Origin: a virus
IMG/VR virus record: IMGVR_UViG_3300019759_000004
Span: 1 to 33,853 of that record
Strand: one strand, 5' to 3'
Length of the DNA: 33,853 bases
The notes beneath the pieces are model-generated. The model saw only the letters and a program-made list of their open reading frames with translations. It was not told where the DNA came from and did no database searches. Shown in pieces: positions 1 to 33,853 of the stretch; the first letter of the stretch is position 1, and the number at the start of each line of letters is the position of its first letter. The position numbers and the translations under genes are program-made.

Positions 1-97
1 ATATTCCTGCAAGCGACAAATCAGACTTATCATACATTGTCGAGTCACCACAAAAATTATTACAATCATCTATGTCACATATAGTTACAGTACTCAT
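1..97 (-). CDS. 5' end of the gene that crosses the circular join (duplicate copy)
   Basis: This is the first 32 codons of the 95-residue Cys-rich protein listed at 33540-33827, present here only because the window ends repeat. The ATG (97-95) directly follows the stop codon of the replication gene (100-98). The two are therefore adjacent cistrons of one leftward operon. Confidence 0.85.
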   Translation of the reverse strand, partial: MSTVTICDIDDCNNFCGDSTMYDKSDLSLAGI

Positions 98-123
98 TTA
101 ACCCTCCACAACTTTAAATTCAG
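1..123. repeat. Terminal direct repeat, left copy
   Basis: Bases 1-123 are identical to 33731-33853. Overlapping the two copies gives a circle of about 33,730 bp and restores one intact gene across the join. The simplest reading is a circular assembly (circular or circularly permuted DNA) whose ends repeat by the assembler overlap. A genuine short terminal repeat of the virion DNA is the alternative, and sequence alone cannot separate the two. Confidence 0.95.
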
Positions 124-130
124 ATTCAAT
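95..130 (-). repeat. Stop/SD/start junction cassette, copy 1
   Basis: 36 bases match 33537-33572 with one mismatch. On the minus strand the cassette encodes the C-terminal residues EFKVVEG, contains the Shine-Dalgarno GGAGG, then the TAA stop, and ends in the ATG of the next gene (TAAATGA). Both copies therefore give two unrelated proteins the same tail and their downstream neighbours the same ribosome binding site. Confidence 0.85.
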
Positions 131-1144
131 TATATCTTCTCTTTTTACATTATATTTTGCATAAATTTCATCAACTTGACTTTCACCAACTTCATTCATT
201 TTCCCGTTCACATCTGAATTATGAAATAGCCAAGGTTGACTTTTAAGCTCCATTATTTCTTTTTCAACTTCAACTAAGTTAACATTAGAGTCTAAATAAA
301 CAGTAAAAAAATCATCATTAAAGAATTTATTAATACCTAGTATAAATTCTTTATCGCCCTTATATTTTTCAGAATAATTTTTTATACAATTAATAATATT
401 TTCTTTAGTATGTCTTTCTAGAATTAAAGCTAAATCTTTTTTAGTATTATAATTAACTTTATTAGGTCTTATGTGAGAATAATAATAATTACAAATTTCC
501 ATTATAGATTCTTTAATTTTATTTCTTCTAGAGTTTAAATCTTCTTTTTGTTTAGAAATAGATTTTTGATTAACCTTTTCTAAAGGTTTTACTTCTTTTA
601 TTATTTCTAATTTATCATCTTTATTGTTTATTGTTTCTTCTATAGTATTTAATCTATTATCTATAGTATTTATTGTATAGTCTTTGTTAGCGAACTGTTT
701 AGAAAGGGTTAGATAACGGTTAAGCAACCCTTCTTCAACAGTTTCGATACGGTTAAAGATATCAGTGTTTTCAATAAGTTGGTGAAATGTTCCAATTAAG
801 AAAGTTTTTTCTAAATCCAAGATGTATTTTATCAAAGATGTAGCCATATTCTTATTATCAAGCTTAATATTTTCTACTAAATAGGTTACCAAACAGTATT
901 CTAACTGTTCGTCAACCGTTATTAAACCGTTAGTTGACAGTTCCGAAACCCCTTTTTCAATCTCGCTTAATTTTAATCCAGTATTAACTAAAATAGTCTC
1001 ACTGTATTCAAAAATCCCTGAATGATGCGTAAAAGGAGAAGATAATAAATACATATAGATTATCTTAGCGTCTTTACTTAATTTTCTATTAAGTTTTTTC
1101 CATAAAGGAAATCGCTTGTGATAAATCTTAGTGTAAGTTTGCAT
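98..1144 (-). CDS. Phage replication initiator (DnaD/replisome-organizer type)
   Basis: This 348-residue protein has an N-terminal region (about 1-90) that reads as the winged-helix domain of phage replisome organizers. It opens with a KRFPLWKK stretch, continues with LSKDAKIIYMYLLSSPF, and ends in a helix pair around GLKLSEIEKGVSELSTNGLI. A polar linker (about 170-215) follows, then a C-terminal DnaD-like segment ending in GINKFFNDDFFTVYL. Such proteins bind the phage origin and recruit the host helicase loader. The ATG at 1144 overlaps the previous stop (TAATG) and has a strong AAAGGAGG. It is the third gene of the leftward operon. AACCGTTA repeats inside the gene may be the origin. Family assignment is by eye. 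The last seven residues (EFKVVEG) are shared with the next protein. Confidence 0.7.
   Translation of the reverse strand: MQTYTKIYHKRFPLWKKLNRKLSKDAKIIYMYLLSSPFTHHSGIFEYSETILVNTGLKLSEIEKGVSELSTNGLITVDEQLEYCLVTYLVENIKLDNKNMATSLIKYILDLEKTFLIGTFHQLIENTDIFNRIETVEEGLLNRYLTLSKQFANKDYTINTIDNRLNTIEETINNKDDKLEIIKEVKPLEKVNQKSISKQKEDLNSRRNKIKESIMEICNYYYSHIRPNKVNYNTKKDLALILERHTKENIINCIKNYSEKYKGDKEFILGINKFFNDDFFTVYLDSNVNLVEVEKEIMELKSQPWLFHNSDVNGKMNEVGESQVDEIYAKYNVKREDIIESEFKVVEG
714..932. repeat. Candidate origin iterons inside the replication gene
   Basis: AACCGTTA occurs at 914-921 and 925-932, exactly 11 bp apart, inside an inverted repeat GTCAAC/GTTGAC (911-938). The reverse form TAACGGTT is at 714-721 and a variant TACGGTT at 748-754. 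A-rich coding DNA with repeated AAATACTATAGA lies next to it (about 600-690). Replication initiator genes of lambdoid phages often contain their own origin, so this is a plausible but unproven origin. Confidence 0.35.
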
Positions 1145-1371
1145 TATTCCTCCTTTAATGCTTTTTCATGCAGAAAGGATAATGAAGTAATCATAATTTC
1201 CTGTCTTGTAAAAGAAACATTCTGATTAGTAAGCAAAGCATTAATGAGTTGGTCTACAAGAGACTCAAAACTGTATGGAGTAATTTGCTCTACTAGCTCA
1301 GCTATTCCATTAAATTCAATGTTTGTATTTGACACTTTTGCGTGATAAAAATATATATATTGCCTGCTCAT
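1144..1371 (-). CDS. Small hypothetical protein, second gene of leftward operon
   Basis: A 75-residue protein that I do not recognise. It begins MSRQYIYFYHAKVSNTN, followed by an alternating hydrophobic and acidic stretch and a C-terminal helix (TSLSFLHEKALKEE). No Cys pairs, signal peptide or membrane segment. Its ATG overlaps the stop of the ribbon-helix-helix gene (TAATG) and its own stop overlaps the start of the replication gene. It is thus translationally coupled on both sides, which suggests a regulatory or replication accessory role by position only. Confidence 0.7.
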   Translation of the reverse strand: MSRQYIYFYHAKVSNTNIEFNGIAELVEQITPYSFESLVDQLINALLTNQNVSFTRQEIMITSLSFLHEKALKEE

Positions 1372-1541
1372 TACATCTCCTGCTTAATTAAAGTATCTAT
1401 CATTATTTCAAATACCTCTTTAAGTTTTAATCCTTTACTTTTAGCAATCTCTTTTAATCTTGCCTTTTTTTCTTTATTAAGCCTAAAGGTCATCATAACC
1501 TCTTCGCCTATTGCCTTTTGCGGTAATTTAATCTTAACCAT
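1371..1541 (-). CDS. Ribbon-helix-helix (CopG/Arc-like) transcriptional regulator
   Basis: A 56-residue protein, first gene of the leftward operon. The reading is MVKIKLPQKA, then EEVMMTFRLNKEKKARLKEI, AKSKGLKLKEVFEIMIDTLI, ending KQEM. VMMTFRLN is the expected beta strand, followed by two helices around a GLKLKE turn, which is the ribbon-helix-helix pattern. These proteins bind DNA as dimers of short palindromic half-sites. The start has a perfect GGAGG seven bases upstream and lies just downstream of the divergent promoters, the classic place for a repressor of both operons. The fold is inferred from pattern and length. Candidate operators are the CTTGACAAG palindromes that coincide with the -35 boxes. 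Confidence 0.75.
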   Translation of the reverse strand: MVKIKLPQKAIGEEVMMTFRLNKEKKARLKEIAKSKGLKLKEVFEIMIDTLIKQEM

Positions 1542-1566
1542 GTTTCCTCCAATTAAAAACTGTCTA

Positions 1567-1595
1567 ACTATAACTCATTAATTTATTCTTGTCAA
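1567..1595 (-). promoter_or_regulatory. Leftward early promoter
   Basis: On the minus strand, -35 TTGACA (1595-1590), a 17-bp spacer and -10 TATAGT (1572-1567). It drives the ribbon-helix-helix regulator and the replication operon. The -35 lies in the palindrome CTTGACAAG. Confidence 0.85.
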
Positions 1596-1638
1596 GCAAA
1601 AAGATTTATTTTTATTTTATTTTTATTTTATTTTTTTC

Positions 1639-1667
1639 TTGACAAACAATTAAATAAAAGTTATAGT
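1639..1667 (+). promoter_or_regulatory. Rightward early promoter
   Basis: -35 TTGACA (1639-1644), a 17-bp spacer and -10 TATAGT (1662-1667), the same hexamers and spacing as the leftward promoter. Between the two lies a T-rich tract (about 1605-1638) that could act as an UP element. Transcription starts shortly before the first leader hairpin. Confidence 0.85.
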
Positions 1668-1673
1668 AGAGCA

Positions 1674-1727
1674 GATGGAAAGTTTAAGGGGCTTTTCATT
1701 CATTAACTTTACCCTGAAAGGAGAAAT
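1674..1727 (+). promoter_or_regulatory. Structured leader 1: conserved-loop hairpin with possible pseudoknot
   Basis: The stem GATGGAAAG (1674-1682) pairs with CTTTTCATT (1692-1700), including two G-U pairs, around the loop TTTAAGGGG (1683-1691). After 7 nt comes TTTACCCTGAAAGGAG (1708-1723), which ends in the Shine-Dalgarno of the next gene. The loop and the downstream segment are identical in two other leaders (2467, 2936), whereas this stem is unrelated in sequence. AGGG in the loop can pair with CCCT downstream. Confidence 0.7.
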
Positions 1728-2444
1728 ATGAAAACTTTAACTCAAATTACAGCACTTTACAATAATGGAATTATTACTCAAGAGCAATATGAAAATTCTC
1801 TAGATAACAAATTCGGAATTGACAATATTGAAAATGTTATAACAACAGATAGTGACAACTCTTTAAATAAAGATCATTTGTCAAGATTTGATGTTCTGCA
1901 TACCTATTATAATAATTCTGATACGATTGATTCGAGCAGTGAGATATTTGAATCTATAAATGATGAAGGCGAGAAAGTCTATATATTGAATCCTGCTAAT
2001 TCAGATGAATATTTAGAGTATGCAGAAGAAGATTTAGGTGATTTAATAGAGAATCATCTTGATATTCTTGAGGTTTGGAATCAAGGGAGTGATGAACTTA
2101 AAAATGCTTGCTTTGGTGAGGATTGTGAAATTGATGAAGTCATTGTTTTACTAGAAAACGAGGATGAATCTCCTAATCAGAGTGCTGAGAGAGTTATTAT
2201 TATTGGTAGTATAGATATGACTGATTGTAACATTATTAATTACTCTTTACCTCATATTGGAGTTGATGAAAACGGTGCTCTATATGCTTATAATTATAAT
2301 AACTGTAATACTACAGTCGCTGATAGACCAAGTGGTATAAAAATTGAAATCAATGAATTAATGAAAGAATGGCAAGATAAAACTTCTATTTATTCGGAAG
2401 ATGAACTAAAAGAGATATTTGAATTATGGCTAAGAAATAACTAA
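1728..2444 (+). CDS. Very acidic first early protein, possible DNA mimic
   Basis: A 238-residue protein, first gene behind the rightward early promoter. By hand count it has about 52 Asp/Glu against 13 Lys/Arg. The N-terminus (ITALYNNGIITQEQYENSL) resembles the short SHOCT-type oligomerisation motif. Acidic clusters follow, such as DEYLEYAEEDLGDLIENHLD and LLENEDE. No signal peptide or membrane segment. Expression first in infection plus strong negative charge recalls DNA-mimic anti-restriction proteins such as T7 Ocr and other inhibitors of host defence. That is inference; no homologue is recognised. The start is fixed by AAAGGAG seven bases upstream, in structured leader 1. Confidence 0.8.
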   Translation: MKTLTQITALYNNGIITQEQYENSLDNKFGIDNIENVITTDSDNSLNKDHLSRFDVLHTYYNNSDTIDSSSEIFESINDEGEKVYILNPANSDEYLEYAEEDLGDLIENHLDILEVWNQGSDELKNACFGEDCEIDEVIVLLENEDESPNQSAERVIIIGSIDMTDCNIINYSLPHIGVDENGALYAYNYNNCNTTVADRPSGIKIEINELMKEWQDKTSIYSEDELKEIFELWLRNN

Positions 2445-2455
2445 TAAATCAACCA

Positions 2456-2512
2456 GCTCTTGCAATTTTAAGGGGATTGCAAGAGCTTTATCTTTACCCT
2501 GAAAGGAGAAAT
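2456..2512 (+). promoter_or_regulatory. Structured leader 2: conserved-loop hairpin with possible pseudoknot
   Basis: A perfect 11-bp stem GCTCTTGCAAT (2456-2466)/ATTGCAAGAGC (2476-2486) around the loop TTTAAGGGG (2467-2475). After 6 nt comes TTTACCCTGAAAGGAG (2493-2508). It is almost identical to leader 3. The stem is followed by a mixed CTTTATCTTT rather than a clean U-run, so termination is possible but not the obvious role. Confidence 0.75.
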
Positions 2513-2917
2513 ATGAAAATTACATTAACTTTAATACTAGCAAAAAGCAAAAGAGAAAAAACTTATACTGATTGTTTTTGGAATGGCAAAGCCTACAATT
2601 CAAAGCATGAAGGCGGTGTGAGAATTTATTTAGATGAAGCAGAAGTGCACTGCACTAAAGAGTCTTTAGAGTTAGCAATAAGTAAAAAAGATGATGAGAA
2701 GAAAGAATATCAAAGCAAGAAATTTGACTCTTTGATAAGTGATGTTGCTTTTATGATTGGTAACTGTGATGAAAAAGAAGCACACAGAAAGCTAGCTTTA
2801 CTATTAAATAAAATAAATACTAAAAACATAGTGAACGAAAAGACTAGTAGCAATTGTGATTTTACTCAAATGTTAAATAAAATGAGCGAGCAAGCGACTT
2901 TAACATATAACAAGTAA
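2513..2917 (+). CDS. Hypothetical early protein
   Basis: A 134-residue protein with no recognised family. The N-terminal half reads as beta strands (MKITLTLILAKSKREKTYTD, then an FWNGKAYNSKHEGGVRIYLD stretch). The C-terminal half is helical and charged. The frame is open upstream to a TTG, but that part overlaps the leader hairpin. The ATG at 2513, with AAAGGAG in front, is the start, and the extra 12 residues would only translate the leader. It lies between the acidic protein and the annealing protein and shares their leader type. Confidence 0.75.
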   Translation: MKITLTLILAKSKREKTYTDCFWNGKAYNSKHEGGVRIYLDEAEVHCTKESLELAISKKDDEKKEYQSKKFDSLISDVAFMIGNCDEKEAHRKLALLLNKINTKNIVNEKTSSNCDFTQMLNKMSEQATLTYNK

Positions 2918-2924
2918 TCAATCA

Positions 2925-2981
2925 GCTCTTGCAATTTTAAGGGGATTGCAAGAGCTTCATTTTTACCCTGAAAGGAGAGTT
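2925..2981 (+). promoter_or_regulatory. Structured leader 3: conserved-loop hairpin with possible pseudoknot
   Basis: Stem GCTCTTGCAAT (2925-2935)/ATTGCAAGAGC (2945-2955), loop TTTAAGGGG (2936-2944), then TTTACCCTGAAAGGAG (2962-2977) before the annealing-protein start. It matches leader 2 almost base for base over about 70 nt. Confidence 0.75.
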
Positions 2982-3815
2982 ATGAAAATGTCAGAATCAA
3001 TCAAGAATATAGCACCAGCTTTTGCAAAAGCTCAAGGTGAAATAAAAAATGTATATAAAAGTGAAATGTCTAAAGATAAAAATGGAAAAAAGAAATATGG
3101 GTATGCTCCACTTCCTGATGTTTTAGAAGAAATTAGAAGGGTTTCAGCTAAACATGGAATATTTACAACTCAAGATACAAGTATAAAAGACAACAAAGTT
3201 TTAATTAACACATGTGTATTTCATGAATCAGGTGAATTTTTTATGTTTAAAAACGAAGTACCTTTTTATAAATTACAATATATGAATGAATATCAAGTAA
3301 TGGGATCTTCTTTTACATATTTAAGAAGATATATGTTATCAAGTATTTTTGGAATTGCTGCTGATGAAGATAATGATGTTAATTTGATAAATAATAGAAC
3401 TCAAAATAATTACCAAAACAATCAAAAAAATAACAATAATCATCAAAATAATGAGAAAAAACCACAAAATAATCAAAAGCCTGCAAGGAAATTAACACCT
3501 GTTCAGGAATTTGACAATAAAATAAAAACATGGATTGTTAAAGATGTAAAAACTAAACAACAGAAAATAGATATCTCAAAATATGTTTTATCTATGTATG
3601 AAATAAATAAAGTTGTTGAATTAAATCAGAAAGATTTTGAAAAGTTTGATTTTGATGTTAAGTCAAGATTTGCACTTTCAAAAATAGTTTTAAATGAATT
3701 TGAGTTTTCTGATTATAGTGAAATTGAAAAAAATAATTTAGTTAGAGATTATTATGAAAGAATAGAAGAACTATTAATTTGTGATAATAATGAAAAAATG
3801 CTGGAAAATAAATAA
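2982..3815 (+). CDS. erf: ERF-family single-strand annealing recombinase
   Basis: A 277-residue protein. ERF proteins bind single-stranded DNA and anneal complementary strands, for phage recombination and for circularising DNA (P22 Erf is the type member). Family signs are the N-terminal IAPAFAKAQGEIKNVYKSEM, then KYGYAPLPDVLEEIRRVSAKHG, a V-shaped strand pair around INTCVFHESGEFF, and the typical MGSSFTYLRRYMLSSIFGIA followed by DEDND. Residues about 141-175 are an Asn/Gln/Lys-rich linker, and the C-terminal part is helical. The start is the ATG at 2982 with AAAGGAG. An upstream TTG in frame at 2946 lies inside the leader hairpin. No SSB or exonuclease partner is seen nearby. Confidence 0.88.
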   Translation: MKMSESIKNIAPAFAKAQGEIKNVYKSEMSKDKNGKKKYGYAPLPDVLEEIRRVSAKHGIFTTQDTSIKDNKVLINTCVFHESGEFFMFKNEVPFYKLQYMNEYQVMGSSFTYLRRYMLSSIFGIAADEDNDVNLINNRTQNNYQNNQKNNNNHQNNEKKPQNNQKPARKLTPVQEFDNKIKTWIVKDVKTKQQKIDISKYVLSMYEINKVVELNQKDFEKFDFDVKSRFALSKIVLNEFEFSDYSEIEKNNLVRDYYERIEELLICDNNEKMLENK

Positions 3816-3834
3816 TTTTAAAAAGGAGCTAACA

Positions 3835-4191
3835 ATGAAAAATCAACCAACTTTTCTTATTATTAGCTCCAGCTGGTTAAATAGACTTGACCAGGTGGAA
3901 CTAAAAGAAATACTAGGAGATGGATCTTACATATTTGTAAAGGATTCAAAAGTGAAAGCTGAAAGTGTTATTCAAAAATTAGTAAATAGTAAAAGTTTAA
4001 ATGTTATTTTTACTAAAAGCATAGGAGCTAAGTTTTATGATGGGTTTATGAGCAAAGCAAGGAATAAAAAAGTTTATGATCAGATATTTTCTGACTATAG
4101 CATTGATAAACTTGTCGATAAATTGAAGAAAGAAGCTGAAGATGAAATTGATGAACTTGCTAAAAAGAAAATGGAGGTATTTAATGTATAA
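3835..4191 (+). CDS. Hypothetical early protein
   Basis: A 118-residue protein of unknown family. It opens with hydrophobic strands (TFLIISSSWLNRLDQVELKE), has a basic middle and ends in a charged helix rich in Lys and Glu (KLVDKLKKEAEDEIDELAKK) that may form a coiled coil. The start ATG at 3835 has AAAAGGAG. Earlier in-frame ATG codons lie in the annealing-protein gene and lack a ribosome site. Its last codons (MEVFN) are encoded by the ATGGAGGTATTTAATG cassette that also serves as ribosome site for the next gene. Confidence 0.75.
   Translation: MKNQPTFLIISSSWLNRLDQVELKEILGDGSYIFVKDSKVKAESVIQKLVNSKSLNVIFTKSIGAKFYDGFMSKARNKKVYDQIFSDYSIDKLVDKLKKEAEDEIDELAKKKMEVFNV
4170..4186 (+). repeat. Coupling cassette ATGGAGGTATTTAATG, copy 1
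   Basis: Seventeen bases (A plus ATGGAGGTATTTAATG) are identical to 4480-4496. They encode MEVFN at the end of one protein, supply GGAGG and end in the ATG of the next gene. Two consecutive genes thus share the same junction. Confidence 0.8.
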
Positions 4192-4507
4192 TCGCATAGA
4201 ACTATTGTGTCAAGTCAAGCAATTACTTAATGAGAAAAAAAACATTGCTCCTTTTATTTATCAGAATGAAGATCAGTTATTGTTAATTATTAACAATATG
4301 CCTAATCATTTTAAAACCACAATGAATAAGAATAAGACCTTTTTAATAGCAGAGCAGGTGATATTTTTTCATGATGAAAATTTAAAAGAAATTTACACTG
4401 CTTTAAATGCAACATCTAAGGAAGTTGCTGATTTTTATGAAAAACATATAGTTGAAGCAAAAAGAAAAAAGGTTAAAGTAATGGAGGTATTTAATGAAAG
4501 TAGGTAA
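4184..4507 (+). CDS. Hypothetical early protein
   Basis: A 107-residue protein of unknown family with a helical N-terminus (YNRIELLCQVKQLLNEKKN), mixed strands (DQLLLIINNMPNHFKTTMNK) and a charged helical end. The ATG at 4184 overlaps the previous stop by 8 bases and has GGAGG seven bases upstream. It ends KVMEVFNESR, sharing MEVFN with the preceding protein through the duplicated junction. The two proteins do not otherwise look alike. Confidence 0.75.
   Translation: MYNRIELLCQVKQLLNEKKNIAPFIYQNEDQLLLIINNMPNHFKTTMNKNKTFLIAEQVIFFHDENLKEIYTALNATSKEVADFYEKHIVEAKRKKVKVMEVFNESR
4480..4496 (+). repeat. Coupling cassette ATGGAGGTATTTAATG, copy 2
   Basis: Second copy of the 17-base junction at 4170-4186. 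It places GGAGG seven bases before the ATG of the zinc-knuckle protein. Confidence 0.8.
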
Positions 4508-5096
4508 AAGAACTATTGCTGCTAAAGGTGATAAATATGGCAATTTAATTGCAACAGGAAGAAATGATTCAAACATGGCAAACTACACTGTTTCTGAATT
4601 TACTTGTATTTGCAATAAAAAAGTATGGTTTACTTTAACACAAGTTAAATCTGAAACACATAAAAGACATTGTGGTTGTCTAGGCAAAAAAGAGCCTATT
4701 AGGAAAATTAAGTATGGTATAGGTTTTAGAATCGGAAACATGGAAATAATAAGGAGATATAAAGGCGGTAAGCTTGATGTAAAGTGTCATAATTGTGACA
4801 GAGTTGTGACAAAATACACTTATCACTTTTCTGTATTTAGTAAAATGAAGCCTGAAGAGCAGCTTCTGGCAAGTTGTGGATGCATAAAACTGAAAACTAA
4901 AAAAGGTATTCATGACAACAACTCCTTGTTATTAACTTATGCTCAATTCTTAAACAGGATTAATATTAAATATGACTTTGAGAAAAAAACTATAGATGGT
5001 AAAAAATATAAAAAAGAAAAAAGTAGGTTATTTTTTATAAAAGAAAATAAAGAGGTTATGAAATCTCTTTATGATCAAGGGAGAGGCTATGTATAA
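4494..5096 (+). CDS. Tandem zinc-knuckle protein related to phage HNH/AP2-type DNA-binding proteins
   Basis: A 200-residue protein with two copies of a phage module. Copy 1 (about 12-64) runs KYGNLIATGRND, a CICNKKVWFTLTQV strand and HCGCLG. Copy 2 (about 74-132) runs IGNMEIIRRYKGGK, CHNCDRVV and SCGCIK. The pattern of a Cys pair, a beta hairpin and a closing CGC is typical of the zinc-binding, DNA-recognising region of many phage HNH or AP2-like proteins. No HNH catalytic core (HH...N...H) is visible, so a nuclease role is doubtful and DNA binding more likely. The C-terminal 70 residues are Lys-rich. The start overlaps the previous gene by 14 bases and uses the duplicated junction cassette. 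Confidence 0.7.
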   Translation: MKVGKRTIAAKGDKYGNLIATGRNDSNMANYTVSEFTCICNKKVWFTLTQVKSETHKRHCGCLGKKEPIRKIKYGIGFRIGNMEIIRRYKGGKLDVKCHNCDRVVTKYTYHFSVFSKMKPEEQLLASCGCIKLKTKKGIHDNNSLLLTYAQFLNRINIKYDFEKKTIDGKKYKKEKSRLFFIKENKEVMKSLYDQGRGYV

Positions 5097-5349
5097 TTTA
5101 ATAGGTTTTGATACTGAAGATATAGGGCTTTATGAAATTGAAAACCTTGGAAACATAATGCAAAAAACCACTTTGGAGTGGATTGAAGTATTAAAAAAAG
5201 GTGGATGGAGTATCATTAATGTTGGAAAGAAGACTTTTGCAGATATAACAGAGGTGATAATTGAAAAAAATGGTGTAATTAGCACTATAAGGCATTATCA
5301 AGCTTTTGGTAGATTTAAAAATAAATTAGTGGTGGTAAAAGATGATTGA
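5089..5349 (+). CDS. Hypothetical early protein
   Basis: An 86-residue protein of unknown family. It has a mixed alpha/beta look, with FDTEDIGLYEIENLGN, then TLEWIEVLKKGGWSIINVG and a strand ending KNKLVVVKDD. The ATG at 5089 overlaps the end of the zinc-knuckle gene (ATGTATAA) behind AGGGAGAGG, which is preferred over the in-frame ATG at 5071 that has no ribosome site. Confidence 0.7.
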   Translation: MYNLIGFDTEDIGLYEIENLGNIMQKTTLEWIEVLKKGGWSIINVGKKTFADITEVIIEKNGVISTIRHYQAFGRFKNKLVVVKDD

Positions 5350-5509
5350 TAAAAAAAATGAAGAGCTTGCAGATGATCTAAATATTATCTTGGCAAAACT
5401 ATTAAGTGATAAAGAGAAAAAGAATAATGAGTTGATAAATTCTATTGTTCTGGACATCTCAACACAGGTTAAAGCAATTAAATATTATTTAGGAGGTGCA
5501 AATGGATAA
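5342..5509 (+). CDS. Small helical hypothetical protein
   Basis: A 55-residue protein beginning MIDKKNEELADDLNIILAKL and ending KAIKYYLGGANG. It is almost entirely charged amphipathic helix, probably a coiled coil. Its ATG overlaps the previous stop (ATGATTGA), and its own last codons GGAGGT provide the ribosome site for the next small gene, so it is coupled on both sides. No function can be assigned. Confidence 0.65.
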   Translation: MIDKKNEELADDLNIILAKLLSDKEKKNNELINSIVLDISTQVKAIKYYLGGANG

Positions 5510-5594
5510 TTTAAAGCAGCTAGCAATAATGCTTTCTATATACATAATAGCAGAATTAGTTAGAGAAATAAAAAGGAGATTTTATGAATTATAA
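5502..5594 (+). CDS. 30-residue single-membrane-segment micropeptide
   Basis: It reads MDNLKQLAIMLSIYIIAELV then REIKRRFYEL. A hydrophobic helix (about 7-20) is followed by a positively charged tail, so the C-terminus would face the cytoplasm. GGAGG lies seven bases before the ATG, the frame overlaps the neighbours on both sides, and its last codons contain AAAAGGAG for the next gene. Strong coupling signals support that it is translated. Role unknown; an early inner-membrane effector or inhibitor is possible. Confidence 0.6.
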   Translation: MDNLKQLAIMLSIYIIAELVREIKRRFYEL

Positions 5595-5817
5595 ATATAA
5601 AGACTTTAAAGGATGTATAGGAGTTAATGAAGATGGAGCTTATGATATTACTATATATGATGAAACAGGGAAGTATCAAGTAGGGTTTTATATACCTTTA
5701 AGGCATACTAGACACCTTAATTTCATAATTAATAAAATTAAAAAAGAAGTAAATATAATTATGAAACAGAGGGCAAGCAAATTAATTAAAGAAATTTCAA
5801 ATCATATAGAGTTATAG
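5584..5817 (+). CDS. Hypothetical early protein
   Basis: A 77-residue protein of unknown family. The first half is beta-rich (KDFKGCIGVNEDGAYDITIY, then TGKYQVGFYIPL) and the second half a basic helix (FIINKIKKEVNIIMKQRASK). ATG at 5584 behind AAAAGGAG, overlapping the micropeptide gene by 11 bases. Confidence 0.7.
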   Translation: MNYKYKDFKGCIGVNEDGAYDITIYDETGKYQVGFYIPLRHTRHLNFIINKIKKEVNIIMKQRASKLIKEISNHIEL

Positions 5818-5819
5818 TT

Positions 5820-6008
5820 ATGGGTAAATTAATTAGAAGTATAAAATATTACTTTTTTTGGAAAATTTATTATTTAAAAAAGAAAATCATTTTCTGTAAT
5901 CCTGTCTTTGGGATATCTAAAAGTAAATGCTCAGTTTGCGGTGACAGGGCATACTTAAAGGAAGATGGAAAGTGTTATTGTGTTATTTGTCAGCATAGGA
6001 GGTATTAG
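5820..6008 (+). CDS. Small basic zinc-ribbon protein
   Basis: A 62-residue protein. The N-terminus is basic and aromatic (SIKYYFFWKIYYLKKKIIF). The C-terminus has two Cys pairs, CSVCGDRAYLKEDGKCYCVIC, spelling CxxC...CxCxxC, which would bind one zinc. The ATG follows the previous stop by two bases without a good Shine-Dalgarno, so it probably depends on coupling. Its final codons AGGAGG are the ribosome site of the next gene. Function unknown. Confidence 0.65.
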   Translation: MGKLIRSIKYYFFWKIYYLKKKIIFCNPVFGISKSKCSVCGDRAYLKEDGKCYCVICQHRRY

Positions 6009-6190
6009 TGAGTTTTTACATAAACATTAAAGACCCTATATTGTATAACCCAGAGTCCAAAATGTTTTTAGAAAATGTGGGAGTAATTATCTCGAAAGAA
6101 TATATTTTTAGAGCGTTTTTAAGTAGGGAAACTGAATTAAAAATTATATTTTCAGGTTTATTATTGAATAGTTTAAGGAGAAAAAAATGA
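6008..6190 (+). CDS. Small hypothetical protein with GTG start
   Basis: A 60-residue protein of unknown family. The GTG at 6008 shares one base with the previous stop and lies five bases after AGGAGG, which decides the start. It contains VGVIISKEYIFRAFLSRETE and a C-terminal IIFSGLLLNSLRRKK that may associate with membrane or a partner. The stop overlaps the next ATG (ATGA). Confidence 0.6.
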   Translation: MSFYINIKDPILYNPESKMFLENVGVIISKEYIFRAFLSRETELKIIFSGLLLNSLRRKK

Positions 6191-6564
6191 AAGAAGAAAA
6201 GAAATTAATAGAAAAAATAGTAAATTGGTGGGCTAAAGAAGTACAAAATGATTCTAATCAAAATAATGGTGAAGATGGACTTGCATCATTATTTGGTTCA
6301 ATGTTAAGGAATAATGAAATAGGCAGGATTGAAAAATCAGATATAGATCTGTTTAAATTAAATTTAACTAAAATACTTATGGAGCAAAAAGTTGAAGATA
6401 TTGAACTAGATGTTGATTATAATCCATGCTGTGATTTAATAAAAGCTATCCAAGGTACTAGTATAGGTCAGCACGTGTTCCCCTGGAAAACTAGAATGTA
6501 CATTAGTAATAATGAAATCTATGTTAAAGTTGGATATGCACAGCCTTATAAGAAATTAAGCTAA
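6187..6564 (+). CDS. Hypothetical protein, last gene of rightward operon
   Basis: A 125-residue acidic protein of unknown family: helical N-terminus (LIEKIVNWWAKEVQNDSNQN), a central acidic region and a beta-rich end (TRMYISNNEIYVKVGYAQPY). Start behind TTTAAGGAG. Its stop overlaps the stop of the convergent late operon (shared TTAAGCTAA). Confidence 0.7.
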   Translation: MKEEKKLIEKIVNWWAKEVQNDSNQNNGEDGLASLFGSMLRNNEIGRIEKSDIDLFKLNLTKILMEQKVEDIELDVDYNPCCDLIKAIQGTSIGQHVFPWKTRMYISNNEIYVKVGYAQPYKKLS

Positions 6565-7071
6565 AGCACTCCATAACCCAGTGTTTTCATCATAAAAACA
6601 CTCTTTCTTTAAGTACCATCTCTTATTATTTATCAAAACACATTCTTCTTTAATTCTAGAATCCTTTTGAATTTGATAAGATGGTAAATCTTCTAAGTCC
6701 ATTGCTGCAATCTCTTTTCCAATTAGTTCTTTACCAGCTAAAAATGCATCATAGCCCATATCAGAAGAAACTAATTTATAATATTGCCATGCTTTATAAT
6801 ATAAAAAACCTCTTGAATACCATGAAGCATTTCTTTTAACCATCATTTTCATACAGAAATAAAACTCTCTATTCCCTTTATTGAAATCGCTTCTATTTTC
6901 TCCGAAATAGGTTTTTATATCATGGACTGCACAACAAGCTTCAAATATTAAGTCCATGTATGGTTTAAGATATTTATATATGTATTCTGGAATCTTATCA
7001 ATTAAAGCTTGCGGTCCACATCCATTTATTATAGTTCTCTTATCATATTCATTTAAGTGTAAAATATCCAT
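6556..7071 (-). CDS. Phospholipase A2-like protein at end of late operon
   Basis: A 171-residue protein. The N-terminal part carries the signature of phage PLA2-like proteins: NGCGP (about 17-21), DKIPEYIYKYL, then FEACCAVHDIKTYFG with the catalytic-type His-Asp pair after Cys, and a downstream NREFYFCMKMM helix corresponding to the usual ADRVF...M helix. Secreted PLA2 enzymes cut the sn-2 ester of phospholipids with a His/Asp dyad. The C-terminal 70 residues are unassigned. It lies directly after the endolysin, so a role in membrane disruption at lysis is plausible. The usual AD before the second helix is not clear, so activity is uncertain. Start behind AAAGGATAATT. Confidence 0.55.
   Translation of the reverse strand: MDILHLNEYDKRTIINGCGPQALIDKIPEYIYKYLKPYMDLIFEACCAVHDIKTYFGENRSDFNKGNREFYFCMKMMVKRNASWYSRGFLYYKAWQYYKLVSSDMGYDAFLAGKELIGKEIAAMDLEDLPSYQIQKDSRIKEECVLINNKRWYLKKECFYDENTGLWSALA
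6563..6587. terminator. Probable terminator between convergent operons
   Basis: AAAGCACT (6563-6570) pairs with AGTGTTTT (6580-6587), eight pairs including one G-U, around a 9-nt loop, right after the stop of the rightward operon. The 3' arm ends in TTTT. It lies within the last codons of the opposing late gene and could work weakly in both directions. Confidence 0.45.
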
Positions 7072-7073
7072 AA

Positions 7074-7589
7074 TTATCCTTTTAAAGCCTTTTTCATACT
7101 TCTTTTAATAAACCTTCTTTTAGTTACAAATCTTCTGTTAGTATTTAAGGAAATGTGCACAAAAGTAGTATATAAAATAATTTGTCTTAATTCATCACTA
7201 AAATTTTTTATTAAAAAATCATAATACATTTTTAATTTATTTTTATTTAATATTCTTACACCTTCCTTAGTATAAAAACGTAAATCATCAGCCTCAATTT
7301 TAGGATGCTGAGAAAATAAAGCTCCACCAATTTTTTTATTTATTTTTAATGTTCTTATTGCAGAACCACTTTTTACAACAACATTAAAAGCTTTAAGGAA
7401 TGCATTATTTATCCTGTTGTGAGTATCTAATAATCTTAAGGCTTTTAATATCATTACATCTGTTAAAACTAAAGTATCGTGATGATTTGAAACTAAAATA
7501 GGAGCAAATAGATTATTAAAATAAATTTTATTTTCATCATTTTTTTTATAAATTTTGTTATTTTGATGTAAAGTTATAGATATACTCAT
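7074..7589 (-). CDS. Endolysin, peptidase M15-like zinc peptidase
   Basis: A 171-residue protein. The middle carries the M15_3 pattern: VVKSGSAIR, then INKKIGGALFSQHPKIEADD, where the H of SQH and the D of ADD are the first two zinc ligands. TTFVHISLNTNRR near the C-terminus matches the usual WVHVS...NR with the third ligand. M15 endolysins cut peptide bonds of peptidoglycan (D-Ala-D-Ala or L-Ala-D-Glu). The usual SGYRS is here SGSAIR. No signal peptide, so a holin would be needed. It overlaps the upstream gene (ATGA) and is followed by the PLA2-like gene, making this the lysis end of the late operon. Confidence 0.72.
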   Translation of the reverse strand: MSISITLHQNNKIYKKNDENKIYFNNLFAPILVSNHHDTLVLTDVMILKALRLLDTHNRINNAFLKAFNVVVKSGSAIRTLKINKKIGGALFSQHPKIEADDLRFYTKEGVRILNKNKLKMYYDFLIKNFSDELRQIILYTTFVHISLNTNRRFVTKRRFIKRSMKKALKG

Positions 7590-7909
7590 ATCATTTCCTG
7601 CACTGGTAACTTTCCTACAGTAATAAATCCATTATCTTTAATATATTTCGCGATATCATCAATTTCTTCCTGTGTAGGCGTGCTATATCTACCCTTTTGA
7701 ATTATTCCATTTATCTCTCTAGTAAAATCAAAAACACGTACTAAGAGATATCTATACTCTCCAATATCTGTGTAAGATAACTTATGTCCTATATCGTCGT
7801 CGGCGTAGATAGAAAGCCCGTGTTTTCTAAGAATACGAGCTAAATCAGCCCCTACTCTAGTACTTATTTTTCCATCTTTTACATCTTGTATTTTAACTTT
7901 AATATACAT
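7586..7909 (-). CDS. Hypothetical late protein before the endolysin
   Basis: A 107-residue soluble protein of unknown family, beginning MYIKVKIQDVKDGKISTRVG, with YADDDIGHKLSYTDIGEYRY and a C-terminal TPTQEEIDDIAKYIKDNGFI helix region. No membrane segment, so it is not an obvious holin. Start behind AGAGGGG. It sits between the tail-fibre-like gene and the endolysin, so it may be a tail accessory or a lysis protein. Confidence 0.6.
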   Translation of the reverse strand: MYIKVKIQDVKDGKISTRVGADLARILRKHGLSIYADDDIGHKLSYTDIGEYRYLLVRVFDFTREINGIIQKGRYSTPTQEEIDDIAKYIKDNGFITVGKLPVQEMI

Positions 7910-7917
7910 TTTCCCCT

Positions 7918-8457
7918 CTATTTACTATGTGCTTTTGAAACTACAGTGTTAATACTAAGCTCTGTTAGCACATTAGCAGCAATAGAACTTTTAACGACTA
8001 GTTGTAACTTGTCTCCCGTTTGAACTTCTTCTGTTGTTCCATTACTTAAGCTTCCCAGTGAGCCCGTAGAAAACTCTCGAGGCTTATCTGAGCCTGTAAT
8101 TATTGTCTCTATAGTAGCTCTAGTTTTCCTAACAGCAAATGTGAGAGTAGCCCCATTTTTACTACATTTTGTGGATACAAAGTAGTTTATTTTAAGGATT
8201 CTATTTATTAAACTTGCATAGCTGATAGAGTCCCCGTTTACAGTAAAACCTTCTGTACTTTTTCTAATTAAAATTCCACTTAGAGTGTACCACGTATCGG
8301 CATCTGTGCAAGTTATAGTTCCATCTCTAAGATAAGAACTCGCTATAATCTCTTCCAAAATTGCATTAATTGCATCGTCCAAAGTTGCAAAATTATTATT
8401 TATCTTTGTTCTTTGTTCGCCCATTGTTGCTAAGTTATTCAGTATATCTACTACCAT
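7918..8457 (-). CDS. Tail-fibre-like structural protein
   Basis: A 179-residue protein. The first 40 residues (ILNNLATMGEQRTKINNNFATLDDAINAIL) form the helical anchor seen at the start of many phage fibre or baseplate appendage proteins. The remainder is beta-rich (DADTWYTLSGILIRK and ATLTFAVRKTRATIETII) and ends in Ser/Thr/Val-rich strands, like a trimeric jelly-roll head. Start behind GAGGAG. Its place after the LamG protein suggests a second adhesin or a fibre tip. Family assignment is by appearance only. Confidence 0.5.
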   Translation of the reverse strand: MVVDILNNLATMGEQRTKINNNFATLDDAINAILEEIIASSYLRDGTITCTDADTWYTLSGILIRKSTEGFTVNGDSISYASLINRILKINYFVSTKCSKNGATLTFAVRKTRATIETIITGSDKPREFSTGSLGSLSNGTTEEVQTGDKLQLVVKSSIAANVLTELSINTVVSKAHSK

Positions 8458-8468
8458 TTCTATCTCCT

Positions 8469-9686
8469 CTAATCAATCCAAGTTTCAGCATCATTCCAAG
8501 TTTCAGCATCGTCCCACAAATGTTGTGTTTCTTTTATACATTTTAAAGCTTTTTCTATTTCTGTATTTGTTAAAAACTTATTGTAAAAAACCATGAATTT
8601 ATGCTTATTTTCTTCTATATTACTAAGTGCAGAATAATTTGGAGGCGTGCCATATAAAACTTGCCAATCTGTATAATAAAGAGGATTTACAATGTCGCCA
8701 TCTATTACGGTTTTTAAGGTTGCGGGAAGTTGTAGTGCACTCTCTGCATTATTATGCCAAGCCCCACCTGGATTTGTAGATACGAAAGTATACCCTGCTT
8801 CGATAACAGTAGAGCCGATAGGCACTCTAATTTCTTCTCCTATAACTCCATTCGTCCACAAATCGAAGCCTTTAATATTGTGATGATAGCGGTTTTGTTT
8901 TCCCCACAAAGTGGGCATAGAGAAGCCTGTAATAGTTGCAGTTCCCCCTGCCGTCCCAGTATTAAAAAGCTGTGTGGACTTCCCACCTTCTGCACAGTTA
9001 TAATCCGCAAATCCTACTTGACATTTAGCTAAAGCACCTTTTAATAAGTAAACTCCACCATAAATCATAACCTGACTTACCTGTCCTGAATCTAATAAAG
9101 TATTAAAACTTAATGTGGTATTATACTCTACTCCATTAAAAATTAATGTAACAAAACCGCTATCGAAACTACCTTTAATATGATGCCAATCCCCAGCCGT
9201 AACCATGTTGTACACTATAATGGACTCTATAGAGGTACCATTCCCGAAGTAGAATTGGATATCATCTCCGGCTATTCTTGCTGTAAACTCAGTGTTACTT
9301 CCTGTTCCTTTACTGAACAATGTGTTAACTTCAGATGGAGCAATCGAGTTGACTTTAAAAAAGAACTCAAAGTCCATAAAAGAGCCGTTATGTATAGTCT
9401 CTGTATTACCTACTGCAAGAGTATTACCATCTCCCATCAAGCAATTACTTTGTACTAACTGTGCATCATTCCCATTTTCAGATTCATCTATGATTAGCCC
9501 GTTTGTGGAAGGTGCTTGCTTGAAAAAATATTGAGCAACATAGCCAGCAGGTAAAATACATTCTGCTCTAAGCCTGTATCGCTTAATTCGCTGAGCTTCT
9601 TTAGCCCTATTGACCTTTGTCTTTTTAGGTCCCCTCCATTTAATTATGGAGCCTTTTTTCATTTTTGGTTTAATAATTTTCACCAT
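8469..9686 (-). CDS. LamG/concanavalin-like receptor-binding or tail-fibre protein
   Basis: A 405-residue protein. The N-terminal 45 residues are very basic. Residues about 60-230 read as a LamG-type jelly roll: IIDESENGNDAQL, FEFFFKVNS, then TAGDWHHIKGSFDSGFVTLI and VSQVMIYGG. Such domains bind glycans on viral adhesins. The C-terminus ends in a tandem repeat, DDAETW then NDAETW, encoded by two 18-bp DNA repeats. Start behind GGAGG. It is the best receptor-binding candidate, set between distal tail genes and the lysis end. Confidence 0.65.
   Translation of the reverse strand: MVKIIKPKMKKGSIIKWRGPKKTKVNRAKEAQRIKRYRLRAECILPAGYVAQYFFKQAPSTNGLIIDESENGNDAQLVQSNCLMGDGNTLAVGNTETIHNGSFMDFEFFFKVNSIAPSEVNTLFSKGTGSNTEFTARIAGDDIQFYFGNGTSIESIIVYNMVTAGDWHHIKGSFDSGFVTLIFNGVEYNTTLSFNTLLDSGQVSQVMIYGGVYLLKGALAKCQVGFADYNCAEGGKSTQLFNTGTAGGTATITGFSMPTLWGKQNRYHHNIKGFDLWTNGVIGEEIRVPIGSTVIEAGYTFVSTNPGGAWHNNAESALQLPATLKTVIDGDIVNPLYYTDWQVLYGTPPNYSALSNIEENKHKFMVFYNKFLTNTEIEKALKCIKETQHLWDDAETWNDAETWID
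8478..8513 (-). repeat. Two 18-bp tandem repeats encoding DAETW
   Basis: CCAAGTTTCAGCATCATT (8478-8495) and CCAAGTTTCAGCATCGTC (8496-8513) differ at two bases. On the minus strand they encode the DDAETW and NDAETW ending of the LamG protein, a sign of slippage or recent duplication at the adhesin tip. Confidence 0.85.
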
Positions 9687-9698
9687 TCCTCAAGCCTC

Positions 9699-10820
9699 CT
9701 ATTTTACAGCAAAGCGTAATCTATACCCGCTTATTAACTCTACACTATAATTAAAATTTATGGAATCTATATTATTTTTAAATATTAAATCTGCATTTAC
9801 AGGAGAACCGGCATTTCCTTCTGTTAATAAGCTTACACCTATTACAGGGTAATATAATCTACCTTGCAGTCTATTTGCAATATCATTTCTTATCTGTATT
9901 AAATCATAAGAATTTAAAGGAGCATTAGTAGAACTGCTTATAGAAAAACTTAAAGTATCTGTAGTGGTTAAGTAAGTTTCCCCCATTAGGCGAGCACTGT
10001 TAAGACCTTTAGTTTTGTTAAAATTTGCAGTGCTTTGCTCAATATTAGTATAATCAAAATTTGTACCTGTTGTAAGCGTTCCAATAAGAAAAGCACTCCC
10101 TACATCATCAAACATTGAAATATAGGATTGATACCCATTTAATCCACCTATTTCATATAAATCATTATAGTTATTAATATACTCAAAAGTGTTATCAGAT
10201 CTAGTTTTATTGCCTGCAATATCAAACACTGCTAAACTATAAGAAAAGTTTTTATTAAGAGCAGTTTTTATTTTATTTAACCATACAGAAGAAGAAAGTC
10301 CTCCATCCTGAAGCATTGCTATTTCTTCTTTTACAGAATCTAATTGCAAAACTAGTAAACTATTTAGATAAGTATCATCAAAGTCTTTTGCAGTACTTAT
10401 AGGATTTACTATTGCCTGAACCCTTTTTCCAATACTTGCAGGAGCCACACTGTATGATGCTTTAACAAAAGTTAATATATAGTCATTTTCATCTATATTT
10501 ATATTAAAAGTCTCAGTTTGATTAGATATATGCGTGAAGTCAGTTGTCAATACATTTCCGTTTTCATCCTTTATGTCTCCTAAAACTGGATAATTAATAC
10601 TACTTAATGGAGCGACTGATATATATATACTTAAAAGCATTATTCTATCTCTGAGCTGTGTAAAATATATAGTATTAGAAGTGTCAGTCTTCTGATTATC
10701 TGAAAGTGCTTTTATATGTGCAATAATATTTATATTAGACATTTGTTCAGCAGTTCTTGCAAATTTATTTAACATTAAGTAGTCTGGTATTGTACCAGCT
10801 CTGATACCTGTAGATAACAT
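9699..10820 (-). CDS. Distal tail/baseplate structural protein
   Basis: A 373-residue protein without a family I recognise. It is rich in Ser, Thr, Asn and short strands (for example TFVKASYSVAPASIGKRVQA and SFSISSSTNAPLNSYDLIQI). An N-terminal helical part (IPDYLMLNKFARTAEQMSNI) is followed by a fibronectin-like or immunoglobulin-like region around 75-130. Start behind TAGGAG. Located between the baseplate-hub-like gene and the adhesin, so probably a baseplate or fibre-attachment component. Confidence 0.6.
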   Translation of the reverse strand: MLSTGIRAGTIPDYLMLNKFARTAEQMSNINIIAHIKALSDNQKTDTSNTIYFTQLRDRIMLLSIYISVAPLSSINYPVLGDIKDENGNVLTTDFTHISNQTETFNINIDENDYILTFVKASYSVAPASIGKRVQAIVNPISTAKDFDDTYLNSLLVLQLDSVKEEIAMLQDGGLSSSVWLNKIKTALNKNFSYSLAVFDIAGNKTRSDNTFEYINNYNDLYEIGGLNGYQSYISMFDDVGSAFLIGTLTTGTNFDYTNIEQSTANFNKTKGLNSARLMGETYLTTTDTLSFSISSSTNAPLNSYDLIQIRNDIANRLQGRLYYPVIGVSLLTEGNAGSPVNADLIFKNNIDSINFNYSVELISGYRLRFAVK

Positions 10821-10827
10821 ATTACTC

Positions 10828-12498
10828 CTACCAGTTATTTTGATCTAGAAAGAAAAATTTCTGCTGTCTTGCAGGAAGTCCAGTATAACTATTATAAGTC
10901 AAATACCCCTTTTCTCCAATAATAAAAGGACTTCCTGTAAAATCTATTCCATCTTGATTTATACTATTTATTACTAACCCTGCAAGCTCAGCTCCACTTT
11001 CTTTTATAAAAGTAACATTATCACCTGATGCAAAGAAAGGGTAGTTGTAGTCCATTATGACAGCATCTTCAATATTTTCCCTATAAGTTTCTAGATATTC
11101 ACTTAAATTATCTTCATGTGCTAAAACAGATGTAGTTACAGCCTCCACTGGTATTCCAGGTGCAATAGGATTTTTTATAACATCTCTTGTTACTAAAAAT
11201 ACTATATTTTTCTCATCTTTTGCTAAGCAAAAAACTTTACTTGAAACATTCTGAAAAGTATAAAACTTATCTATATCTAATGCATTATAAAATCTACCTT
11301 CCCTGAAGTGCTCAAACATTAACTCATGCGTGGGAATGGTCAATTCTGAATATATAACAGAGAATACCCTTGTATAAAAAAAAGAAATATCCAGTACATC
11401 TTCAGCTTTTATACCTATAAAGTCTGATAAATCTATTTCTAAATCATTTCTAGAATATTGACTTGTATTTGTATTATTTATATTAACAGTGCTATTTCTC
11501 AACTTAACTGATATCTGCCCTATTCCAGAATAAATAGAACTCTTATAGTTCGTCTTAGTGTTAACATATTTACTTAAACCAACATCCTCTACTGTATCAA
11601 GACTTGATATGTCTGAAATACTCATAAAAGTATAAGCCTCTCTTGTGCTATTCCATGTAAAAACAGATGCATTTAATTTCCCATATAGTTTTAAATAATC
11701 TAGTATAGTATCTAGATTGTCAAGCTTAATATATGTATTATTGCTTGCTGAAGTAGTTATATTTGCTTTTACTGATATTTCTAGATAATCTAAAATTGGT
11801 GGTAGTTCATATTCAAAATATCTATCTATAGAGTATGTTTTATTTAAAGATTTATTTAATCTTTCTGTGGATATAACTTCATACTCTTCGCCATTATCCA
11901 GATATGTACCAAGATAGCGAGAGCCAGGAGGTATACTCCATGCCACATCTAGACAGGATATTGCATTTTCGCAAGTAAAAGAAAGAGTTGTTTGGTTAAA
12001 AACAGGTTGCTGTGTTATCAATCCTATGCTTAAAAGTTTGTCATCTTCCCATAAAAAAACTCTTTGCCCAATAAATGTTTTAGGGTATTTTCTGAGAAAA
12101 TAACGTTGCCCTATAGACTCATTTATTGTATATTTTTGACTAAAAGTCTTGTATCTGCTTCTAAAAACACTTAGACTATCTGTAGCTCCAGGAGTTACAT
12201 TATATACAAATACTACCTCGTTTTTTATCCAATAATAACCTGTTGTAACCCCAGACCCTCCTGGAACAACAAGAGTCACATCATCGCTGGCTACATCTTC
12301 AATTATTTCAGCCTCAATGTCATCATCTTGATAAAATTTTTCAAATATCTGGACTGGAAGATTAAAATCAAAACCTGAGACATCTTGCATTTCCATTTTT
12401 TCCAAATCTAAGCCAGGGGAAAAAACCTTGTCGATGCCATTTGACTTATCAACTTTTATCCTGCTTTGCATTAATCCAGCTATCTGTAAATACTTCAC
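10828..12498 (-). CDS. Baseplate hub/tail-tip-like structural protein
   Basis: A 556-residue protein of beta-rich composition, not assigned to a named family. The length, the position three genes after the tape measure and features such as a long central strand region (VEDVGLSKYVNTKTNYKSSI) and repeated aromatic residues fit a tail-tip hub or tail-associated protein. The GTG at 12498 is chosen: it overlaps the previous stop (GTGA) behind AAGGGA. A TTG six codons further upstream has no better ribosome site. It ends FFFLDQNNW. Confidence 0.6.
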   Translation of the reverse strand: MKYLQIAGLMQSRIKVDKSNGIDKVFSPGLDLEKMEMQDVSGFDFNLPVQIFEKFYQDDDIEAEIIEDVASDDVTLVVPGGSGVTTGYYWIKNEVVFVYNVTPGATDSLSVFRSRYKTFSQKYTINESIGQRYFLRKYPKTFIGQRVFLWEDDKLLSIGLITQQPVFNQTTLSFTCENAISCLDVAWSIPPGSRYLGTYLDNGEEYEVISTERLNKSLNKTYSIDRYFEYELPPILDYLEISVKANITTSASNNTYIKLDNLDTILDYLKLYGKLNASVFTWNSTREAYTFMSISDISSLDTVEDVGLSKYVNTKTNYKSSIYSGIGQISVKLRNSTVNINNTNTSQYSRNDLEIDLSDFIGIKAEDVLDISFFYTRVFSVIYSELTIPTHELMFEHFREGRFYNALDIDKFYTFQNVSSKVFCLAKDEKNIVFLVTRDVIKNPIAPGIPVEAVTTSVLAHEDNLSEYLETYRENIEDAVIMDYNYPFFASGDNVTFIKESGAELAGLVINSINQDGIDFTGSPFIIGEKGYLTYNSYTGLPARQQKFFFLDQNNW

Positions 12499-12812
12499 TC
12501 TATATCCCTTATACAAACACCATTATCACAAATCTTATCATCTTTACATACTCCTGTAGGATATTGGCTAGAGCATAAATTTTCTATCTCACAGCTCATT
12601 CCATTGTACCCATCTTTACAAGTGCAGCTATACTTAATGCAATCCCTTACATCATCCCTGCATTCATCAACATCCTCACATATACCATTATTTTTACAAG
12701 GACTACTTGAGCAATCTATAATCTTAATAGTGTTAATATTTTCTTCAGGTGTAGCCTCGTCTCCACAAGATAAAAATAGAAAAGATAATAATAAAATAAA
12801 TAAAAATCTCAT
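12495..12812 (-). CDS. Cys-rich lipoprotein with an EGF-like domain inside the tail operon
   Basis: A 105-residue protein. Residues 1-17 (MRFLFILLLSFLFLSCG) are a lipoprotein signal with a relaxed lipobox (FLSC) and Cys at 16. The EGF pattern follows: CSSSPCKNNGIC, a longer loop with two extra Cys, then CTCKDGYNGMSC with the diagnostic C-x-C-x8-C and the Gly-aromatic-Gly turn. A second four-Cys block (CSSQYPTGVC, CDNGVC) ends it. The start behind TGGAGG at 12812 is preferred over an ATG at 12830 without one. Phage lipoproteins next to receptor or tail genes (T5 Llp, TP-J34 Ltp) block superinfection. That role, or a virion role, is inference. EGF-like domains are rare in phages. Confidence 0.8.
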   Translation of the reverse strand: MRFLFILLLSFLFLSCGDEATPEENINTIKIIDCSSSPCKNNGICEDVDECRDDVRDCIKYSCTCKDGYNGMSCEIENLCSSQYPTGVCKDDKICDNGVCIRDIE

Positions 12813-12822
12813 AACTCCTCCA

Positions 12823-13527
12823 TTAAACATTTACCATAAACCCTAAATCAAACTGCTTTAAATTTTTATTAGGATATTGATCCTTTATACCATTATAAAG
12901 ACCAATATTTAAACTTAAATCAACGTCCTCTGCAATCTTAAAAGTTAACCCTATTATGTTTATAGACTCAGAAATACCTTTACCATTAAATTCAAGAAAC
13001 TTTTTTACATCGCTTCTTCTAAGAACAGGTAGAAATCTTATACTTGCAATATAAGATTCTCTATCATTATCTTCTTCATAGTCTGAAATAACAGGAAAGC
13101 CTCTTAAAGTTACATTGTTGTTTTCAAAATCTGGCTCGACCTCTTTGAATGTTTCAAGTATAGAATTTGGGTGAGGGTCTGGGTTTTCAGCATTCTGTAA
13201 AACCAATTTGGATACCCCCCACTTTGTAGCGAGGATAGGAGTTGTTGTTGGAAAAACAAAGTCTGGCTGAAAACCCAGCATACTTGCGATTGTAGCATCT
13301 TTAATTTCTAAAGTTCTTGCTTGATTATCTATATAATTAAACTCTGTAGCTGTAGAGGTACTTAATCCACCCCCTACACCTTCAGATGCAGATATAAGCT
13401 GTTCTAGCCATTCCTGAGCTGTTCTTTCAATTCCAACCCCTATGATATCAACTCCATTTATCCTGTAAGCCAGCCCTACTGTGGAGTAAGTTTTTTTAGA
13501 AACTGCTAAAACTGTTCTTAGTGCCAT
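12823..13527 (-). CDS. Tail protein following the tape measure
   Basis: A 234-residue protein of unknown family. Beta-rich, with ALRTVLAVSKKTYSTVGLAY at the start, a Gly-rich loop (SEGVGGGLSTSTATEFNY) and a C-terminal strand region (VDLSLNIGLYNGIKDQ). Start behind TGGAGGG. The position directly after the tape measure corresponds to the distal tail protein of siphoviruses, which joins tube and baseplate. That role is inferred from order alone. Confidence 0.55.
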   Translation of the reverse strand: MALRTVLAVSKKTYSTVGLAYRINGVDIIGVGIERTAQEWLEQLISASEGVGGGLSTSTATEFNYIDNQARTLEIKDATIASMLGFQPDFVFPTTTPILATKWGVSKLVLQNAENPDPHPNSILETFKEVEPDFENNNVTLRGFPVISDYEEDNDRESYIASIRFLPVLRRSDVKKFLEFNGKGISESINIIGLTFKIAEDVDLSLNIGLYNGIKDQYPNKNLKQFDLGFMVNV

Positions 13528-13574
13528 TTATCCCTCCATTAATACATAATAGCAAATATATTTAATTTTAGCAA

Positions 13575-15785
13575 CTAGTTAGCAACTAACCCCCTAACTT
13601 CTTTCCTGGCTTCCGTGTGAGAACCATATAGAGAAGTCATTACATTAAGTGTAACTTCCCCTTTACCAGCACTACCACTTCTTTCTGTTGCACCTGTATC
13701 TTTGCTAGATGAACCTGAAGACATTGCATTGCCTGCTGCAACTCCACCGCCCATCATTGCTGCACCTACAGCCATTTCTGCAACACCAACAGCAACTGCA
13801 TTAGATCCTAGTCCAGGAAATATTGCATTTTCTGCTGTACCGAACCATAAAGTCTTTAGTCCATCCCAGAAAATTTGCTGGCCAAACATCACGGCTTGCT
13901 GTGCTAGAATCTCAGGTATTTTATCAGCATTCCCTTGTATTACAGCATCTAAATAATCTGCACCAAACCCTTGCATTAATGCAAAATGCTTCTCAGCTTC
14001 AGCTTTTTTCTTAGCCCTGCCTTTAGCTTCAGCATCTGCTACTTCTTTTTCAAAAGAAATTTTCTGATCAAGGAGATCCTTAAATATACTTCTTTCACTT
14101 TCTAGGGCTCTTAATCTTTCCTTTTCTTTTAAATCAGTTTGCTTTGATGCAAATTCTGAGCTTTTTTGCTCTGTAAAATTTACAGTGTCTTTCCATAACC
14201 ACTTTAAGCCTTTTATTATATCAACCTGTGAGTCTTTTTCTATATCCAACTCTTTAGCTTTTGCTAATCTTATTGCTTTTAGCCTTGCAATAGTATTTCT
14301 ACTTGTAAGGTCATTAATTCTTTTTTCAAACTTTTCTTTAGCTTTTATTTGCTTTTCATTACTGAGCTCATTAAAATTCATTAATTTTTTTTCTATATCA
14401 ACAATTTCTTTTGCTAAACCTTTTCTTTCAGATAATACTTTAGCCTTGTTTTCTTTCCAGAATTTTGCTCTTTTTGCTTCCTTTTTTTTAGCATCAAGCT
14501 CAAGCTCTGTCTGTGCATCTTTGAATACTTTAAATAAACCAGAGTAACTTTTAAATATATCAGTTCCTTTTATTGCACTTTGTATTTTTTTTAAATTATT
14601 AGATACAGATACAAATCTTTTATTTAGCGTCAACTCAAAGTCCACAAAATCTAGTTGCCTAGCATCTTTTAAGCCTAGTCTATATTGTTTATTCAGATTT
14701 AGTACTTTATCATAATACTCTTTATCAACTTTTCTCTGTTTTTCCCTGTTTTTAGCTAAAATCTTAGTCCCTATATCGGCTTTTCTGATATTCTCCTCAT
14801 GCTCCTCTTTGAGCACCTGTAACCCTTTGTAATACTCTTTATACTGTGCAAGAATAAGACTTCTTGACTCTTTATCTTGCTTTTCAGAAATCTTTTTTAC
14901 TTTTGCCAACTCCTTAGAAGTAAGCATTTCTGCTTCCACTCTACCTTGATTAAATTCAATCAACTCTTTAAGTTGAACTTCAGCCATTGTTTTTGTTCCA
15001 GTCGTTATTTCTGCTAAGGTCCAGCCTATAGCGTTTCCTAGACCTACAAATACTTCACTCATTACATTTACAGAGTTGGTAAATGCTGTCTCAAGTGTTT
15101 TTATAGCCTTAGTGCCTTGTGTGTTCATTTTTATAAAATCATCTGTCAATTCTCCTGTTATAACCTGACCTTTCTTAAGTATTTCATTTAAAAAAGCTTG
15201 GGATTGCTCAGCTTCAGTTAATTTATCTTTTGTTTTGCCTAATACGGCTGCATATTCTGTATCTATCTTGACTTTATTAATCATTATACCTAAGTTATCA
15301 GCTATAAGCTTTTGCTGTCTGGCTGTAGAGGTTATTAAATCGTCAAAAGCTTGCTTTGTATCAATTCCCATTACTACAGCTAGCTTAGAGGATATTTTCA
15401 TTAATTTTGTTAATTTCCCATTGCCTAGCTCGATTCCAAATGCCATAGCTTTATTAGCAGCAGTTACCATGTCGAATTTGTTTGCAAGCCCAAAAGTTGC
15501 ATCAGAAGTGCTAATTAACTGATTATATACATCCTTAGATTTTAACTCCAATATCTTAAGTGCTAAAGTTTGCTTTTCTGAGCTTTTAATCATCTCTTTT
15601 CCAGCATTAAGAATTGTTGCACCCATTACACCTTCAACAACTTTTCCCACTTTCTTAAACATTTTTTCCATGTCTGATGTAGTTTTCTTAGTCTCATTTT
15701 TAAGCTTCTCAAGATCTTTTTTTACTTCACTAAGCTCTTTCTTCATTTCAGACTGTACTTTAATTATAAGCTGTATTTCATTCAT
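13575..15785 (-). CDS. Tail tape measure protein
   Basis: A 736-residue protein, the longest here. It sets tail length and lines the tube until DNA ejection. The N-terminal coiled coil (MNEIQLIIKVQSEMKKELSE) is followed by a Gly/Ala segment (VVEGVMGATILNAGK), the typical MAFGIELGNGKLTKLMKIS region with VVMGIDTKQAFDDLITSTAR, a very long Lys/Glu-rich helical body (about 270-590) and a hydrophobic patch near 655-700 (VAVGVAEMAVGAAMMGGGVA). At roughly 0.15 nm per residue, the value for lambda-like tails, the tail would be about 110 nm. The ATG at 15785 behind AAGGAGG is the start. The in-frame ATG at 15824 lies in the upstream gene. Confidence 0.9.
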   Translation of the reverse strand: MNEIQLIIKVQSEMKKELSEVKKDLEKLKNETKKTTSDMEKMFKKVGKVVEGVMGATILNAGKEMIKSSEKQTLALKILELKSKDVYNQLISTSDATFGLANKFDMVTAANKAMAFGIELGNGKLTKLMKISSKLAVVMGIDTKQAFDDLITSTARQQKLIADNLGIMINKVKIDTEYAAVLGKTKDKLTEAEQSQAFLNEILKKGQVITGELTDDFIKMNTQGTKAIKTLETAFTNSVNVMSEVFVGLGNAIGWTLAEITTGTKTMAEVQLKELIEFNQGRVEAEMLTSKELAKVKKISEKQDKESRSLILAQYKEYYKGLQVLKEEHEENIRKADIGTKILAKNREKQRKVDKEYYDKVLNLNKQYRLGLKDARQLDFVDFELTLNKRFVSVSNNLKKIQSAIKGTDIFKSYSGLFKVFKDAQTELELDAKKKEAKRAKFWKENKAKVLSERKGLAKEIVDIEKKLMNFNELSNEKQIKAKEKFEKRINDLTSRNTIARLKAIRLAKAKELDIEKDSQVDIIKGLKWLWKDTVNFTEQKSSEFASKQTDLKEKERLRALESERSIFKDLLDQKISFEKEVADAEAKGRAKKKAEAEKHFALMQGFGADYLDAVIQGNADKIPEILAQQAVMFGQQIFWDGLKTLWFGTAENAIFPGLGSNAVAVGVAEMAVGAAMMGGGVAAGNAMSSGSSSKDTGATERSGSAGKGEVTLNVMTSLYGSHTEARKEVRGLVAN

Positions 15786-16119
15786 TTTTAGCCTCCTTTT
15801 TCCTAGCATATTCAGAGGTTTCATCCCTGTCTTCTCGCATGGTTTGTATCAAGATGGATTTAATAATAGGTATTTCGTCTAGATTTGTTACGATTTTATT
15901 TTGACTAAATTCTTTCCAAAAATTCCATATATGATCATGTTTTAAATGCACCTCTACGGCACACCCTATAACATAATTCCTACCTTCAAAAGAGTCGACG
16001 AGTTCATAATCAATCTGCTCTTCTTTAGCCTCAGAAAACATACACTTCCTTTCTTCTTTCTCATTGCACATTTCATGACAATCCCTATACCTCTGATATA
16101 GGTTTTCATCAATAAACAT
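15778..16119 (-). CDS. Tail assembly chaperone, frameshift extension (gpT-like)
   Basis: A 113-residue open frame between the first chaperone gene and the tape measure. It includes LYQRYRDCHEMCNEKEERKC, a middle with HDHIWNFWKEFSQNK, and a Lys/Glu-rich end. The only ATG is glued to AGGAGG with no spacer, so it is a poor independent start. The frame is, however, open upstream and joins the preceding gene after a -1 slip on a run of ten A, adding ITIIRR before the ATG. In lambda and many siphoviruses the two chaperones are made exactly this way (G and G-T). Confidence 0.7.
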   Translation of the reverse strand: MFIDENLYQRYRDCHEMCNEKEERKCMFSEAKEEQIDYELVDSFEGRNYVIGCAVEVHLKHDHIWNFWKEFSQNKIVTNLDEIPIIKSILIQTMREDRDETSEYARKKEAKNE

Positions 16120-16133
16120 CCTCCTGATTATTG

Positions 16134-16841
16134 TTATTTTTTTTTTAATTCTGCAAATCTTAAATCAAAGATACCTATAAAGACTCTAGATATTTCTATT
16201 ACTTCAGTTATTTCAAGAAGGTCAATATCTTCCTCATCTATTTTTTTTCCATTTATAAATGCACTCTCAAAAATCTCCTCAAAAATCTGAAGTAACTCTT
16301 GCTGAATATGATCATGCTTAAGAATAAAGCTTAGAGATTCTTTAGATAAGTTTTTTAATTTATTATACTGAATCCTCGTAAAGTTCTCTTTTAATAAAAA
16401 TCTATAAAGTAAAAAATCACCATCTATTTTTTCAAAACCTTCTTGAATTAAATAATCTTCAAAAATTTTTATCTTTTGCTTAACAGTCAAGATGTTATTT
16501 GAGGATTCCTCTTGAGTTTGAATAAAAGACTCATATTCACTTATTTTATAGTTATTAACTCCATCATCTTTTTTTAAAAATGACTTTTTATTTAATATAT
16601 ATTTATCAAATTTACCCTCTTCTTCAAGTGTAAAACCAAGGCTGTTTTTCTTCACGTGGTCAGACCACAAGCTTAATATCTCAGCTTTTGTAAGAATTTT
16701 AATTTCACTCTTTTCATCTTCAATTTTTGCATATATTTCAGATGCTTTTTGCTCAATAAATATTTTTTTATTATAAATTTGTTTATCAAGATGATCTGAT
16801 CCACTTAAAATTCTGTCTCTAATCCTATTCCATTTGCTCAT
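16134..16841 (-). CDS. Tail assembly chaperone (gpG-like)
   Basis: A 235-residue, highly charged, helical protein between tail tube and tape measure genes, the conserved place of the gpG chaperone that coats the tape measure during tube assembly. Lys/Glu-rich helices dominate (IEQKASEIYAKIEDEKSEIK), with a central LKENFTRIQYNKLKNLSKES segment. It ends ELKKK at a run of ten A immediately before TAA. Slipping back one base there continues into the next frame for a product of about 355 residues. It is longer than lambda gpG (140), so assignment rests on position and the slip site. Confidence 0.7.
   Translation of the reverse strand: MSKWNRIRDRILSGSDHLDKQIYNKKIFIEQKASEIYAKIEDEKSEIKILTKAEILSLWSDHVKKNSLGFTLEEEGKFDKYILNKKSFLKKDDGVNNYKISEYESFIQTQEESSNNILTVKQKIKIFEDYLIQEGFEKIDGDFLLYRFLLKENFTRIQYNKLKNLSKESLSFILKHDHIQQELLQIFEEIFESAFINGKKIDEEDIDLLEITEVIEISRVFIGIFDLRFAELKKK
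16137..16146 (-). promoter_or_regulatory. Predicted -1 frameshift site (A10)
   Basis: The minus strand reads GAA TTA AAA AAA AAA TAA. After a -1 slip the frame continues ATA ACA ATA ATC AGG AGG ATG, straight into the gpT-like frame. A AAA AAA heptamers are efficient bacterial slip sites, and the stop directly after the run is typical. Confidence 0.72.
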
Positions 16842-16852
16842 TACAACTCCTG

Positions 16853-18049
16853 TTAAATAATGTACATCGTCTTAGTTAAATCTATAGCTGGCTCAACTAT
16901 ATCAGCTTGAGACTGTCCAACATTAGCACTTAACATATAAGTTACATAAGATGCTTTATCATTAACTATGTTAGGGTTTTCAGAGTTAACTTGAGAAACT
17001 GGAGCATAAATTGCAAAGCCTGGCTTCTGAGCTAATATCATAAAATAAGTATTATTATTGTATTCACTACCTAAAATATAGTCATAAGCTCTAACTTCAA
17101 CGCTTGTTTTATACACTTGCTTGTATGTACCACAATTACCCTGCATAGACTCTGTAGCTTGCCCTGTAAGCCTTGTCATCTCTCTTTCAAGTGTAAACTT
17201 AAAAGAAGAAAGGCATTTATTTGAAGGGTCGCCAAGCGTAACCTGCTTGAAATGAGTAGTTGTCATATCCTTACTATTATCTTCATAAGTCATTGTTCCT
17301 GTTGCAGCAACATCATTCCATGTTAATACACTTTTCAATGCAACATCGCCCTGATAGTTAAATTTTAACTTCAATAAATCTCTTTCAGGTGTTTCAAAAT
17401 CAAGACCAAATCTAACATGAGATATCAGTCTAGCCCCTCTCTGTGTTTCAACATACATGATATATGAATCATCATTTATTATATCTGTATCCCAGTGTGA
17501 CTGAACTACTATTGTGTCACCATTTTTAGCAGTAACCTTGCTCTTAAGAGTTATAGTGTTAGTAGCTACACTCTCAATCACAGAAATATATCCACCTATT
17601 TCAACGAATCTTCCTATATCATCAGATGTAATATTTAGTCCTACCGTATTAATTGTTAAGCTTTTTCTAAAATCGCCATCAATAACATCTGCATTCCCAC
17701 TGTTTAAAATCTTTTTACCAAAACAAGTCTCGAGAAGGTCAGTGTGAAAAGTGGAAAAACCTGGATAGTGCATCTTTGTAATATTGCCTTCAGGTGTTTC
17801 AAATCCAAGAGTTGTTATATCATCCCTTGTGTATTTTGCGAACTGCTCCTGAGTCAGGGGCTCTGTTATCCATGCGTGCTCTGTTATATCTCCAGCTACA
17901 GCTAATTGTCTCCATCCGAGCCCACTTGCAGCTAGAATCATCGCATCGGTTATCAAGTCGCCTTCGTCAATAGTGTAACCTAGAGCTGTTGCTAAATCTT
18001 TTGTTTTTAATAAAGCAATTCTCATTATTTTTGCATTAAAAGCTGTCAT
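16853..18049 (-). CDS. Major tail tube protein
   Basis: A 398-residue protein, mostly beta. It lies just upstream of the chaperone pair and tape measure, where the tube protein sits in siphoviruses. Its N-terminal part includes MILAASGLGWRQLAVAGDIT. A middle insert (about 130-200: SDDIGRFVEIGGYISVIESV, then TITLKSKVTAKNGD) looks like a separate beta domain on the tube surface. A strand-rich end (YVTYMLSANVGQSQADI) follows. The start behind AGGAGG is clear. It is larger than the usual 150-250-residue tube proteins because of the inserted domain. Confidence 0.65.
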   Translation of the reverse strand: MTAFNAKIMRIALLKTKDLATALGYTIDEGDLITDAMILAASGLGWRQLAVAGDITEHAWITEPLTQEQFAKYTRDDITTLGFETPEGNITKMHYPGFSTFHTDLLETCFGKKILNSGNADVIDGDFRKSLTINTVGLNITSDDIGRFVEIGGYISVIESVATNTITLKSKVTAKNGDTIVVQSHWDTDIINDDSYIMYVETQRGARLISHVRFGLDFETPERDLLKLKFNYQGDVALKSVLTWNDVAATGTMTYEDNSKDMTTTHFKQVTLGDPSNKCLSSFKFTLEREMTRLTGQATESMQGNCGTYKQVYKTSVEVRAYDYILGSEYNNNTYFMILAQKPGFAIYAPVSQVNSENPNIVNDKASYVTYMLSANVGQSQADIVEPAIDLTKTMYII

Positions 18050-18059
18050 GTATATCCTC

Positions 18060-18383
18060 CTAACTACAGTTTTGAACTGCTTGTTTTAATTTTAATATTA
18101 ATATTACCCTTTTTTTATCAGCCTTAGCTGTATTTCTTTTCATTACAACAAAATTTTCCTTCATTAAAGAAAGAAAATCTACTCTTTTCTTTTTATATTT
18201 ATTTCTCTCAAACACTGCGTGAACAGTAAAAGTGACTTCATCATAATTAGTCATGTCTTCAATTTCAGGTTCATCATCAGAAAAATCCCACTCATTTACA
18301 GAGAGAGAGCCATCTTTTGACATTTTAAAACCTATTGTATTAAAAACCTTTTTAAGTTTTTCTTCAAGCTCCTCAGGTATCAT
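18060..18383 (-). CDS. Tail completion/head-tail joining protein
   Basis: A 107-residue protein. It has a helical start (MIPEELEEKLKKVFNTIGFK) and strands (YDEVTFTVHAVFERNKYKKK), consistent with the small tail-terminator proteins found between capsid and tail tube genes. The ATG at 18383 overlaps the previous stop (ATGA). A TTG three codons earlier is possible. Function inferred from gene order. Confidence 0.5.
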   Translation of the reverse strand: MIPEELEEKLKKVFNTIGFKMSKDGSLSVNEWDFSDDEPEIEDMTNYDEVTFTVHAVFERNKYKKKRVDFLSLMKENFVVMKRNTAKADKKRVILILKLKQAVQNCS

Positions 18384-19162
18384 AAAATCCAACTCGCCGT
18401 TTCGGGCTCTTCAATTTGCTCAGATGAACTTCCATCTTCATTTTCATTAAATTTTTCTCTTGGCTTATAAGTCATCAATAGTTTTTCATAAGCCAAACAT
18501 GGATTATAAAATTCTTGTTTTATTTCATAATCTGCAACAAGTAGGCACTGTATTTTTATAAAAAGCATTTTCCATAAATCTATTTCATCAATAATGTCAT
18601 AATAGTTTTCATAAGCACTTAGGTCTGAGTATATCATTTTTATAGCAACTTTATTTAAAGAACTTAATCTGGATTGCTTTAAGTTAGTAGCATCAATCAA
18701 CACTGCTGCGATTTGAGAAAAGGTAACCTCAGGTTGCAAATAAGATTCCCTTACTACAAGTTTGATATTACCAGGCTTAATTAAATAATGCCCTTCCTCT
18801 AAATTAAGTAATTTTACAGTTTTATTATCTGTTCTTTTAACTGTTACAATTCCATCTTCAACAGCATATCCATCTTCATCATAGATTTCTTCAGTTAAAA
18901 TAATTTTTGTCTTAGTTACATCTATATTATCTACTATAAACTTATAGTAAAAACCATCAAGGTTTATAGATATTGAGTTACCTGGCTCTGTGTCAAAAGC
19001 AGTATCAAATAGTATCTTTTTAGAAGACAATATTGTAGCGCTCTGAGGTGTGTTATCCACAATTTCATAATCAGTTTCAGGAGAGAGAGCCTCCAGTGAA
19101 GGAAGCTCAACAATGCCAGAAAACTGACTTAAATAAATAAGATCAGTTCCATTTTTAATCAT
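18380..19162 (-). CDS. Head-tail connector region protein
   Basis: A 260-residue protein of unrecognised family directly after the capsid gene. The first half is beta-rich (TILSSKKILFDTAFDTEPGN and FYYKFIVDNIDVTKTKIILT). The second half is helical (YSDLSAYENYYDIIDEIDLW) and resembles the helical connectors that dock under the portal. The acidic tail (NENEDGSSSEQIEEPE) is probably flexible. The start overlaps the capsid stop (TAATG). Confidence 0.55.
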   Translation of the reverse strand: MIKNGTDLIYLSQFSGIVELPSLEALSPETDYEIVDNTPQSATILSSKKILFDTAFDTEPGNSISINLDGFYYKFIVDNIDVTKTKIILTEEIYDEDGYAVEDGIVTVKRTDNKTVKLLNLEEGHYLIKPGNIKLVVRESYLQPEVTFSQIAAVLIDATNLKQSRLSSLNKVAIKMIYSDLSAYENYYDIIDEIDLWKMLFIKIQCLLVADYEIKQEFYNPCLAYEKLLMTYKPREKFNENEDGSSSEQIEEPETASWIL

Positions 19163-20151
19163 TATACTGCTGCCTGAACTTTAACAACACCATTTCTTAA
19201 CTTCCAATCAAATGTAAAGATGAAAGTCACATGAAGCCTTAAGTTTCCATCTTCATCAACTCCACTAAAAAATAATGGAGCATCAGTTTCAGAGATAAAT
19301 TTTAAAGGCATTTCACCAGTAAAGAAGAAAGCATCTCCTGCTGTTGTAGCTGTGTAAGGAACAATAACTGCATCAGTATTCCAGTAATCCAAAAGAGCTT
19401 TGTCTAGTTGATTTACAGTTCTACTTTTTTCCATTTCTTCAATCAGATATGTATAAACTGAATTTTCTGCAAAAACAACTTTAGGAGAGTTAAACTGTAA
19501 TTTATTACCATGATAATCTTTTTGAGCAACCAAGTTATTAACAACAGCTCTAACTGCATCAGCTGCATTTGTAGAGATATCAATCCCTGTTTCAAGATTA
19601 TCAATATTTAGAAGTGTTGCAGTATTGGCAATAACAACATCACCATAAACTGTATCTGTTGTTGCAGCATTTAGTTTTGCTTCTAAAGCATCCATAACTT
19701 TAGTTTTCATCTTTGCAAACATTTCATCTTCAATTATTTTTGCATAACCTTCATCAATAAATCTGTCTGCTGCATCGGAGCCTGATGTTGTAGAATCTGT
19801 TACAAGGGATGCGATAAAAACTGATAATTTACCAATATTTCTTCTTGCAATAGAGAATTTTCCACCCCATTCTTGAGTTGTATAAACTTGTTCATGCACA
19901 AGTCTTGATGCATTATGATCAACTCCTGTATAAGCACCATTTCCATCAACAAGAGCAATTGTTCCTGTTCCAATTTCCATAGTAAATCTTTTTGTTCTGT
20001 TTTCATCAGAGTCTGCATCCTGAATGATATTCATAGCCATAAGTGCAGCATTTACTTCTCTACTTCCAGTAATACCAACCTGATTAATGTAAGCTTGACT
20101 TGTTTTGTTAAATAATAGTAACTGTTCTGAGGTAAAAGCAGTTGTAGTCAT
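19162..20151 (-). CDS. Major capsid protein
   Basis: A 329-residue protein after scaffold and the repeat-rich gene, with its own promoter and a strong AAAGGAGG. The N-terminal arm is rich in Thr and Gln. An IEDEMFAKMKTKVMDALEAK helix is a plausible spine helix, then NSPKVVFAENSVYTYLIEEM and TDAVIVPYTATTAGDAFFFT. The C-terminal strands (LRLHVTFIFTFDWKLRNGVV) resemble the end of HK97-fold capsid proteins. High expression is expected from the dedicated promoter and a leader that can mask its Shine-Dalgarno. The HK97 fold is inferred from order and pattern. Confidence 0.8.
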   Translation of the reverse strand: MTTTAFTSEQLLLFNKTSQAYINQVGITGSREVNAALMAMNIIQDADSDENRTKRFTMEIGTGTIALVDGNGAYTGVDHNASRLVHEQVYTTQEWGGKFSIARRNIGKLSVFIASLVTDSTTSGSDAADRFIDEGYAKIIEDEMFAKMKTKVMDALEAKLNAATTDTVYGDVVIANTATLLNIDNLETGIDISTNAADAVRAVVNNLVAQKDYHGNKLQFNSPKVVFAENSVYTYLIEEMEKSRTVNQLDKALLDYWNTDAVIVPYTATTAGDAFFFTGEMPLKFISETDAPLFFSGVDEDGNLRLHVTFIFTFDWKLRNGVVKVQAAV

Positions 20152-20154
20152 GAT

Positions 20155-20192
20155 AGACCTCCTTTAAGTGTTAAAAAGCGAATGCGAGGTCT
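20155..20192 (-). promoter_or_regulatory. Capsid leader hairpin over the Shine-Dalgarno
   Basis: On the minus strand AGACCTC (20192-20186) is exactly complementary to GAGGTCT (20161-20155), and the latter contains most of the AAAGGAGG ribosome site. The 24-nt loop makes it only moderately stable. It could throttle capsid translation or respond to a binding protein. Confidence 0.5.
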
Positions 20193-20233
20193 AGCCATTC
20201 TTTCCCAACCTAGAAAAGATCTGCATTTGATAA

Positions 20234-20262
20234 ATGATAGATTATTTTTTTAAATTTGTCAA
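20234..20262 (-). promoter_or_regulatory. Promoter of the major capsid gene
   Basis: TTGACA (20262-20257), a 17-bp spacer and TATCAT (20239-20234) lie in the 124-bp gap upstream of the capsid gene. The -35 is the centre of a 15-bp palindrome AAATTTGACAAATTT. Confidence 0.75.
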
Positions 20263-20275
20263 ATTTTTTATTTTT

Positions 20276-21058
20276 TTATTCTTGACTTGGTGTATTATTA
20301 GTATCTCCAAACTGCTCAGCCTGCCTCTTCTTTTCATCTGCTAGCTTTTTAGCTTCAGCTTTTGCTTTCTTTTCATCTGCTAGTTTTTTAGCTTTTGCTT
20401 TATTTTCACCTGCTAGTTTTTTAGCAACATCTAAGGGATTTATCAAGCTTAATCCTCTAATATCTATAGCTTTTTTAATTGTCTGCAAGGATAGATCATA
20501 TAAGTCTAGATTTCTTCTAGAAGCATGAGTTGCCTTATTTTTTTGTGCTTTCCATATTATGCCATTTTTCTTAACATCTCTTTCAACTAGCTGAGCACTT
20601 TTTGAAAGCTCAGGTTCCCCATCTGCATCAAAAAAGTTTGCTCTCTTGCAGATACCGCTTTCAATAACCTCGTTTATTATTTCATTTTCACAAGCAACAT
20701 CTATTCTTTTAAAAAGTTTATCCCTTTCACCTTCTTTTTCAATCGCTACTAAAAGTTGTGAGTACTTCCAAACCATAAACATTAACCTACCTTCATAAAA
20801 AGCATTCCATTTGCCGTTTGCTTTTTTAACAAAAACAGCTTTAATTTCATCTTCATCTGTAAGCTCGATATAACCCTTTCTAGCAAACTCTTTCAGCTTT
20901 CTTGCTCTTAATTTTTCTAACTTGTATTCATCCATATCAGGCAAGAAGACGGTCATGATTTCCCTAGAATGCCCAGGGTACATCCATACTTTTTCCTTCT
21001 CTTTTCTTTCCTTGATAACCTCTTTAATATCAACTTTTCTTCTTAACTTTTTAACCAT
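20276..21058 (-). CDS. Repeat-rich basic protein between scaffold and capsid
   Basis: A 260-residue protein of unknown family. The N-terminus is very basic (MVKKLRRKVDIKEVIKERKE). The middle has YPGHSREIMTVFLPDMDEYK and a helical body with FFDADGEPELSKSAQLVERD. The end has a Lys/Ala repeat of the form KKLADEKKAKA in three near copies. Such repeats resemble single long helices or nucleic-acid-binding tails. The place between scaffold and capsid suggests a head decoration, internal or assembly protein. The ATG at 21058 behind GGAGG is chosen over one five codons upstream without a site. Confidence 0.6.
   Translation of the reverse strand: MVKKLRRKVDIKEVIKERKEKEKVWMYPGHSREIMTVFLPDMDEYKLEKLRARKLKEFARKGYIELTDEDEIKAVFVKKANGKWNAFYEGRLMFMVWKYSQLLVAIEKEGERDKLFKRIDVACENEIINEVIESGICKRANFFDADGEPELSKSAQLVERDVKKNGIIWKAQKNKATHASRRNLDLYDLSLQTIKKAIDIRGLSLINPLDVAKKLAGENKAKAKKLADEKKAKAEAKKLADEKKRQAEQFGDTNNTPSQE
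20322..20425 (-). repeat. 33-bp repeats encoding the Lys/Ala-rich tail
   Basis: Three near-identical units (20425-20393, 20392-20360 and 20353 to about 20324) start GCTAAAAAACTAGCAG or GCTAAAAAGCTAGCAG, with a 6-bp insert before the third. They encode the KKLA(D/G)E(K/N)KAKA repeats. Confidence 0.8.
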
Positions 21059-21059
21059 C

Positions 21060-21566
21060 TTATTTACCTCCATTAAGTCTTTCTTTCATTCTTTTTTCTA
21101 CATCATTAACCACTTTATCAAAAGGAATTGGGGTGGTGTCAATTTTCTCCCCTTCAGGTCCAGCAGTATTTTTTTTAATTACATCAGAAAAAATATCAAT
21201 ATGTGTGCTTAAATCTTTATTGCTCATTTCAGCAGGATTTAATTTATAATTTTCAAATTTACCTTTCAGGCTTTCATCCTCTGAAATTTTAGACAATAAA
21301 GAAGCCTTGCTTTCTTCATCTTTTTTTTGCTCTTGTTCTTTAAGAACAGTTTCTCTGACTGTCAACTCCTGTTCTTTTAATCTCTTTTCATAATCAGCTT
21401 TTATCTCAGCTTTGTGAGCTTCCATCTGCTTAATCTGCTCAACTGTAAAGCTAACAGGCTTTGGGTCCTCTGATACAGGTTTTGGGTCTGGATTTGGATT
21501 TCCACCACCTCCAACACCTGGATCATTACCTTCAAATAATCTAAATTTTCTTTCAAATAACTTCAT
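21060..21566 (-). CDS. Capsid scaffolding protein
   Basis: A 168-residue acidic, helical protein just upstream of the capsid region. After a short basic start and a Gly/Pro-rich linker (EGNDPGVGGGGNPNPDPKP) comes a long charged helix (EQIKQMEAHKAEIKADYEKR and on to about 105), then a small helical end (FDKVVNDVEKRMKERLNGGK). This arrangement is typical of phage scaffolds, which template the procapsid and then leave. Its last codons contain GGAGG, the ribosome site of the next gene. Confidence 0.75.
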   Translation of the reverse strand: MKLFERKFRLFEGNDPGVGGGGNPNPDPKPVSEDPKPVSFTVEQIKQMEAHKAEIKADYEKRLKEQELTVRETVLKEQEQKKDEESKASLLSKISEDESLKGKFENYKLNPAEMSNKDLSTHIDIFSDVIKKNTAGPEGEKIDTTPIPFDKVVNDVEKRMKERLNGGK

Positions 21567-21578
21567 CTCTCCTCCTAA

Positions 21579-22043
21579 TTAATTTACTATCCTAATATAT
21601 CTTGCAACAAATCTTTTAAAGTGCTGATTTACCATTTTAATATAAAAAGGTGTCCATGCTAAAATTAAATAATTTTTATGATCTCTTAAATACCTTAACT
21701 TAGCCTTATTGCTAACTCCTTTATACCCGCCCTTTACTCCAATCTTATAAACAATAAAATACTTAGTATTTCTAGCTGGTAGAAAACCTAAAGAGTTTAT
21801 CATGCTACTCGAATCCTGCATATTTGGGCTCGTTTGTTTTCCATCCTTTATTTTCTTTTTAATTGTAAATTTAGCATAAGGAGTAAAAGGCACATTGTAG
21901 GCATTTTTTCCTGCATTTGTATTTAATACAACTCTTAACATTACATCTGCCATTAATTGCCTAGTTGCTTCTTGCAACTCCTTGTAAAAGATATCTTCCA
22001 TCTTTTGCAGTTTTTCTAGCCCTTTTAATTCTACTTCAGCCAT
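21579..22043 (-). CDS. Neck/head-completion protein (HK97 gp10-like)
   Basis: A 154-residue basic protein. The pattern VELKGLEKLQKMEDIFYKEL, a long helix with LMADVMLRVVLNTNAGKNAY, then a TPYAKF strand and a terminal LILAWTPFYIKMVNQHFKRF helix is that of small gp10-like or virion-morphogenesis proteins. In other phages these lie near the head-tail genes, here just after the MuF gene. The Shine-Dalgarno is weak. Translation may be coupled to a 12-codon frame (22085-22047) that ends two codons before this ATG in the same frame. Confidence 0.55.
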   Translation of the reverse strand: MAEVELKGLEKLQKMEDIFYKELQEATRQLMADVMLRVVLNTNAGKNAYNVPFTPYAKFTIKKKIKDGKQTSPNMQDSSSMINSLGFLPARNTKYFIVYKIGVKGGYKGVSNKAKLRYLRDHKNYLILAWTPFYIKMVNQHFKRFVARYIRIVN

Positions 22044-22046
22044 TGT

Positions 22047-22085
22047 TTACCACTTATCTATATAGAAAAAATCATTAATCTGCAT
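22047..22085 (-). other. 12-codon mini-ORF in frame with the next gene
   Basis: It starts TAATG on the MuF stop and reads MQINDFFYIDKW, then TAA, then one codon before the ATG of the neck protein, in the same frame. It may be a coupling minicistron, an N-terminus lost by mutation to a stop, or chance. Confidence 0.3.
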
Positions 22086-22906
22086 TAAGCCACCTTTTTC
22101 AAATAATTTTGTAATTCAACAACTTCTGCTTTAGTCCAATTATTAGTTACTAGATAAGTAGCATGTCTGCAATTATACCCACCACCATAAGACCAAGCAG
22201 CGCCAATTTGATTATTTTGCAAAGCTCTCCACTCACCTTCTGTCTTAATCTGCCCTATATAAGTCCTGCAGAATTCTCTTGTAACTGCATCTGAAGGACC
22301 AGCATAAATATATCTTTTATTTAATCCAGCTTCTTTTATACTTCTATAAAAATTATTTCTATTTGTTCTATAAATAACAGACTGAGTAGTATATAATCTA
22401 TTTTTCATACTTGCAATAGGAGTATTTATTTTTCTTGCAATTAACTTAATTAAGTTCTCGTTATCTGTCAAGTTACTAAACTGAGCCATTCTAACTAATC
22501 CAACAGCTTCAGGCTCACTAACCTTCATGATCTTTAATATATCAAGCTCTGAAGTTAAAAACCTATTATATTGCTCAAGCTGGTATGAAATAGAAGATGT
22601 ATTAAAGTCAGAACCTGGATATATTGCCTTTAACTTATCTATATCTTTTTTATATATTTTAAAGAATTTATCCAATAAAACATCTTTTTTTCTATATAAA
22701 GCATCTTGGTTATCTTTCCAAAATTCAGCATTATATAATTTATTTACAATAGAAATCTGAGTATCTTTATTTTTCAATGCCTGAGCAATATCTTGAAGCA
22801 TTAATTTTTCCATGTTATCAACAACTGTTTTCAGTAAAGAATCCATTTTATCAATAGTATCTATTGCTTGTTTATTGTATTTTATTAATGCTTTTGCTTT
22901 ATTCAT
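22085..22906 (-). CDS. MuF-like minor head protein (SPP1 gp7/Mu gpF family)
   Basis: A 273-residue protein. Helical N-terminal two thirds with charged helices, then the family signature near the end: GPSDAVTREFCRTYIGQIKT, and GGGYNCRHATYLV, where the D-x-x-T-R-x-x-C, G and CRH positions match MuF domains. These proteins sit inside the head near the portal and take part in assembly and ejection. No extra toxin domain is fused at the C-terminus, unlike some MuF proteins. The position after the portal agrees. Confidence 0.82.
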   Translation of the reverse strand: MNKAKALIKYNKQAIDTIDKMDSLLKTVVDNMEKLMLQDIAQALKNKDTQISIVNKLYNAEFWKDNQDALYRKKDVLLDKFFKIYKKDIDKLKAIYPGSDFNTSSISYQLEQYNRFLTSELDILKIMKVSEPEAVGLVRMAQFSNLTDNENLIKLIARKINTPIASMKNRLYTTQSVIYRTNRNNFYRSIKEAGLNKRYIYAGPSDAVTREFCRTYIGQIKTEGEWRALQNNQIGAAWSYGGGYNCRHATYLVTNNWTKAEVVELQNYLKKVA

Positions 22907-22913
22907 TTTACAC

Positions 22914-23114
22914 CTATACAGACTTTTCTAAATCCAAAATAAAAGTATCACCTCTTTTAATCTCTCTTGCAAAAAATATATTATCGATAGGAAATTTTCT
23001 AATAATTTTAATAGGCTTTCCTATAACTTTGCATTCCATCTTAACCCAAAAGGCGGTATCTGAAATACTATTCTGGAGGGGCTTGGATAACACCCTTCTT
23101 ACTTTTAGAGTCAC
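22914..23114 (-). CDS. Small basic hypothetical protein overlapping the portal gene end
   Basis: About 66 residues of unknown family, ending KPIKIIRKFPIDNIFFAREI and KRGDTFILDLEKSV, beta-rich and compact. The frame is open further upstream inside the portal gene. The GTG at 23114 is chosen because GGGAG lies eight bases before it, but a GTG at 23093 or an ATG nearer the middle are possible. It lies between portal and MuF genes. Confidence 0.5.
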   Translation of the reverse strand: MTLKVRRVLSKPLQNSISDTAFWVKMECKVIGKPIKIIRKFPIDNIFFAREIKRGDTFILDLEKSV

Positions 23115-24471
23115 CGTTTTCACTCCCTGTTCTTTCAGTTTCAATAGCTTTAAGTCGCTCTTGTGCTTCACTTTCATTTAAACCCTCCATTTCCATTACC
23201 ATCATAACTTTAGTAATTGTTCCATTTGCATATCTATAAGTAATATTTTCTTGTCTTTGTTTTTCTGTTTGCTCTTTAGTTAAAGCAGTTTCACCAGGAA
23301 TCAAATCTGCATAAATAACTTCACTTTCTTTATTTACGATCTTTAGATCCTGTAAAACTTGCTGATCTTCTTCCTCAAACTCTTCCCATTCACCTATTTT
23401 GGAATCTCTAACAGTCACAATATTTTCCATTGCTAATATTCTAGCAACTCCACTTTCAACTTTTACATCAGAAAACAATCCATTTATATCAACACCTTCA
23501 GCATAAGCAAGCCTTTTAAATGATTTTTCAATAAATTCCATCCACTCAAGCTGGGTTTTCCCATCCCCTAAATCCAGTGTTGACAAAGTATTATTTTGTC
23601 CATCTTCAGATCTTTTTAAGTCAGGAACATCAAATAAACCTAGCTGCTTAACCAGTTCTTTCCATTTTGGAGCACTCAACATAGTTGAACCATATATTTG
23701 CTTCAAAAAGTTTCTTCTAGCTGATATATCACCCCAAGCAACACCGCCAGCAAGGACACATTCCATAATTATCAATGGAGATAAAACAGGAGTTGAATTG
23801 TCCTTTCCTATCAATGTAAATGGTAAAACTTCATAATTTGACTGATCCTTGTCAAGCAAGTCTGAAGTTAAAACTTTAGGTAATAAATCCCAGTCTTCAG
23901 CTATAACTTTATATATTTTACCAGCTTTCCATATTTTAAAATTATATAAAATAGCTTTTTGATCTTTATTAATATCTGCACTTTTACCAACTTTTACAAT
24001 AGTGTACAATACATCATTGTTCACGTCTTCAACTTGAATGAATTCTGAAGCATGCAAAGCCTTAAACTTTTCTTTTCCATTAATATTATAAGTCCAAAAC
24101 AGAGCTCTGGCATTTAAGTTGTAATATTGTTCTAATTTACCTATTTCTCTTTTTCTTCTCTTAATCCATTTCTTTTTTTCCCATTCTGGATAAGAAACAT
24201 CTTTAGAGTAAATATTTGAACCTGATCTAACAAAAGTCTTTGTTGTGTTTTCTTGTATCAAATCCATATTTTTTTTATTTTTATAATATCTTTTTGCAAT
24301 ATAATTTGCTAGATCCTGTGACTGTTTACCATTAAGAAATCTTTTATCAGCCTCGAAAATAGATGGGTTGTAAGGTAAAATCATGTATTCACTTTCCTCT
24401 TCCTTCTTTATATTTCTAGGATTAACTTCTACTCCAGTACTTAACCCATTCTTACCTTTACTAATAACCAT
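23068..24471 (-). CDS. Portal protein
   Basis: A 467-residue protein between the large terminase and MuF genes, the fixed place of the portal, the dodecameric ring through which DNA enters the head. The start is low in structure. A central segment with ARRNFLKQIYGSTMLSAPKW, then LDLGDGKTQLEWMEFIEKSF, and LFSDVKVESGVARILAMENI is consistent with the crown and clip of SPP1-type portals. The C-terminal tail is acidic and Glu/Gln-rich. The ATG at 24471 has GGAG nine bases upstream and overlaps the terminase stop. An in-frame ATG at 24486 is possible. Confidence 0.75.
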   Translation of the reverse strand: MVISKGKNGLSTGVEVNPRNIKKEEESEYMILPYNPSIFEADKRFLNGKQSQDLANYIAKRYYKNKKNMDLIQENTTKTFVRSGSNIYSKDVSYPEWEKKKWIKRRKREIGKLEQYYNLNARALFWTYNINGKEKFKALHASEFIQVEDVNNDVLYTIVKVGKSADINKDQKAILYNFKIWKAGKIYKVIAEDWDLLPKVLTSDLLDKDQSNYEVLPFTLIGKDNSTPVLSPLIIMECVLAGGVAWGDISARRNFLKQIYGSTMLSAPKWKELVKQLGLFDVPDLKRSEDGQNNTLSTLDLGDGKTQLEWMEFIEKSFKRLAYAEGVDINGLFSDVKVESGVARILAMENIVTVRDSKIGEWEEFEEEDQQVLQDLKIVNKESEVIYADLIPGETALTKEQTEKQRQENITYRYANGTITKVMMVMEMEGLNESEAQERLKAIETERTGSENGDSKSKKGVIQAPPE

Positions 24472-26176
24472 AATCAACATCTCCATTTACAATTTCAAGT
24501 ATAGATTTATTAAGATGAAACAAAGGAGCAATCATTGCTTCAGCAGGGTGACTCATCTCTTTTTGTCTTTCATCACTGTATTTTTCGCCATATATATAAC
24601 TCATAGCGAACCATTTATTCTTTTCATCAACTGTTACTTTATTAACTTCTTCACCGCTTTCATCAATTTCTGTTTGTCTAAACATTTCATTTACAACTAA
24701 TAACTGGTCATCCATGTCTCTATTAGAAACATTTATAACTCTTATGTTAACTTTTCTAAATGCAGACATCCAGCCAGAGCCAGCTGTTCCATAAGCTTTA
24801 ACTGAATTTTCTGCAAATATAGTAAACTTACCATATTTATTTTTTAAAGAATCAATCCAGCTAACCATAGAACCCTTATTAAATATTTCAACCGGTAAGA
24901 TATACCAACAACCATACTCATCAATTATAATAGGGCAAGCAGCAGCTGTTTTATGCCCACCTGGATCAAAACCCATTAATACATCATAGTATTTAAAATC
25001 ATCAACTTCAAGTTCATCAAAATGATCTGGAGTCAGTGAATAAAAGCTTCTATCAGGAGAACCTGCATCAAGGTCTGCTTTTAGTTCATTTGCAATCCTG
25101 ATAGGGTCATGAAAAAATCTTGATGATTCAATGTCAAAATAATCACTCTTTCCACTTTTCAAAGGATGATCTAAGTATGTATTTCTAAAGGAAAATGATT
25201 TTATTCCAGGATATTTTTTTTCAAATATTTTAAATGTTTCTTGCCATGCTTTTAAATATCCAATACCACTCTTTAGAAAGCTTAAAAAATCAGTCCATAA
25301 AGTTCTTAATTCGTGATTTTCAAGCATTTGTGCACCACGTATTATTTCTCTAAAACCTGCATCAGTAGTTGACTTTAGAGTCCCTGCATAACATACATTA
25401 GTAGCAGCCATCGTTACAGCTCCTTTTGTATCACTAATCTTTTTATCTGCTCCAGCTTCATCTTTAAAAGCACCTGTTACTCTTCCTTGCCTTCCAGGGT
25501 CACTTCCCGATGAAGCCCCTTTTATTCCTGAATGTGGAGTTTCATAAAAAGAAAGGAATTTATCATCATAAAAGTTTTTAGCTGAATATATAACAGTTTG
25601 CTCAATAAGAGCCCTTCCTCTTCCCATATTAGTTTGAGTTCTATCTTTGTTTTTATCTACATCAGTTTCAACTCTAGATAAAAATAAAACTTCTCTACCT
25701 CTATGATGAAGCAAAGACATTATTTCTCCTGATATTATTGTAAAACTTAAACCCACATCTCTGCTTTTCCAGTAGGCAAGTGAATATCTAAGATAGAACT
25801 CCCATATAACCACTTGATACCAAAATGCAGTAAATCTAACAAAAGGATTTTTAGTATTTCCTGGAAGCTCTCCAATATTCTCCTTGTACCAATCGCCAGA
25901 AAATTTTCTTTGGTCAACAGATGTAATGTTTAAATTAACAAATAAAATAAAATCAAATTCTCTATCCATGTATTCATGATATTCTTTTGCAAAAGATTTA
26001 TCTTTATAATATTCAATTAAAAAAGATTTCCTTAAGGCAACAACCTTGCCTTGATAATCTTTCATGAAGATAACTAATCTTTTTTCATAACTATATTCAT
26101 CTTTAAATTCATTTTCTACATCTATACTTAAATGATGAAATAATTTTAAAAATCTTTGGAATTTAGAAGTCTTCAT
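24461..26176 (-). CDS. terL: Terminase large subunit
   Basis: A 571-residue protein. The ATPase half has a variant Walker A, YWKSRDVGLS (about 135-144), Walker B FKDEAGA (about 237-243, D239 E240) and the coupling motif AGTLKSTTD (264-272). The nuclease half starts LMGFDPGGHKTAAACP (D404), continues IFAENS and ends EMSHPAEAMI, an RNase H-like fold. It packages and cuts DNA together with the small subunit just upstream, whose end it overlaps. The N-terminal 100 residues are extra compared with short terminases. A stand-alone relative of its nuclease half is encoded at 31861-32580. Confidence 0.9.
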   Translation of the reverse strand: MKTSKFQRFLKLFHHLSIDVENEFKDEYSYEKRLVIFMKDYQGKVVALRKSFLIEYYKDKSFAKEYHEYMDREFDFILFVNLNITSVDQRKFSGDWYKENIGELPGNTKNPFVRFTAFWYQVVIWEFYLRYSLAYWKSRDVGLSFTIISGEIMSLLHHRGREVLFLSRVETDVDKNKDRTQTNMGRGRALIEQTVIYSAKNFYDDKFLSFYETPHSGIKGASSGSDPGRQGRVTGAFKDEAGADKKISDTKGAVTMAATNVCYAGTLKSTTDAGFREIIRGAQMLENHELRTLWTDFLSFLKSGIGYLKAWQETFKIFEKKYPGIKSFSFRNTYLDHPLKSGKSDYFDIESSRFFHDPIRIANELKADLDAGSPDRSFYSLTPDHFDELEVDDFKYYDVLMGFDPGGHKTAAACPIIIDEYGCWYILPVEIFNKGSMVSWIDSLKNKYGKFTIFAENSVKAYGTAGSGWMSAFRKVNIRVINVSNRDMDDQLLVVNEMFRQTEIDESGEEVNKVTVDEKNKWFAMSYIYGEKYSDERQKEMSHPAEAMIAPLFHLNKSILEIVNGDVDYGY

Positions 26177-26624
26177 TCATAATCCTTTTCTCTAGTTCTG
26201 AAATATCATCTGCATGTACATTACCTATGTCAACTTTATCTTTCTTTTCTTCAACTTGCTTATCTTGCCTTCTGAAGTTTTTAGGATCAAAATTTGCAAG
26301 AGTAAATATAATTGCAGTATCTGAAGCTTGGATATATTTTTTAGTTTCAAGCTTTTCTATCTTACCATTTACAATAACTTCTTTATACTCAAAAACATAT
26401 TTACCCTGTGTTCTTTCTATCAAACTATTCTTAACAATTGCAACTAATTTCTTTTTACTCTTTTTTAGGGTGTTCGAAAAGTCCGATTTATCCTTGTCTT
26501 TTTTCCATTTATAAAAGGTTGATCTTGATATTTGTAAATACTCTATCAATTGATTTTCGCTATAGCCTTCAACCTCTATCAGATAAGCTATCTCTTTTAA
26601 ATCAATATCATCATATTTAGCCAA
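26163..26624 (-). CDS. terS: Terminase small subunit
   Basis: A 153-residue protein. N-terminal helix-turn-helix: LKEIAYLIEVEGYSENQLIE and YLQISRSTFYKWKKD, which would recognise the packaging site. The C-terminal part includes TAIIFTLANFDPKNFRRQ, the element common to small terminases that follows the oligomerisation core. TTG start at 26624 with AAGGGG six bases upstream. No ATG in the right frame precedes the helix-turn-helix. It overlaps the large subunit by 14 bases. Confidence 0.82.
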   Translation of the reverse strand: MAKYDDIDLKEIAYLIEVEGYSENQLIEYLQISRSTFYKWKKDKDKSDFSNTLKKSKKKLVAIVKNSLIERTQGKYVFEYKEVIVNGKIEKLETKKYIQASDTAIIFTLANFDPKNFRRQDKQVEEKKDKVDIGNVHADDISELEKRIMNEDF

Positions 26625-26634
26625 ATCAAACCCC

Positions 26635-26790
26635 TTATATTAACTTACCCATACATGAGTTACATAAGCAATCATGTATCTCAACATCTTTTTTACTTTC
26701 TACTTCACACCAAAAACCCTCAAGATCCCAGTAAGCCAAATCACTTAAAGGGAATGTCAAACCACAATCTTCACAATCATACTCATCCAT
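26635..26790 (-). CDS. Small zinc-ribbon protein upstream of terminase
   Basis: A 51-residue acidic protein: MDEYDCEDCGLTFPLSDLAY, then a WDLEGFWC stretch, and CLCNSCMG near the end. The pairs CEDC and CNSC (with two additional Cys) can bind one zinc. Start behind AGGGG and next to the previous stop. Its own last bases lead into the terminase ribosome site. A regulator of packaging or of late transcription is possible but unproven. Confidence 0.65.
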   Translation of the reverse strand: MDEYDCEDCGLTFPLSDLAYWDLEGFWCEVESKKDVEIHDCLCNSCMGKLI

Positions 26791-26791
26791 A

Positions 26792-27163
26792 CTAAACCCC
26801 TAAATCTTCAGATAAAGAACACTCTTCTGGTGTTTGTCTAACACTTGATTCAACTCTATGATAAATATTATTAAGTATATTATTTACATTCACGTTTCCA
26901 GGAGCATGATCTGCAAGATGCTCAGCAACTGCTATTGTTAAATTAGTAATCAACTTATTGTCTTCATCTTCATCAACATCTTCAGTCCTAATTATTTTAA
27001 TAACTATATATTCCATTATGTCCATCACGCTACTTGGTCTATCTTTAAGAAGATTGATCCCCATGGTAATATCTTTGGATACGCCACTGTAAGATATACT
27101 AAAACTTAAAGATAGATTATCTAAAATAGGATAAATCATGTTGCTTGCTATTAAGTATCTCAT
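26792..27163 (-). CDS. Hypothetical protein, late operon
   Basis: A 123-residue acidic protein of unknown family. It has a helical core (KIIRTEDVDEDEDNKLITNL, then TIAVAEHLADHAPGNVNVNN) and no membrane segment. Start behind AAGGAG, and a promoter lies directly upstream. Confidence 0.65.
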   Translation of the reverse strand: MRYLIASNMIYPILDNLSLSFSISYSGVSKDITMGINLLKDRPSSVMDIMEYIVIKIIRTEDVDEDEDNKLITNLTIAVAEHLADHAPGNVNVNNILNNIYHRVESSVRQTPEECSLSEDLGV

Positions 27164-27180
27164 AAAAACTCCTTCACTAA

Positions 27181-27208
27181 TTATTACTTTTTACATGTTA
27201 AATGTCAA
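27181..27208 (-). promoter_or_regulatory. Promoter ahead of the terminase region
   Basis: TTGACA (27208-27203), a 16-bp spacer and TAATAA (27186-27181), in the 51-bp gap before the 123-residue gene. The leader would be only about 11 nt and would begin at the Shine-Dalgarno. Confidence 0.5.
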
Positions 27209-27214
27209 ATCTCT

Positions 27215-27460
27215 TTAACTTCTCCACTTAAAACTTCTTTTAGCTTCTACCCATGTAACTCTTGTTTTAGTATCATTACATCTTAAAAAGATATTACATT
27301 TATAATTAAAAACTTTATGATCTTTCTCTATTTTATCAAAAATAAATATAAAGTAACCTTTTCTTTCAAATTTTATTTTTCTTCTTGTAAGAAATTCTTT
27401 TACCTTTAGAACTTCACTTTTATCATTAAAAAATAGAAAACTTTCAAACATTTTAGCCAA
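27215..27460 (-). CDS. Small basic hypothetical protein, first gene of late operon
   Basis: An 81-residue basic protein: FFNDKSEVLKVKEFLTRRKI, then a beta hairpin-like GYFIFIFDKI and CNIFLRCND. TTG start with GGAGG seven bases upstream; an ATG three codons in has no site. As the first gene behind the promoter at 27482-27510 it could be a late regulator. No recognised DNA-binding motif. Confidence 0.6.
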   Translation of the reverse strand: MAKMFESFLFFNDKSEVLKVKEFLTRRKIKFERKGYFIFIFDKIEKDHKVFNYKCNIFLRCNDTKTRVTWVEAKRSFKWRS

Positions 27461-27481
27461 CCTTTACCCTCCAACAAATAA

Positions 27482-27510
27482 ATCATAACTTTTATAATAA
27501 TTCTTGTCAA
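27482..27510 (-). promoter_or_regulatory. Late operon promoter
   Basis: TTGACA (27510-27505), a 17-bp spacer and TATGAT (27487-27482). The -35 region TGCTTGACAAGAA is identical over 13 bases to that of the leftward early promoter at 1595, including the CTTGACAAG palindrome. Both promoters may therefore answer to the same regulator. Confidence 0.78.
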
Positions 27511-27538
27511 GCACGAATTTAACTATAAAATAAAATTC

Positions 27539-27567
27539 TTGATATATTAAAAATAAAAAGTTAATAT
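27539..27567 (+). promoter_or_regulatory. Promoter of the lone plus-strand gene
   Basis: TTGATA (27539-27544), a 17-bp spacer and TAATAT (27562-27567), then TGGAGG and the ATG at 27585. It is divergent from the late promoter 29 bp away. Confidence 0.6.
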
Positions 27568-27584
27568 TAATCAATGGAGGTTTT

Positions 27585-27998
27585 ATGTATAAATTCCAAT
27601 TAAAAGAAGCTAAAAAAGATATAAAAATAGGGAAAGTGTTAAATGCATCATATAAATTTAATAAAAAAATTAATAAAGAAACTAGCAAGGCAATTAAAAA
27701 AACAATTAAAAAGAAAGAAATGGAGGATATTATGAAATCTAACACCTTGACAATGATTATAACTATTTTAACAGTTGTACTTGCAGGAATAGGCTTTGTA
27801 TTTAAAACAGGTGCTCAATATCAGAAAATTGTTGATAGTGGAGCAAAAACATCTGAACAGCTGACAAAATTAATAAAACTAAATGAATCATCAATTAAAG
27901 ATGTTGCACAAATTAAGGACACATCAAATCAACTTGAAATTTACTTAAATTTAACTCATCAGAAGGTTTTTGGAAGGGAAATAAAAATAAGAAGGTAG
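27585..27998 (+). CDS. Dual-start membrane protein (possible holin/antiholin or exclusion protein)
   Basis: A lone plus-strand gene of 137 residues between two leftward blocks, with its own promoter. The first 49 residues contain 16 Lys and no hydrophobic run. In frame at 27732, GGAGG with five-base spacing precedes a second ATG. This would give an 88-residue product starting MKSNTLTMIITILTVVLAGI with one membrane helix and then a coiled-coil-like tail (SEQLTKLIKLNESSIKDVAQ). Two products differing by a positive N-terminal extension recall the long and short forms of lambda S. Its isolation and promoter recall lysogenic-conversion or superinfection-exclusion genes. Which one applies is unknown. 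Confidence 0.65.
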   Translation: MYKFQLKEAKKDIKIGKVLNASYKFNKKINKETSKAIKKTIKKKEMEDIMKSNTLTMIITILTVVLAGIGFVFKTGAQYQKIVDSGAKTSEQLTKLIKLNESSIKDVAQIKDTSNQLEIYLNLTHQKVFGREIKIRR

Positions 27999-28000
27999 GG

Positions 28001-28036
28001 TTCTAAAACGCAGTTTTAAATTGTTACCTTTTAGAA
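28001..28036. terminator. Possible terminator between convergent genes
   Basis: TTCTAAAA (28001-28008) pairs with TTTTAGAA (28029-28036), and inside it AAAAC/GTTTT forms a smaller hairpin, between the converging genes. AT-rich and weak. Confidence 0.3.
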
Positions 28037-28224
28037 TTCAACAAATAGAGAACAACCTCTTTATCCTCCTCAAAACTACCTGAATACCTTACATTATTAC
28101 TACCTATATTATCATAAATCTTTCGTAAACAAGAATATGGCAATTTGAGACTTTCAAGCATTTGCATGTACTTTACTTGAAACACTGTAAAAGATTTTTC
28201 ACAGCTTCTAATTTTACCCTCCAT
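28024..28224 (-). CDS. Small hypothetical protein, end of leftward operon
   Basis: A 66-residue basic protein of unknown family, MEGKIRSCEKSFTVFQVKYM then SLKLPYSCLRKIYDNIGSNN, with Cys at 8 and about 33. Start behind TAGGAG. Last gene of the leftward block before the convergent lone gene. Confidence 0.6.
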   Translation of the reverse strand: MEGKIRSCEKSFTVFQVKYMQMLESLKLPYSCLRKIYDNIGSNNVRYSGSFEEDKEVVLYLLNSKR

Positions 28225-28233
28225 TTCTTTCTC

Positions 28234-28665
28234 CTATTTGAAACATTCTTCCAAAATTACATAAACTCTATGTTTAAGAGTAGATAAATCTGTATCTTCT
28301 TTTTTTGACATTTCACTAATTTCTCCAGCTAAAGACTTAAAAGGCATTCCCTGTCCATCCCTTCCGAATCTTGCTACAACTTTATCAGGTAAAAGATATA
28401 ATTCAATGCAATCTCTCTCTTCATTATATCGAGATTGAAAAGGAGTTCTTCCATTAAATTGCTGCTTTAATTTCATATCAAAATTAGCTAGAGAATTTTC
28501 TAGCTTGCTTTTTGAATTACTTTCTTCAGCTAGTTTTAATTCTTCTAATTTAGATTGCCTTTCTTTTGCTAAATCTAACTGCTCTTGCATTTCCTCAATG
28601 CTTAAAACTCCTTTTTGGAATTGGTCAGCTAGTTCTTTTAATTTTGGATTAAATATCAATGACAT
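28234..28665 (-). CDS. Hypothetical protein with N-terminal coiled coil
   Basis: A 143-residue protein. Residues 8-60 are a charged helix (LKELADQFQKGVLSIEEMQE, continuing LDLAKERQSKLEELKLAEES). A compact domain follows, with ERDCIELYLLPDKVVARFGR and an end helix (LSTLKHRVYVILEECFK). Family unknown. The start lies in GGAGGAGCAAGATG, so the acidic tail of the previous protein (EEEEEQDVIDI) doubles as the ribosome site. Confidence 0.65.
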   Translation of the reverse strand: MSLIFNPKLKELADQFQKGVLSIEEMQEQLDLAKERQSKLEELKLAEESNSKSKLENSLANFDMKLKQQFNGRTPFQSRYNEERDCIELYLLPDKVVARFGRDGQGMPFKSLAGEISEMSKKEDTDLSTLKHRVYVILEECFK

Positions 28666-28957
28666 CTTGCTCCTCCTCTTCTTCAGTGGGAAATATCACC
28701 CTCCCACGAATTGCTAAAAATAATATCTCTTCTATTAAGATTTCTACAGATTCATCATGCGGCTCCTTTAGTTTCTTAATTTTAGAGTTAACATCTGGAT
28801 TATCCCTATATACTGCAAATCTTGCATTAAAACGCAATATGTTATCTTCCATACTCCATTTAGTAGCGTTTACCTGCCCACCTCTAAGGCTTCCAGTCTT
28901 AAATATTTTCCCTTTTGGGTCTTTTAGAATAATATCAATGGGTGTTATTACTTTCAC
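28649..28957 (-). CDS. Hypothetical protein with GTG start
   Basis: A 102-residue protein of unknown family. KDPKGKIFKTGSLRGGQVNA suggests a beta-rich start, a middle helix EPHDESVEILIEEILFLAIR follows, and the end is strongly acidic. The GTG at 28957 overlaps the previous stop (GTGA) behind AGGAGG. Confidence 0.65.
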   Translation of the reverse strand: MKVITPIDIILKDPKGKIFKTGSLRGGQVNATKWSMEDNILRFNARFAVYRDNPDVNSKIKKLKEPHDESVEILIEEILFLAIRGRVIFPTEEEEEQDVIDI

Positions 28958-29082
28958 TTCTTCTCCTCCTTCCTAACATCCTCAAATACTTCCTTTATTA
29001 AATTATCTATAGCTACTTTCATCCATGCTAGAATTAATGCTGCACATATCGCACCTGTAAGAAAACCTATCGCTTTAATCAT
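28954..29082 (-). CDS. 42-residue single-membrane-helix protein
   Basis: MIKAIGFLTGAICAALILAW forms one membrane helix, followed by MKVAIDNLIKEVFEDVRKEEKK, a charged amphipathic tail. Start behind AAGGAGG; the stop overlaps the next GTG. Small membrane proteins of this size can be holins, pinholins or membrane-targeted inhibitors. It lies in the early or middle block, far from the endolysin, so a holin role is uncertain. Confidence 0.6.
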   Translation of the reverse strand: MIKAIGFLTGAICAALILAWMKVAIDNLIKEVFEDVRKEEKK

Positions 29083-29266
29083 TTTTCCTCCTTTCCATCT
29101 CTAAAATAACTTTCCCTAATTGCAATTCTGCTTGCTCCAACTCCTCTTTACTAAGACTTAGAATGTGATTTATAATTTTATTATGTCTTTTAGTGGTAAA
29201 ATCTAAATCTATTAAAATTTTACCTTTTTTTTGCTTTTTTATTTTTAATTTTAAACTAGAGTCCAT
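29075..29266 (-). CDS. Small basic hypothetical protein
   Basis: A 63-residue protein, MDSSLKLKIKKQKKGKILID then a helical NHILSLSKEELEQAELQLGK end. The frame is open to a TTG at 29278, but that codon would lie only about six bases from the predicted transcript start, so the ATG at 29266 is preferred. The Shine-Dalgarno is weak. First gene behind the promoter at 29291-29319. Confidence 0.55.
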   Translation of the reverse strand: MDSSLKLKIKKQKKGKILIDLDFTTKRHNKIINHILSLSKEELEQAELQLGKVILEMERRKND

Positions 29267-29290
29267 ATCCACATCCAACAGCTACTTTAA

Positions 29291-29319
29291 ATAATAAGAG
29301 ATAAATGTTGAATTGTCAA
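29291..29319 (-). promoter_or_regulatory. Internal promoter of the leftward block
   Basis: TTGACA (29319-29314), a 17-bp spacer and TATTAT (29296-29291), in a 59-bp gap. It separates genes 29266-28024 into their own transcription unit. The -35 lies in ATTGACAAT, a palindrome. Confidence 0.7.
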
Positions 29320-29337
29320 TGGTTAAGGCGTTATTTG

Positions 29338-29463
29338 TTAGAAACTGCAATTTCCATCATGGTCAACACTTGCAATTAATTTGCTTGATAGTTTTTTATA
29401 GTAAACAGAAACTGGATTTTCATTTTCTAAATCATTAAGAACTATAATTACTACTTTACACAA
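29338..29463 (-). CDS. Possible 41-residue protein (TTG start)
   Basis: An open frame starting at a TTG: CKVVIIVLNDLENENPVSVY, then YKKLSSKLIASVDHDGNCSF. The composition looks coding and it fills the gap between the previous gene and the promoter, but the ribosome site is poor. Confidence 0.35.
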   Translation of the reverse strand: MCKVVIIVLNDLENENPVSVYYKKLSSKLIASVDHDGNCSF

Positions 29464-29470
29464 TAAAAGC

Positions 29471-29659
29471 TCATGAAGCTCTCTTTTTTATTTCATCATT
29501 TAAAGCATTTATCTTAACTCTTGTTAATTGCTGAAGCATTCCTAAATGATTTTTAATAGCATTTTTTAACTTTACCCTCTCTTCTTTAAGCTCATTAAGA
29601 TTCATTATCTTTAAAGATTTTTTATAAGTGATAAGAGTTTCATTAATTCTCATGTGCAT
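29471..29659 (-). CDS. Small coiled-coil hypothetical protein
   Basis: A 62-residue helical protein: MHMRINETLITYKKSLKIMN, then LNELKEERVKLKNAIKNHLG and a Lys-rich end. The ATG at 29659 with AGGAG six bases upstream is chosen over an in-frame ATG at 29689 inside the previous gene. No known family. Confidence 0.6.
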   Translation of the reverse strand: MHMRINETLITYKKSLKIMNLNELKEERVKLKNAIKNHLGMLQQLTRVKINALNDEIKKRAS

Positions 29660-29660
29660 A

Positions 29661-29957
29661 TTAATCTCCTGATAGTTGATGATCGACATTTACTTCAGCA
29701 CCTCTTTTTGCCTTCTTGATAAAAGCCTGCAAGCATAAATGAAAACTATAAACAATAGTTCTAGGATCTTTTAAATTAACTTTTTGGTCAAATTTAAAAA
29801 GTGAACACGGTGAAACTGCTTTTATTTCGATTTTGCTTACATCACCATTTTTTACTTCATGTTTAACTTCACAATCTGTTAAAAATTCTAAATCATTTCT
29901 GATTGCATCTAAAAACTGTTGACCTGGCTTAATTGCTTTTTTGTTATTTTTTTTCAT
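29661..29957 (-). CDS. Hypothetical protein next to the RNA ligase
   Basis: A 98-residue basic protein of unknown family: QQFLDAIRNDLEFLTDCEVK, a KIEIKAVSPCSLFKF strand region and a YSFHLCLQAFIKKAKRG helix. Start behind AAAGGAG, overlapping the ligase end by 14 bases, so it may be a functional partner, but nothing in the sequence proves this. Confidence 0.65.
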   Translation of the reverse strand: MKKNNKKAIKPGQQFLDAIRNDLEFLTDCEVKHEVKNGDVSKIEIKAVSPCSLFKFDQKVNLKDPRTIVYSFHLCLQAFIKKAKRGAEVNVDHQLSGD

Positions 29958-31083
29958 TTTTTTCTCCTTTAATTAGACTTAATAATTTCTTAGTTTTAAC
30001 CTCTTCTATCCATTTATTAAAACTAACACCTTGCCTTTTATAAGCTTTAAATAAAAATGGGCTATATATCTCATTTTTAGCCCACACTGCAAATTCTTTT
30101 TGGCTTAAATCAAATTTATCAACCGCTTTTGATAAAGAGCTTAAAACATCACTTTTCCAGTTATAATATAAATCTTTAATTTCATTAAATTTTTCTTGAT
30201 ATTCAGGAAAATATAATAAAAACTCTCTATGATCATTTTTTCTTACTAAATCTAAAACACTAATTTCATTAACAATTCCATTTCCTTTAATTTTATGAAC
30301 TGCCAAATATCCATGACTTTTTATTTTTATTCTATTAAAATTAGCATCACAAACAACAAAACCTTCCTGATCAAAACTCATTGTTACAGCAGCTTCTTTG
30401 ATTTCATCAAGACTCATCAATCTATTCATTATTTTGTTATAATTTAAAGCTTTATCAAGCCCGCTTGATGATCCAAACTCTTTTCTAGACACATTATCCC
30501 TAACCCCAATACTTCTTAATCTAAAAACTTTATGGTCAACTACAACCCTATTATAAGGAGTTGTTAGCTCAAATAAGTAGGTAATATTATCAATCGCTGA
30601 TCCCTCACAAAAAAATAATGACTCTAATGTACTGTAATTAATAGCCATTAAAACCAATTCTTTAAAATTATATCTCCGATCTTGAGTAAAAGCATCTTCA
30701 GCATTTATTTTTCCATTTGTAGATATATGAATTTCACCTTCATCTTTCCAAATTTTAATCAAAGAGCCATCAATCTTTTCCTGAACTACTGCTGTGCTCC
30801 AGTCTATTTTTGCAGCCCTACTTTCTCCATGATTCCAAAATTTATCAAAAGGGTAACAAACAAGCTTATTATTATCTTTTCTGAAAATAATACCTCTTGA
30901 TTGATTGCAAGCTAAATAATCCATATCTGAATTAATTAAGCTATATTTTAATAAATAATACTTTTCAGTTTCATCAATTCTTAGATTATAAGGTGCACAA
31001 GTTACAATTTCTTTTACTTCTTCAAAAGTTTTATTTTCAACTATCTCGAAAATTGATGGTCCTTTAAATTTAAATTCTTTCAT
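29944..31083 (-). CDS. RNA ligase, T4 Rnl1 family
   Basis: A 379-residue protein, close to the 374 of T4 Rnl1. All nucleotidyltransferase motifs are visible: SRGIIF (62-67), YPFDKFWNHGE (77-87), motif I EKIDGSL with the AMP-accepting Lys 103, FELTTPYNRVV (171-181), motif IV EGFVV (240-244) and motif V RIKIKSHGYLAVH (251-263). A helical C-terminal domain completes the Rnl1 plan. The enzyme joins 5'-phosphate and 3'-OH RNA ends with ATP. In T4 it repairs tRNA cut by the host anticodon nuclease PrrC, after end healing by Pnkp. No kinase/phosphatase partner is recognisable here. Start behind AAAGGGAG, overlapping the upstream gene. Confidence 0.88.
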   Translation of the reverse strand: MKEFKFKGPSIFEIVENKTFEEVKEIVTCAPYNLRIDETEKYYLLKYSLINSDMDYLACNQSRGIIFRKDNNKLVCYPFDKFWNHGESRAAKIDWSTAVVQEKIDGSLIKIWKDEGEIHISTNGKINAEDAFTQDRRYNFKELVLMAINYSTLESLFFCEGSAIDNITYLFELTTPYNRVVVDHKVFRLRSIGVRDNVSRKEFGSSSGLDKALNYNKIMNRLMSLDEIKEAAVTMSFDQEGFVVCDANFNRIKIKSHGYLAVHKIKGNGIVNEISVLDLVRKNDHREFLLYFPEYQEKFNEIKDLYYNWKSDVLSSLSKAVDKFDLSQKEFAVWAKNEIYSPFLFKAYKRQGVSFNKWIEEVKTKKLLSLIKGEKNEKK

Positions 31084-31265
31084 ATTCTTCTCCCTTTAAT
31101 AAATTCTTCGTTATAATACTTAATTATTACTATTGCCTGTGCTATTCGTTTTCTTTGCTGAAAAAAATATGGATATCTTTTTATTTCAACACTTGAAACA
31201 CTTTCCCTGATAGAAACTGGAATCAATGGACTTTTAAAATCAACCTCTTTAAACACTCTTTTCAT
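31080..31265 (-). CDS. Small basic hypothetical protein
   Basis: A 61-residue very basic protein: MKRVFKEVDFKSPLIPVSIR, then SSVEIKRYPYFFQQRKRIAQ and AIVIIKYYNEEFIKGRRI. Start behind TAGGAG; the stop overlaps the ligase start (ATGA). Possibly nucleic-acid binding by charge; unassigned. Confidence 0.6.
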   Translation of the reverse strand: MKRVFKEVDFKSPLIPVSIRESVSSVEIKRYPYFFQQRKRIAQAIVIIKYYNEEFIKGRRI

Positions 31266-31274
31266 TCTTATCTC

Positions 31275-31697
31275 CTATTTAACAACTCTAAATCCATTAT
31301 TTTTTATTTTATATTCAAATATACATTTAAAACCAAAAACTTCTTGCAACACCATTTTTTCAGCTTCAATTACAATTTTACTATTTTCACATAAAGAATT
31401 TAATAAAACTCTATTTGATAAAACAGTATTGTAAAACTCATCTTTAATATTTTTCTTTCTAGTCCTAAATTCAAAATTCACTCTATCTTCATCATTTTTT
31501 ATAAAATCAAACATATCCTTATTTTCATCAAGGTCTCCAGTTAGCACTGGGAAGATAAAAAGTTGACATGTAAATCTTAATTTATCTAACCTCAAGGAAG
31601 CTAAAGGCTTACTGTCCTTTAAGCTTAAAACAGTATTATAATAAAACATAGAGGTTGCTATTTCTGTTATCATCTCTTTAAGTAAATTAGCACTCAT
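31275..31697 (-). CDS. Hypothetical protein
   Basis: A 140-residue protein of unknown family. Helical N-terminus (MSANLLKEMITEIATSMFYY), a beta region (LRLDKLRFTCQLFIFPVLTG), a basic middle (EFRTRKKNIKDEFYNTVLSN) and a strand end with FGFKCIFEYKIKNNGFRVVK. Start behind AAAGGAT. Confidence 0.65.
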   Translation of the reverse strand: MSANLLKEMITEIATSMFYYNTVLSLKDSKPLASLRLDKLRFTCQLFIFPVLTGDLDENKDMFDFIKNDEDRVNFEFRTRKKNIKDEFYNTVLSNRVLLNSLCENSKIVIEAEKMVLQEVFGFKCIFEYKIKNNGFRVVK

Positions 31698-31699
31698 AA

Positions 31700-31849
31700 T
31701 TATCCTTTCTCATAATATGACTTAATTTCTTTAAGCTCAGTATTGGGTTTACTTTCTTTAAAAAATACCTTTTCACTGCTTATTACAGCATCTGTTAGTT
31801 CGTCCTGTTGCATTATTAATACATCTATCATTAAGTCCATATACTCCAT
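31700..31849 (-). CDS. 49-residue helical hypothetical protein
   Basis: The frame reads MEYMDLMIDVLIMQQDELTD, then AVISSEKVFFKESKPNTELK and ends EIKSYYEKG. AGGAG lies five bases before the ATG, and it ends two bases before the next start, so it fits the tight operon. Acidic amphipathic helix; no family recognised. Confidence 0.6.
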   Translation of the reverse strand: MEYMDLMIDVLIMQQDELTDAVISSEKVFFKESKPNTELKEIKSYYEKG

Positions 31850-31860
31850 TTTTATCTCCT

Positions 31861-32580
31861 TTAAAAAATAAATCTCTTAAGTTCTTCAGCATTATTAAAC
31901 ATAACATCAACACCTAGCAATACATTCATTACACCTTCAGCAATTGCACTTGCATCATATTCTGTTTCACTTACATACTTAAGTTCTTGTCTATAACCTT
32001 TTATAAGTCTTACACCGTAATCAAGCATTACTTTTTCATTAAATAATGCATTTGCTAGCATTATTTTTTCATTGATTTTCCTAACTGGAGAAACTAAAAC
32101 TTCTATTTTTAGATTTTTAAATAAACCACCAATACCACCATATCCAAAAACACTTAAATCCGCGGGATCTATAAAAACAGAAAAAACACCATATTTTTTT
32201 GATAATTTTTTTATAAAATCAACAATATTTAATCCATTTGCTGACTCTGGAGTTAAAACAATATAATTACCTTCATCATCAATTGCAACAGGGCAAAATG
32301 TAAAGTTTTGGTTACGACAAACAGTATAACCCATTGCAACTACATTATTATTCATGCTTGATCCGAAATCCTTAAATTTATTTAAAGTTAGATTATAGAA
32401 GGAATTATCATTGTAGGCATAATAATTTATTTCTTTTTTTTCTCTTTCTCTCTCTTTAGCAATTTCACTTTCTAAAAATCTAGATACTGAGTTACTACAA
32501 GAAGCAAAAACAGGCATTTTAGATAAATTGTTCATTTTTTGCATAAAAACAGATGGACTTACCTGATTATCTTCTTTCAT
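31861..32580 (-). CDS. Stand-alone relative of the terminase nuclease domain, probably catalytically degenerate
   Basis: A 239-residue protein. Residues 81-181 align by eye with residues 399-500 of this phage's large terminase. The terminase reads MGFDPGGHKT, CPIIIDEYG, WIDSLKNKYGKF and YGTAGSGWM. This protein reads MGYTVCRNQNF, CPVAIDDEG, FIKKLSKKYGVF and FGYGGIGGLF. The V...R spacing and NALF against NEMF also agree. The first catalytic Asp (GFDPG) is replaced (GYTVC); FIDPAD and EYDASAIAEGV could supply the others. The N-terminal 75 residues, with a Lys/Glu/Arg-rich helix, are new. An ATPase half is absent. Start behind GAGGAGAGG. A packaging regulator or inactive paralogue is inferred. 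Confidence 0.6.
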   Translation of the reverse strand: MKEDNQVSPSVFMQKMNNLSKMPVFASCSNSVSRFLESEIAKEREREKKEINYYAYNDNSFYNLTLNKFKDFGSSMNNNVVAMGYTVCRNQNFTFCPVAIDDEGNYIVLTPESANGLNIVDFIKKLSKKYGVFSVFIDPADLSVFGYGGIGGLFKNLKIEVLVSPVRKINEKIMLANALFNEKVMLDYGVRLIKGYRQELKYVSETEYDASAIAEGVMNVLLGVDVMFNNAEELKRFIF

Positions 32581-32595
32581 TTTTCCTCTCCTCTT

Positions 32596-33372
32596 CTATC
32601 TATTCAAAAACCCTTTAACAATACTTTCACTAACGCTTTCAAGATTCAGTAAAAAATTATCATTTTCTGGAGCTGCTAACTGTTTAACTTCCATCACAGG
32701 ATAATCAGCTTTTACATCACAGAATCCATCATATTCACCACCATCTCCAAAGAAAATTCTTGCTTTACTTCCTATTAGCACTTTAATATCAGTTCCAGTT
32801 TTCAAACAATCTAAATAATTCTTAATAAATTCTTTTTTTATGCTATTTAAAGAATAATCAGACATACTATTTATCCCATCAAGACACTTAACTTGACTTT
32901 GAATGTATGATAAACCTGTTTTCTTTAAAGCAGCTAGTAAAGTTTTATCATCACTTTTATATCTTCCTGAATCTCTTATGCTAAACAACAAGCCTTTTTG
33001 AAGTAACCTGTTAAAAGCATTTTCTGCTTGTATTTGCTTCTTATCATTTTCTGACTGATAATTTAAAGCATTTAACAGAAAGGCTGTATAATCCATGATT
33101 TTACTTGTTTGAGAGTAATTATTATATGCATTCATAATCATAGCATTCATAACTTCTCTAAAAGATACCTTTTTTTCTATAGAAAGCTGGAATAATTTAA
33201 TAAAAAGCAATTCTGTTACTGCTATTGCTTTTTTTGATGCATTATCTGCATTATAAGCACTTGTTCCAATTATAAAAATTTCTACTTTATAATTTAATTC
33301 TTTTTTTAGATAATCTTTTTTTGCTTGATTATCTAAAGTATTAAATTCTATTTCATTTAGTTCTTTAAACAT
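32596..33372 (-). CDS. Hypothetical protein
   Basis: A 258-residue, mostly helical protein of unknown family. MFKELNEIEFNTLDNQAKKD is followed by a helical bundle (KAIAVTELLFIKLFQLSIEK, then VMNAMIMNAYNNYSQTSKIM) and a C-terminal beta part with GSKARIFFGDGGEYDGFCDV. No known catalytic motif seen. The start with GAGGAG overlaps the upstream gene by 16 bases. It may work with the terminase-like protein that follows after 15 bases. Confidence 0.65.
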   Translation of the reverse strand: MFKELNEIEFNTLDNQAKKDYLKKELNYKVEIFIIGTSAYNADNASKKAIAVTELLFIKLFQLSIEKKVSFREVMNAMIMNAYNNYSQTSKIMDYTAFLLNALNYQSENDKKQIQAENAFNRLLQKGLLFSIRDSGRYKSDDKTLLAALKKTGLSYIQSQVKCLDGINSMSDYSLNSIKKEFIKNYLDCLKTGTDIKVLIGSKARIFFGDGGEYDGFCDVKADYPVMEVKQLAAPENDNFLLNLESVSESIVKGFLNR

Positions 33373-33539
33373 AGTTTACTCCTCGTTATTATACACAAAG
33401 GACAATCAGTTTTTATATTATCTATTTTCTGTAAAATTTCTGTATCACTAAACCTGCCCCACTCTTTGCCAAATTCTGGTAAAACAAATAATACACCGCA
33501 ATTACTGCAAGTTTTAGTAAAAACAGTTTCTCTTATCAT
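33357..33539 (-). CDS. Small zinc-binding protein
   Basis: A 60-residue protein with CSNCGVLFVLPEFGKEWGRF and then DCPLCII, giving two CxxC pairs about 35 residues apart, as in zinc ribbons. Its ATG is immediately after the upstream stop in the duplicated junction cassette (GTGGAGGGTTAAATG). Function unknown. Confidence 0.65.
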   Translation of the reverse strand: MIRETVFTKTCSNCGVLFVLPEFGKEWGRFSDTEILQKIDNIKTDCPLCIITRSKLCLKN

Positions 33540-33572
33540 TTAACCCTCCACAACTTTAAATTCAGCTTCAAT
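33537..33572 (-). repeat. Stop/SD/start junction cassette, copy 2
   Basis: 36 bases, one mismatch (33566) to 95-130. It encodes the tail EAEFKVVEG of the Cys-rich protein, provides GGAGG and the start of the next gene. The two copies flank exactly one gene on the circular map. Confidence 0.85.
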
Positions 33573-33827
33573 CACATTTATTAATTTATCATAAAAACCA
33601 TTTTTTCTGGCAAAACTTATAACTTCTTTTTTTTCATTTTCTAAAAAACTATCATAACTTTCAATCAAATAATCAACAAGATGCTCTTCGCAAAAATCAT
33701 AAATACATGATCCCATGCTAAAAAAACTAGATATTCCTGCAAGCGACAAATCAGACTTATCATACATTGTCGAGTCACCACAAAAATTATTACAATCATC
33801 TATGTCACATATAGTTACAGTACTCAT
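33540..33827 (-). CDS. Cys-rich hypothetical protein spanning the circular join
   Basis: A 95-residue acidic protein: MSTVTICDIDDCNNFCGDST, then a central SFFSMGSCIYDFCEEHLVDY with FCEEH, resembling small phage zinc proteins of the form CxxC...FCxxHL, and a helical second half. It ends EFKVVEG, the same tail as the replication initiator. Its start lies in the terminal repeat; on the circle it directly follows the replication gene. Both its own and its neighbour's ribosome sites come from the duplicated cassette. Confidence 0.7.
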   Translation of the reverse strand: MSTVTICDIDDCNNFCGDSTMYDKSDLSLAGISSFFSMGSCIYDFCEEHLVDYLIESYDSFLENEKKEVISFARKNGFYDKLINVIEAEFKVVEG

Positions 33828-33853
33828 TTAACCCTCCACAACTTTAAATTCAG
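33731..33853. repeat. Terminal direct repeat, right copy
   Basis: Exact copy of 1-123; see the left copy. It shows that the sequence is circular or circularly permuted and that one copy is redundant in any map. Confidence 0.95.

What the first reader, a model, noticed from the sequence alone, without database searches (positions are those of the whole stretch)
12495..12812. EGF-like lipoprotein embedded among phage tail genes
A lipoprotein signal (FLSC), an EGF-like six-Cys pattern ending C-x-C-x8-C with a GYNG turn, and an additional four-Cys block lie in a 105-residue gene coupled to the baseplate-hub gene (GTGA overlap). EGF-like domains are an animal-type extracellular module and are unusual in phages. 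Known phage lipoproteins beside tail genes (T5 Llp, TP-J34 Ltp) block superinfection, and a surface-displayed EGF fold could cap a receptor or bind host matrix.
Basis: partly seen in the sequence, partly recalled or inferred. Interest (0 to 1): 0.75.

Follow-up and report, generated by a model that had tools for sequence, protein, structure and literature searches.

The report
EGF-like lipoprotein in phage tail operon
A bacterial virus carries, squeezed between two of its tail genes, a small fat-anchored surface-type protein built on the disulphide-knotted 'EGF' module best known from animals; no other phage we could search has one, and it probably sits in the host's envelope to block re-infection or loss of new virus particles on cell debris.

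Summary
Window 12495-12812 (minus strand) encodes a 105-aa protein with a good ribosome-binding site, a PROSITE-type lipobox (FLSC, Cys16) and a complete EGF-like cysteine frame (Cys34, 39, 45, 63, 65, 74). Two extra Cys (51, 58) lie on the EGF hairpin, and a four-Cys block follows. The EGF match is not compositional: the real sequence hits 69 PDB chains at E<=1, the best of them Del-1, Notch and clotting-factor EGF modules; shuffled, reversed and Cys-fixed controls hit 0, 0 and 1 non-EGF chain. An alignment-guided AlphaFold model matches single EGF domains (TM to target 0.68-0.79). Codon use is normal for this phage, and the TGA overlaps the next gene's GTG start. The record has a 123-bp terminal repeat, so it is probably a complete 33.7-kb circular genome.

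Nothing like it was found in PHROGs, INPHARED or the IMG/VR scans; clear EGF hits there are repeat arrays in giant-virus- or eukaryote-like records. Bacteroidota encode comparable cellular EGF lipoproteins, so an animal origin is unnecessary.

Best explanation (inferred): a late-expressed envelope lipoprotein that works like T5 Llp, T1 Cor or Rtp45, on a new scaffold. The known cases act from the periplasm, not the cell surface. Function, host and the 'hub' label remain unproven.

The parts
12495..12812 (-). Gene for the EGF-like lipoprotein, 105 aa (ATG at 12812, TGA at 12497-12495); SD GGAGGAG just upstream
12765..12812 (-). Signal peptide with lipobox L-F-L-S-C (residues 1-16; lipid-modified Cys16; Gly at +2, acidic at +3/+4)
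   Evidence: numbering, hydrophobicity; PROSITE lipobox rules from own knowledge: Arg at position 2, no D/E/R/K in the six residues before the box
12588..12713 (-). EGF-like domain, residues 34-75; Cys 34, 39, 45, 63, 65, 74, plus extra pair Cys51/Cys58 on the long beta-hairpin
12513..12575 (-). C-terminal four-Cys block, residues 80-100 (Cys 80, 89, 95, 100); fold unassigned, low confidence in model
10828..12498 (-). Next gene, 556 aa from GTG overlapping the lipoprotein stop (GTGA); presumptive tail hub / tail-tip gene by position only
12823..13527 (-). Preceding gene, 234 aa, presumptive distal tail gene by position only
13575..15824 (-). Tape-measure-like protein, 749 aa; 40% identity over 108 aa to a 662-aa hypothetical protein of Rhodobacteraceae phage OP947162, weak match to the annotated tape measure of phage My1
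8469..9686 (-). Tail-fibre-like protein with a Laminin_G_3/ConA-like lectin domain
7074..7589 (-). Peptidase M15_3 / endolysin-like gene downstream of the tail genes

Best explanation
This is a phage-encoded envelope lipoprotein. Shown by sequence: export signal with lipobox, EGF-like domain with an extra Cys pair, second Cys-rich block, placement in the tail gene run and translational overlap with the following gene. Inferred: it is made late with the tail proteins, exported by Sec, lipidated on Cys16 and sorted to the outer membrane (Gly, not Asp, at +2, if the host follows the E. coli rule). Its disulphides form in the oxidising envelope, and the rigid EGF/Cys-rich head binds the outer-membrane receptor that the phage's own tail tip recognises. 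That keeps new virions from being wasted on the producing cell or its lysis debris and blocks superinfection by like phages. It thus works like T5 Llp, T1 Cor and Rtp45 but is not homologous by any test run here. The receptor-blocking step is the least certain one.
For: Lipoprotein signal and only convincing such gene in the window. EGF fold support. Position inside the tail gene run, with GTGA overlap to the next gene. Normal codon usage. No terminator between the tail genes and no promoter-like excess in 12300-16900 (19 found, 18.4 expected), consistent with late co-transcription. Literature: exclusion factors of small siphoviruses are encoded at the locus next to the tail-tip hub (PMC11990801; PMC8594841); the cor locus lies immediately downstream of the tail fibre gene cluster in unrelated phages (PMC13164509); Llp lies next to pb5 and carries an intramolecular disulphide (PMC9586334); Rtp45 is a disulphide-bearing lipoprotein that blocks LptD (PMC12685063).
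Against: No sequence family match to any phage lipoprotein. Published Cor and Llp genes follow the hub or receptor-binding gene, whereas this one precedes the presumptive hub. Llp is expressed early (title of Decker 1994 as listed), while this gene seems late. The protein is larger and far richer in disulphides than Llp or Rtp45. The host is unknown, so even the presence of an outer membrane is inferred. Only one genome carries it, so no conservation test was possible.
Confidence: 0.45

Rival explanations
1. It is a virion (tail-tip) component: made together with its neighbours, the EGF/Cys-rich head is built into or displayed at the tail end and helps to grip the host surface or the outer membrane during DNA entry; the lipid helps to insert into the membrane.
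For: It sits between two presumptive tail-tip genes and overlaps the next gene by 4 bases; a lectin-like tail fibre gene is close by.
Against: An exported, lipidated protein is on the wrong side of the membrane for cytoplasmic tail assembly, and the reducing cytoplasm disfavours 12 cysteines pairing (general knowledge). No other gene of the tail run shows a signal peptide.
Confidence: 0.17
2. It is a cargo ('moron') gene of bacterial origin: a host-type EGF lipoprotein captured by the phage that alters the infected cell's surface (adhesion, protease or predator protection), unrelated to phage receptors.
For: Cellular bacterial lipoproteins with an EGF domain right after the lipobox exist in Bacteroidota; no phage relatives.
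Against: No close bacterial homologue: the genome-contig scan gave only a signal-peptide match, and 395 Bacteroidota genomes gave only weak, mostly signal-peptide or stop-interrupted matches. It lacks the C-terminal domain of those proteins. No integrase was recognised among the genes scanned, so a lysogenic benefit is unlikely. Overlap with the next gene and typical codon usage suggest long residence.
Confidence: 0.22
3. It is a lysis protein: the outer-membrane (Rz1-like) half of a spanin, the inner half being the N-anchored coiled-coil-like protein at 27585-27998.
For: It is the only convincing lipoprotein in the genome; the gene at 27585-27998 has one membrane segment and a weak Rz-like spanin match (E 0.024).
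Against: The two genes are about 15 kb apart on opposite strands; known o-spanins are short and usually nested in or next to the Rz gene (general knowledge). The EGF/Cys-rich make-up is foreign to them.
Confidence: 0.06
4. It is a cysteine-rich protein without an EGF fold, the similarity being coincidence of cysteine spacing.
For: Pfam EGF stays below its cut-off (17.5 against 21.5 bits); AlphaFold without an alignment was uninformative (pLDDT 48).
Against: Both PROSITE EGF signatures plus the N/G-G-x-C and G-Y-x-G features; composition and reversal controls fail to reproduce the hits; alignment-guided model pLDDT 87-89 over residues 31-50 with EGF matches.
Confidence: 0.1

Closest known systems
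T5 Llp / T1, N15, phi80 Cor receptor-blocking lipoproteins
   Same: Small phage lipoprotein encoded at the tail-tip / receptor-binding locus; intramolecular disulphide (PMC9586334, PMC13164509).
   Different: No detectable sequence similarity by PHROGs or INPHARED searches; EGF plus a second Cys block (12 Cys besides the lipidated one) instead of a single disulphide; lies before, not after, the presumptive hub gene.
Rtp45 / Oekolampad superinfection-exclusion lipoproteins
   Same: Small siphophage lipoprotein with a disulphide (PMC12685063).
   Different: Rtp45 is about 6 kDa with one disulphide and a hairpin entering the LptD lumen; this mature protein is about 9.9 kDa with an EGF-like domain; target unknown.
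TP-J34 Ltp
   Same: Phage-encoded lipoprotein.
   Different: Ltp is in the lysogeny module and acts in a Gram-positive host (PMC3952083); no Ltp-family hit here.
Bacteroidota cellular EGF lipoproteins (loci L029, L031, L035)
   Same: Lipobox followed by one EGF-like domain; 38-47% identity over the EGF part.
   Different: Those are 184-190 aa (stop to stop) with a large C-terminal domain; they lack the extra Cys pair and the four-Cys tail.
Animal EGF modules (Del-1 EGF2, Notch, factor X)
   Same: Six-Cys frame, C-x-C-x8-C, G-Y/F-x-G turn; best PDB and Foldseek hits.
   Different: Here a single domain on a bacterial lipoprotein signal with a Cys pair on the hairpin; no evidence of animal origin.

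Membership tests
EGF-like domain | PROSITE PS00022 and PS01186 signatures and six-Cys order | tested here: met
EGF-like domain | Pfam EGF (PF00008) above gathering score | tested here: not met
   17.5 bits against 21.5; the hairpin insert lowers the score, so the claim is 'EGF-like', not a Pfam EGF member
EGF-like domain | Sequence similarity to solved EGF domains beyond composition | tested here: met
   against controls
EGF-like domain | EGF fold and disulphides 1-3, 2-4, 5-6 | tested here: inconclusive
   Alignment-guided model matches EGF domains, but the alignment itself consisted of EGF repeats; single-sequence model failed; disulphides not measured
Bacterial lipoprotein | Signal peptide with lipobox | tested here: met
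   lipidation itself not testable here
Llp/Cor/Rtp45 superinfection-exclusion lipoproteins | Sequence family membership | tested here: not met
   No PHROGs, Pfam, NCBIfam or INPHARED tblastn hit to such a family
Llp/Cor/Rtp45 superinfection-exclusion lipoproteins | Encoded at the tail-tip / receptor-binding locus | tested here: inconclusive
   Inside the tail run, but hub and receptor-binding genes are unproven and the order differs
Llp/Cor/Rtp45 superinfection-exclusion lipoproteins | Blocks the phage receptor | not testable with these tools
   needs infection or adsorption assay
Ltp (host cell surface-exposed lipoprotein) | Ltp family match | tested here: not met
   no Pfam or PHROGs match
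Rz1-like o-spanin | Nested in or next to the i-spanin gene | tested here: not met
   about 15 kb from the only weak Rz-like candidate, on the other strand

The most novel reading that the evidence does not exclude
A lytic phage uses an EGF-like, disulphide-rich lipoprotein head, a scaffold not seen in other phages, as its receptor-blocking or envelope-binding factor, translationally coupled to its tail-tip gene.
Probability: 0.4. Interest if true: 0.68.

Novelty: new variant of a known kind. Interest (0 to 1): 0.52.

Why it matters
Receptor-blocking lipoproteins are known mainly from coliphages and tend to be recognised by their place beside the receptor-binding gene. An EGF-scaffold example in a virus with almost no known relatives would widen the scaffolds known for this job and show that EGF modules work in phage-infected bacterial envelopes. 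It would also give a marker for the unknown receptor locus. The test is simple: express the one gene and ask whether adsorption drops.

Tried and rejected
Relatives of P0001, the terminase, the 234-aa gene and the presumptive hub were sought in IMG/VR: only a 12.9-kb fragment of the same virus (L002, 99.99% identical over the 12.4 kb held) turned up. It ends before the lipoprotein. The first IMG/VR motif scan was mistyped by one base, so it was out of frame; its 5 hits serve only as a chance baseline. The corrected Y-type, F-type and CxxxPCxNGGxC scans gave clear EGF proteins only as repeat arrays in giant-virus- or eukaryote-like records (L009, L012, L013, L015, L016, L046, L049, L050); the others were interrupted, short or otherwise non-EGF. 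One 95-aa frame in L051 contains CVCECGFSGPICE, but it begins without a signal and looks zinc-ribbon-like; not pursued. The Aequorivita hit (L003) is signal peptide only. Weak matches in Bacteroidota are mostly signal-peptide or stop-interrupted. Single-sequence AlphaFold was uninformative. Synteny with Rhodobacteraceae phage OP947162 was tried, but only the tape measure is homologous, so 'insertion between Dit and hub' could not be shown. Literature searches for an EGF-domain phage lipoprotein found none.

Full report
OBSERVATION. The reported interval is read on the minus strand. The ORF 12495-12812 gives a 105-aa protein. A strong SD (GGAGGAG) precedes the ATG at 12812. Residues 2-16 form a hydrophobic signal ending in FLSC; by the PROSITE lipobox rules (own knowledge) it qualifies, and it is the only convincing lipoprotein-like gene in the window. 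The mature protein would start at Cys16, about 9.9 kDa, pI 4.2, with 12 more cysteines. The TGA stop overlaps a GTG start of the next gene (GTGA, 12498-12495; sequence). Codon usage matches the other phage genes (the value printed there for 10828-12497 is out of frame and should be ignored).

EGF CHARACTER. Cys34-x4-Cys39-x5-Cys45-...-Cys63-x-Cys65-x8-Cys74 with the N-G and G-Y-N-G features is the EGF frame; both PROSITE signatures match. Only 6.4e-5 of composition-preserving shuffles match both, and none of 500,000 the fuller expression. phmmer finds 69 PDB chains at E<=1, led by Del-1 (5.8e-7) and Notch-1 (6e-7). A shuffled and a reversed copy find none, and a copy keeping only the Cys positions finds one unrelated coat protein at E 0.82. 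Pfam's EGF model reaches only 17.5 bits (cut-off 21.5), understandable given the long insert with Cys51 and Cys58. AlphaFold on the single sequence was uninformative. With nine EGF repeats from other viral records aligned it gave pLDDT 87-89 for residues 31-50 and a beta-hairpin 44-51/57-64 that puts Cys51 and Cys58 on facing strands. Foldseek against the PDB returns EGF domains, TM to target 0.68-0.79 for single domains, though E-values are only about 0.02-0.1 and the best overall is 0.002. This model is partly shaped by the alignment, so it is support, not proof. The C-terminal block (Cys80, 89, 95, 100) is modelled with low confidence.

SURROUNDINGS. The record carries a perfect 123-bp direct terminal repeat, so it is probably a complete 33.7-kb circular genome. 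Recognisable genes: small terminase, Erf annealing protein, RNA ligase, a tape-measure-like protein with a homologous segment in Rhodobacteraceae phage OP947162, a LamG/ConA-like fibre gene, and an M15 endolysin-like gene. The large terminase (24461-26176) is named from its position next to the small terminase and general resemblance, not from a family hit. The two genes flanking the lipoprotein have no hits anywhere, so 'distal tail' and 'hub' are positional labels. No terminator was found in 12300-16900, and promoter-like matches are at chance level.

RARITY. No PHROGs family, no INPHARED hit even at E 10 for the Cys-rich part and no IMG/VR relative. Three in-frame EGF signature scans of 2.9 million viral contigs gave clear EGF proteins only as repeat arrays in giant-virus- or eukaryote-like records. 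The predicted viral structure library returns poxvirus growth factors and giant-virus EGF proteins, and no EGF protein of a phage. The signatures are strict, so EGF variants could be missed. In contrast, 4 of 296 Bacteroidota genomes exceed the Pfam EGF cut-off, and three of the seven stretches found belong to lipoproteins with an EGF domain directly after the lipobox (alignment). An animal source is therefore unnecessary. The host is unknown; frequent strong SD sites make Bacteroidota an unlikely host (general knowledge).

FUNCTION. The best reading is a late-made envelope lipoprotein that protects progeny or blocks superinfection. Small siphoviruses encode receptor-blocking factors at the locus next to the tail-tip hub (PMC11990801; PMC8594841; PMC13164509). 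T5 Llp and Rtp45 are disulphide-bearing lipoproteins acting on the periplasmic side (PMC9586334; PMC12685063). Weak points: different gene order, no homology, unknown host, a single genome. Rivals are a captured bacterial EGF lipoprotein (cargo), a virion component, and an o-spanin.

VERDICT. Real, well-formed and apparently unique among searched phages. Structure claim strong (about 0.9 EGF-like), functional claim moderate (0.45). Filed as a new variant of phage tail-locus lipoproteins by likeness of work, not as a member of the Llp, Cor or Ltp families.

Noticed in passing
31861-32580 (-): Stand-alone paralogue of part of this phage's own presumptive large terminase (24461-26176): 27% identity over 128 aa, E 4e-14. 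The aligned GFDPGG of the terminase reads GYTVCR here, so a catalytic Asp may be lost: a duplicated, possibly inactive terminase nuclease-like domain of unknown use.
   Followed up: partly
2447-2520, 2916-2989 and partly 1662-1735 (+): Repeated leader element upstream of consecutive rightward genes: a strong hairpin (GCTCTTGCAAT...ATTGCAAGAGC, -19.1 kcal/mol, z -4.45) followed by ACCCTGAAAGGAGA and a start codon; third copy keeps only the ribosome-site part. No Rfam match.
   Followed up: partly
1-123 and 33731-33853: Perfect 123-bp terminal direct repeat: record probably a complete circular genome of 33,730 bp.
   Followed up: yes
6556-7071 (-): Protein with a CCAVHD motif reminiscent of phospholipase A2 (C-C-x-x-H-D); no Pfam, PHROGs or PDB support.
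   Followed up: partly
27585-27998 (+): Membrane-anchored, coiled-coil-like protein on the plus strand amid minus-strand genes; weak Rz-like spanin match (E 0.024).
   Followed up: partly
83-150 and 33525-33592: Two genes end in the same FKVVEG peptide followed by an identical ribosome site (78% over 68 nt), suggesting duplication of a gene end plus start signal.
   Followed up: no
whole window: The packaging, capsid, portal and tail proteins tested have almost no recognisable relatives in INPHARED or, for those tested, in IMG/VR apart from a fragment of the same virus: a deeply divergent phage lineage.
   Followed up: partly
L051, minus strand near 4564-4602: 95-aa frame in a 44.8-kb viral contig containing CVCECGFSGPICE; a possible but signal-less EGF-like or zinc-ribbon-like motif.
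   Followed up: no
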